DNA of 64,000 bases, taken from contig SIJG01000077.1 of the NCBI GenBank assembly GCA_023374025.1, positions 440,565-504,564 of the forward strand, in the 5' to 3' direction. The translations under genes and the position numbers were made by a program. The notes below the pieces were generated by a model. It saw nothing but the letters and a program-made list of their open reading frames with translations, had not been told where the DNA came from and made no database searches. Positions 1 through 64,000 of the stretch are shown here, one piece after another. The DNA comes from Heterodera schachtii. Lineage: Eukaryota; Nematoda; Chromadorea; Rhabditida; Heteroderidae. Every line of letters starts with the position of its first letter. Position 1 is the stretch's first letter.

Positions 1-384
1 TTGTGTATAGTAGAGTAGAGCAGGACCGGGAATTTCGAAAAAATGCCAATGTCCATTTGCGAGTACTGAAGTGTTCGTCCACGTAGAAGTTAAAAAATTA
101 TTTTGCTTATATTTCAATTGTTTTAAAATTGTTTTCGATAAAAATAATTTTTTAAACCAAAATTTTATTAAGAAAAAATTATTACTTTTTGGGGACGAAT
201 TTTTGTGAAATTTTTTTTTCAATTCTTAGAGGTGTATTTTCTATTTTTTCAGTTCGATTCTTACGGGTGTATTTTCTGAATCAATTTCGAATGATAGATG
301 CAACAACGAACAAATCGTATTTTGTAACTAAATTCATTCAAAGAAATCAAACAAATAAAAGATCGAAAAACAAAAGATTAGAAT

Positions 385-3300
385 TTAAATGTCCTTTTCG
401 AATTTAAAATTCGCCTCAATTTTGTCACCAAAGGAATACAAAGAAACGAATGGAAACAATGGAGAATGTGCCGAAGAACATTGAGAAATGAAATAATTGT
501 TTGTATCTGAAAAATAATTAGCCAATAAAATTTAAAAATGGAACTTTTAAACACCCAAAAGTTGTCCATTTTTGGTGAAAATTATCTGTCGAGTGGCCAA
601 ATTAACACCGCAGCCGACGACATCACCAGCACGATAAGAGTACTCCGAATTTCGACTTTTCCATTTTCCGTTAATGCAAAAATTGCCATAACTCGGAATA
701 TGCAAAAGTGCCCGATCGATAAATTATTTCGTCCAACATTTGAGGATAATATTTGACGGCAACCCCAAAGTTAAAACCACTGGAAAATAAAAATTAAATA
801 AGCTTTTAAATTTAAATCTCTTGTGGACTTAGTAAAGTGAAAAGATTAAATGTTCTAACGCCTTCATTTTTGAGATCAAAATTTCTGTAGCGCGACATTT
901 GGGGATTTAAATTAAAAACAAAAACATTTATATATTTAAGTATTAAGCCCAAAATTCGACGAATTTACGTTTGTCTGCTTTTGCCTAAACAGTCCCAAAA
1001 AACGAGAGATGAATCAATAAAAAGAGAGTGCAGAGAAAATGAATCTCTTATTAAAAAATAATGTTTATTTGGATGTATTTTTAAGCAAAATGAAAATTGC
1101 AAAAAAATTACCGACTAATTTTTTTGGTTGTAATTTCAAAGTAAAAAATGCCGGAGCAATCATTGTTCAGCGAAAACGAATGTTTTGCGAAGACGGAACG
1201 GCAACCTTTAATGAAAATTAAATTATTAAGATTCAATCTTAAGTAAATTTACCATTTTCAATTCCTTTGGAATGGACCGCCAGACATTTTTCACCAGTGA
1301 TTTCGATGTCTTTGCTACACGCATTGACATCCCAACAGTAATCATTTGATGGGTTACGGTCGCCTTAAATAATTACCGTTTTTTGTTATTTCCCTTTTAA
1401 TATAATTTAATTGGTTGTTTAACTAATTTTTCCTGTTTTTTTTATTTAATTCATTTCCTTCGTATAATAAAGAAATCGGCAAAGCATAAATCGGACTTTT
1501 TGTCTACTGTTCTTTATAAAATTTTCTACTTTTTAACACAATAGGCGAAATGTCAGGTTTTGGGTTAGTAAACGAAATGTCCGTACGCTTTCCGAATTTT
1601 AAGCACCAGCAGCTAACTTCACTTCTTCTTTATAATATTTCCATATAGCTACCATAAAATTTATTTATTGAGACCAATCTTTAATTTGCCCACCGTTTTC
1701 TGTTGTGGTTGATGAAGTCCCTTGTTCATTCTGCTGCTTTTTCTCCAATTCACTGATTCTGCCCAAAATTTGCTCCAATTCCTCGGCCAAAACTGAAGAA
1801 AAAGAGTCATTTTAAACGTTTAAAAGTTTTTCATTTCATTTTACCAATTTCTGTTTGTTCCTTCAAAAGTTCAATGAAACTTTCCATTTTCTTTTGCAGT
1901 GTCTCTAAGTCGGCAAATTTTGTTTGGAAGGCATTGGCCAAATTGGAGTCCGTTGTCACTTGGCGATTTGCCAACTTATTAAAAAAAAGAATTTGAAAAA
2001 ACATTTAATTTTCAATTAGATAATCGCTTTTTTCCCTTTACAAACATTCACCATTTGCTGCTGTTTCTTCACTTCGTCGTTAATTGCATTGAATTGATCA
2101 GCAAAAACTGAAAATTGTTAATTAAAACAAAAATTATCCCTTCTTTTTTCGTTACTTTTATTTTGTAATTCCCTATATAAAATTAAATTTTTGATTTAAA
2201 TTTAAAACTTTAATAGAATTGTTAAATTTATATTGAAACTCCTCAATGCTCCAACCCTTTCATTTTTTTGACTGAAATTTCATAGTAAAAAATGCCGGAG
2301 CAATCATTGTTCAGAGAAAACGAATGTTTTGCGAAGACGGAACGGCAACCTTTAATGAAATTAAATTATATAACATTCAATTTTAATAAAATTACCATTT
2401 CCATTTTCTTTGTAACGGACCGACAGAAATTTTTCACCGGTGATTTCGAGGTCATTGTTACACGCATTGACATCCCAACAGCAACAATTTGATGGGTTAC
2501 GGTCGCCTTAAATAATTACAATAATGCCGCAAATGTCGGCCATTTCTTATTTCCCCACTGTTTATGGTTGATGAAGTCCCTTGCTCGTCCTGCTGCTGCT
2601 GTTGATTTTTCTCCAATTCGCTTATTCTTTCCAAAATTTGATTCAAATGATCGGCCGAGACTGAGAAATGACTCATTTCAATTTGATTTGTTTTTTCATA
2701 TTTATTTTACCATTTACTGATTGTTCATTCATAAGTCCAATGAAATTTTCCATTTTCTTTTGCAGTGTCTCTAAGTCGGCAAATTTTGTTTGGAAGGCAT
2801 TGGCCAAATTGGAGTCCGTTGTCACTTGGCGATTTGCCAACTTATTAAAAAAAAGAATTTGAAAAAACATTTAATTTTCAATTAGATAATCGCTTTTTTC
2901 CCTTTACAAACATTCACCATTTGCTGCTGTTTCTTCACTTCGTCGTTAATTGCATTGAATTGATCAGCAAAAACTGAAAATTGTTAATTAAAACAAAAAT
3001 TATCCCTTCTTTTTTCGTTACTTTTATTTTGTAATTCCCTATATAAAATTAAATTTTTGATTTAAATTTAAAACTTTAATAGAATTGTTAAATTTATATT
3101 GAAACTCCTCCATCAAAAAGAAATTTTTTAAATTAAATGAAAAATGTAATTCTTCTGTTGCATTTATTAATAGAGGTGTCTTTTCACTTTGAAAATTCAA
3201 TTGTGAGGGGTTAAGGGTCGGGCGGTTTTTATTTTTTTAGAAGTAGCTCTAAATAAAAATGTTAGGAGAAAATGCTTTTTTGGGCTCCTCTCGCAATAAC

Positions 3301-4385
3301 TAAACGCGTAGAAAAAATATGTAACAACATAAAAATCCAATCTCTACGCATAAGATTTAAACACTTAGATGATCCAAATAACGAATGGCTTTATTCGCTC
3401 CCCTTGGCCCTTGGGAAAGACTTTTTCTTTTTTTTATAATGATATAAAATAAAATTTCATTTTTTTTTTGAAATTGTGTATGTCCTCTAATGTCGGGTCC
3501 TCAAAAGTCGGGAATATCCGCAAGCACCCGAAATTTGGGCACCAGAAAGTTTGGGCACCAGACTAAGGGATTTCAAAAACAAAACAAAAAATTTTAAAAT
3601 GGTTATATTAATCATTAAAATTTAGTAAATTTTAACAAAACCATGTGTTTAAAGTTTATATTTTTTAATTAAGCGGATATTCGTTTAAATTTTCGATTCC
3701 TAACTTGATAGAAATTTACTATGCTTTTAAATTAGATGGTTGAAATTTATAGACAAATTAAGATATTTTTAATTTTTTAAATCCTTAATTTGGTGTCCAA
3801 ACTTCCCGGTGCCCAAACTTCCGCTCCCCGCCGCAGCGAGGGAAGCCAGTAAAAAAAAGGGGGGGGGGGGGGGCTCGTCTCGAAGATGAAAAAGGGAAAT
3901 TTGGGTTTCATGTATGAATATAGTAACATAAAATATCACGATTTTTACCGTATTTGCTATTTTCTTCCTGATGCTGTTGTTGTTTCACATCCAATTCATG
4001 GATTAGTCCGAAAAGATCATTTTTGCAAATTTGTGAACTGGTCAACGGAGGCTTAAACTCGTCAAAATATTTAAATGGATTTTATTAATTAATAATTAAC
4101 ATTATTATATTTTTTATAATTAACTACCGTATTTTGCCTGCTCATTTTGTTTCTCTTTTTCCTTTTCGATCATTTCAAATTTCGCTTTCAACGCGTTGTT
4201 TTCCATCATCAGATTTTGCTTTTGCAATTCGGACTGAAGCGCCCTCTGAAAAAATTAAAAGCTGAATAATATTAATACAATAATTTTAGATAAAAATAAC
4301 GAACGTTCTCGAGATCCTTTATCTTGCACAATTGATTCGCCTCTCTCAGCTCCATTTTCTTTTTGGCAAATTTCCCACGAAATAC
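385..4385 (-). CDS. Coiled-coil plus SPRY-domain protein (RanBPM/SPRYSEC-like), frameshifted
   Basis: Exons read from high to low coordinates. The coiled-coil part lies at about 4305-4385, 4128-4245, 3949-4055, 2050-2110, 1845-1975 and 1688-1797 (heptad-like segments such as [16 protein letters not shown]). The SPRY part lies at 1253-1363, 1112-1205, 555-779 and 385-506. The four SPRY exons join in phase and give the usual blocks: [56 protein letters not shown] and, at the end, [20 protein letters not shown] before the stop. SPRY/B30.2 domains are protein-binding folds; in cyst nematodes the family includes secreted effectors, but I see no signal peptide here because the first exon is not identified. 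One extra base near 694-695 breaks the frame between AYS and YGNFCING, so this is either a pseudogene or a consensus error. Exons between 2270 and 3060 belong to a duplicated segment described separately. Confidence 0.72.
1141..3105 (-). repeat. Tandem segmental duplication inside the SPRY gene
   Basis: Bases about 1141-2275 and 2287-3105 repeat each other. Both copies carry the exon with [14 protein letters not shown] (1112-1205 and about 2270-2355), the SPRY first exon (1253-1363 and about 2398-2508), the QGTSST coiled-coil exon (1688-1797 and about 2560-2665), the exon with [11 protein letters not shown] (about 1845-1975 and 2715-2865), and the [17 protein letters not shown] exon (2050-2110 and about 2915-2975). 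The upstream copy lacks the last two SPRY exons. The copies differ more in the SPRY exon than in the coiled-coil exons, which are almost identical. Confidence 0.8.
3527..3825. repeat. Inverted-repeat element with TTTGGGCACC ends
   Basis: The left side repeats TTTGGGCACCAGA twice, and the right side carries the reverse complement (GGTGTCCAAACTTCC, then GGTGCCCAAACTTCC). The interior is AT-rich with no ORF. The same motif reappears at 34690-34750 and 35400-35465 inside the big palindrome. It lies in an intron of the SPRY gene, followed at 3858-3875 by a G homopolymer run. Confidence 0.6.
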
Positions 4386-4639
4386 CTAAGAAAAGTTTTG
4401 AAAAGGGGGAAGGGGGGGGGGGGAGATCAACCAAAATTTTTGCGAAGGGGTCCAGCCATGTAACTTGACAAACTTTTTTTTTTTTGCTTTTTCAAAATAT
4501 TTTTTTGCGGATGGCATCATTCAAAAGCTCTACATGTGTATAAGTTTTTAAGCTTTTGATAAGCAATCATAGGCGATTGAACAAATAAAACAATTGTTAT
4601 TTTTACTTTTTTACATGTCGGTTTATCTTTGTGATTTTG

Positions 4640-4990
4640 GCAAGCCGATAGAGTTTGGTTAAGATCTTTCGAATAATACCAAGTTTTTGGATTTGATCAA
4701 CAAAGAAAAAAGTTATGGTGCTTTAAACTTGGCTCGCCGATCGCAAAGTTCTCTGACCCCCCCCCCCCCCCAGCAGTTGGGGGTCCGTATCGTTTCGGCG
4801 CCGAAACGACCCCCCCCCCCCCCCCCCCCCAAGGTATGGCTGTTAGGGACCCCCGCGTTTTGGGCGCGCGCGTTTGGGCGCCAGCATGTTTTTCCACGAT
4901 AACTTTTTTCTTTGGCATCCAAATCCAACAATCTTGGTATATTTGAAAGCTCTTAACATGCTCTATTAGCACGTCAATTTTTTTTCAAAT
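4640..4990. repeat. Foldback repeat with poly-C/GGCGCC caps
   Basis: Two inverted copies of a core (GACAAAGAAAAAAGTTATGG on the left, ATAACTTTTTTCTTTGGC on the right) enclose two long C runs and a GTTTCGGCGCCGAAAC palindrome. The right cap has GTTTGGGCGC, as in the element at 44072-44473. Short ORFs over this block are poly-C/G artefacts. Confidence 0.6.
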
Positions 4991-5204
4991 TATTTAAACA
5001 ACCCTTACCAAAAGCGAAAGGATTTTAAAGCCTGGAAAAAATTTTATTAAGAAAAAACTTCAAAATTTCGTCTTTTCGAAATTTTCATGTATAACTTTTT
5101 TTTGTAGTTGTCTAATCGCGAAGCAATAGCTTAGAAAAAGCTTCTAAATAGATTAAGCATGCAGTTTAGGCAACATAAATTTTTTTCTTTTAATTATAAA
5201 ACAT

Positions 5205-5570
5205 GTTTCCATGGGTATCCGGGGTCGCTGATCACGAATATGACATCCATTTCGACTAATCGAATCCCGGACTCAAACAAAAAGTCGAAAACCAAATATT
5301 TTTTTTTAATCAAATTTCGGATTTGATTGGGTTGAATTTAAGCTATTTTATATGTTAAGTGTGAATTTTATAGAATTATTGAGTGTTGCATTTTTTTAGT
5401 AGATTTAAATCAATTTTGGGCAATAAATGCGAATTTTGAAAAATTTTGTTTTTCGACTTTTTGTTCGAGTCCAGGTCCGGGGTTCGGAACTGCGTCGAAA
5501 TAGATGTCATTATTCGTATTCAGTGGCCCCAAATATTCAAGGTTCAAGGAAACACGTTTTTATCAGTAAA
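5205..5570. repeat. Foldback repeat with GGGGTCGCT / GACATCCATTTCGACT arms
   Basis: The left arm (about 5205-5290) reads GGGGTCGCTGATCACGAATA then GACATCCATTTCGACTAAT. The right arm (about 5450-5570) is its diverged inverse. Related arms occur at 20270-20350 and 26820-26910, so this is a dispersed family. No coding content seen. Confidence 0.55.
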
Positions 5571-5976
5571 AAGTAAAATAACATTTTAAATGTTATTTAA
5601 ACGAAGAAATACCCTAATTTTTTTGTTCGCATCCTTCAGTTCTGTTAGGCCGGTACCCAAATGTCCGCCCTCACTTTATTTATTTTGTATGTTTCCCTCG
5701 TCCCCCTTATCTCTGTCTCTCCCTCCGTCCATAAATACCCCGCTTTTTGACCTTCCCTCGTCATTCGTGTCATTTGCATCATTTCCCCCTATTTTGTTAT
5801 TTCTTTTATTTTGCTCCATAAATATTGATTCCTTGTTTGCCCTCAACGGCATAACAATTGGCGACGCCCGAGCAGATATTGTTTGTTTGTAATTTGAAAT
5901 TACGTCTCTGCGGGCCCCCTTCAATTGATTTGAATTTGATTAAAGCTGCTTTTGGAATTTATTGGAGTGCTTTCAG

Positions 5977-6904
5977 CATCCAATAACACTTTCCAATTCG
6001 ACTTCTTTTTGGGAAAGAGTCGAAGGCATTTGTTTGAAGCCGATTGTGGATTGTTTTGTTTATTGTCTAGGCGACAATAAACATTTTGGTAAATATCCAT
6101 CATAGGTCCCAGACTCGAAATTGGATAAAAACGCTTTTATAGGTTTTCTTAGGTGCTGAAAACGCCTAAACCGTCAAAAAAATTGCGCGGCAAAGCGTTT
6201 AAACCGGTTTAATATTGTGATAAATCAAATTTTCCGATAAAGGTTGGTGTTCCGTCTTTGCTGAACATCCGATTTTGCTGAACAATAATTTTTCTGACGT
6301 TTTTTATTATGAAATTTCGCTCAATACGGAATAGTGAGTTTTTTTTTCTTTTTAAATATAAAAATATTAAAGGTGTTTAATTATTAATAAAATAATTACA
6401 TTCTTTTATTAATTTTTCATCTTGTAAGTTCGGACGTAATATTGGGGTTCGCCGTCAACCAGCATAAAAGATTGGATGAGAGAGAGGGGGTTATTTATAG
6501 AATTTCTTATTCTTATGCTTCTGATGGCTGGGTTCGGATTGCTGGAAAACAAATAGAAAGAACTGACGAATATGGTTTGGGCGATACCGTAGGAATTGGC
6601 ATTAGTTCGGCTACTCGGCATGTCATTTTCACCAAAAATGGAACATGTTTAGGTTGTCAAATAGTAAATTAAATATTATTAATTACACTCTTATATTATA
6701 ATTATTTAATTGCCTATTTTATTCCATTGATTTTTTAATCGAAAATCACTTAACTTTTTCGTAGCTTTCAAACGTTTAAATGATTTGATCGTTGATCCAA
6801 CTTATGGTAATTCTTTTCATCCATTCGTTTCTTTGCGTGAGACTGATGACCAAATTGAGGCGAATTTTGGGCCTAATTTCAAATTCGAGTTGGCATCTCT
6901 CTGA
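5977..6904 (+). CDS. SPRY-domain protein (second copy), 5' end not identified
   Basis: Four exons join in phase: 5977-6088, 6243-6333, 6429-6652 and 6765-6904. They encode 188 residues ending at TGA 6902-6904. The SPRY blocks are clear: SVFAEHPILLNNNFSDVFYY, GVIYRISYSYASDGWVRIAG, LGDTVGIGISSATRHVIFTK and, at the end, PFVSLRETDDQIEANFGPNF. The first exon (starting HPITLSNSTSFWERVEG) is the least certain. No ATG precedes it in phase, so at least one 5' exon is missing or was lost; 5.59-5.97 kb shows no convincing candidate. Unlike the minus-strand copy at 0.4-4.4 kb, this SPRY domain has no frameshift. It is divergent from that copy, so this is an older paralogue rather than a recent duplicate. 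The first intron starts exactly at a MITE terminus (see 6089-6235). Confidence 0.7.
6089..6235 (+). repeat. Solo MITE terminus forming a SPRY-gene intron
   Basis: Begins GGTAAATATCCATCATAGG at 6088-6106 and continues about 130 bp as a close match to one end of the element at 21482-22223, including the stretch with GCGCGGCAAAGCG. The opposite terminus is absent. Its first bases are the GT donor of the intron after exon 5977-6088. Confidence 0.65.
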
Positions 6905-8570
6905 GGAAGAATTTTTCACTAAAGTTGATAATTTGTTCTTTTTGATCTTTTTATGCTTTTCTTCAATTGTAATTTTGTTGTTTGAATTTTTAAAATGTAA
7001 AATAAAATTAAAATCGAAATAAATGATTGTAGGTGGATGCAGTTTTACATTTACAAAATGTGGAGAAGCAGACCCAACTCCATGGGATTGGGATACTAAA
7101 ATTTTGATCACTCCCGATCACGCTTAAGGAGCGATCTGATCAAAGTGTTGTAATTAACATTTTTTATCAGCATAAATGTTGACCTAGCGTGAATTACTTA
7201 CATTTCTTCAGAGTTTTTTTTTTTGTATGTATAAATTTTCTTCCAGCAAATTTGAACCAATTTTAGAGGGTTGTGAATTTACAAAAAAATATGAGAAAGA
7301 CACTTCATTTACGAAATGCATTTGAAAAATGGCGGACACATTAAGCAGAGGCAAAATGACAGTGGCAAAAATGTGCCAATTTTGTGGCTGAACAAAGTGC
7401 CAGCAAAAGCCAAAAAACAAATCAGCGGACTCTAAAAGGCGCCGAAAGCGGTGGAGAAAAGCAACGACATCCAAATTGATGTAACTAAAAGGAAAAACGA
7501 ATGGAATATAAACGGGGCTAAAAATATCTTAGAATTATTTAAATATTTCAGTATTTTTAGAAATTTTTGGCAAACGCCATTGCATTTTGCGAAAACTCCA
7601 CCATAAAATTCTTTATAAACGAAAAATGAACCTCCTAAGGATCGATTTAATTTTTAAAAAATAGGCCCCCTAAAAATGGAAATCAATTTTGTTTATCTTG
7701 ACCAGATTTTTTGAGTATAAAATGAATAAAAAGTTTAAATTTTCAGCATTAACTTAATTATTTTGGATTATCTTCTTGTGATTTATGTAATATTAGAGTT
7801 TCCATGCAAATCTTTTTATTTTCAAATTCAGGACATTTTGACCAAAAATTCAGATTTTCAAAAAATTAAAAGTTGTACATTTTTTGCTTTGCTTTTCAAA
7901 GCATTTTGGGCGAAATTCTGAAAAAAGGAAAAGAAAGTAGTCAAATAAAACTGCTTGCTATAAGCTTCATTTGTGAAATCTCTGCTTTATTATAGATGAT
8001 CTAATTAAGAACAAACTTTATGCGAATTTTTACATTTTTGGGATGAAAAAACAAATAATGTTATATAATTAATAGGCACTAATAACTAACTTCTTAACTA
8101 AGATTAATTATATCATTTGATTAAAATTTACTTTTTTATCCCTTTATTTTTTAAGCTTAATCATGTTTATCTAAGTTGCTCTTCGTCAGTTTGATGGAAA
8201 ATCTGAAGAAACGGAGAACGCTTTTCGGCACATTTTTCGAAGCAAATTAATAATTTAATACAACAAGATTTATTTAATTACTTTTGAGTAGAAATTCAAA
8301 ACAAATTAGGATAAAAGTAATAATTCAGAATTTACTTGCAAAATTAGGTTTGTTTTTGAATTACCATTTGATAGTATTTATTTTATTAATATTAAAATTC
8401 TTTACATTTTCCAACTCGTGCTTTTGGCGGCGAATCATTTGTGATAATTTTATCAGACATTTTCATAGGTTCGACAGGTCGAAATAAATTTGTATACATA
8501 TTTAAAAAGCGTAATTATAATTATTCGCTTAATTATTTTTAGTTTTATATGAACTAATTTGAAGTAAAAA
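6905..8570. other. AT-rich intergenic region, no confident gene
   Basis: Short ORFs here look like chance. One possible exon, 7033-7127 (+), follows an AG acceptor and reads GGCSFTFTKCGEADPTPWDW before a stop; a weakly similar string (EGCEFTKKYEKDTSFTKC) sits near 7265-7320. I cannot link either to a gene. Confidence 0.4.
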
Positions 8571-11548
8571 TAGAGCCCGGACGGGACCGGGATCCCGCCG
8601 GGATTTTGCCGGGACTCCCGGTCCCGGTCCCGGCTTTTTTGGACAAACCACCGGGACCGGGAGTCCCGGAAAAACGGGAGTCCCGGTCCCGGGATCCCGT
8701 CCCGGTCCATTTTTCAAGTCCCAGTCCCGATCCCGGTCCCGGCCATTTGGGCCGGGACTAACGGGACTAAACTTCACCAGTGAAACTGCCCCAAATTTGA
8801 AAAAATTAATATTTTTTGGCGAAATGTCTTTAATTCAAAGTTTAAAGACCAATTCAAATTGATTTCGATTCTCATACATACATACAATCATTTTTTATTT
8901 TTAAATGCCTTAAAATGTTTTTTAGGAATGAATACATCAATCTGGAAAATAGGTCTATTTGAAAAATCAAAGGATGGAAAAATGGCGGAGTGCCGAGAAT
9001 GTAAAGAAAATGGAATGCCCAAATATGAATTTAAGCTGTCTGACTCCAGCACGAAGTCACTCAAAATGCATCTTTTTTCAACAACACATGCTAATTCGGA
9101 ATATGTCAAAAACTTCGAAGAACTGGAAAAGACTAAAAAAGAAACCAAACAAAAAGCTGAGAAACAACAGCCGACGATCGAAAATTTAATCGGCACAACT
9201 TTGACCAGCAGCGGTAGTTTTGTATTGGTAAATTTTACGGATTTTGGTTTTTTTTTAGGCATTTTGTCTGTGGCTGACAAACGAATTATCAGCATGATAA
9301 CCTGTAATAATCTGTCATTCGGTTTGCTATCTGACCCGGCTTTTAAAGCTCAGTGTAAATATGAGCTAAAGGATGAAAGCGATTATCGGTAAAAGTCATA
9401 GCAATTTGAAAAAAAAAATTTTCTTTTAGGAAAAGAGTTTTACCGGAAGCATACAAACTCGTCAGGGCAAAAATACTCAAGGATTTGAACGATTGTGCCA
9501 GTCTCAGCTTCACAATTGATTGTTGGGCAGGTCCATCAGACAATTTTTTAAGGTAATTTTAGGCTTCAAGAAGCGGTATTTCAAAAAATAATTAAGCTTG
9601 ACTGGTCACGGCGTCACAAAAAATTGGGTACAAAAGAATTTTGTACTCGCTGTTCATCATTTTCCCGGCCAACATTCTGGCAATGCCATTGCGTGCAATG
9701 TCCGTAAATTATTAGACAGCTGGAAAATAAATGACGACCGAGTGTTTGCATTTGTAAGTGATTCTGCAGCAAACATGCGAAAGGTAAGAAAAAGCTACAT
9801 AATTCCAACCCAATAAGAATTTAAGGCATTCACCGAAGTCGATGAAAATTTCAACAAAATTTTGCCATTTGAATATGCCAATTGCGCGTCTCATCTTTTA
9901 CATCTTGTTGTGAAAGAAGGACTTAATGCGGACCCATCGATTAAGTTGCTTTTGGAACAGTGCCGGAAAATTGTTGGCCACTTCAAAAAATGAACAAAGC
10001 CTTTTCAATATTACGTGAAATACAGCAGATTTTGGAAGCGCCAGAACATTCCTTACTGCAGGCAATTTCGTTCTTTAATTTAAAATTTAAATCTTATTAC
10101 AAAAACCAAAATTTCAGCTCAGCAAACTACTAAAAAACAACATTTTTCTGTTTCAGCAATTTTTCCCTAACAACAAAATAACGAAAAATTCGACAAAATT
10201 TGACAACTTTTGTAGTTAGTTACCTATTTCAAGTTAAGGAAGTCTCTGTGAGGTGGAATAGCGCATTGCAAATGGCACAACGCCTTTTAGAACAAAAAAA
10301 GGCAATTACTCAATACGCAGTTGAGACGGGTGACACCAATTTTTCACTCACTGTTCGAGAATGGAGTCTTCTCGAGGAACTCATTTCGGGTTCAATTAAA
10401 TTTTATTAGAAAAATAGACAACATTCTTTTAGTGTTGAAATCGACTGAAGAAGCCAGCAACTGGTTTGCCAAATCGCCAATTTCTTCTCAAATTCCGGCA
10501 GCGCGATGCATGCACAAACAACTTTTCAATATCAAACTTTTTTACAAGGAAATAGATGCGGTGAGAACTGCGATGGTGTATGGCTTGGAAAAGCGATTCT
10601 TTGATCTCCGATTTAAACGGTGATTTTAAGTGGTGTCTTTTATAAGTTTTTATTTTCAATTTCTTTTAATTTTAGTTGCATTGCCATTTCGACCTTCTTG
10701 GACCCCCGATTCAAGGACCGTCTTGTGATGGAAGACGCGGAGGTTTTCCGTGAAAGAGTCCGCCCGTGGCTTTTCGAAGAGGCATCAATTGTTTTCAATG
10801 ACGAAATTGAAAACGAAGTAAATGATTTGGCTGCTACAACTTCTATTGAATCGCCGCCAGCAAAAAGGAACGATTCATTTTTTGCTCAAATGGAAGAAAT
10901 TGCTAATTTTGCACAGGACAAAAGTCAACTTTAATAATCATTTTATTTTTCAATTTAAGTATTTTAGCTCAAATTTCGTCTCAAAGCGACATTAACTCCG
11001 AATTTAACGAATTCCTTAGTTTTGAGAGAGCACCAATCAATTCTGACCCGTTCGAATGGTGGAAGAAACATGGACCAAAATTTCCAATGTTATCAAAATT
11101 GGCGATGAAGTATTTATCAGCCCCTGCGACAAGCGTACCGAGTGAACAGACTTTCAAAGTGGCAAGGGATGTTTACGATTATCGACGTTCAAGTCTGAAG
11201 CCTAAAACCGCAGAAATGTTGATCTTTTTGAATAAGGCCATTCCAATGTTGAACTACAAATATTGATTAACTTTTATAGAATGATAAAATCTTCCAATAA
11301 ATTATGCTAATTTTACATTAAGTCTCTTTTTAAACATTAAGAAGATGACGTAATTTTTAAATTTTAAATTGATTTTTTCGAATTTTTAATCAAAATTTCA
11401 AAAACTGAGAAAGTCCCGGTCCCGGCCCAAAAACTGGGGCCGGAACCGGGAGTCCCGGAAAAACGGGAGTCCCGGTCCCGGGATCCCGTCCCGGTTCATT
11501 TTCCAAGTCCCGATCCCGGTCCCGGCCATTTCAAAATTCCGGGCTCTA
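8571..11548 (+). mobile_element. hAT-superfamily DNA transposon, near full length
   Basis: The terminal inverted repeats begin TAGAGCCCGG (8571) and end CCGGGCTCTA (11548). Both ends then run into long arrays of GGGACCGGGAGTCCCGG-type sequence (8573-8780 and 11410-11550). The flank AGTAAAAA (8563-8570) reappears as AGTAAAAA at 11548-11555, overlapping the last A of the element, so the 8-bp TSD has probably lost one A. An 8-bp TSD and a BED-finger/hAT transposase inside identify the superfamily. The same TIR start is used by the short elements at 15463-16301 and 62765-62928, making this their candidate source. Confidence 0.88.
8928..11266 (+). CDS. hAT transposase (BED finger, RNase H-like fold, C-terminal dimerisation), probably decayed
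   Basis: Multi-exon. Exon 1 (8928 to about 9226) has a BED-type zinc finger: CRECKENG, then [15 protein letters not shown]. Following exons give [20 protein letters not shown] (about 9430-9551), [15 protein letters not shown] to [12 protein letters not shown] (about 9597-9783), and [17 protein letters not shown] (about 9828-9990). Later exons give [15 protein letters not shown] (10230-10410), the STEEASNWF exon (10430-10620), [16 protein letters not shown] (10676-10930), and the hAT C-terminal domain [15 protein letters not shown] to [15 protein letters not shown] (10966-11266). These blocks are in family order, and DCWAG/SDSAAN match the catalytic core region of the superfamily. In the exon ending at 9990 a stop follows HFKK in a run of six A; one more A would continue the frame, so there is a frameshift or an assembly error. 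Small introns separate the other blocks. Confidence 0.85.
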
Positions 11549-11559
11549 GTAAAAAAGTT

Positions 11560-11720
11560 GTCAAAAGAAAAAGAAATATTAAGAGAAAGAAAAAGACAAA
11601 AAATATAGTTAAGAGAGAGAAAAAGTCAAAAGAAATATTAAGAGAAAGAAAAAGACAAAAAATATAGTTAAGAGAGAGAAAAAGACAAAAGAAATAGTTA
11701 AGAGAGAGAAAAAGAGACAA
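11560..11720. repeat. Purine-rich tandem repeat (AAGAGAGAGAAAAAG units)
   Basis: Repeats of about 50-60 bp, each with AAGAGAGAGAAAAAGACAAA, start just outside the hAT right terminus. They produce a spurious serine/leucine-rich ORF on the minus strand. Confidence 0.7.
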
Positions 11721-11837
11721 AAAGAAATACTTGGAGAGAGAAAATATCCTATTTGAGTTTTCCGTGTTGAAAATTCTTCTTTTGAATTTACGCAAAATAA
11801 ACAATTCGCCAAATAAGAAAAAAAAATAATTGTTTGT

Positions 11838-11960
11838 TATCGGAACGGGCCAACTTCGTCCCGCCAACTCCGTCCCAAGCCAACTTCGTCCCGAGCCAAC
11901 TCCGTCCCGCCAACTCCGTCCTGCTCCCAGCACAAAAAGGGCCAACTCCGTCCCAAGCAA
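11838..11960. repeat. CCAACTCCGTCC minisatellite, relic of the 26.2-kb foldback family
   Basis: Starts CGGAACGGGCCAACTTCGTC, the same terminus as the element at 26239, followed by about six CCAACTCCGTCC-like units. No matching right end is visible before the gap. From 11961 to 12752 I see AT-rich repeats, a poly-G run at 12032-12047 and one GC hairpin module (12048-12075), and no gene. Confidence 0.6.
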
Positions 11961-12752
11961 AAATTTAAAGAATTTTTTTTTAAATAAATAGACTTTTTAC
12001 GGCGCATTTTTCAACAAAATTTTGGGGAACAAGGGGGGGGGGGGGGGTCCGGCGGTGCCGATAGGCGCCGCCAGGGAAAATTTAAAAATTTGTATGTGAT
12101 TTGTTAACAGATTTACTCCAAAAAATGACAAAGTTTTGCGTTTTTGATTTTTTTTAATTCACTTATTATTGGAGCTCGACCTTTTGAAAAAAGCCTGTAC
12201 CTGTACCTGTATTTCGCGATTGGCCTGTACCTATTTTTTCTAGAGTTGTACTGGACCGGGAATTCCCGCCCTGGTCCCGGTTATTTCTTTTCTTTAATTA
12301 GAAAAAACAAAAACATTGGCATGTCATTTCATTCGGAATCCCACGGACACCTGGGGACCTTCCTTTGTTAGGGTAATTTCCAGCAATTATCAAATGGCTT
12401 AATGCTATATTATTCAAGTTATTTTTATTTTAAATTAAATTCATTTGAAAAATAAAACTTTGAAAACCGAAAACGAAACGTAAAAATTTTGGCGGACGAG
12501 AACGAAACACGAAAAACGTACGAAACGAAAAGAAAAACCGAGTTTTTTAAACTTATTTCATTCATAATTATAAGCATAATTCATAACTTAATAATGACCA
12601 TGTTGAATTTACACAAAAATTGACAAATAATTTAAAAAAGTAATTTATAAAAGGAAAAACGAAATAAAATGAACAATGGGCTGGGAATTTGGGACACAGG
12701 CTTTTTTTCTGCTAAATCTAAGAATTGAAATTTTGGTCATTTTATATCCTTC

Positions 12753-13662
12753 NNNNNNNNNNNNNNNNNNNNNNNNNNNNNNNNNNNNNNNNNNNNNNNN
12801 NNNNNNNNNNNNNNNNNNNNNNNNNNNNNNNNNNNNNNNNNNNNNNNNNNNNNNNNNNNNNNNNNNNNNNNNNNNNNNNNNNNNNNNNNNNNNNNNNNNN
12901 NNNNNNNNNNNNNNNNNNNNNNNNNNNNNNNNNNNNNNNNNNNNNNNNNNNNNNNNNNNNNNNNNNNNNNNNNNNNNNNNNNNNNNNNNNNNNNNNNNNN
13001 NNNNNNNNNNNNNNNNNNNNNNNNNNNNNNNNNNNNNNNNNNNNNNNNNNNNNNNNNNNNNNNNNNNNNNNNNNNNNNNNNNNNNNNNNNNNNNNNNNNN
13101 NNNNNNNNNNNNNNNNNNNNNNNNNNNNNNNNNNNNNNNNNNNNNNNNNNNNNNNNNNNNNNNNNNNNNNNNNNNNNNNNNNNNNNNNNNNNNNNNNNNN
13201 NNNNNNNNNNNNNNNNNNNNNNNNNNNNNNNNNNNNNNNNNNNNNNNNNNNNNNNNNNNNNNNNNNNNNNNNNNNNNNNNNNNNNNNNNNNNNNNNNNNN
13301 NNNNNNNNNNNNNNNNNNNNNNNNNNNNNNNNNNNNNNNNNNNNNNNNNNNNNNNNNNNNNNNNNNNNNNNNNNNNNNNNNNNNNNNNNNNNNNNNNNNN
13401 NNNNNNNNNNNNNNNNNNNNNNNNNNNNNNNNNNNNNNNNNNNNNNNNNNNNNNNNNNNNNNNNNNNNNNNNNNNNNNNNNNNNNNNNNNNNNNNNNNNN
13501 NNNNNNNNNNNNNNNNNNNNNNNNNNNNNNNNNNNNNNNNNNNNNNNNNNNNNNNNNNNNNNNNNNNNNNNNNNNNNNNNNNNNNNNNNNNNNNNNNNNN
13601 NNNNNNNNNNNNNNNNNNNNNNNNNNNNNNNNNNNNNNNNNNNNNNNNNNNNNNNNNNNNNN
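12753..13662. other. Assembly gap (910 N)
   Basis: All bases are N. The missing C-terminal exons of the chemoreceptor gene at 14.6-17.1 kb could lie here. Confidence 0.99.
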
Positions 13663-13792
13663 AAATGATATACCATTGGACAGAGCAAGGTCGACTTCTA
13701 TTGTGAATTTTTAATTTTAGCGGTGCATTTTGCTTTCTTCAAGAGTTACAGGGCCTCAAAAAACGAAATTTTTTGCTGTGTTTTCACTTAAA

Positions 13793-13848
13793 TTGGTGGC
13801 TCAGTTGGTTAAATTCTTAATTTTTGGGGTCCGGGTTCGAATCGAACG
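13793..13848 (+). other. tRNA-like sequence (A and B boxes)
   Basis: TGGCTCAGTTGG (A box) and GGGTTCGAATC (B box) are spaced as in a tRNA, but I cannot fold a full cloverleaf or assign an anticodon. Probably a tRNA-derived relic. Confidence 0.45.
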
Positions 13849-13984
13849 TAAAATTAAATAAATTTAATTAAATTTTTAACAAATTAAAGATTTAAAAAAT
13901 AGATTTTTAAATATGAAAAATGCATTAAAATTATTTATTTTTTTAAAATAAATGTAATCTGTCATTGTTCAGTGAAGAAATTAT

Positions 13985-14512
13985 TAGGGACTCCATTTTT
14001 AGGCACAAAAAATCGCGAAATAGGCACCTAAAAACGCAGAAAAAAACCGCAAAATAGGCACTAAATAGCACAAAAATCCTCAAATAGGTAAATAAAATTT
14101 TTTATTAAAACATTTTACGTAGCAAAACACATAAAAATTTTCAATTGTAAATGAATTATAAAATATTTTAAAGTTTTTTTCGAAAAGAGAAATTTTTAAA
14201 CAAAAATTTTTATTTAGAAAAAAATATTAAATTTTGTGGATCAATTTTTGGGAAAAATTTTCAATTCTTAGGAGTGTTTTTTCTGAAAATTTTTTTGGAC
14301 CATTTCTTATCTTTATTGCATTTTGTTAAGGATTTTTTCAAAAACCCTAAAATAGGCACATTAGGCACAAAAACCCCGAAATAGGCAAAAATAGGGATTA
14401 TAAAAGTCATAGTTGACACCCCAAACCAAGCGGAAAAATGCGTTATTCGTCCTTATCTGTGCGTATTAAGTGCCCAGAAATTTTAGGCATTTTGCCTAAA
14501 ATGGAGTCCCTA
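13985..14512. mobile_element. MITE with TAGGGACTCCATTTT ends
   Basis: Left end TAGGGACTCCATTTTTAGGC; right end is its inverse, GCCTAAAATGGAGTCCCTA. Flanks GAAATTAT and GTTATTAT match at six of eight positions. The interior has repeated AAATAGGCAC units and no ORF. It lies just downstream of the last recognisable chemoreceptor exon. Confidence 0.7.
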
Positions 14513-14626
14513 GTTATTATGATTATAAGACTGAAGTCCTCTCTCATTTTTAACTGATATTTTTTTTATCAAAAATTTGTCCTGTAAAAGGCGCTCTGAA
14601 CAGTTTTTCCAAGTCTGTTTGCTTAC

Positions 14627-17114
14627 CGTTTGCGACTACGTATGTGCATCTTCCGGTTTTGCATTATGATGGCAATGTCGGCCATCGCTGTGAACACAAC
14701 AAGTGCGAGCAGTGCATAGTCCATCGTGATCACAATGTCGTTGTTATAGCGTGAAATCATCGAATAGTACACTTGCGGTTGGTCAAATTTCTTGACGTCT
14801 GCCAATGTGCTGAGAATCATCCAAACGGAGAACAAAGCACCCAATGACCACTTAAAATTAAAAATGAAAAACAAAATTTAAAAAAGATTATTCCGCCGAT
14901 CGGGGAGTCGGATCAAAAATATACATAAAAAGGCGTGTTGCGACTTTTGCGCCTCGACACTTGCGCCGTCAATCGCCAATGAAAAATTTAAAATTTTTTT
15001 CAAAATAGAATTTGTAAGGAAAAAACCCTAGAAAATTTTTTCTTAGAAAACTCTAAGAAAATAATTCGTCCTTCAATTTTGAAAAAATCGCTGGAAAATG
15101 ACTTACAATAATTGCGCACAATTTGATGCCAAAATGTGTGCCCTCCGTTTCGTAAGTTCGCGCGCGGAGTGTGGCCCATGCGCGTTCCGTCATAATGGCA
15201 AAGTGCAGAAGTGGATAAATGAGCACTTGCTGATAAGTGGGCAGACGGAGCAGCATGGACAGCCACAGGGGCACGAAAAGCGCTTCGCACCCGCCCAGGA
15301 AGCTAAATGCGGAATCAAATACCTGATCATTCTTTATCCCGGGGATAAACGGGCATATCGATTGTCAAATTATTGGACTGCGGACAATACGTGAATTGTC
15401 TGATCATTAAACCCGGGAGCAACGATGGAATATCGGTTATAAAATTAATGATTACTGATTACTAGAGCCCGGTAAAAAATAATTTACGGGAGCGGGAGCC
15501 GGGAGCGGGAGTCCGAAGTCTTACGGGAGCGGGAGCGGGAATCCCGTAAAACTCCCGCTCCCGTAAAAATCCCGTCCATTTTGAACGGGAGTCCCGGGCG
15601 GGAGCGCGAGTAATTCGAAAATTTATTAAAAAACCACAAAAATATTTTTAATGCACAAATTTGAAGGACAATCCTTTTATTAAAGAAAAAATAGACAGAA
15701 AATTTAGTAAGCAGAAATTTGAAATTAAAAAATCATATTTTGGGTCGAAAATCAGAAATTTTTTCAAATTGCTTCAAATAAAATTTTTTAATAATTTATT
15801 TGTACCTTTATAGCAACTTTTTGCGGCGTATTTTTTGAAAAAACTTTTTGGTGACCAGGGTGGAAGAGGGAGGCCGGCGGTGCCGATAGGCGCCGCAGGG
15901 AAAAAAAAATTGAATTTTGAAAACAATACATTGTCAGATTATGTCCAAAAATAGCCAATTTTTGAAAATTGAGGCATTTTTTAAGAAAATTAAGGATTTT
16001 AAAGGTCCGGCGGTGCCGATAGGCGGCGCCGGGAAAATTTTTTGAAATTTTGGCTATATATTTAACAGATTTTCAATGAAAAATCGTTATTTTTACCAAA
16101 ATCTCAATTCTTAACAGTGCATTTTTACTCCCGTATTTGGGTCAAAATTTACGGGAGCGGGAGTTCGATATCTTCCGGGAGCGGGAGCGGGAATCCCTAA
16201 AACTCCCGCTCCCGCAAAAATCCCGTTGGGCAAAAAAGTACGGGAGTCGGGAGCGGGACTCCCGTAAACTCCCGCGGGACTCCCGCTCCCGCCGGGCTCT
16301 ACTGATTACCAGGTTGAAGTAAATTTTGATTGCCCGATCATAAATTAAGGCAAAATGGCAAATTTGGATTGTTAATTAATTTTGGTGCCGAGGCAGAGAA
16401 TTTGGTTGTCTGATTTAAAGCCTGATCAGTTGATCACTTGTAGAAAATAAAAATGTTCTTTCTTATTTTTTATTTATTTTTTCACTTTTTATCCACCGCC
16501 GTTTCTGTCCCATCATTGCTATTATTGCTACTGTCGCTGCTGCTGTTATACGGCTGCTGAACAAATTGGGCAACTGGCCAGAACAGGTAAAATGCCTGAG
16601 CATTTTGATGGCAAAAAATACATACAAATAAATTTCACACCATTTACCAATGATCGGCCAGCCATTCCGATCAGTGCCAAGGTGTACAGAATGTACAGGC
16701 ACAGCCCACTGGCAATCAGAAGCTGAATAAAGATTTTTGAAAACCTATTCACAAAAAATGATAAAAAAAATAAATAAAAATTCTGAAAATTAAATTTTCA
16801 TTTTAAAACAATTTACTCAAGTAAAATTAAATTTTTTTTTTTTGCAAAAAACAGGAAAATTAATATGATATAGATCAGCAGTTATTAATGGTGTTATTTG
16901 AATTGTAAATATAAATTTAAAATTATTTTGGGCTCACAATTAAATTGCTGTGAAAACTGAAGCGCGATCGATGCCATTGTCGAATCAATGCCGCAACACT
17001 GATCAGAATGGCAATGCCGAGGATGCAATGGACGCATCGGAAGATGTTGCCCCACGAGTCCAAAATAATTGTCGCTGTTTCATTGCATAAATCGGCAACG
17101 GAATATTGTGGCAT
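14627..17114 (-). CDS. Nematode 7TM chemoreceptor, Sra/Srab-like, 3' end missing
   Basis: Five exons join in phase: 16938-17114 (ATG start), 16648-16722, 16486-16595, 15107-15302 and 14627-14850. The N-terminus MPQYSVADLCNETATIILDS is followed by a membrane segment (CILGIAILISVAALI) and the FSFHSNLI motif. Later come LLIASGLCLYILYTLALIGM, LFVPLWLSMLLRLP, HFAIMTERAWATLRARTYE (the conserved 'ER' loop after TM3 in Sra/Srab proteins, by recall), GALFSVWMIL and ALLALVVFTAMADIAIIM. About five of seven membrane segments are present. Exon 14627-14850 ends in phase 2 at GTAAGC; TM6-TM7 are not found before the MITE at 14512 or the N gap. The intron 15303-16485 holds an 839-bp hAT MITE. Expected role is a chemosensory receptor at the plasma membrane of sensory neurons. 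A low-complexity Ser/Asn loop (YNSSSDSSNNSNDG) sits in exon 3. Confidence 0.7.
15463..16301. mobile_element. hAT MITE, TSD CTGATTAC
   Basis: TAGAGCCCGG at the left and CCGGGCTCTA at the right, flanked by exact 8-bp duplications CTGATTAC (15455-15462 and 16302-16309). Subterminal arrays are GGGAGCGGGAG repeats; two GC hairpin modules sit inside (15871-15900, 16005-16033). Same termini as the hAT transposon at 8571-11548. Inserted in a chemoreceptor intron. Confidence 0.95.
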
Positions 17115-17144
17115 TTTTTGAAATGTTTTAACCTTCCTTTGTAT

Positions 17145-18174
17145 TAGGGTTCGAGCCCCGCCCCCGCCCCCGTCCCCGGGGACGGGACAGGTTTTTGGGG
17201 CTCACCCCCGTCCCCGTCCCCGTGATTCAGACCCCCGCATCCCCCGCCCCCGCGACCTTCACCCCCGCGGGGGCGCGGGGGTGAAAAATACACCCCTGAG
17301 AATGACACATTCGTGGATAAAAGGCAAAAAATTTATATAATTTTGAATTTTTTTCATCCATTTGACAAATTTTATGAAATAAAGTGAATTTTATTTTCAT
17401 TTTTAAATATATTTGTGGATTAGTGGTTAGTGCTTCAACATTAACAGTCCTTTTTGTTATGAGTTCGACACCGGCTGACGTTTTCTTTTAATTTTATTTT
17501 TTTCCCAATTAATACAGGGTTTTTCTTTATGTTCTTATTTCTAAGAAATATTCTAATTTGTGGTAATGCATTATTTTCAACGAAAAGAGGAAAATTTCTG
17601 AAAAATTTGACTAATTTCTAGCAAAATTCACATATCTTTAAAGAAAAATTTTCCCGGCGGCGCCTACCGGCACCGCCGGACCTCTCTCATCACAAATTCA
17701 CCAAGTTTTTTGGAAAAATGTGCCGCAAAAAATGTTAAAAATCTGATTTAGTGATCCCGAATGCACTGAATTTTACGATTGCTTATTTCTTCCCCAAAAA
17801 AACGAATAAATTGTAAAAATATTTGAAGCAATTTTGCAACCCTGGATTAATAGACAAAAATACCCATAAAAATTGACTATTTTTGGCATATTTGTAATCC
17901 CTAAATTTGGTCATTTTTTAGACAAAATCTGTGCAATTATACCAAAAAGAATTAAATCGAGGCGATATATCGAATAAAGGAATGTGGAGCCAAACACATT
18001 ATTCAAAACAAATTAATTTTTTTGAAATTTTTTGGAGCTAATTAAACGCAAACCCCCGCCCCCGTCCCCGGGGGCGAGTCATTTGGTCACCCCCGTCCCC
18101 GCCCCCGCGACTCTGACCCCCGCAAACCCCCGCCCCCGTGAAAAGCCACCCCCGCCCACGGGGCTCGAACCCTA
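17145..18174. mobile_element. hAT-like MITE with CCCCCGCCCC arrays, TSD CTTTGTAT
   Basis: Ends TAGGGTTCGAGCCCCG and CGGGGCTCGAACCCTA. Exact 8-bp duplications CTTTGTAT at 17137-17144 and 18175-18182. The C-rich arrays just inside each end are inverted copies. The interior holds a tRNA-like block (17410-17475: TGGATTAGTGG and GAGTTCGACACC) and a GC hairpin module (17652-17682). No transposase. It sits just upstream of the chemoreceptor start codon. Confidence 0.95.
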
Positions 18175-18182
18175 CTTTGTAT

Positions 18183-20433
18183 CATTTGTAATTCCAAATT
18201 ATTTTTCGAGTACTCGAATTACGGTTTTCACCGAAACAATTAGACAAAAAATTATCTTTAAATGAAAAGAAAAACTGTTTAAGCAATTTTTGATAATTAA
18301 AGTGTAAAACTAAAGTTAATTAAAGTGAAAAACTGAACGAGCATATGGTAATTAAATGGGGCATTTTGTCGGTTTCCCAGGCAATGAAGCATTAAATTTA
18401 ATATTTAATTAATGATAATTTCGTTTTAATTAAAATGACCAAATTCACCTGTCACTTTCTTTTAAATAATCTTTTTTTTTTAAATGATTTGTCACTTTCT
18501 AGTAAAAAGTCCACTTTCGCGAAAAAATTGCCATCATTTTCACAGAAGCAATGAAATTCATAATTTTCGGAATTATCGGTATCGTTAATATATTGTATTA
18601 TGAAATTCGCAATAATTAACTTCAAAAATTAATTGGATTGAAGGAAAACATTTTTGTAAATTTGAAAAGTTACCGAAATATTACGAAAACAGATCATGAT
18701 GGGTTTTACCATATTTTTGAAAAAGGGACCCCAACATGGCAAAAAATAGTTGTTTTTGGCTAAAAACAGCTACAAATTCCTGCAAAATACACCTTCTAAA
18801 AGTTTTGCCGGCAGGTCGCTAGCTCGTTCCAACTGTTGGCCATTAAATGCCGTCACATTCAGTATCATAGTTAACGAAATAGCCAATGCCCAATGCTTGC
18901 CAGCTGCACAATTACTATGTCGGCAACAGCATGGCATGCTCGAGGGCGGTCGGCACGTTATCATCTGGATTAATTACTAAAATATTAATTATTATTTTAT
19001 TTTCAATTTCTTTTAAACCATTATAAAAATTAAACATATAATTAATAATAATCATGATTACCGGCTGGGCTCACGTTCAAAGTACGGGCTCAAATACAAA
19101 TTTACTTCAAAAATTTTAACATGTGCAATGTAACTTAGTTGCATTAACTGATCATCATCGAATTCGCTATCAATCGTTTCAGATACTATACCGGGATATT
19201 TTCTACTATTAATTTAACAAATTAATGGATTACTGCTTCAGATAGGACACACTAACCGAATTAAACGGAATAATTAGATGAATTATCAAAATGGGAGAAT
19301 TAAATGTTTTTTTAGAAGTTCTACATTAGATAAAAACATGGATAAAAAGAATTATTTATAAAAAAGATTCTGTTGTCTGATACATTTTAAATTCAAATTT
19401 TATTCCATTGTTCAGCTCTCTTTTTGAGGTCATAATTTTGCCGTTTTTTAAATTATAAATTTCTTTAATTTATTCATCGCTCTTTTTGAGGTCATAATTT
19501 TGCCATTAATTTATTAGAGTTGACCTAAAAAACTGAATGGATTTATTTATTCTCTGCTACTTTTATTTTCCTTTCCTTTTCTTTATATATAAAATAATAT
19601 TTTTATTTAATTTCAATAAGTTTTATTAAGTTTTTAGGTTTCGGATTGGCCGAGCTTGTTTTCCATGTATGGATAATAATTTGTCCTTTTTTTTTATTAT
19701 TTTGCACATAAATTTTTTGAATTTATTTAAATTTTTATTGATTTCTTTGGTACAAATCAGAATTTAAATCTTTGGTCTGAAAGTAGGTGATTAATTTTCC
19801 AACAATCTCAGAAATTTTCAGTATTTTTCAAAACCCTAGGTAGGTGGGGTAGACGTGCCGATAAAATTTTAATGAAATTTGTTGACAGGATTTATCCCAG
19901 AATTCACCAAACTTTGAGCTTATGAGTCTATTTATTAAAAAAAATGATTTTACCTAAAAGAAAAAATCAAAATATATTTAATTATTGCAGGAAAAGAATA
20001 AGACCGAGAATCCCGTAAAAATCTAGCAGGAGTACCGGTACCGCCGGGTTCTAATAAAAAGGATGAATTTGAAAATCTGGGAAATTGTTTGCCATAATAT
20101 TTATAATTATTATTTTAAATAACATTCCAGTTACGGAGCAAAATTACGAAAAACCGAAAAAAATCCGTAACCTCATTACGCGAGGTCCAAAAACAACATA
20201 ATTAAGGCAATCTGTGATTGCTCACAACCCTGTCAAGAGTTTTTAAAAATTAATCCTGTAGTTTCAAAAAGGCATAAAAAATGTTTCCGATGATATTTCG
20301 AGGTCGCTACGCATCCATTTTGACTAATTCCGAGCCCCGAAAATAAGAAATGTTAAAAATTTAATGTATTCCTCAACTGATTTCAAAATTGTCAAGATTC
20401 AATTTATAAGCTCCGGTTGGGCCGGTTCAAAAA
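18183..20433. other. AT-rich intergenic region with one weak exon candidate
   Basis: Mostly featureless AT-rich sequence, with the phrase TTTTTGAGGTCATAATTTTG repeated near 19420 and 19480. At 18770-18964 (-) a GC-richer open stretch contains KHWALAISLTMILNVTAF, which could be a lost exon or a small secreted protein; I cannot confirm splice sites. At about 20030-20052 a GCCGGGTTCTA end resembles the right terminus of the TAGAGCCCGG hAT family, without a visible partner. At 20270-20350 there is an arm of the GACATCCATTT foldback family. Confidence 0.4.
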
Positions 20434-23400
20434 ATGTCGCACAATACAACGGAAGCGGAGAGGAGACAAATGGAAAATGAAATGTGTGTGTGTTTTTTTC
20501 ATTGTTTTGTTTGGGCCCGAGTGGACCCGGACCTAGGCCCGGGTCTTGAAAAAGCCGGGCACCCGGCTCTGGACCCGTTCAGGTACCCGACGCATGACGC
20601 ATGTAACCCTAGTTTTTTAAATGAAATTTTAAAATTAATTTTGCCATTTTTTCAGTTTCATTTGTGCCGATTGTTGGCTTTCCATCTTCCATTTGCTGCC
20701 GCCTTCTCAACTTGGCCTTGGCATTGCACTGCTCAGCCACCGATTTGACTGTTTGGTGGACGAGCACTTCAAAATGCGAAAATGGATGTTGGGAGTTATT
20801 GCGATTGGAAACAAAATTGGAGAAAATGGCAAAAAGGAAATGAAACTTAATCAAAGTGCAAATTTTCGGGAATGGAGAATAGTGCCAATTCCGCAAAATC
20901 CGTTGCCGAACAAATTCATCGGATTTCGACACATTCGGATTAGGTAAAATTGGCCGATTGAAATATTTTACGATAAATTTCTACCATTTTTAGGTACATT
21001 GATTCCAATGTGATTGCTTTTCTCCAGCGTTTTCGTTCTTTTTTTGCTTCTCATCGGACAAAGTTGTCAATTAAAACAAATAGTGGCGACAGCCATTTTT
21101 TGGAAAATGTTGTAAAAAACATTTGGCCAATGATCAAACACAAAATTTGTGCCATTGGTTTTTCGTCTCCCGACGAATTTTGCCGTTTTCAACAATTGGT
21201 GCCGTCCATTCTCAGCGACAATTGTTGTTGTTGTCAATCTCTTCGGGCAATGATTTTTTACACTGGCGATTTGCCAAATTTACCCGCTAATGACTGTGCC
21301 AATATGTCGTCTGACCAATCGGTGGTCAAATGGCTGTTCTCGCCTCGTGCAGACGATGCTCCGAAGGTGCTCCGATACAGTTTCAAAATGAATCAGAAAT
21401 GTCCGACAAAAATTGACGAATTTAAAAGGGTGATTATTTAATATTTATTGCTTTAAAATTGCCACAATTATTACTAAATTCGGTAAATATCCATCATAGG
21501 TCCCAGACTCAAAATTGCATAAAAATACTTATTTTGATGACCCATAACATGCGTCGGTTCGACTTAATTCACTGATTTTTAAACTTAACTCATCAAGAGC
21601 TTTCGAATGAAACCAAATTTGTTCAAAAATTTTATTTAAAATGGTTTACGAATGAAATATTCGTGGGATCAAAAGCAAAAATTTATACAATTTTGAATTT
21701 TTAACAATCTTTGACAATTTTTATGAAATAAAGTAAATTTTGCTTTAAATTTGTAAAATATTTGTGGTTTAGTGGTTAGTGCATCACAACTAAGATTATT
21801 TTTTGTTATGAGTTCGACACCTCTTAACGTTTTCATTTATTTTTATCGGATTAATACAGGGTTTCTATTGTTCTTATTTCTAAGAAATGTTCTGATTTAT
21901 GGGTGTATTTTCATCATTTCAAAATTCGTGCGGCGGCACCTATCGGCACCGCCTACCCACCATAAAAAAAATCTATTTTTTCTTAAACCCCGCGGGGGCG
22001 GAATTATCGTGCCCCCATCACCGCCACCGCGACTCTGACCCCCGCCCCCGTGAAAATCCACCCCCGTCCACGTGGTCCGAACCCTAATTTGAACCGATTT
22101 GAAACCGGTTTGAACGCTTTGCCGCGCAGTTTTTTGATGGTGTTGGCGCTTTCAGCACCTAAGAAAACCTATAAAAGTGTTTTTATGCAATTTTGAGTCT
22201 GGGACCTATGATTGATATTTTCCCTAAATTTCTTCCAAGGCATTTGCCAATGCCTTTTCTCGTGCCAATTTCATCGTTTACATTCGCTTTCGCTTCTCTG
22301 TTTGGAGTATTCGGATTCGTATTTCGACCTTTGAATTGTTCAACAATTCAACTGGGGAGCGGTTGACACTAAAACAGATTTATGATGAGTATGTTATTAA
22401 TCTTACATTATTAATAGGGTTATAAATTATATGGATTAAACATATTTTTTCTGCGCATATGCTATGAAGAAAGGGGCTCAAAAATAGCATTTCTGCGTTA
22501 AAATTTTTTGATTTGGTGAAGGTTTTTAGTCCATATAAATCCATATTTTGGGGGTTTTTGGGAATAAATCCATATTTCGCCATTTTTGCGTTTTTAGTCC
22601 ATATTTCGACCATTTTTGGCAAATTTTCATAAGAAAAATGCAAAAAAGCGAAAAATACACCCTTAAAGATCGACTTTTTTGGAAGTTTTTAAAAATACAC
22701 CCTCTAAAAAAAAAGAATTTTTTCGAAATTTCGGAAATTTTTTTTAGTTATTTTGTCCACTTCCGAAAATTTTCTCTGAAAACAGAATGAGGTTATTATA
22801 AAAATTTTGGGTTGTATTTGATTCGCAATTGTGAAGCTAGAATTTAATAAAAATCGGCATTTTTTAAATGTTAAACCCATTTTTTGGCTGTTTTTAGTGT
22901 ATTTTTAAGTTTGTTTTAACAAATATTGAATATAAATACATTTTCGGAATTTTTTATGGTTTAAAAGATATATTTTGGCAGTTTTTAGTCCATATTTTGG
23001 TCCATATTTGGCCATTTTTGAGGTTTTTAGTCCATATTTCGGGCTTTTTTAGTCCATATTTTATGTCCATATTTGGCGTTTTTTAGTCCATATAATTTAT
23101 AACCCTAATTATTAATCATTTGGGTTCGGTGGGATCACAGTTGGCCAAAAAGCCAAACATAAATTTAAACTTCAAAATTTAAATTTAATTTGCAAGTTTT
23201 TCTTCTAATTTTTTTAAATATAATTCAGCCATCCTTTCGTGATTTTTAATATTATTCATTTTTGCTAAAACTTTTGAGAAAATATCTTTAAAAAACATTT
23301 TTGTTTACTAATCCGCTCCCTAGTGATAAGCGTAGCTTTTTGCTGATTCGTTGTCCAATTTCGCGAGATGAGCACAAATGGGCCAAGTGGGAAAAGGAAG

Positions 23401-23977
23401 CGATTGCTTGGCAATTTGATGATCAGTGGAGCCATATTAATTTGTCAGAAAGTGATGAAGATGATACATTTGATCACTACATCAGTACATGGTTGGTACT
23501 AATCGCTAGGGATACGCTTTTTTGGTTTTTCCTATTTTTCCAGAATTCCCAATGACCTGAAAAGCACGAAAAACATTTTTTTTTTCGGTTATTGTTAAGT
23601 TACGCGTTTTATTTTTTAGAACTTAACCTAAAAAAGTTCTCAAAAATCAACTCCAAAATTTATTTTTATTTTTTGACGAGTTAATTTTAAAAATTATGCT
23701 TTTCAATACCGATTTGGCATAATATTTTTGCTTTATGAATATAAATTTGGTTTTACACCCCCCCCCCCCTAAATTCGGAACTTTTTGGCACATATTTTCC
23801 CAATTTTAGCACCTATTTTGGGGGGTTTTAAGAACCTAAAAACTAACTTTTTAGCAGTTTTTAGCAGCTAAAAATATCATCCCTACTAATCACTATTTAC
23901 ATATCTATCCTATCATTTTGTTTTTTTCCATTAGTTTGGTGGACACAACGCCAGGCCCAAGTGGTCAGCAGAAGTGA
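20434..23977 (+). CDS. Cyst-nematode expanded family protein, six exons, 377 aa
   Basis: Exons 20434-20483, 20656-20943, 20994-21429, 22240-22388, 23324-23491 and 23935-23977 all join in phase, giving 1134 nt from ATG to TGA. The protein starts [17 protein letters not shown] and continues [114 protein letters not shown] and ends [10 protein letters not shown]. Block order, length and the GPS-QQK tail match a large family I recall from Globodera and Heterodera genomes, usually annotated as hypothetical or F-box-like; the start resembles an F-box ([10 protein letters not shown]), which would imply substrate recognition, but this is weak. No signal peptide or membrane segment. Introns 3, 4 and 5 each carry a MITE, and intron 1 carries a GGGCCCGAG/CCCGGGT repeat. 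Confidence 0.85.
21482..22223. mobile_element. MITE with GGTAAATATCCATCATAGG ends
   Basis: The left end GGTAAATATCCATCATAGG and right end CCTATGATTGATATTTTCC are near inverses and continue through CCCAGACTCAAAATTGCAT. Flanks CTAAATTC (21474-21481) and CTAAATTT (22224-22231) match at seven of eight. The interior includes a degenerate piece of the C-rich family (21695-22090) with its tRNA-like block and GC hairpin. Inserted in intron 3 of the 20.4-kb gene. Confidence 0.85.
22415..23107. mobile_element. MITE with TAGGGTTATAAATTATATGG ends, TSD ATTATTAA
   Basis: TAGGGTTATAAAT at the left, ATTTATAACCCTA at the right, with exact 8-bp duplications ATTATTAA (22407-22414, 23108-23115). The interior is built of TTTTTAGTCCATATTT phrases. 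A second copy is nested at 44474-45172. In intron 4 of the 20.4-kb gene. Confidence 0.93.
23507..23885. mobile_element. Short MITE with TAGGGAT ends
   Basis: TAGGGATA at the left and ATCCCTA at the right; flanks CTAATCGC (23499-23506) and CTAATCAC (23886-23893) match at seven of eight. A run of Cs lies at about 23757-23769. In intron 5 of the 20.4-kb gene. Confidence 0.75.
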
Positions 23978-24307
23978 ATTGCCGTTGCTTTGTCTTTATT
24001 TGGATGGGCCCAATCTGAGAAAATTTCAATCCGATTTGAAATATTTGCCCTTTTTCAGCCTATTTTCTACTTTCTGTTTTCCCTTTATTTGTTGAATATA
24101 ATAATAATAAATTTAATATTCTTTTTTTAAAAAAAGTGTTTTTGGGGGCCAATTCTATCAAATCTTGGCAAAAAAATTTTCCGGCGGTGCGCCTCTGTAC
24201 GGTTTGTACGGCGCATGGACTCAAAAATCGAATATATATATATTTTTAAAATTAATTGTTAGCCAAAAGCTCATTTAAATTGATTAATAAAATGACACTA
24301 ATTTGTC

Positions 24308-24691
24308 CGGGCCAGGCCGTTTTCGCGTGGGCCCGTTTTCGCGTGGGGCGGAGTTTTTGGACTATAACTTTTTTCTTTGCCAACCAAATTCAACATTCTT
24401 GGTATCATTCGAAAGCTCTTCAGATGCACTGTTAGCTTGCAAATTCCAAAAAATTTTGTTCAGTATAAAAAAAGTTCGAGCCAAAAAAGTTGGAAATTTT
24501 GGTTTGTTGAACTCTTCTGACCATAACTTTTTTGAACCTTAACGAAATTTTTCCAAATTTTGTAGGCTAATAGAGAACACTTAGAGCTATCGAATGATAC
24601 CAAGATTATTTGATTTGGTTGACAAAGAAAAAAGTTATAGTTCAAAAAGTCGCCCCACGCGAAAACGGCCCACGCGAAAACGACCCCGACC
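24308..24691. mobile_element. Foldback element with GTTTTCGCGTGGG caps
   Basis: The caps repeat CCGTTTTCGCGTGGGCC at the left and its inverse at the right. Inside them lie inverted copies of ACTTTTTTCTTTGCCAACCA followed by TTGGTATCATTCGAAAGCTC. Direct repeats CTAATTTGTC flank it (24298-24307 and 24692-24701), a 9-10 bp TSD. The two halves pair over nearly their whole length. It lies downstream of the 20.4-kb gene. Confidence 0.88.
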
Positions 24692-24899
24692 CTAATTTGT
24701 CAGATACGAATGTAAATCAAAAAATTTTTGGGAATTTTCTTATCACAAATCGGATAATTTTGAGTAGTGTAAAAGTATTTTTTGGTTTATGTTTTTCAAT
24801 TATTAATTTTTTTTTCAACAATTTTGATAAATTCGAAATAAAATTCGAACTAACAATATTTGCCACTATTAAAATAACGCATTCATTATTCCTTCCTTT

Positions 24900-26178
24900 T
24901 CATCTTTCCTCTTCCTTTTCCGCTCTCAATTGTTCCATTTTGTCCTTCAACTCTTCCATTACTTTTTTGAAATTTGGCATTTTGTTTGCATTTTTAAATT
25001 TTCTATTAAATTTTCGTCTCCATTTGTTCCACAACTTTTGAATTTCTTTCCATTTTTGGCTTTCCCCACTTTTATGAAGTGCAAATTGCAGCATTTTCCA
25101 TTCCACCATTTTTAAATGGCTTAAATTTGTATAATTCCAATTGGCATTTTCAAGCATTTCTTCCAATTCGGCAATCAAAATGGGCACAATTTGTAGCACA
25201 TCTGTAAAACAGAAATAATTTGAAAAACCAAAAATGCAATAAATGCAATAAAAAATATTAATTTTGTGAATTATTATTTTTTTGAATTTACAAAACAAAA
25301 AAATTTGAATTAATTAAAAAAAGAATATAAAATCCAATTTTGATTAGTTTAAAAAATTTTTAATTAAATTCGCGGTTTCTTCACCATACCATATTTAGTC
25401 ATTTAAATATAACTATTTGTAATAAATAGGGTTAGGAATTATATGCACATGCATATTTTTTTCCTGATCAAGAGTACTATCCGCAAAAAAATAGGTTAAA
25501 ACCAGGGCTCCCAGATCTGAGGTCGTAAGTCTGTTAAATTTTATGATTAATTTTGATAAATTGGCATAATGTTTTACAATTATTTAATTTGAATTTTCGT
25601 TTTTAATAGAGTATCAAACTAAAATCTCACCCAAATTTAGCAAGAAAATTACAATTTTTTTCGAAAATCCACAAAATTATGAATTTTTTTAAATGAAAAT
25701 CTACTTAAAAATATGGTCAAAATCTCAATTTTTCCCCGCCGGCGGCGGCTATCGGCACCGCCGGACCCTAAAAATCTTTTTTTTTTTTTAATTTGCTCAA
25801 AATTACAAAATTGGCCATTCTTGTTGACAAATCTGTTAACAAATGACATTAAAAATCAAATAAATTTTATAGGTTGACGGTGAATTGTTATGCAAATCAA
25901 GCAAAAAAGCAAGTGTGTAAATAATTAATATATTTAAATAATTTATCATTAGCAGCTAACAGCGAATAAAAAGGCGCAAAAATTGCAATTCTTGAAAAAT
26001 TTTCAATTAAATAATACAATAATCTAGCGAATCATTTAATAAAAATATATTTAAAGATAAAAAATTCTTTTTCATGTCCAAATACACAAAATAAGGCAAA
26101 TTCCAATTTGGCAAATTTATTTGAACCATTTCATTTGCAATATTCATTTTGTATTCGAAGAAATTGGGGTTTGTATAG
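24900..26178 (-). CDS. Unrecognised protein, two terminal exons
   Basis: Exon 26018-26178 (acceptor TTTAG; FEYKMNIANEMVQINLPNWN, FLSLNIFLLNDSLDY) joins in phase to exon 24900-25201 (acceptor TTTTACAG; VLQIVPILIAELEEMLENAN, then basic helical segments, ending KDKMEQLRAEKEEER before TGA at 24900-24902). The C-terminus is strongly charged and probably a coiled coil. The 5' part is not identified; the foldback element at 26239-27152 lies directly upstream. It may belong with the minus-strand exons at 27.3-47.8 kb, but a stop at 27260 argues for a separate gene. One GC hairpin module (25736-25768) sits in its intron. Confidence 0.5.
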
Positions 26179-26238
26179 CTAAATTTAGAAAAAGGAATTA
26201 TTTAATTTTTATGAATAAGCTTTAGCAACTGAGACCGA

Positions 26239-27152
26239 CGGAACGGGCCAACTCCGTCTGGCCAACTCCGTCTTGCCAACTCCGTCTTGCCAACTCCGTC
26301 TTGCCAACTCCGTCTGGCCAACTCCGTCTGGCCAACTCCGTCTTGCCAACTCCGTCTTGCCAACTCCGTCTGGCCAACTCCGTCTGGGCCAACTCCGTCT
26401 TGGGGCCAACTCCGTCTGAGCCAACTCCGTCTCGCCAACTCCGTCTTGCCAACTCCGTCTTAGTGTATAAGGGGTCAACTCCGTCTCAGAGAGAAAAATT
26501 CATTTTAAGCTTAAGAATTTTTTTTAAATTTCAGTTTTATTAGCACATAACTAACAATTTAAAGTAACATTTTTTTAGCACCCCGAAAATGGAATAGACT
26601 ATGAAATCGAAATGGATTTCCAAATTTTAATCAGCCATAACTCGCTTTATTACAAACTAAGCCGAAAATTGAGATATCATTCGAAAGACTGAAAATTTTT
26701 TTTATGTTCGTAACTGTGCTTATTGACCTTATTTTGTTGTTGCAATGATTCCTGACTAAATTTGGCTTATTTTGGTTAATTTAGGAACCAAAGTGAGAAT
26801 TTTAAAAATATTTTTGTTCGAAACGGTTCGTGGTTCGAATTTAGTCGAAATGGATGTCAGATTTGTGATTAGCGACCCCGAAAACCCTTGGAAGCATGTT
26901 TTTATGACATTAAAAAAACTTTCTTCAAAAAGTGGGTGATCCCGACCTAATAAAACTGAAATTTTAAAAAAATTCTTAAGCTTAAAATGAATTTTTCTCT
27001 CTGAGACGGAGTTGGCCCCTTATACACTAAGACGGAGTTGGCAAGACGGAGTTGGCGAGACGGAGTTGGCTCAGACGGAGTTGGCCCCAAGACGGAGTTG
27101 GCCAGACGGAGTTGGCGAGACGGAGTTGGCCAGACGGAGTTGACCCCTACCG
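26239..27152. mobile_element. Foldback transposon with CCAACTCCGTCTTG minisatellite arms, TSD GAGACCGA
   Basis: Exact 8-bp duplications GAGACCGA at 26231-26238 and 27153-27160. Ends CGGAACGGGCCAACTCCGTC and, inverted, CGGTAGGGGTCAACTCCGTC (three mismatches). The arms are tandem 14-bp units, about 16 on the left and 9 on the right in opposite orientation, followed by a paired subterminal block (AGAGAGAAAAATTCATTTTA and its inverse near 26980). The core (26600-26940) contains TATCATTCGAAAG and GTCGAAATGGATGTCAG, shared with other foldback families here. No ORF except repeat translation. Confidence 0.93.
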
Positions 27153-27259
27153 GAGACCGAAGACCACTTATAGATAGGGAGCGAATTATTTAGGCGCGAA
27201 AATGGTAAAATATGGGCAAATTTAAATGAAAATAAATAAAAATTTGTGTAAATAGCGTA

Positions 27260-30200
27260 TTATTCAGCAGCAATTTTTCGTCGCCCTTTTGTCGGTAAAA
27301 TTCCATGTGAATACAAATGTTGGCAAATATTTTGCGCCAGTTCCTTTTGGCCAATTTGCAAGCACAAACAAATGGCCAATGAGAAGAGTAATTTAGAACA
27401 GTCAATGCTAACATCCGGCAAAGTCACCTTTTGCCACTTTTGTGCCACCATTTTTTGTTCATCATTTTCAATCGAAACAACCGATGTATATTGTTTTATA
27501 AAGTCCCAGTCGGCTGTTTTAACGCTTTCGTCCAAATTTCTTATAAATTTAAATGGAAATTACTTTTAAATAAAAATTTCGGTTTTCCATTAAAACAGAG
27601 CCCGAGTTCTATTAATTTCTTAAGGCTAATTTTACCCAAAATTCATTCTTCCAAGTTATATAACTCATTATTTCAAACCCGAAATTTCTTGAAAAGTCAA
27701 TAAATCCAAGGGTTTTTGTCCGTGAAATGGAAATCAAATTTTACCGAATTTTAATTTTTGCCAAATGGTCGGGAAAAAAAATTGGCATAATCCGCGGCAG
27801 AGTCGATGCCAGGAGGATTAGAGTCAAACGGTTGCGGGTTGGTTGCGGGTGTTTACCGCACAAACCCGTGCATAGGGGAGGGGTTTTTCTTTGAAGTGCC
27901 GCTCGCGCACATTCCCGAAACTATGAGGGGTGTTTCTCTTTGACGTGCGCCCGCGCCAATCCCGAGCCATTTAAATGTTTTGAAGTTGCCGTCCCGCACG
28001 AACCGTGCTTGGGAGGGGTGAACCTTTTAGGTTGCAGCCAAGAACCCAAACGCCTAAGGGAGGGTGCACTCCGGTTGATGTTGCCGACTAATCCTAAAAC
28101 CTATGCAACACTTGATGTGGCCGAACCAGCCAAATCCGTTCCCCAATCTCGCAGGTTTTTTTCACCGCGCCGAGCTGCGCCTCGGGAGGTCATCAATCAT
28201 CCACTGTCACTCAACGTGACAGGTGAAGGAAAATTCAAGTTTCTTTTGCAAATTTAAATCTATTGATTCCAACCTTTGGGGAGGTTTTATTGTCTCAAAC
28301 CTGAGATTTTTATGAGTATATCCTGAAATTAAAAACACCATTTGGAAATTTGCCAAAACCGTGACGGTTTTTATCACCTTCCCTCCCTCACGCCTGACCG
28401 CGATTGCCGCCGCCGCGCAAAGTAATCGATAATGGAATTGAGAAGAGTGAATTATTGATTGCAGCCAAAATTAAAGATTTATGAAGGGGATAAAAAACAT
28501 TATATCAATTAAAATAAAACGAAAAATGAATAAATAAATAAGGATGAAAATTTTTTTTTCAAAAGTAGCGCACCTGTTCAACAAAATTGCTTGATTCGTT
28601 TTTATTTATCGTCCACGGATTTCGCATACGCAAACCTTTTGTTCCAATATTACGCTTATGAGATAAAATTGCCAAACCTGTCATTAACAATGATAGATGG
28701 TTTCCTTATTCACAATTTCCCCATATCTCGAAATGTGCCGGACTTTTTAATGTTGTCCCAGATATTCACAATTGCGCATTATGTGGGTCATGTCAATCAA
28801 ACAAGATGACAACCAATTTGCACTGACTTGACTAATTTTTTTTTGCCCCTTGAATAGAATGGTCACGTTGTCAGAAAAATGATTGATCACTTTCGAAATG
28901 AAGAATATCCGGCCGATTTTTGCACATTTTGAAGAAATTGTAGGGAAATAATTTATGATTTTCGAAATAAGGGCATGAGTCTGCAATCTCCAGGTAGTAT
29001 ATATAGGTCAAAACAGACGAGGTACAGAAATGATCCCTCAAATCCCGAACCTATTGAGGGGGTGTTTCTCTTTGAAGTTGCCGCCCGCGCACAATCCCGA
29101 GCCATTTAAATGTTTTGAAGTTGCCGTCCCGCACGAACCCGTGCCTATGGGAGGGGTGCAACCTTTTTAAGGTGCCGCCAAGAACCAAAGCCTAAGGGAG
29201 GGTGCACTCCTTTGATGTTGCCGACTATCCTAAACCTATTGCACCACTTTGATGTTGCCGCCCCAGCCAAATCCGTTTCCCCAAATCCTCGCAGGTTTTT
29301 TTTCACCCCGCGCCGCGCTGCGCCGCGGGAGGTCATCAATCATCCACCTGTCACCAAAGTGACAGGTGAAGGAAATTCAAGTTTTCTTTTGCAAATTTAA
29401 ATCTAATTGATTCCAAACCTTTTGGGGAGGTTTTATTTTCTCAAACCTGAGACTTTTTATGAGTATATCCTGAAATTAAAAACACATTTTGAAAATTTGC
29501 CAAAACCGTGCGGTTTTTATCACCCTCTCCCCTCCCTCCCTGCCTGCCCCGCGATGCCGCCGCCGCGCAAAGTAATCGATAATGGAATTTTGAAGAAGTG
29601 TGAATTAATTGATATTGGCAGCAAATTAAATGAATTAATGAATTGGATAATAAAATTAATTATATCCAATTTAAAAATAAAACCGAAAATGAATAAATAA
29701 ATAAGGATGAAAAATTTTTTTTCAAAAGTAGGTCACCTGTCAACTAAAATTGATTGATTCGTTTTTATTTATCGTCCATTGATTTCGCAATACGCAACTT
29801 TTTGTTCCAATTATTTCGCAATATGAGATAAAATTTGCAAACCTGTCAATAACAATGATTGATTGGTTCCTTATTTCGCAATTTTCCCCATTATCTCGAA
29901 ATGTGCACGTGACTTTTTTAATTTTTGTCCAACTATTTCACAATATGCGCATTATGTGGGTCACCTGTCAATCAAAAAAAAAGATGACAAATCCAATTTG
30001 CACATGACTCGACTAATTTTTTTTTGCCCCTTTGGAATAAAATGGTCAAAGTTGTCAGAAAAATGATTGATCACTTTCTAAATAAGGAATATCCAGACGA
30101 TTTTTGCACATTTTTGAATGAAATTGTCAGAAAATAATTGATGATTTTCGAAATAAGGCATGAGTCTGAAATCTCCAGGTAGTAGTATATAGTGTCAAAA

Positions 30201-33200
30201 CAGCCGAGGTACAGAAATGATCCCTCAAAATCCCGAGCCTATTGAAGGGGTGTTTTCCTTTGAAGTTGCCGCCCGGGATAGGCTCCTACAAAAGCCCAAA
30301 CGTATTGGAGGAGGGTTGTTTTCCTTGAAGTTACCGCCTTGGGATTTTTACCTCAAAATCCTGAGCCTAATGCTTGGGTGTTTATCTTTGAAGTTGCCGC
30401 TCGAGGCATTTATCCGCATCTATTAAACAGTCTTGAAGTTGCCGCCTCGAGATTTTTCCCTAACTCTTAAGCAACCCTTTGAAGGTGTCGCCTCATGGAT
30501 ATTCATTCTCGACAAAATCGTGCGGGTGTTTTTTTGCCACCCATCTCACTCTCCGTCGTGGCGCTGCGAAGTTGCCGCGCCGCGCCGCGCCACGCCGCGG
30601 AAAGGTAATCAATCATTCCCCTGCCACAAGTGTGACAGCTGAAAATAATTTCAACCAAAATTCTTTGCACACCAAATCCCAAGTATTTGTCGCTGCTTTG
30701 AATGCCGCTCATTAAAATTTATAATACGTGTTTAAATTTCCAAATCCTAAATTTAAAAAGTGTGATTTTTTAAAAATTTCTTAAACCGCGTGTTTTTTCT
30801 TCACTTCTCCAGCACCTTCCCCCGCCTCTGCCGACCGGAGCGGTCAAATCAATCGATATTTTGCAGAGAATTGCGGGAAAGGAAGAGCGAAAGGGTTCTT
30901 TAACTGAACATAAACGTAAAGAAATAATGGGCCGACGAAAATTTTTAAACTAAAATTAATAAAATAGGACCAAAAAATTAAAGGTAAGGATAAATCCAAA
31001 AAAATGAAGTTTCAATTGATGATGAGCGTACCATCTTTCTTTCCAAAATCAAAAACGATTTTACAAAATTGACCAAAATTTCTGAAAACCTGCCAAGCAA
31101 AATTGATTGACTGCGTTTCTTATTTTTTGAAAATTTTATGCAAAGTTAATTAATTATCATCAGTCAGCTCAACGACCCAAAGATAATAAAATTCCATTTA
31201 AAAAATAATAAAAAAATCTGAATGTATGTTGTTTAAAGTCATTCGTTAAAAATAGTTTTCTTAATAATTCTTGCTTCCTTCAACCCTCCCATATCCCTCA
31301 GCCGACTTGAATTTCATTAGTTTTCTTACTTTAAGAGTCAAAGGTATTTACTATCAATATAATGGAAAAGCATTCAATAGTTTTAGGTTTGGTTTCGCCG
31401 GTTATCCTAAAAGTTTTATGAATTTCCCAAGACCATGGGAATGATTTCCTTTAAAAATTTTTCTATATGGTATTAATTTGAAAAAATGGCATGTTAAAAA
31501 TATTACTCTTTCGTCTATGCCAATGTAATTCTCGTTGTTCATCTTTCTATTTCAAATTTAATAGAATAACCAAACTCAATGGTAGCGGATTTTCATTTAG
31601 TTTTCCCGCTGCTAATTTATATAAAAATAATGCTCTGATTATGAAAATGCAATCCTTATCAGTTCCCGGGCCTTTTCTTTTGAATGTATATTTTAAACCT
31701 TCTGCATTTTTAATGTTTAAATTATAATATTAATTTTTTGGTGACATGATCTGGTATGCAGCTTTTGAAAATGTCTAGATAATTGAAAACACTTCCCCAT
31801 AACCTAGACCTTTTAAAATTCTCAATGCTTAAGGCATAGAAAAATATCGGGACGACATTACGATATTGATTAACCAAGTAAAACCCTAAAAGCTTTAAAA
31901 TCGCAAAATTTGGTCAAAAATTAATGTTAATGATTTTATTTGATTCCACCTATTAAGGGTATACATTTTAGTTTTCTGAATTCCTGGATTTTTTTTTGAT
32001 AAGGAATTTTCTTAATAGGAATTACCACCAACTAAATATCGAATATTCGGCCCTAGATGCCAATTTATAATAACACTTTATTAGTTTCTTCAAAAAATAT
32101 TTGTAAAGGTTTCAAACTTTTCTGTTTTTTGGATCCTGATGAAATGGGTGTATGAATTTAATTAATTAGCCAAAAATTTTAAAAACGAGTAAGAAATGGT
32201 TTGTTACAAAATTAAAATATATAAAAATAATGTAATGAGCTTATGCTTTAATTTTTACATTCTCGCCAAACAATCGTATTAGGGATTTTTAATAATTGTT
32301 GAAAAAATAAAATATATCTTTATTTCGACCGACTGTTTATTAAAGGTTAATTAGTATTTAGATGTCTAATTATTTTTCGTAATTTTGCAAATTTGTTTAC
32401 ACTTGTCAAAAGGTTTCAGAAACAAACTAAAATTAAACTTTTTAAGAATGTTTCATATTTAATAAAATGTCATCGAAAAATAAAATTCTTTTTAAAAGAT
32501 ACCCAATTTTCGATTTATGAGCTGTGAAAGGAATTTAATTTTTTCTCCTTTTGAATATTATTGTATTGCGTTTCCTTAAATTTTTATCAATTTCTGAAGG
32601 CTTATTATTACAATAATAGACAGATGAACAGCATTTTATTATGTTAATAAAATATAAATAGCATTTTATTACGTTAATAAAATATAAATAAAAATTAAAT
32701 TGCAAAACTAGATATCTTCAAAGCACAGCAATTTTTGTAAAATGAATAAAGAAAAGAAGCCTAGGGGAAGACCTCCGAAAAATAAAGAAAAATCTAGTGA
32801 AGCATTTAATCAAAAAGTTAATCCCCGAGTAGAAAAGAATTTATCAAAAATTTTAAAACCCAAATTCCAAAAAGAAAAATCTACTGAAAATTTTAATAAA
32901 AAAGAAAATCTCAGAGTAGAAAAGAATTTATCAAAATTTTTAAAACCCAAAGTTCAACTTAATGGAAAAAGAATAGAAATAAATTCAGAAAGGGACACAA
33001 ATGCAGTTCATACTAAAATAAAACTTCCTCCAATATATGTAAGATTATAGCTACCAAGGTTATATTTCAAATACTGACGACTATTGTTCATCAATCACTT
33101 CTTATCAAAATCATTTTATCAGCTTTTGACAAAATTAGCATACAATATAAATACATGGACAATGTTTGCTTGAAACGGCAGAGGAAATAGTGTGAAAAGT

Positions 33201-36200
33201 AAAAGAAAAAGCAATTTCAAATACGAGGTGAAGGGAGAGAAAGTCATCGGGAAACTGGTTAAATGTGTACCGAAAAGGGCAGAGAAGATTGAAATTACAA
33301 GGAAAAGTCTATTGTTATTGGTTGATAGTGGAAAAAGATGAATAGGCAACGACAACCGGTGAAATGAGAGTGAAAAGGAATTAAGATACAAGGAAATAGG
33401 TGAATTATGTGTCGATATGTAGTTAAACAGCAAATGAATATGTTAAACATACTGTGATAAGTCGTGAAAAGCAAAGGGTATGGGTGATATGTTTAATGAT
33501 ATATGGTGAAAAGTGAAAAGGTAAAAGCAAAAAATGTTAGTGCTAAATAGTGAAATGAGGTGAAAACCAATAAGCAACAGGTGAAATGTCCTGTGATAAG
33601 TGGTGAAAAGAGGTGAAAAACAATAGGAAATAGGTGAAATGTCCTGGTGAAAAGAGGTGAAAAACAATAGGAAACAGGTGCAATGTCCTGTGATATGTGG
33701 TGAAAAGAGGTGAAAAACAATAGGAAACAGGTGAAATGTCCTATGATAAGTGGTTAAAAAAGGTGAAAAACAATAGGAAATAGGTGAAATGTCCTGTGAT
33801 AAGTGGTGAAAAGAGGTGAAAAACAATAGGAATAGGTGAATGTCCTGTGATAAGTGGTGAAAAAAGGTGAAAAAACAAAAGGAAATAGGTGAAAGGTCCT
33901 ATGATAAGTAGTGAAAGAAGTGAAAAACTATAGGCGACAGTGAAATTTTCAGTTCAAGGTGGTGAAAAGATGTCGAAAAGTCTAAGAACATTGATGAAAT
34001 TCTAGAGAAGTGATGAAAAGAGGTGAAAACTAAAAACGGAAATAAGTGAAATGTTTCAAAAACAGATGAAATGACAACGAACGACGCTGAGATTTTCGTG
34101 AATGATGAAAGGCAAAACAAAACATAGTTGAGATAGAAGCTATTTTAAACTGGTGAAAATGCAAAGAAATAATCGAATATGTAGAAAAATAATAAAAGAA
34201 TTTAAGAGATTTACCTTAACAATGGCAAAATTAATCGCTGTTAACTGTGCAAAAGGAAAGTTTTGTGACGGGTATTGTTATCACAAACACAAAAAGACAA
34301 AAAATAAAATTTGGTGGAAGTGTGAACTTTATCAACAAGGATGCAAAGGTTGGGGTTTTGAGAGTAACGGTGAGTTTTTCGGCACTCGAATGCATAACCA
34401 TCCTCCAGACCAAATTCTACTTCAAATTGAGGGAGAACAATAGATTTGAATATGTTAAACATAGAAATCAGATTTCACATTGGAATTTCAAAAATATCAC
34501 ATGAAATTATTTTTCCTCTCAGCGTGCATAATTTTGGGTAACTCAAAACTTGAAAAAAAGTTTGATATTTCCCACTTCTGAGTTTTTGAATGAGCTTAAT
34601 TTTTGTTCATACCGCTTCAATTTCAGGGATTGAATAAATGGCAATTAAAAATTGCGGCTAACAGGTACTTACCTACACTTTAGGTCGTTCCCAATTGATG
34701 GGCCACCAGAAAGTTGGGCACCGGGTGTTTGGAAATCAGGAAGCTTGGGCATCATAATTTAATCAATTAGTGCAGCTAATTAGACATAGGGTAGGTTAAG
34801 CGGCTACTTTTTTTTCCGCCTTAGACCATGGAAACAGTGGAGACTGCTTGGGATTCAAATCAGAATCCCGTCGGTCGGACATCGTCGTCTTCCCCAGCCG
34901 TCGGTGTCAGCTCAAAAAGTTGAGCCATTCTCGTCACCACGTGCTAATCACTAATTTTATTTCTACTAATTAGAAAATTCTACCCACAAATGGTTGACTA
35001 ATAGACTGAAATGCGCTTTATTTTGTGATAGTAAGGCCTAATTTTGAAAAATAACAAATTTTTGGCAGAGTAATTTATCTGGGCCCGATTTTTTACTCTG
35101 CAAAAATTTGTTATTTTTCAAAATTAGGCCTTACTATCACAAAATAAAGCGCATTTCAGTCTATTAGTCAACCATTTGTGGGTAGAATTTTCTAATTAGT
35201 AGAAATAAAATTAGTGATTAGCACGTGGTGACGAGAATGGCTCAACTTTTTGAGCTGACACCGACGGCTGGGGAAGACGACGATGTCCGACCGACGGGAT
35301 TCTGATTTGAATGCCAAGCAGTCTCCACCGTTTCCATGGTCTAAGGCGGAAAAAAAAGTAGCCGCTTAACCTACCCTATGTCTAATTAGCTGCACTAATT
35401 GATTAAATTATGATGCCCAAGCTTCCTGATTTCCAAACACCCGGTGCCCAACTTTCTGGTGGCCCATCAATTGGGAACACCTAAAGTGTAGGTAAGCACC
35501 TGTTAGCCGCAATTTTTAATTGCCATTTATTCAATCCCTGAAATTGAAGCGGTATGAACAAAAATTAAGCTCATTCAAAAACTCAGAAGTGGGAAATATC
35601 AAACTTTTTTTTCAAGTTTTGAGTTACCCAAAATTACGCACGCTGAGAGGAAAAATAATTTCATGTGATATTTTTGAAATTCCAATGTGAAATCTGATTT
35701 CTATGTTTAACATATTCAAATCTATTGTTCTCCCTCAATTTGAAGTAGAATTTGGTCTGGAGGATGGTTATGCATTCGAGTGCCGAAAAACTCACCGTTA
35801 CTCTCAAAACCCCAACCTTTGCATCCTTGTTGATAAAGTTCACACTTCCACCAAATTTTATTTTTTGTCTTTTTGTGTTTGTGATAACAATACCCGTCAC
35901 AAAACTTTCCTTTTGCACAGTTAACAGCGATTAATTTTGCCATTGTTAAGGTAAATCTCTTAAATTCTTTTATTATTTTTCTACATATTCGATTATTTCT
36001 TTGCATTTTCACCAGTTTAAAATAGCTTCTATCTCAACTATGTTTTGTTTTGCCTTTCATCATTCACGAAAATCTCAGCGTCGTTCGTTGTCATTTCATC
36101 TGTTTTTGAAACATTTCACTTATTTCCGTTTTTAGTTTTCACCTCTTTTCATCACTTCTCTAGAATTTCATCAATGTTCTTAGACTTTTCGACATCTTTT

Positions 36201-39200
36201 CACCACCTTGAACTGAAAATTTCACTGTCGCCTATAGTTGTTCACTTCTTTCACTACTTATCATAGGACCTTTCACCTATTTCCTTTTGTTTTTTCACCT
36301 TTTTTCACCACTTATCACAGGACATTCACCTATTCCTATTGTTTTTCACCTCTTTTCACCACTTATCACAGGACATTTCACCTATTTCCTATTGTTTTTC
36401 ACCTTTTTTAACCACTTATCATAGGACATTTCACCTGTTTCCTATTGTTTTTCACCTCTTTTCACCACATATCACAGGACATTGCACCTGTTTCCTATTG
36501 TTTTTCACCTCTTTTCACCAGGACATTTCACCTATTTCCTATTGTTTTTCACCTATTTTCACCACTTATCACAGGACATTTCACCTGTTGCTTATTGGTT
36601 TTCACCTCATTTCACTATTTAGCACTAACATTTTTTGCTTTTACCTTTTCACTTTTCACCATATATCATTAAACATATCACCCATACCCTTTGCTTTTCA
36701 CGACTTATCACAGTATGCTTAACATATTCATTTGCTGTTTAACTACATATCGACACATAATTCACCTATTTCCTTGTATCTTAATTCCTTTTCATTCTCA
36801 TTTCACCGGTTGTCGTTGCCTATTCATCTTTTTCCACTATCAACCAATAACAATAGACTTTTCCTTGTAATTTCAATCTTCTCTGCCCTTTTCGGTACAC
36901 ATTTAACTAGTTTCCCGATGACTTTCTCTCCCTTCACCTCGTATTTGAAATTGCTTTTTCTTTTACTTTTCACACTATTTCCTCTGCCGTTTCAAGCAAA
37001 CATTGTCCATGTATTTATATTGTATGCTAATTTTGTCAAAAGCTGATAAAATGATTTTGATAAGAAGTGATTGATGAACAATAGTCGTCAGTATTTGGAA
37101 TATAACCTTGGTAGCTATAATCTTACATATATTGGAGGAAGTTTTATTTTAGTATGAACTGCATTTGTGTCCCTTTCTGAATTTATTTCTATTCTTTTTC
37201 CATTAAGTTGAACTTTGGGTTTTAAAAATTTTGATAAATTCTTTTCTACTCTGAGATTTTCTTTTTTATTAAAATTTTCAGTAGATTTTTCTTTTTGGAA
37301 TTTGGGTTTTAAAATTTTTGATAAATTCTTTTCTACTCGGGGATTAACTTTTTGATTAAATGCTTCACTAGATTTTTCTTTATTTTTCGGAGGTCTTCCC
37401 CTAGGCTTCTTTTCTTTATTCATTTTACAAAAATTGTTGTGCTTTGAAGATATCTAGTTTTGCAATTTAATTTTTATTTATATTTTATTAACGTAATAAA
37501 ATGCTATTTATATTTTATTAACATAATAAAATGCTGTTCATCTGTCTATTATTGTAATAATAAGCCTTCAGAAATTGATAAAAATTTAACGAAACGCAAT
37601 ACAATAATATTCAAAAGGAGAAAAAATTAAATTCCTTTCACAGCTCATAAATCGAAAATTGGGTATCTTTTAAAAAGAATTTTATTTTTCGATGACATTT
37701 TATTAAATATGAAACATTCTTAAAAAGTTTAATTTTAGTTTGTTTCTGAAACCTTTTGACAAGTGTAAACAAATTTGCAAAATTACGAAAAATAATTAGA
37801 CATCTAAATACTAATTAACCTTTAATAAACAGTCGGTCGAAATAAAGATATATTTTATTTTTTCAACAATTATTAAAAATCCCTAATACGATTGTTTGGC
37901 GAGAATGTAAAAATTAAAGCATAAGCTCATTACATTATTTTTATATATTTTAATTTTGTAACAAACCATTTCTTACTCGTTTTTAAAATTTTTGGCTAAT
38001 TAATTAAATTCATACACCCATTTCATCAGGATCCAAAAAACAGAAAAGTTTGAAACCTTTACAAATATTTTTTGAAGAAACTAATAAAGTGTTATTATAA
38101 ATTGGCATCTAGGGCCGAATATTCGATATTTAGTTGGTGGTAATTCCTATTAAGAAAATTCCTTATCAAAAAAAAATCCAGGAATTCAGAAAACTAAAAT
38201 GTATACCCTTAATAGGTGGAATCAAATAAAATCATTAACATTAATTTTTGGCCAAATTTTGTGATTTTAAAGCTTTTAGGGTTTTACTTGGTTAATCAAT
38301 ATCGTAATGTCGTCCCGATATTTTTCTATGCGTTAAGCATTGAGAATTTTAAAAGGTCTAGGTTATGGGGAAGTGTTTTCAATTATCTAGACATTTTCAA
38401 AAGCTGCATACCAGATCATGTCACCAAAAAGCATTTTCTAGGGAAGAAAATTAATATTATAATTTAAACATTAAAAATGCAGAAGGTTTAAAATATACAT
38501 TCAAAAGAAAAGGTCCGGGAACTGATAAGGATTGCATTTTCATAATCAGAGCATTATTTTTATATAAATTAGCAGCGGGAAAACTAAATGAAAACCCGCT
38601 ACCATTGAGTTTGGTTATTCTATTAAATTTGAAATAGAAAGATGAACAACGAGAATTACATTGGCTTAGACGAAAGAGTAATATTTTTAACATGCCATTT
38701 TTTCAAATTAATACCAATAGAAAAAATTTTTAAAGGAAATCATTCCCATGGTCTTGGGAAATTCATAAAACTTTTAGGATAGCCGGCGAAACCAAAGCCT
38801 AAAACTATTGAATGCTTTTCCATTATATTGATAGAAAATGCCTTTGACTCTTAAAGTAAGAAAACTAATTAAATTCACGTCGGCTGAGGTATGGGGAGGG
38901 TGAAAGGAACAAAAACTATTTTTTAACGAATGACTTTAAACAACATACATTCAGATTTTTTATTATTTTTTAAATGGAATTTTATTATCTTTGGGTCGTT
39001 GAGCTGACTGATGATAATTAATTAACTTTGCTTAAAATTTTCAAAAAATAAGAAACGCATCAATCAATTTTGCTTGGCAGGTTTTCAGAAATTTTGGTCA
39101 ATTTTGTAAAATCGTTTTTGATTTTGGAAAGAAAGATGGTATGCTCATCATCAATTGAAAATTCATTTTTTTGGATTTATCCTTACCTTTAATTTTTTGG

Positions 39201-41738
39201 TCCTATTTTATTAATTTTAGTTTAAAAATTTTCGTCGGCCCATTATTTCTTTACGTTTATGTTCAGTTAAAGAACCCTTTCGCTCTTCCTTTCTCGCAAT
39301 TCTCTGTAAAATATCGATTGATTTGACCGCTCCGGTCGGCAGAGGCGGGGGAAGGTGCTGGAGAAGTGAAGAAAAAACACGCGGTTTAAGAAATTTAAAA
39401 AAAATCACACTTTTTAAATTTAGGATTTGGAAATCCAAACATGTATTATAAATTTTAATGAGCGGCATTCAAAGCAGCGACAAATACTTGGGATTTGGTG
39501 TGCAAAGAATTTTGGTTGAAAATATTTTCAGCTGTCCCACTTGTGGCAGGGGAATGATTGATTACCTTTGCGCGGCGGGGCGCGGCACGACGACTTCGCA
39601 GCGCACCGACGGAGAGTGAGATGGGTGGCAAAAAAACACCCGCACGATTTTGTTGAGAATGAATATCCATGAGGCGACACCTTCAAAGGGTTGCTTAAGA
39701 GTTAGGGAAAAATCTCGAGGCGGCAACTTCAAGACTGTTTAATAGATGCGGATAAATGCCTCGAGCGGCAACTTCAAAGATAAACACCCAAGCATTAGGC
39801 TCAGGATTTTGAGGTAAAAATCCCAAGGCGGTAACTTCAAGGAAAACAACCCTCCTCCAATACGTTTGGGCTTTTGTAGGAGCCTATCCCGGGCGGCAAC
39901 TTCAAAGGAAAACACCCCTTCAATAGGCTCAGGATTTTGAGGGGATCATTTCTGTACCTCGGCTGTTTTGACACTATATACTACTACCTGGAGATTTCAG
40001 ACTCATGCCTTATTTCGAAAATCATCAATTATTTTCTGACAATTTCATTCCAAAATGTGCAAAAATCGTCTGGATATTCCTTATTTAGAAAGTGATCAAT
40101 CATTTTTCTGACAACTTTGACCATTTTATTCCAAAGGGGCAAAAAAAAATTAGTCGAGTCATGTGCAAATTGGATTTGTCATCTTTTTTTTGATTGACAG
40201 GTGACCCACATAATGCGCATATTGTGAAATAGTTGGACAAAAATTAAAAAAGTCACGTGCACATTTCGAGATAATGGGGAAAATTGCGAAATAAGGAACC
40301 AATCAATCATTTTTATTGACAGGTTTGCAAATTTTATCTCATATTGCGAAATAATTGGAACAAAAAGTTGCGTATTGCGAAATCAATGGACGATAAATAA
40401 AAAACGAATCAATCAATTTTAGTTGACAGGTGACCTACTTTTGAAAAAAAATTTTTAATCCTGATTTATTTATTCATTTTCGATTCAATTGGATTTACAT
40501 AATTAATTTTATTATCCATTCATTAATTCATTTAATTTGCTGCCAATATCAATTAATTCACACTTCTTCAAAATTCCATTATCGATTACTTTGCGCGGCG
40601 GCGGCATCGCGGGGCAGGCAGGGAGGGAGGGGAGAGGGTGATAAAAACCGCACGGTTTTGGCAAATTTTCAAAATGGGTTTTAATTTCGGAAAAAGCATC
40701 ATAAAAATTCAGGATTTGAGAAAATAAAACCTCCCCAAAAGGTTTGGAAAAAAAAGAATTAAATTTGCAAAATAAAAATTGAATTTCCTCCACCTGTCAC
40801 TCTGGTGACAGGCGGATGATTGATGACCTTCCGCGGCGCTGCGCGGCGCGGGGTGGAAAAAAACCTGCGAGGATTTGGGGAAACGGATTTGGCTGGGGCG
40901 GCAACATCAAAGTGGTGCAATAGGTTTAGGATAGTCGGCAACATCAAAGGAGTGCACCCTCCCTTAGGCTTTGGTTCTTGGCGGCACCTTAAAAAGGTTG
41001 CACCCCTCCCATAGGCACGGGTTCGTGCGGGACGGCAACTTCAAAACATTTAAATGGCTCGGGATTGTGCGCGGGCGGCAACTTCAAAGAGAAACACCCC
41101 CTCAATAGGTTCGGGAATGTGCGCGAGCGGCAACTTCAAAGAAAAACACCCCTCCCATAGGCACGGGTTTGTGCGGTAAACACCCGCAACCAACCCGCAA
41201 CCTTTTGACGCTATATACTACTGATGACCATTAATTAATCACCCAATTTTCTACCTTTCAACAAATGTGCCAAATCGGTGCAGAAAGTGTTGAACAAATG
41301 GCAACGGAATAGTCAACAATTGGTGCATTTCGTCATAATTCACTTCGTCCGACTGGTTTTTGAATGTTTCAAATAAAATTTGGCCAAATTTGAAAATGGA
41401 ATTTCCCCATTTTGTCAGCCCTTTGATTTTGCCGCTTCGCAATTCGCATGCATTGGCCTGGCCATATGCCGTTCCGAGTTTGTCCAACAGAGCCAACAGC
41501 TTTCTGAGGGCACGTTTTTGTTGTGCTAATGTTTCGCTTTTTTCAATATTATTTGCGGCATTTTGTAATTGTTCCGCCGACGATTCATACCAATAAAATT
41601 CGTGCGTGGTTAGAAATGACATTAAAAGTTCGAATTCATTCAATTTTTGAAAGTATTTGATCGTCGTTCTTTGTTTTTCTGATGGAGATGCCAAAAGTGA
41701 ATGGACGATGTTGCGCAGGTCATCACAAAATTGTAAAA
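27260..41738 (-). CDS. Unrecognised protein gene interrupted by the 13.4-kb palindrome
   Basis: Exon 41255-41738 (VLQFCDDLRNIVHSLLASPS, FYWYESSAEQLQNAANNIEK, ending FLHRFGTFVE at a GTAGAA donor). Then a short candidate exon at about 27745-27797 (IFFPDHLAKIKI), which joins in phase to exon 27260-27539 (LDESVKTADWDFIKQY, LLFSLAICLCLQIGQKELAQ, ending GRRKIAAE stop). The palindrome lies between the first two. Helical character throughout; I do not recognise a family. The phase between 41255 and the 27.7-kb exon is not resolved, so the two sides could be different genes. Exons upstream may be those at 42.3-47.8 kb. Confidence 0.4.
32742..33050 (+). CDS. AT-hook protein, palindrome left arm
   Basis: A 102-residue ORF. 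The N-terminus KKPRGRPPKNKEK contains a canonical AT-hook core (RGRPP), which binds the minor groove of AT-rich DNA. Two internal repeats follow, each VEKNLSKILKPK or VEKNLSKFLKPK, with charged linkers. No other domain seen. The copy at 37115-37423 is identical. It may be a complete small protein or the first exon of a longer transposon protein. Confidence 0.65.
   Translation: MNKEKKPRGRPPKNKEKSSEAFNQKVNPRVEKNLSKILKPKFQKEKSTENFNKKENLRVEKNLSKFLKPKVQLNGKRIEINSERDTNAVHTKIKLPPIYVRL
33440..34090 (+). repeat. 53-bp tandem repeat in the palindrome arms
   Basis: Units begin near 33588, 33736, 33789 and 33842 with GTCCTGTGATAAGTGGTGAA and include AGAGGTGAAAAACAATAGG; outer units are degenerate and one is shortened near 33640. 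The mirror array is at about 36060-36725. ORFs rich in FTSFHH on the other strand are translations of this repeat, not genes. Confidence 0.85.
34153..34443 (+). CDS. FLYWCH-type zinc finger protein, palindrome left arm
   Basis: A 96-residue ORF; a second ATG at 34222 would start MAKLIAVN. Visible FLYWCH signature: KLIAV, DGYCYHKH, then WWKCELYQQGCKGWGF and MHNHPPD, placing Cys-Cys-His-His in order at the expected spacing. FLYWCH fingers are DNA-binding and commonly sit ahead of MULE-type transposases in nematodes and insects. No transposase domain follows here, so this arm is non-autonomous or carries a captured finger. Confidence 0.7.
   Translation: MKMQRNNRICRKIIKEFKRFTLTMAKLIAVNCAKGKFCDGYCYHKHKKTKNKIWWKCELYQQGCKGWGFESNGEFFGTRMHNHPPDQILLQIEGEQ
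35722..36012 (-). CDS. FLYWCH-type zinc finger protein, palindrome right arm
   Basis: Mirror copy of 34153-34443 with an identical 96-residue translation. The two copies are divergently placed about 1.3 kb apart around the palindrome centre and point away from it. Same interpretation and limits as the left copy. Confidence 0.7.
   Translation of the reverse strand: MKMQRNNRICRKIIKEFKRFTLTMAKLIAVNCAKGKFCDGYCYHKHKKTKNKIWWKCELYQQGCKGWGFESNGEFFGTRMHNHPPDQILLQIEGEQ
37115..37423 (-). CDS. AT-hook protein, palindrome right arm
   Basis: Mirror copy of 32742-33050 with an identical 102-residue translation including RGRPP near residues 8-12. It lies downstream of the right-arm FLYWCH ORF and on the same strand, so the order in each arm, going outward, is FLYWCH then AT-hook, with opposite relative orientation to the centre in the two arms. 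Confidence 0.65.
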   Translation of the reverse strand: MNKEKKPRGRPPKNKEKSSEAFNQKVNPRVEKNLSKILKPKFQKEKSTENFNKKENLRVEKNLSKFLKPKVQLNGKRIEINSERDTNAVHTKIKLPPIYVRL

Positions 41739-42306
41739 CAGCTAAAAGATTATTTTTGCTAAGAGCTGCTCGAGAGTCTCGGCATGGATTTCTAATTGAG
41801 CAAAAACCATGGGCCACAGGGACTGTCCCAGGGGGGCGGGGTACGCGGGGTATGTACCACCCCCCCAAGACTCTTCCACGCCCGAAATTTTTAATGGAAA
41901 AAATAGTAATTTGCTGAAAATTTCCGGTTTTCATTGTTGGTACTCCCTCCAAAACCTCTAAATTTCTATTTTTTATAAATCCACAAAATTAGCAATTTTT
42001 TAATGAAAATCTGCTAAAAATATGCAAATTTTGTCATTTTGTGTCGAATTTCGAAACAAGAAAAAAACATAATTTATTTTTGATGTCCTAGTCTCATGGT
42101 ACAAAGTCTTGCAGCGAAAAGTCTCGGGGTTTTTTTTTTTAGCAATTCTTGTTCTCGGTCTTGAGCCTTGATATTGAGCAGCTCGAAAATTGCTTACAAA
42201 CAATTAAAAAAGTCATAAAAAAATGATCGATCGGTTAAAATAAAATCTTTTTTTTTTAAATTTCCATCGTATTAATTATTTATTGAAAAAACTTTAAATA
42301 AAATTT

Positions 42307-45300
42307 TTATGCCTCACTTTTGCATTCATTTGTGTCAATTCCGATCACTTCTGCATAATTCCACAATGGCTCTTGTCGGAACAATTCCAGCTCAAGCTGT
42401 GCAGAACTTAAAACTTGCCATTGGGTGACCAAAATTTTTATTTTTTATTTTTATTTTTTCATTTTGAAACCCCTTTTTTTATAATATATATATTTTTGTT
42501 AGATTTTTATGTCTGAGTCTTTCGGGACCATCGGAGACTCTGAATTTTTAGTAAACTTTTTGAAATGTAAGCGATTTTCTTAACAAAATTGCATTAAAAT
42601 ACTCAAAAATTTTCCCGGCGGCGCCTATCGGCACCGCCGGACCCCAATTTTACCATATTTTTGAAAAATGGAAACCTAAATGGCAAAAAATAGTAATTTT
42701 TTGGCGAAAATTTTGTAAAATACATCCCGTAATTCGGAATTTAAAAAATACACCCCCCTAAAATCGACTGAAAAAAGAAAAATACACCCCTAAAAATCGA
42801 CTGAAAAAAGAAAAACACACCCCTAAAAATCGAATTTTTGACTTCAGCACCCGCCGAAGCCAAGGGTCTGGCTTTTAATTGTTACCGTATCATATAATGC
42901 AATGCACAGTACCCACCCATCTGTCGGTGTGTTTTCCTCGTCAATGGTACAGTAATGATGTAATTTATGCACATCTTTGCAACCGCATAAGCGACTATGC
43001 TTTTGAACAAAGTCTGCAAACTTTTTGTATTCTAACCGCAAATGTGAATCCAACCAGCGCCCAAAATTGACAAATGCGCATCTAATTTTGCTAAAATAAT
43101 GAATGCTTAAAAAATCCCTGATCGATGAAGCGCAGATTAAGCGATTCACAGTCAAAAGATGTTTGAGAAAGGAGTCACATTGTACCAGGGTCTGATGCTC
43201 GAGAGCCAAATTTTGCCGAGATTTGAGACTCAGAGACTTTTCCAAGGTCTGGGGACTTATTCAAAAACTGAGACTTTTTCCTAGTCTGGACACTGGGCCC
43301 AAGAAAGCCGAGACTTTTCTCGAGTCGAGGTATGTGAGTCCAAAAACCCGAGACTTTTCTCGAGTCGAGGTATGAGAATCCAGTCCAAAAACCCGAGACT
43401 ACTCCCAAACCTAGACTCATGGCCCAAGAAACCCGAGGCTTTTCTCGAAGGCCACAGAATTAAGACCAAGAAGCCATAGTATCTCAAGACCAAGACTTTT
43501 GAGCATCACTACTAATTAGGGTGGAACTGTAACAACTAACCTTTGTCCCTCTGATGAAACAAATGAATTGAAATATTTGTCCATAAATGTGTAAATTGCT
43601 GGTGTATTTTTAATGGCTTTATTTTCCATAATTGCTTCAAGCACTTTGCAAATTTCATCATATGACAATGTGAAATCGGAGAGTCGGAGAATGAATTTGA
43701 AATTCTCTTCAAAAAATATAAATGTGTAAGAAGAGTTTTAGCATCTTTATTAAAAAATTTTAATGAAAGATTTTTAATAATAAATTAATTCAATTTAGAT
43801 AATTTATCAAAATTGGAATATTTTTTGGGTTCATTTTGAATACACTCAAATTTAACCCTCGATATGTACCAGGGATGTGCCGAATCGGAATCGGAATCGT
43901 AATCGTAATCGGAATCGCAATTAATCGGATTTTGGGCCATAATCGGAATCGGATAATCGTAATCGGATTTTGCCTTGAAATCCGATTATTACACCCCTAA
44001 GAATTGACCTTTTGGAGGAATTTTTTTTAGCGAGAATACCAATGAATTTTGAAAAAAAATGTTTTCTCACTGCGTTTGGGCGCTCACGTTTGGGCGCGCT
44101 CGTTTGGGCGCCAGCATGTTTTTCGACTATAGCTTTCTATAACTTTTTTCAATATCATCCAAATCCAACATTTTTGTATCATTCGAAAGCTTAACATGTT
44201 TAGAAGCTTTTTCTAAGCTACTGCTTCACGATTAGACAATTACCAAAAAAGTTATACACTGAAAATTGCAAAAAGTCAAAATTTTTGAAGTTTTTTCTTA
44301 TTAAAATTTTTTCCAGGCTTGAAAATCCTTTCGATTTTGGTAAGGCTAATAGAGCATGTTAAGAGCTTTCGAAGGATACCAAGATTGTTGGATTTGGATG
44401 CCAAAGAAAAAAGCTATCGTGGAAAAACGACCTGGCGCCCAAACGAGCGCGCCCAAACGTGAGCGCCCAAACGGGTGGGTCCCTAAATTATATGGATTAA
44501 CATATTTTTTCTGCGCATATGCTATGAAGAAAGGGGCTCAAAAATAGCATTTCTGCATTAAAATTTTTTGATTTGGTGAAGGTTTTTAGTCCATATAAAT
44601 CCATATTTTGGGGGTTTTTGGGAATAAATCCATATTTCTCCATTTTTGTGTTTTTAGTCCATATTTCGACCATTTTTGGCAAATTTTCACTATAAAAATG
44701 CAAAAAAAAAAAAAAAAGCGAAAAATACACCCCCAAAGATGGACTTTTTGGAAATTTTTAAAAATTACAGCCCAAAAAATCCGAAAAATTTGACTTTCGT
44801 CGTCATTTTTAATAAATATTTTTGCCATTTTTGTGAACCTTTCATTTTTTTAAATGAGAATTTTTTTGAAATTTTGACAAACTTGGAAATATTTTTTTAC
44901 GATGGATGACAATAAAAAAATTTGCATTTTTATGTTTTAAATCCATTTTTTGGTTGTTTATTATATTTTTTAAGTGTATTAGAGCAAATATTGAATACAT
45001 ACACCTTTTTGGAATTTTTGAGGATTTAAAACACATATTTTGGCAGTTTTTAATCCATATTTTGGTCCATATTTGGCCATTTTTGAGCTTTTTAGTCCAT
45101 ATTTCGGGCTTTTTTAGTCCATATTTTATGTCCATATTTGCCTTTTTATAGTCCATATAATTTACAACCCTAATAATGACTGAAATTAAATTTTTCTCAC
45201 AAAGCAGTGCCTTCTCCCCGATATAATCAAGTTTTTTGTTATTTAGCAAAAATTTTTGATTATGAATAAAATTTTTGGGAAAAAATTATTTAAAAAAAAA

Positions 45301-47762
45301 ATCGGAATCGTAATCGGAATCGCAATTAATCGGATTTTGGGCCATAATCGTAATCGGTTTTAAAACCGTATCGGATTTTTGGCCATAATCGGAATCGGCG
45401 ATTTAATCGGAATCGGATTTTGTCTGGCTCGGCACATCCCTGATATGTACTAAAGTAACTAAAAAATCATAAAAGTATAAAAGTGCTTTTTTAAAATTGT
45501 TAATTTGTTTTTAGCTCAAGAAATTTATTTTGACGGTCTTTATTAGCTTTTTAGGGGCATTTTTTTAATTTTTAATTTTTTGAATAAATCTGAAAAGTCT
45601 CAGAAAAATAATCTCATCCACATTAATCACAAATTCACAGAAAAAATTAAAAAACAAACCAATATAATTATTTTGTTCCGAATTGTATTCCAACAAATGT
45701 TCATTTGGATTTAATAATTGAGCCCATAAATGGTGCCTATTTTGGTCAATTTGAATAATTTGAAATGGAAAAATTCTAAATTTTTAATTAAAATTAAATC
45801 AATTACAAAGTAAATCATTTTATTTTAACTAGAATTCAATCTGGACCAGATCCAGGCCCGGATTTTCTCTTAATCCAGGGCATTTTTCGGCAACATGGAT
45901 TTCCCTGGGCCTTAATTTTATTGGATTTTCGTCTAGAAAATACACAGGTCTAGAACAAATATTTAAAAAAAATCCCATCTCCTGATTAGGTACGAAAAAC
46001 TCGGATTCTTGGATAATATTTTAAAATTTGTTGTTTCCAACTGACCGATGTATTGTTTCAAGTTATCAAAATTTAAAGCTATAAATAACATATTACTATT
46101 GTCAATTAGATACTTTTAGATTTTCCTAAGCAATTTTTTGATTTTTTAAATTATTGGGTTGTTGTTTCATATAAATTTCAAAGAAATCCACCAGGTTCAG
46201 GTCAGGATCCTCAGGCCTAGAAAGCTCTGGTTTTCTGGACCTGGATTTTCTTGGATTTTTGTCCAGGAATTAAAAATTCAACATAAAATCCAGCTCCAGA
46301 CTTTTTCAAAAGGTCGAGCTCTAATTATAACCATACCCATTTTCGTTGTTGTTATTGCCGTTTTGAGCTGACAAAATTTTATAGGCACGCAAAAGGGTGT
46401 TCAATTGCCACCTTCCGATGCCATGGTGTATTGTGAAAAATTCTTCATAACTACAAAAAATGCGAGAATTTAAGGGCAAAAAAAGTATTCATTCGAGAAA
46501 TTTTGCCACATTAGGACGAAATCTGCTGAGAAATATGTTTGAATTTTCAAAAATTACCATTTTCACGTTTTTTTTTTTTTTTTGTTTTACCCCAGGGCCC
46601 ATGCAATTTTCCTAAAATAAACCCCACTCTTTTTTATTTTTTATTTTATTGTTTTGTTTTTTTGAGTTCACCAACATCACACTGAGAAGAATGCGCACGG
46701 CAAACGAGAAGCTCAACTGCAAAATTTGGTTCAAAATCAATGGTTTGGCGTGCCGTTTGTCGGGCGCAAAAAATTCCGATTTGAATTTTTGCGCAATTTG
46801 TTGGCCAAGCGATTTGTCACAATGCAAAAAGCCAAGAAAGCCATCATAACTAATGTCAAAATTGGTGTTTGGGAAGATCACATTCCAATTCCGAAATGCT
46901 TCTTCTTCGTTAGCATTTCCGTTGTTTTTGATCACGCCAAAATGGGCAATTTCCGCCGCCAATTTGACAAATGTGAAATTGAACACCACCCTTTTTGCCT
47001 CTCCGAAAAATTTTGATCCGCCGATGGATACGACGAATTTGGCACAATTGGGTCTGAAAGAATACATAAAGCACGGAAAAGAAAAATATGCTTTCATTTC
47101 GGGAATGAGTTCCTCAAATCGCTGGGGACGAAAAATCAATGTCCCCCACCCCCTCACCCGTAAGTGTTCGAATCACTTTTAAACTACTTTTATCATGTAG
47201 AGAATAGTCAATTTTCTTTTGTAAATTTTCGGCTTTTTGGTCACTGGACTCCAAACTGATCAGAAAAACGATCAGTTTTGTTAAATCGATAAAGATAGTT
47301 AATTTAAAAATTCATAAAAATTCCAAAATCACCTAGAGCCATAAACTTTTTTAGATCAGCGAAATTTTCTATAATGTAAATGAAGAGAAAAAAAGTTGCT
47401 ACATGGAATAATATACTTTGAGGAAAAATCAAAATAATTCAGCATCTGTCAAGCGGATTCTCTAACCATTGATATGGGAAATAAAATTATATTAAAAAGG
47501 TTTTATTTTTTGCTCCGAGATTTTCTAAGCGATGCGGCATTTTTATTTAATTACCCTTTTTACGTAATTTCAACGAAAACCAACCCATTTTGTCATTTTT
47601 GGCATATTCGGTAAAAAGGTCGTCCAAAAAGTTGGCAAATGTGCCGACATTGTTGACAGAACTGCTTGAGTCCCATATGTAAGACGGCGGCAAGGACACA
47701 CAAAAGGAAATGCCAATAAAATTCAGAAAAAATAAAATATTCAACAATTTCATTATAAGCAA
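42307..47762 (-). CDS. Unrecognised secreted-type protein gene, about seven exons
   Basis: Candidate exons from the 5' end: about 47564-47762, 46672-47121, about 46335-46450, 45660-45775, 43541-43706, 42886 to about 43185, and 42307 to about 42417. The first starts MLIMKLLNILFFLNFIGISF, a good signal peptide. Others carry RFEELIPEMKAYFSFPCF, YEEFFTIHHGIGRWQLNTLL, IIQIDQNRHHLWAQLLNPNE, FILRLSDFTLSYDEICKVLE, and a Cys/His-bearing stretch SRLCGCKDVHKLHHYC. The last exon ends EVIGIDTNECKSEA stop. Splice motifs are visible at most boundaries, but several phases do not join, so exons are missing or misplaced. I recognise no family. A 1.57-kb nested transposon sits in one intron and a CTCGAG-rich repeat (43185-43505) abuts the exon at 42886. 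Confidence 0.45.
42612..42643 (+). repeat. GC-rich hairpin module (dispersed; best example)
   Basis: Reads CCCGGCGGCGCC, TATC, GGCACCGCCGG: an 11-bp imperfect stem with a 4-base loop in an AT-rich context, usually preceded by AAAATTTT. Other copies: 12048-12075, 15871-15900, 16005-16033, 17652-17682, 21930-21957, 25736-25768, 52584-52613, 55968-55997 and 63469-63500; about 24180 is a degraded one. Both orientations occur, and many lie inside MITEs with different termini. Confidence 0.85.
43185..43505. repeat. Repeat with GATGCTC ends and CCCGAGACTTTTCTCGAG units
   Basis: Left end has TCTGATGCTCGAGAG and right end CTTTTGAGCATCACTA, partly inverted. The interior repeats CCGAGACTTTTCTCGAGTCG about five times. 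No clean TSD. It sits at the 5' edge of a candidate exon of the minus-strand gene. Related CTCGAGA units occur at 49850-50000 and 59360-59480. Confidence 0.55.
44072..44473. mobile_element. Nested foldback element with GTTTGGGCGC caps
   Basis: Caps GCGTTTGGGCGCTCACGTTT at the left and the inverse GCGCCCAAACG series at the right. The inverted core contains CATCCAAATCCAACA and ATCATTCGAAAGCT, the same core as 4640-4990 and 24308-24691. No clear TSD because the neighbouring nested element abuts it. Confidence 0.75.
44474..45172. mobile_element. Nested copy of the TAGGGTTATAAATT MITE
   Basis: Close match over most of its length to 22415-23107, including CATATGCTATGAAGAAAGGG, TTTTTAGTCCATATTTCG phrases and the right end TTTACAACCCTA. 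The left end is altered (GGGTCCCTAAATTATATGG). Confidence 0.85.
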
Positions 47763-49575
47763 TATAATATTAAATAAATATGGAGAAAATTTGCAAATTT
47801 TTTATTCATATATAATTTGTATAAGAGAATGTTTTCTCTTAATCACTTTGCTTTATTGATTGATTGAGCTAATATGTGTAATTCATATGAATAAATTAAT
47901 GAATTTATTTTATTTTTTAAGTTATGGCACACGGAAAGATAAGTGGCAATTTTTTTTAAATGCTGTTTTAAATTCTTTAAAAAATTTTAGAGATAAAATA
48001 TTTAAATACCTTATATAGTTTCCTACGATAAAAAGTAGAGGTCGGAATTTTCCGATTGTACGGGTAAGTGTAAGGGTTACGGGCTCGACATCGATACTGG
48101 TCATGGGCGGGCTTACGGGCCAAAAACTCGTAAAACCCTTAACTCGTAATTAACCCGCAACGCCCGAAAAAGTACGGGTTACGGGAGTCCGGCCCATATC
48201 CGATTTCTAATAAAGGTATGCCAAATTCAGTACCAAAACAATAGGACTGTTATAAACCATGATAAAAGCCGTGCCAGCAAAATAATCCTTTTAATTTAAG
48301 ACCATTATTTCATTAAAACTTCGATCTGTCCATTTATTCTCCGACCAAAAAATACTATTGGTCCATTCTTCCGATCACCCATAAAACACGGATTAATCTT
48401 CAGGATTAATCTCCACAACAACAATAAAATATAAATCCGATTGATTGCCTTTGGCTTATCCGCTGCTTGTCTGCCTTACCTGCCTGCCTGTCTGTTAAGT
48501 GCTCTCTCCAAATTGGCTTCTATTTCCGTATTGATTAGCAAACCTCCATATTGCCTCGGGCGTAGTAAGCTCACCCCCTCATGAAAATAGTGTTTGATGA
48601 CGGGAGGAAAAGAAAAAGAGTGATGGCGCCGATGGATATGCTTTTCCCTCCCGCTGTGGCTTTATGTGAGTGACTAAAAGATCAGTTGAACTCCAACAAG
48701 CAGCTTCTTCTTTCTTCTTCTTCTACCCGTTCTGCTTTGGCGTCTCTTCCCTCATCATTTGGGCCGGGTAAAGCAATGGTAGCCAATAAATGAAGCATTT
48801 TTGCCCTCGGGGGACATTCTCAGCGAAAAGCAGAAGCGGAGGAATGGACAAATTATCGCTCCAAAATGTACAATTTTTAGCAAGAAAATGAGCATTACTT
48901 TACAAACAATTCCATCTCATATCCGTATTTAATTAGAATGTTTAAGGAAGGATATTCCCATGAACTCCTAGGGATCTGCAAAATCTCCAAAAAGTTTCAA
49001 ATGTTATTTTGCCAATTTTTTAGCGTTTTGCACAAAAAATTAATTTACTGAAAATTAATCTGCCTTCCCCTCACTTTTGGTTTGTATGTCTCTATTTCCC
49101 ATTTTTGGTCTATTTTAATAGTTTTTAGTTCCTAAATTATACCAAAACCGAGACTATCTTCATTAAATACCCTTTATTTTCACTTTTATTGAATCAGTTT
49201 ACCTTTTGTATATGAATATTTCCCTAAAATGGCCTTTTCATTTATGCAAAAAAAAAAAGATAAAAACCTTTTTTCTTTTAAAATATCTTTTTTAAAATTT
49301 CAAATATATTTTAAATTTATGACAACATTTTTGGATTTACATTAAGGATTTTAACAATAAAATTATGTTTTTTATGCTACATATTCTTTGAAAATATAAC
49401 ATATGTTTCAATGCACTTTCATCCGATCAGATTTCAAAAATGTTTCTGAAAAAAATGTTAAACATTTGTTTGTTCATGCTTCGATTTGAAGTGCTTACAA
49501 ATTGTCCCAGATTTTCCTATTAAGGTTTTAATTATATAAATTTTACGCATTAATTTTTATATTAGCTATAAATAA
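47763..49575. promoter_or_regulatory. Divergent intergenic region between two genes
   Basis: Separates a minus-strand signal-peptide gene from the plus-strand 49.6-kb gene. It holds an ACGGGTTACGGG inverted repeat (48045-48205, ends TAGAGGTCGG and CCGATTTCTA). At 48450-48830 there is a GC-richer, non-coding pyrimidine-rich stretch (CTTCTTCTTTCTTCTTCTTC) that is the likeliest promoter or 5' UTR area. TTTTATATTAG just before ATG 49576 could accept a spliced leader; this is inference. Confidence 0.4.
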
Positions 49576-52500
49576 ATGGCTGGCGTTGAATTGGAATCTT
49601 CAGCTGCCACAATGCCAACAGTGCGGCAAAACATAATGCCAAAGTCGGCGAGCAGTGCCACCACCACCACAATGTCCACTATTGCTGTCAGGGCGGAACC
49701 CCATTCGACAATTGTTGTCGCAATTGTTAGGGTAAAATACGGCATTTCTATTAATGTCTGTCCGAGAGTGTCTTATGGCCTTGGGAATTTCTAGTTCCCG
49801 AAGATCAATAATATTTCTAATGCGATAAATTTCTCTATTTTGAAAATCGTGGCCCGAGAATTTATCGAGGGTTCGAGAACTAAGACCCCCAAAATCCAAG
49901 AAATTGCTCTATTTGAAAAAAGAGGCTTAGAAATTAATCAAGGACTCGAGAACTAAGACTCCACCCGAAAAAACCGAGAATTTTCTCGACTAGAGAAAAC
50001 AAAATCGGGTGAGATCGCGGATATGCCAACTGAAAATATCTCTAAATTTAATTCAAGATATAATTAATTTATAATTTCATTTAATATTTTTGAATTTTCA
50101 ACAGAGTGTCGGCTTTGTGGAGTTACGCATTGACGAGATGGAGCCGGGCCTGCTCCAAATTGGCACAAATCCAAGCGAAAATGGACAATTGTTGCTGCTC
50201 CATGAGGACCTTTACGCGCGACTGCTTGGCAAAGAGGAGCAGGCAAATTGAATTAATTAAATATTTAAATATACTTATATATCAAATTAGGTTGAAGAAC
50301 TTCTTGGACGCGCTGAAAAACTGGTAACCGAACAAACAGAGGCGGACGACATTCTGATTTATGAAGCGATGGCGGACGGATTGGCCACAGCTTGGAAAAG
50401 TTTGAGCAGGTCTAAATAAAAGACACGAAATAAATCTTTAAAATAAAAAATAAGTTTTTTCGAATTTTTCCATGTAATTAAAGGAGCAAATTAAATGAAA
50501 TATATTTAAATAAAACTAAATGCATTAAAATATTCTTTTCATTTTAATTTTTTAAAAATTAATTTTAAGGCAATTATCAATCCGAGGTTATATTTTGACA
50601 GACACTCAACATCTTTATGAGATCGCATTGAAGCATGAAGAAGTAACATAATTTTGAAATTATTTTTATTTATTTATTTAATTTTATATCTTTTTAATTT
50701 TTAAAACTTCGTTTTTTTGTGAATTTTCTCATTTTCAGCTAGCAAAATTGGCCAATTCTCGTTTGTGCAAAAATGGAGCAATTCAATCACCAGATGAATT
50801 ACAGAGGATTATTGACGGTATTTTTTTAAGTAATTGTAACCTCTTTAAATTTCATTTTTTAATTTTCCTTCCTAACCCATTTTTTTCTTAAAAAGTAACA
50901 TTATTTTTTTTACCTTTAAATTAATTTTATATTTTTGTTACCTTTTTCTTTAATTTATTTTATTAAATGAATTTTTATTATTAAATTTTAAAAAAAAATG
51001 CGAACTCAGATAGGGGCGAAATTTAGTCATCAATCAGCAATCAGATGAACTATTCCAATAAACATCACAGTTCGCAGTCAACCGGAATTGAACCGGAGAG
51101 TTTTTTCACTACAAAGGAAAACAATTAACCGCTAGACTAAAGAAGAAATGGAATATTTGCAATTTGTTTGTCTTTTAAAAAGAAAAATTCATTCTAAAAT
51201 ATTTTTTATTCACATTTCTCAATATTTTTTAATCTCAATAAATGAAATATTTTTTTAAATGGGCACAAAAATTTTTTAATTATAGAAAAACTTATATTAA
51301 ATTTTTATTCATTATCAATTTTTAATTTATTTGATATTAAGAAAAAATTCATTCTAAAATATTTTTTTTCATTCTCTATTTTTTTATCTCAATAAATGAA
51401 ATATTTTTTTAAATGGGCACAAAAATTTTTAATTATAGAAAAACTTATATTAAATTTTTATTCATTATCAATTTTTAATTTATTTGATATTAAGAAAAAA
51501 TTCATTCTAAAATATTTTTTTTCATTCTCTATTTTTTTATCTCAATAAATGAAATATTTTTTTAAATGGGCACAAAAATTTTTTAATTATAGAAAAACTT
51601 ATATTAAATTTTTATTCATTATCAATTTTTAATTTATTTGATATTAAGAAAAAATTCATTCTAAAATATTTTTTTTCATTCTCTATTTTTTTATCTCAAT
51701 AAATGAAATATTTTTTTAAATGGGCACAAAAATTTTTTAATTATAGAAAAACTTATATTAAATTTTTATTCATTATCAATTTTTAATTTATTTGATTTAA
51801 AATTTTTAAAATAAATTTAATATCTCAATTTAACAGGTATTAATCATAAAATTATATGTTTAATTTTTTTAAAATTTTTTTTTTGTTGTAGAATTAGCTG
51901 AATTAACGCATGAAGGCCTTGAGATTGGTTCAACAGTTATTTCACAAATTCGAATTTTGGGCGCACTCGCGGACAATGAAGAAAGGCCACGTGAAGTCCT
52001 CAATGCTTGTCTGGCCATTGAGAAGATAATGCTAAGGTAAAAGCTTACATATTTAATAAATATAATTTCAAATAAAATAAAAAATTTAACGGCAAATCAA
52101 ATAATATTAAATATACTCGGATTATTATTATTATTATTTCTTAAGTAAAATTCCTATGAGAGTGTAGGAAATTTTCTCAATGTTAGATTTTGTAGAGGAT
52201 TTGTTGGCAATTCTAAAACGAAATTCCCAGCCCAAAAATTCGGAAGATCGGCATTCCGACAAATCCCTGCTGGATATTTACTACTTTTTTTTTAATAAAA
52301 AATCAAAATCCCAAAATATAAAATTCGATAAAAATTATTATAAACATGGAATTCTGCCTAATTCAGAAATAGGGTTTGGACCCCGTCCCCGTCCCCGTGA
52401 CTCAGACCCCCGCAACCCCCGCCCCCGCGGGGGTGCGGGGGGTGAAAAATACACCCCTAAGAATGGCTTTCTATTTGTTCTTATTTCTAAGAAATGTTCT

Positions 52501-55500
52501 GATTTGGGGGCGTATTTTAATCAAAAAGAGGGAAATTTCTGAAAAATTTGGCTAATTTCTAACAAAATTCATAAAAATTTTCCCCCGACGGCGCCTATCG
52601 GCACCGCCGGCCCTCCAAAAACCTATTTTTTCTTAAAAATTAGCTCTAAATTTGGTCATTCTTTTGACAAAATTGTGTAATTTATGCCAAAAGGAATTAT
52701 TGAATCGAGGCACACATCGACTAAAGGAATGTGGAGCCAACACATCATTCATAAAAATTAATTTTTTTTTTTTGAGATTTTTTGGAGCTAATTCAAATCA
52801 AACCCCCCCCCCCCGTCCCCGGGGGCGAGTCATTTCCTCACCCCCGACCCCGCCCCCGCGACTCTGACCCCCGCAATCCCCCGCCCCCGCGAAAAGCCAC
52901 CCCCGCCCACGGGGTCCGAACCCTATTCAGAAATGTATAAATAGTTCTTTACGAATTTTTATGTTATTTATTTATTTTTTCATAGAATTGCACAAAGTTG
53001 GGAGCTCATTGAAAACAGTTGGCGACTTCAACGAGATGGTGGTCAAGTAGCAACAATTGAAGAACAAATGCGGAACATTGCCACCAGCGCACGCCAACCC
53101 CACCGTGCCATAGAAAATGCCAAAAAGGAAAAGCCGGCACCACTAAAAACAGTCGGCAGTTTCAGTGCCAACAATTTGGTGGCAGCCGAACAATGGCTGC
53201 TGACAGCCGCACAACGGTTTGACCGTGTGCGTGACTGTGAGGAGGACGAGGAGTTGGAACTCGCCATTTTGATCACCGACATCAAGGTGTTGTGCCAAAT
53301 ATGGAATGCCGTGCCGAGAGACCGGAATTTTTGAAAAATTTTTTTGGCCTTCCAAATGAGGCATAATAATTATCAAAATTTAATTTAAGCTTGATTTTGA
53401 ATTGAGATAGCTAACCGATTCAGGAATGCCGGAGATTTTTTGGCTGGGTCCGAAATTCTTGATTTCTGAGGCATTCCGGAGAAATATGTTGAATTTAAAT
53501 ATTGCCAAATCTAAGGATTATTTCTAGATTTTTAAAAATTCATTTGTGAGAATATCTTAAATTTTTTAATTTTTGCTCTTTAAACCTCTAAAATTGGCAA
53601 ATTTTGTCCGCATTTTTTGATTCCTCCAATATATTGCTGCGAATTTGAAGCTTTAAAGCCCATTTAAGAAATTTTAGCTTTTATGCCTAAAATTTTAGCT
53701 TTTATGCCTTTCTTGGGCGATTGTAATGCTTGAAAATGTGATAAAAACTAAAAAACATCATTAAAAAATCTAACTTCAATTTTTCAAAATTTTACCCCAA
53801 AGAAAAGAGGGTTTTCAAAAACTGTTGCCAAGAAAATTAAAATTTTAAACCAAAATTACTGAGAATCCACCCTCTATTGTGGTATTTTTGAAATTCTCAG
53901 TCCAACTACGCCAGTTTGAAGGCCCTTTCCGAACAAATTGACCCCGTTTTGCATGCAACAAGCGCAACACGCTGTGAACAGTTGCTGGAACGCTACAACC
54001 GTTTGCTGAAGGAAGTGCAAATGCGAAACGATCTATTGGAACGAACACAGACGATGATGCACAAAACGGATACGGTAGGCTAGATCCTCTGTGGCTCAGT
54101 CGGTTAAGGCATTCCACGATTTGGAATGTCTTGTGGGTTCAAATCCCGCCGATGGGAGTGTATAACCCTTTAGATTCAACAGAATCCAAAATTTAATTAT
54201 TGTTTGGTTTTAAGCTGCTTGTACAGCTTGACAAAATGCGCGACGATTTGCGACATGCAAGTGCGGCAATGGCAGGGTCTGTTTCGGTTTCCGGAAAATA
54301 AAATTTCCATGATTATACCAAAAATGGATAGTGATTAGTCAAAAGTTCCGGCGGTGTCCAAATTTTCAGTGTCCAATTTCCGGTGCCCGTCGGTTTTTGA
54401 CAGGATTTTTCTTTCGCCAAAACTCCAAAAAGAGGCTTTAATGGAAAATCTCAGGTTTTTCCTGGTTTTATTTACAGATTTAATTTTATAGAAAATGCAA
54501 TTTTTAGAAGATCTTTTTCAGGAAATACCGGAAATACCGAATTTTTGTTTACCTTTTTAAATCTATGCAGGTTTGTCCTCTATACTGTAGTGCAGGTTTT
54601 TAAAATTTAAAGTTTTCTATTAGAAATTCTGTCGAATTTTCCCCATTTTCACTAATTAGTTTCTAATTAGCAACTGTTTGCCAATTAAGCGAATTGGGCC
54701 CGCTCGCCCAACAAAAGGGCGTTGCACTGATCGAGGACGGTGTTCAGCTGAGTGCACATTGGGAGCGCGAGCCGGCGGGCGGGCACAAATGGGGCCCAGC
54801 GGTTGACGCGCGGGTGGAACGCCTGAAGGAGGCGGTCATCGACGTGGTGCGCATGGCACGGGACCGAATTGCGTCCGGCAAAGCGGACAAACTCCGGGAA
54901 ATGGTCAGTTCCAATAAAAGGCTGAATGATCGAAAGCTAATCCTCCCCGGAATTCGAGAACCAAGGCCGTGAATTGAAATCGAGACCGAAATTAAGAATT
55001 CGAAAATTTTTCTGAACCTAACTCATAAGTGATCGGAAAATGGATCGGTGGAAAATGCGTTTCAGTGAATCAGAAATTCCCGAAAACGAGACAAGTTTAA
55101 CATGATGATTTGAAATTTTAGGCGTTAAATGTTAGGAAAAAAACTACAATACTTCAATTACATACAGTGTTTATTTTTACAAAATTTGAATTTGTTTAAA
55201 TTTTTAATTAAAAAATGAATTGACAAATTCTGACCAGGATTCTTATACAATTTTGACCCTTTGAACTACAAAATTTATGTTAAAGAAATTTATATTTTAA
55301 ATATATCGCGGGCGAAACATTTTTTTTTTGCTCTTTGCTTATATTTTTCAAGTTTTTTCGAGTTGAAAAATATACAATTGGTGCTTGTGATAGGGTGCTG
55401 TCAAAAATCAGTGAAAATTTGGAGTGACTTATTTGTTTTACAAAAATTAGAGTTGAACGGGACCGGGACCAAAACACGGACAACTGAGTACCAAGGTCCC

Positions 55501-58500
55501 GGTTTTGACCAGTTTTGACCGGGACCGGGAAATTCCCGGGTTTCCTAGCCAAAAAGTCCCGGTTTTTCAACCCGATTAGGTCCCGGTCCCGGTTTTGCCC
55601 AAAATTCGCGGTCCCGCTCAACTCTAACAAAAATGGTAATTTCAGAAATTCCTTTTTCCAATATAAATTTTAAGCTGATTGTTCCTGAACTCACTGATCC
55701 CGCTGCCTATGCTCTTGTTAAATGCCTTTGAATTTCAGTTGGCCTCGCTTGAAAGTTGGCTTCATTCGGTTGCTGGCCATATGTTGTCAAAGCCCATCAC
55801 TTTGAATCCAACTGCTGCTGAAACAAATGAATTTTTAATGCATTTGCGCCGCTTTTCAAACGAAATAACAGTAAATAATTGTTACAAGAATTTTCCAGGA
55901 AATTTGATATATATTTTTTTAAATTTTACTTTTTCTTAACACTTAGACAATAGACCCAAAAACTTTTCCCGGCGGCACTTAACGGCACCGTTGGACCAAA
56001 ATTTTTTCAAAAATTTTATCCCAAAAGGACCAAAAATTGTCAAAATGGCAAAAAAAAATTCGTATTTTCCCCACGGTGCCGAAAATCACAATGAACATAA
56101 AATTTTTTTGAAAAGCTTTGGTGTCAATTTACAGTACAAAGAGCAACAGCTGCGCTCGCTGGTTTCAAGCCAACAAAAATCGCAACATTTTGTGCCAGCG
56201 GAGGAGCAACGGTTGGACGCCCTGCACGCGGGCATAAGTCGAATTCGGCAAATTGTTGAGCAAAGATTGCAAATTGGGCAAACAATGGAACAGGTGAAAG
56301 ACAATAAAATTAATTTAAAGCATTAAATTTATTTTTATAATAAATTTTTAATGGAAGTAAATTTTTTTAAATGTTTGATAAAATATTCTTTTAAAATTCA
56401 ATTTGATTTCTCATTTTTAAAATATTTGTGAAATTTATTATCTCTTTTATGTTGAAATTTTAATTTATTACAAAAATCTTAAAGGATATTGAATTTTATT
56501 TTAAATGTTTGATAAAAAATATTCTTTAAAAGTTAATTGATTTAATTTTTAAATATTTTGAAATTTTAGAAATTTTATTTTTCTTTTTAAATTGAAATTT
56601 TATTTATCGATATTTTAATTTTTATTTTACTTTTAAAACGTTAACAAAATGTTTATAATGGATTTGTTTTCTCTAAAATATAATTTAAATTTTTAAAATA
56701 TTTAATTGAAGAAATTTCTTTTATTTATTTCTTTATTGATTAATAATTGCAAATCTTAATTTGAAGTTGCAAAAATTGAGCCGCGAATTGGACACTTCAC
56801 TTCACTTTCTCAGCACTTTGCTTAAAAGTGAAAGTGCCAAAATTGAATCGGAGGAACAATGCCAAAAGCAATTTGAACAAATGCGCAATTTGTTGCAGCA
56901 AGCCAACGAACACATTTATCGGGAAAGACACCAAAGTGAATGATGATAATTAACATCAAATAACACGAGAATCCTGAATGCCAAGCAATACCAAATTTTG
57001 AGGAAGTTTATAACTGTCCAAAAAATATTTACCGAATTTAAAAAAAACGGTGCCATAACACCCAAACGATACAATCCTCAATTTTTTAGGCCATGCTTTT
57101 TTTCTTACTTGATCAATCCACACATATTCTTAGCAATAATTGAAAGCTTGAAGCCTACACAAATTTTTTCCTTTATTTTATTTTTGAAAGTATTTCCAAT
57201 TTTCTATTTTCGACTCATATTCCCAACATATTCCAGGGTAGCCCATTCTTATGGAAATGCCAATTCCATTCATGTTAAATTTAAACCCTATAATCCATCT
57301 GAGCTTTGTGAAAAATAAAATTCAAATTCTCCAAATAAATTTTTTCTTTTCAGCCGATAAACTTATTTCTTTGGCAAATTCGGCTAATGGCACGGATGCT
57401 TGCCTGGACATTGTGCCGGCCTTGGATTGGTCTCGATCAATGCTAAGCATTCATGAAAACGAATTGAAACGACTCACCAAATTGAGCAGCCAGTGGGAAA
57501 AAGAATATAAAAATCGGCAAAATTTCAAATTGCCTGCCGACGGCACGTTCCCACCACGGTTTACGGTACCTTTGGCTTCGGAGCACCGCGCAGTGCTCGG
57601 CACGCGGGTGGAGCTTAGCGCAAGAATTGAGGTGAAATTTTATTTAAACAATTAATTAATTAGATCGATTTTAATACATAAATAATATTAAATAAATGAA
57701 TTTAATTGTTTTATATTTATTAATATTGGTTATCCCTTAATTATTATTATCCGTTTGTTTTGGATGTTATTAATTTCATATGATGTAAAATGGAAGAAAA
57801 TTACGGCACATCCCAATATGTATTTTAAATTCGGCACAAAAATTATTGGCATCGAAATGCATTAGAGTCTGTAATTCGCCCTAAAGACCTGCTAAAATTA
57901 TTTATGCCATACCTAAAAGTTATGACAGTTTTGGTTTTTGATTTTTGCACATCAGCAATCAGATAATTCTGATTTTTTGAAAATTTTGGATAACCTTCGA
58001 ATCGCGGTTTTAATTTTTGAATTAGCGGAACTGATTTTTTTAAATCTTTTTCAAATTGAATGCTTTTCCAGGCTAACCCGGATGTACAAATTTGTTGGCT
58101 CAAGGATGGGAATTCAATTGGTGAACTTATTGGACACCGTCGCATGAATTGGCTGAACGGCTTGGCCACTTTGGTCATTGAAGAACTGTTGGAGGATGAC
58201 ATTGGAGAATACACATTGATAGGACGAAATGCGTTGGGTGAAGCTGATAGTCGATGCACAGTGAATGTTTTACAATCATTGGGTAAATTTTATTATTTGA
58301 GAAAATTTTTTTAATTTAAATTAAAATAAGAATTTGGCTAACATATTGGGAAGCTTGAATAAATGCTCGCATATTCTATTAATTGTTTAGGTACGATAAT
58401 TAATCCAAAGTAGCTAAAGTAATTATGGTAATTAATTAGCGGTGGTACAGCCCTAGCAAAAATTCCCCGCTCCCCTCAGAAATTCATGTATGAATTTTTT

Positions 58501-61500
58501 AGAATTAGTTTACTATTTAGCAAAAATATTTTTTTCTCAAATGCTTATTTTGGAAAGCTCGGATAAATGACCTCATAATATTCCATTGATTATTCATCAT
58601 TTACATAGAAAAGGATACGGTAATTAATCCAGAATAGCTATAGTAATCACGGTAGTAAATTAGCTGTGGCACAGCCTCATCAAAAGCTTCCGTCTCCCGA
58701 ATTTATGAATCTCGTAGAATTAGTATACTTATTATCAAAATCTTCCTTATATTTTAATTTCGCGAATTTATCATTTTTATGACGCACAAAAACCCAAAAA
58801 TGCTTGCCAACTTAGAGAAAAAAATGGAAAATCACAGAAAAACAAAAAAAATTTTTTCGGAATTTGTCCCCAAAAAATTCACAGGAGGGACAGCCAAATT
58901 CTCAAACAATGAGAAGCAAATGCTTGTTGGTGAGGTGAAAACAACACACAATGATGGACAACAAGCGCCCACTGTTGTGTGTACCACGACAACAGTGACA
59001 CAATTTGAAACGGACGAATCGCCAAACCAAAATGAACAACAACAACAACAACATGTTCAACCAGTACATGCACCACCCGCTGTTGAACAACAGCCATGCA
59101 AACCGCGTTTTGTGCGTCAGTTGGTCAATGTCAGCGGGCGCGAGGGCTGCCCATTTGTGTTGGACTGTGTTGTGGTGGGCAATCCGGAGCCAAAGGTAAT
59201 ATTTGGCGTTTTGTTCTGATGCTGCAATGCCATTCATTCATTCCTCATTTTTCTAACTTTGCACAAAAATTTTAAGAATTGGAATTTTATGTAATTGAAA
59301 TTTTCAAAAAAAAAATCTATGTTGCAAAAACAGCGAGTCATTTGGAGGGAGACCAACTGCTGCACCATTCGAGGGAGTAAAGTCGGTGATTAGGATTTCT
59401 CGGCACTGGAATTATCCGAGACTCAAGACCGACGAGATTTCTAAAAGCCCGAATTTTCTCGAGATTCTTGAATAGTCTAAGTCCCTAAGGGGTTTCTATC
59501 TTAAAATAGCTTACAAATTAGTTCCAAAAATTGATTTTACATGGAGTTCAATGAAAAGGGTTTTTAGCCCCCTTTTTGCTTAATTGAAAGTTGCATACAA
59601 TATACCGTATAAAATTTCGTTCATTAACAAAACCCCTCTTCGCTAGATCATATGGTATCGTGAGGAGGAAACTGTTCGCGAGTCGGACCGAATTCGGCTG
59701 GCATTCCACGGTGATCACTGCACATTGAGTTGCAGCGATGCACGTACTGAGGATGCCGGCCTCTACAAGGCATTGGCGGTGAACCGGCACGGCGAAACAA
59801 TGAATTTTTGCCGCGTTTGCATTGTGCCACCATCGCCGCCAAGGCGAAGCAACAGCAAAAATGGGCCGCCACCGCCGACGGCGCCAAAACCCGTGACGCC
59901 AATAATGTAAAAATTTTCAAATTTAAAATGTAATTTTGGTTTTTATGCAGCGCGTGTCGCGTTGATTTGGAGGAACAACAACAAGTCGAGGAACAACAAC
60001 AAATCACCGAAATTGTTACCGTACAAAATTTTACGGTAGAAATTTATTGTTAGTTCATTGAAATCGAAAACGTAAAATTTTTTTATTTTTTAATCTTATT
60101 CTTTTTTAAATTTACATAACATAAAAAGCTATTGAACAATTACAATTAATGAAGGATGCTTTAATAATAAATACACCGCATTACGGTAGAATAACGGGCG
60201 GTCTGTTACTGTACTCAAACCATAAATGCAATTTGTACTCAAATTAAAATGCAATTTTCGTAAAAAATATTTAAAATTATATATAAATTTTCTTTTCTAA
60301 AATTTAGAGAAATTTAAAAAAATAATTAATAATTCCCATGTTTTACAGGTTTTCCCAGACAAAGACATTCCTCCCCGAATTGAGCCCCCACTTTCGAGTC
60401 AGGTCGTACGCGAAGGTCAAAGCGTCAATTTTCAGGTACCCTAAAAAAATTCTTTAGAATTTTTAAAACTAAATTTTCAGGTTCTTGTCAAGGGTTTTCC
60501 TCCACCGGAAGTTCGGTGGTTTTTCAATAGTACACCAATTAGTGATTGGCAGCATCAACAGCAGCAGGAATTTATCATTTCAAAAGGACCGACAGAAAAT
60601 TGCCAACTACTGAACATTCCGAAGTTGGAAAAAAATGAAAATTTTTGCATTTCTGTCCCAATTGGGTGCACAACGCCCCCCCCCCCCCCCCACCTCGCTT
60701 CCGAATTTTTTAAAAATTCTCATAGAGATTTTTCTAAAAAAATCATAGAAAATTTTTAATAAAAAACTTCAACAAAAAAAACTTACAATTTCATAGGTTT
60801 TATTGGAAAAATTGTGAAAAAATAATAGTGTTTCATCAAACAAATTTTAAAAAATCTCTAGTGATAATTAAAAAAAATTTTTTCGTGAAATTCTTATATA
60901 AAGTTTTCTAAGTTTTTTTTGAAAAATTTCTTTTTCAAAATTAAAAAATTCTGGGTAATCCGGTTCTATAAGCCTATTGATGTAAAGGGATTGAATATTT
61001 AAATTCTCAAAGGATATAAATGGAAAATAGTGATTAATTTCAAATTAATATTATTTTCGTATATTTATATATATATATATATTTTTTAATATTTGAAGTT
61101 TAAAAAATTATTATTATCGCTTCATTAAGTGTTTCGCTTGCACATTCTGGCCAGTACTCGGTGGAAGCACAAAACAAAGTGGGCCAAGCACACTCATCGG
61201 CAACATTGAATGTACTGGTTGGACTTGATGGTAGGCCCCCCAAAACTTTCATTTTTGTATTTGGTTTGATTAATTATTTAATAATATATTTTCATATAAA
61301 TTTGAATTTTTTTTTCAAATCATTAAAAACCTTTTACATTTTAATTTCTTAAATCTGATTTTTTAGAAACAACCTCAAAAACAACATTCACGACAACAGC
61401 TACAACAAGTCCAACCAGTGGATTTGATTCGCCGCAGGCAAACATAAACAAAAAAAATCAATAAAAACAAAATTTCTTTAAAATTCGAATCTAAGTTTGG

Positions 61501-62574
61501 CACTTCAAAAATGTGTTCAAACAATTTCAAATTATAAGTAAAAGTTTTTTATTTTTAAAAGGTCTTTTATTCTCCATTTTGTGCCAAATGGAACATAATC
61601 CCAAAAACTTTTGTTTCCCTACAATAAGAAATTTTGGACAATTTTCTAAAAGCTAAGATGTGCCAAACTTTCCGGCATTTCTATCACGAAAGTCATCATT
61701 CCCTCAACAAAATTTGCTTCCATTTTTTGGGATTTTTAATAAATTAATTACATTCAGCTGTTTCAACAGCAGCATTCTTCGTCCGTTTACCAAAACAATA
61801 ATTTTGGCGATTTTGGCATTTCAAAAACAATGGCAGCCAACAACAACACTGATCACCACCAGCAACGGCGGCACACTGATCAGCGCAGTTGGGGCAGCCA
61901 AAGTGTGGCCTCGTCACCGCGCGGCATTGTGTACACACTGAGCAAATCGGACCGTGCCGAGTCGGCACGGAGCAGTGATTTTGAGGACCCAGGCTTAGGT
62001 CGGAACAGGTCACCCCCCCCCCCCCCCCCCCTGTCGTCCCTGAACATTTTTAAAAAGATTTTAAAAAAGAATTTTTTTAAGAAAACAAATCTTACAAAGA
62101 TTTTTATAAGAAAATTTTCAAGAAAAATTTTTTTTGAAATTTTTGCGATTTAATTTGGAAAAATTTTTAAATACTTAATAATTCAGCATCATAAATTAAA
62201 AAAAAACACAAGAAAAATTTTTTGAAATTTTTTCTTGTTTTTTAAAATTTTTTACTTGGAAAATTTTGAGTTTGAAAAAAAATTTTTAAATAAATTTTCG
62301 GACAGTAAATGAACTGGGGTGGGGGGTGGAAATCAAGTGCACCCGACTTAGATTTTTGCAGAAATTAAGGATTTATCGATATATTTTTCAAAAATTTTCA
62401 GGCTATAGCAGCCTTGCAAATCCGCCCGAATTCATCCGCGCATTCCAAACCGAAGTGACCATCAATGAAGGCGAATCGGCTGAGGTGGACTGTCTGATGG
62501 TGGGCAATCCGAGGCCCAAAATCCGCTGGTTCTTCAATGATCGGCCCGTCAAATCCAGTCCTGGATTTTTTGAG
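49576..62574 (+). CDS. CCDC141-like spectrin-repeat and Ig-domain protein, about 24 exons, continues past the last exon seen
   Basis: Exons: 49576-49731, 50105-50242, 50291-50409, 50570-50642, 50739-50817, 51892-52036, 52986-53286, 53901-54074, 54215-54276, 54690-54903, 55739-55870, 56135-56293, 56767-56935, 57354-57631, 58072-58282, 58885-59195, 59647-59906, 59951-60035, 60349-60435, 60481 to about 60630, about 61132-61230, 61367-61439, 61758-61998, 62402-62574. Phases join except around 60630-61132, giving roughly 1,300 residues. The N-terminus (TTTTMSTIAVRAEPHSTIVV, then VELRIDEMEPGLLQIGTNPS, LHEDLYARLLGKEEQVEELL) resembles the start of vertebrate CCDC141, as I recall it, including the STIAV and LLEIG positions. 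A helical, spectrin-like rod follows to about residue 700, then four Ig I-set domains. Expected role is cytoskeletal or sarcomeric scaffolding. Introns after 50242 and 61439 start GC rather than GT. No stop is reached: 62574 is a splice donor. Confidence 0.8.
51050..51145 (-). other. tRNA-like sequence in an intron
   Basis: On the minus strand TAGTCTAGCGGTTAATT (A box) precedes CCGGTTCAATTCCGG (B box and T stem). No clean cloverleaf or anticodon. Probably a tRNA-derived repeat. Confidence 0.5.
51183..51798. repeat. 154-bp tandem repeat, about four copies
   Basis: GATATTAAGAAAAAATTCAT recurs at about 51332, 51486 and 51640, with a diverged first unit and a truncated last unit. Each unit contains AATGGGCACAAAAATTT. 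It expands the fifth intron of the CCDC141-like gene. Confidence 0.9.
52370..52925. mobile_element. hAT-like MITE, C-rich family, TSD TTCAGAAA
   Basis: Ends TAGGGTTTGGACCCCG and CGGGGTCCGAACCCTA; exact 8-bp duplications TTCAGAAA (52362-52369, 52926-52933). Shorter sibling of 17145-18174, with a GC hairpin module at 52584-52613. Inserted in the sixth intron of the CCDC141-like gene. Confidence 0.95.
54083..54160 (+). other. tRNA-like sequence in an intron
   Basis: TGGCTCAGTCGGTTAAGGC (A box/D arm) and GTGGGTTCAAATCCCGC (T arm) are well formed, and ATTCC/GGAAT can pair as an anticodon stem. However, the base expected to be U33 is C and the acceptor stem pairs poorly. More likely a tRNA pseudogene or SINE head than a working tRNA. 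Confidence 0.5.
55448..55626. mobile_element. 179-bp palindromic MITE, TSD ACAAAAAT
   Basis: TAGAGTTGAACGGGACCGGG at the left, inverse GGTCCCGCTCAACTCTA at the right; exact 8-bp duplications ACAAAAAT (55440-55447, 55627-55634). Similar ends occur at 12243 and near base 10. In an intron of the CCDC141-like gene. Confidence 0.94.
57354..62574 (+). other. Four Ig I-set domains of the CCDC141-like protein
   Basis: Ig1: exons 57354-57631 and 58072-58282 (PPRFTVPLASEHRAV, VQICWLKDGNSIG, EDDIGEYTLIGRNALG). Ig2: 58885-59195 and 59647-59906 (KPRFVRQLVNVSGREG, VLDCVVVGNPEPK, IIWYREEETV, EDAGLYKALAVNRHGE). Ig3: 60349-61230 (PPRIEPPLSSQVVREGQSV, VRWFFNSTPIS, HSGQYSVEAQNKVGQA). Ig4: 62402-62574 (NPPEFIRAFQTEV, VDCLMVGNPRPKIRWFFND), cut at the exon end. 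The C-W-D.G.Y.C pattern is visible in Ig1 and Ig2, with K-A or T-L replacing the second Cys, so some domains lack the usual disulphide, as in muscle Ig domains. Linkers are Gln-rich or Pro-rich (PPSPPRRSNS, EEQQQVEEQQQ). Confidence 0.75.
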
Positions 62575-62764
62575 GTGAAATATTGTTGGAATATTGCATA
62601 AGCAATTAAATTAATTAATTATTTTTATTTATTATTTTTAATAAAACTGAAATACTTATTATTTTATGTTAAATTTTCAAATATTTTTTTTCAGAATAAA
62701 GAGAATTTTTGTAATTGTGTATGCATTCATCAGAGACGGTCCCAGGGGTGGCGGGGGGTGGAAG

Positions 62765-62928
62765 TAGAGCCCGGAAATTTCAAATTTGCGGATTCCGCTG
62801 CGGGATTGGAACCTTAAAATTTTGACGGGAACCCGCGGGATTAATCCAGCAATTTCCAAAAAGATCGGGATTGCGGACTGGAATCCCCGCAAAATCCCGC
62901 GCGGGATCCTGTCCCGCGCCTGGTTCTA
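62765..62928. mobile_element. 164-bp MITE of the TAGAGCCCGG hAT family
   Basis: Starts TAGAGCCCGG and ends GCCTGGTTCTA, with GCGGGAT arrays inside. Flanks GGTGGAAG and GGTGGGGG match at six of eight. It is itself inside a G-rich repeat (62735-62950) related to 41808-41885. Confidence 0.65.
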
Positions 62929-62955
62929 GGTGGGGGTATGCAGCAGGGTACATAC

Positions 62956-63937
62956 CAGGGGTGGGACAACTCTCGTCTCTCGCCTCTCGCCAACTCTCGC
63001 CATTTTTGGTACTCTCGCCTCTCGTCTCTCGCCTCTCGTTTTTTGGGACGAGAGGCGAGAGTTGAAAATACACCCCTAAAGATTGAACTTTTGAGCAGTC
63101 AAAAAAATTTTCAAATTTACGCGAAAAAAAAACATAAATCTCTTTCTCTCCTTCCTTAATGTCTTAAATTAGAGAACAATTTTCTTTAATAGAACATGTT
63201 CAAATTTGGTCTGGTGGTTAAAACCTTCTGTCTTTCATTATTTTTCAAATATTTCAACTTAAAAATGATTGTTTTTTCTTTTTTTAAACAGCCTACAAAC
63301 CAGGGATGGCACGGAATTCCGAGAAATAGTCAATTTTGTACAATTTCTGTTAATAAATTGAACATAGAAATTTTCAATTTTTTTCCTGAAACTTGTTCAA
63401 AATCGCTAAATTTGGCCATTTTTTGGACAAAATTTGTTACCAATTTGCATAAAAATTAAAAAAAATTTTCCCGGCGGCGCCTATCGGCACCGCCGGACCC
63501 TTCTCCACAGTTTCCCAAAAGTTTTTTGGATAAAACGTGCCGTAAAAAAAGGTAGTTTGAATGGCAAAAAATGGACAAATAATAAGTTTGTTTGTAAAAT
63601 AAATATATTTCATGAAAATATTTATTTTATTTTCATGAAAAAATTTTAAAGTTTTTTTTTGAATTTTAGGACCTGGACTCGGTTTATAAGCTAGGGCCCT
63701 GACCCGGCTTTTCTGGACCCGGCAATACCCTGACCCGGTATTTGCCCAAATAAGCAGGCCCGTAACGCTAATTTAATATACGATTTTAAAGTTTTTTAAA
63801 TTAAAAAATAAGGATACAGAAAAAAATTTGAAAAACTCTCTCGCCTCTCGTCCTCTCGCCAACTCTCGTATTTTTGGGGACTCTCGCCTCTCGCCAAACT
63901 CTCGCTCTCGTCTTTTCTGAGACAAGTCACACCCCTG
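62956..63937. mobile_element. hAT-like MITE with CAGGGGTG ends, TSD GTACATAC
   Basis: CAGGGGTGGGAC at the left, CACACCCCTG at the right; exact 8-bp duplications GTACATAC (62948-62955, 63938-63945). Subterminal arrays of CTCTCGCCTCTCG units in inverse orientation; GC hairpin module at 63469-63500. The host sequence is a repeat that also occurs at 41808-41885. From 63946 to the end of the window only that repeat is seen. Confidence 0.94.
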
Positions 63938-64000
63938 GTACATACCCCCCCCCCCCCCAAAGATTCATTCGCACCCGAAATTTTATAATCTTTTTGATGA

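Follow-up and report, generated by a model that had tools for sequence, protein, structure and literature searches.

The 64,000-bp window of Heterodera schachtii DNA analyzed here contains a palindrome that probably belongs to a family of non-autonomous, palindromic satellites of Polintons (Mavericks), which would have originated by snap-back replication and would rely on enzymes acting in trans. Sequence comparisons confirmed the 13.4-kb palindrome and identified it as a transposable element. Positions follow the numbering of the whole stretch; the window copy is referred to as C77, and other C numbers denote other contigs of the genome.

Structure and insertion of the window palindrome

The inverted match between 29043-35073 and 41116-35093 was 97.8% identical over 6,060 aligned columns, and a chance origin of the 13.4-kb inverted repeat was far excluded (BLAST E = 0). 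A tandem duplication of the terminal ~1.2 kb makes the left arm the longer one (27913-29087 against 29043-30275), and the left and right outer ends align with 86.2% identity (27810-29087 against 41223-39890). The original prediction had described near-identical inverted arms around a 19-bp gap, each with identical AT-hook and FLYWCH ORFs, and these features were all recovered, including the presence of both DNA-binding genes in duplicate (Table 1). Its expectation of defined outer ends also held, but the boundaries it had placed at 27798-41215 were better set by the termini and the target duplication at 27811-41222, which gives a length of 13,412 bp.

Table 1. Features of the window palindrome, copy C77
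Feature	Position	Strand	Remark
Target-site duplication, left: GATGCC	27805..27810		One base off GATGAC; empty site has a single GATGAC
Left arm, outer end to centre	27811..35073	+	Decayed terminus AGGAGGATTAGAGT
Additional tandem copy of Polinton-type terminal repeat, left arm only	27811..29087	+	27913-29087 is an 87.8% match to 29043-30275
Terminal repeat region, left arm	29043..30130	+	Matches Polinton ends C18, C59, C73
AT-hook protein ORF (RGRPP), left arm	32742..33050	+	102 aa; AT_hook domain score under the Pfam cut-off
Tandem array, ~53-bp unit, GGTGAAA-rich, left arm	33550..34029	+	Immediately upstream of FLYWCH ORF
FLYWCH protein ORF, left arm	34159..34443	+	94 aa; conserved inner start 34222 gives 73 aa
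Central spacer, 19 bp	35074..35092		By eye resembles a shortened form of the longer spacers in C109, C27, C28
Right arm	35093..41222	-	Outer terminus AGTAGTATATAGCGT as read on the - strand
FLYWCH protein ORF, right arm	35722..36006	-	Protein identical to left-arm one
GGTGAAA-rich array, right arm	36136..36615	-	
AT-hook protein ORF, right arm	37115..37423	-	Protein identical to left-arm one
Terminal repeat region, right arm	40036..41222	-	Matches Polinton ends
Target-site duplication, right: GATGAC	41223..41228		

An uninterrupted relative of the insertion site was found on contig C69, which carries a ~99% (98.6%) identical copy of the right flank of the element and matches its left flank with 90% identity. 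This site reads GGCAGAGTC-GATGAC-CATTAATT with one GATGAC, while the window reads GATGCC, the element, and GATGAC. The empty site with a single GATGAC indicates that the 13.4-kb palindrome entered in one piece and generated a target duplication of 6 bp, as expected from the original prediction of a transposon whose terminal repeats fill the whole element. GATGAC was thus duplicated on insertion, its left copy being later altered by one base to GATGCC. As a sequence comparison, the empty site provides direct evidence that the palindrome was inserted whole, and evidence against an assembly artefact.

Target duplications of 6 bp, the defining value for Polintons, were found in all seven palindromes with both termini read. 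These included C77 (five of six bases, in addition to the empty site), C27 (GATGTC), C34 (GAGGTC), C30 (CCTGTG), C28 (CATAAA), C13a (CATATT), and C95 (CTCATT). The tally excludes C109, C40, C13b, C15, C56, C82, and C195, for which termini were unread or one was lost. Additionally, C113, C169, C78, and C60 were not counted as palindromes of the window family: the data cover C113 incompletely, reading of C60 was confined to one end, reading of the C78 locus revealed no AGTAGTATA terminus, and the ends of C169 and C113 showed no matching target duplication. The Polintons C18, C59, and C73, used as controls, also had 6-bp duplications, with an extra AGT at one end of C73. Just outside the left end of the window element, a pair of inverted arrays with a repeat unit of 14 bp, GCCAACTCCGTCTT, was observed at 26246-27147.

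Polinton ends and a family of palindromes

The outer terminus read from other copies, AGTAGTATA, is common to the window element and to the Polintons C18, C59, and C73 of the same genome, and a 5'-AG start is typical of Polinton termini. The termini of palindromes C34 and C27 agree only over about the first 10 bp, with terminal repeats that have diverged beyond this point. At least 72 genome matches to the outer sequence were identified (40 of 86 candidates scored), several of them as facing pairs ~6-18 kb apart, and some of these pairs enclose Polintons. Pfam scoring of protein pieces recovered a packaging ATPase from C73 (Pox_A32, Adeno_IVa2), a retroviral-type integrase from C18 (rve), a weak adenovirus-type protease from C169 (Peptidase_C5-like), and DNA_pol_B_2 from palindrome C13a, the last with a 97% identical copy in Polinton C73. 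Two large ORFs in capsid position, which are putative capsid genes, had no significant Pfam family, and the polymerase piece had no match in the PDB. The integrase had at least 118 matches genome-wide at several identity levels (116 of 242 candidates scored), and its named relatives were in H. schachtii, Meloidogyne, and Heterodera trifolii, the last with 98-99% over 40-41% of the query. The genome is rich in Polintons.

The window element shares only the terminal repeat with Polintons. It matched none of the ten Polinton protein pieces searched, which included the integrase, ATPase, protease, polymerase, TATA-binding protein, and both large ORFs; the original prediction had likewise noted the lack of a transposase. 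The absence of enzyme matches marks the element as a derivative and not an autonomous Polinton. With Polinton ends, no enzymes found, and movement as a unit, it is best described from its sequence as a non-autonomous Polinton derivative that would be mobilized in trans.

Further copies and single-arm copies of the element, both raised by the original prediction, were searched for in the genome. Centre-proximal DNA occurred in facing pairs at nine loci (C77, C109, C27, C34, C40, C30, C28, C13b, and C116), although in C34, C40, C116, and C13b the 150-270 bp beside the centre was absent on one or both sides. The spacers of C77, C109, C27, and C28 were similar when compared by eye, which makes it probable that copies inherited the palindrome ready-formed. 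The FLYWCH protein had 33 genome matches at 16 loci, 12 of which carry facing pairs. Single-arm copies were thus found but were few: the other loci comprised single copies in C13b and C181, a tandem pair in C159 (62% identity), and a weak match in C1 (37%) that lies ~8 kb from a Polinton integrase. Among these 33 matches, no strong one was found inside an integrase-bearing Polinton.

A second class of palindromes retains a Polinton enzyme. In C13a and C95, each arm carries, reading inwards to the centre, a polymerase gene, a GGTGAAA array, and FLYWCH, and the polymerase end is duplicated head to head up to the termini. C195 was placed in this class by its coordinates and centre, and C15 was placed there in part. 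Polymerase pieces matched in C13a, C95, C15, and C56; the C56 palindrome has the polymerase and the GGTGAAA array without a FLYWCH match, whereas the polymerase palindrome C82 lacks the array and stems from a distant lineage of Polintons, both having been read short of their outer ends. The occurrence of polymerase palindromes in C13a/C56 and in the distant lineage of C82 suggests that palindromes of the polymerase end probably formed repeatedly. C13a ends ~6 kb from the integrase of another Polinton lineage.

A TATA-binding-protein gene (PF00352), an unusual cargo for Polintons, was identified in C18 (L015:3101-3517, E = 5.5e-23), in C59 (L022:6315-6938, E = 6.3e-38), and at one end of palindrome C27 (L009:2710-3042, E = 4e-18). 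Among the AT-hook palindromes searched, pieces of this gene were present only near the ends of C27 and C34, which hints that AT-hook palindromes acquired pieces of the opposite Polinton end, the location of the gene in C18. Separately, C169 carries an integrase flanked on each side by a polymerase end, its terminal types differ, and it shows no matching target duplication; it looks like a chimera or an intermediate of end duplication.

Alternative accounts of the palindrome as a whole were weighed against these results. Long-read sequencing is known to produce spurious palindromes, and inverted or chimeric reads could have been assembled into one here. This is very improbable given the empty site with its target duplication, the precise outer ends, the 2.2% difference between the window arms, the facing pairs at nine loci, and the 6-bp duplications in seven palindromes with different flanks. 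A head-to-head insertion of two elements and a segmental inverted duplication were both rejected because a single target duplication encloses the whole structure and facing pairs recur. FLYWCH fingers occur in MULE transposases, and the original prediction had raised a possibly MULE-derived foldback, for which an autonomous MULE relative might be found. A nematode foldback family of this (Phantom/Tm1-like) kind does exist: Tm1 of Meloidogyne is a Mutator/foldback family with a MULE transposase and a 9-bp target duplication (PMC3169594). The window element resembles Tm1, and Galileo of Drosophila, in its long, internally repetitive inverted ends and in the occurrence of non-autonomous copies; Galileo differs in belonging to the P superfamily. 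However, the target duplication here is 6 bp and not 9 bp, the ends are shared with Polintons, the sister palindrome class carries a Polinton polymerase, and none of the at least 95 MULE-domain matches listed (150 of 158 candidates scored) lies in a palindrome. A MULE origin was therefore rejected as exceedingly improbable, and the enzyme-bearing relatives proved to be Polintons instead. With its structural claims upheld and its MULE derivation abandoned, the original prediction was partly supported.

Conserved genes and GGTGAAA arrays

The 94-aa protein is termed FLYWCH-like on the basis of a match to Pfam PF04500 under the cut-off of 23.6 (20.2 bits, E = 0.00069), an alignment to the human FLYWCH1 structure 2RPR (E = 0.0054), and an all-beta model predicted without an alignment, which is weak (pLDDT 63.5). 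Between the two palindrome classes, 28 of 37.5 synonymous sites of its gene differ in the comparison of C77 with C13a, with a dN of 0.148, and the comparison of C109 with C13a gave a dS of 1.86 and a ratio of 0.08. Since synonymous divergence between the classes greatly exceeds dN, purifying selection on the protein has been strong. Within the AT-hook class, the FLYWCH ratios ranged from 0 to 0.42 with few differences, and those of the AT-hook protein ranged from 0.06 to 0.44 where defined. Among the ORFs of at least 55 aa in the left arm of the window element, compared with C27, C30, and C28, none was equally conserved outside the AT-hook and FLYWCH genes and the frames overlapping FLYWCH. 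A stop codon occurs in the FLYWCH frame of C27.

GGTGAAA arrays adjoin FLYWCH in both palindrome classes. Beside FLYWCH in the AT-hook palindromes, 16-29 occurrences of the motif were counted per 600 bp, except for the truncated left arm of C13b with none. The corresponding counts were 9-10 in C13a, C15, and C95, 18 in C56, and zero in C82, and six Polinton pieces had at most two. The probable role of the FLYWCH protein is to bind these arrays next to its gene and to regulate expression or replication of the element. A word-based protein search found no FLYWCH relatives outside this genome, and of four stretches of viral contigs that fit the FLYWCH pattern, none was confirmed.

Arm divergence and the proposed replication cycle

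Arms of the same copy were highly similar in both classes. In the AT-hook class, their identity was 97.8% in C77, 99.8% in C27, 99.3% in C109 (over 1.5 kb), 99.5% in C30, and 99.9% in C28, and in C34 it was 98.8% and 96.8% in pieces and 89.5% in the outermost part. Among the polymerase palindromes, the values were 98.4% for C13a, 98.8% for C95, 99.2% for C56, and 97.5% for C82. In the alignment blocks B2 and B3, arms of the same copy were 98.7-100% identical, compared with at most 98.5% to any other copy compared, and they were sisters in all five pairs of the combined B2 and B3 tree (support 100) and in all seven pairs of the B3 tree (support 89-100). In the tree of block B1, the two window arms were only weakly joined (support 61), and the right arm showed 98.4% identity to C40 but 97.9% to the left arm of the same element, so exchange between copies also occurs. 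Across the three blocks, 57 of the 68 differences between arms were private to one arm, and the remaining 11 had both states in other copies. The sisterhood of arms and the predominance of private differences suggest that the arms were nearly identical at the birth of each copy, with some exchange afterwards.

Divergence was unevenly distributed in some copies. For example, the arms of C77 differ at 12 of 3,000 positions in the inner 3 kb (0.4%) and at 87 of 3,000 in the outer 3 kb (2.9%), and the inner half is likewise far less diverged than the outer half in C34. This gradient suggests post-insertion conversion near the centre in both copies. In contrast, C27, C28, and C30 were near-identical along their arms, with no gradient from inside to outside. 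A 216-bp FLYWCH coding block (34222-34437) was identical between C77 and C30, while the surrounding blocks compared differ by ~7-17%, which suggests either that copies exchanged sequence or that the DNA itself is constrained.

The gradient in C77 and C34 would also be expected if gene conversion of inserted copies, of the kind known from sex-chromosome palindromes, were the main reason that the arms stay alike, with nothing special about replication. The stop codon of C27, which is present in both arms, points the same way. This account nevertheless seems rather unlikely, as the near-identity of C27, C28, and C30 without a gradient is what identity at birth predicts and most arm differences are private to one arm; identity at birth and conversion may both act. 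Sex-chromosome palindromes also have arms that are kept alike in pairs, but they are not mobile and lack a target duplication, unlike the window element. Growth of the inverted structure by recombination between oppositely oriented copies, that is, by terminal repeat expansion and not by snap-back, is a distinctly improbable alternative. It would account for the additional tandem terminal repeat in the left arm of the window element and for the mosaic arms, including the restriction of TATA-binding-protein gene pieces to C27 and C34. On the other hand, polymerase palindromes arose in at least two lineages (C13a/C56 and C82), each symmetric about one centre, and such end-to-centre symmetry would not be expected from random recombination.

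To our knowledge, little is known about Polinton replication. Under the preferred snap-back origin, the first palindromes would go back to protein-primed replication in which a displaced strand turned back on itself close to its 3' end and served as its own template. The products would be molecules of the form end-centre-end, as in the snap-back defective genomes of DNA viruses. Polinton polymerase and integrase would be supplied in trans and work on the shared ends. The replicating single strand would form a hairpin over its full length and undergo repair or renewed copying against itself, and for this reason new copies would start with identical or nearly identical arms. After insertion, the arms would drift, with further conversion near the centre. 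More tentatively, though still quite conceivably, the palindromes may form a long-lived, self-complementary satellite lineage of Polintons, in which snap-back genomes were inherited, FLYWCH and then the AT-hook gene were gained, the polymerase was lost in one branch, and a single-armed or hairpin stage in each cycle remakes identical arms.

The symmetric defective genomes of adenovirus are of the snap-back (self-complementary) type. The nearest published process found was that of adeno-associated virus (AAV), in which snap-back genomes form from either genome end and replicate with helper functions (PMC8235507). By analogy, C13a and C95 have one genome end duplicated head to head, and their helper enzymes would likewise be supplied in trans. 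Unlike snap-back defective genomes, the palindromes here are integrated, are present in many copies, and carry their own genes under purifying selection. The window element resembles nematode Polintons (polintoviruses) in its termini, subterminal repeats, and 6-bp target duplication, and its sister-class palindromes carry a type-B polymerase, but it differs from them in consisting entirely of inverted repeat, with FLYWCH and AT-hook genes and no Polinton protein match. A literature search found no paper on palindromic Polintons among the titles listed, in a scope without the nematode Polinton polymerase survey of Jeong 2023, no paper on Polintons in Heterodera, and nothing relevant on symmetric adenovirus recombinants. 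Incomplete adenovirus particles appeared as entries in the reference list of PMC5033970.

The family indicates that kilobase-scale palindromes can be both inherited and mobile in a nematode, and it makes the proposed hairpin intermediate testable. Several groups of DNA viruses have been rooted in Polintons. Their palindromes, some with a duplicated polymerase end, would preserve, like fossils, a record of protein-primed replication gone astray in an animal, and they would extend Polinton biology by a layer of satellites that have conserved DNA-binding genes of their own. Polymerase matches in inverted pairs ~4-7 kb apart were also observed by coordinates in C3, C80, and C33, which belong to distant Polinton lineages and are possible further palindromes.
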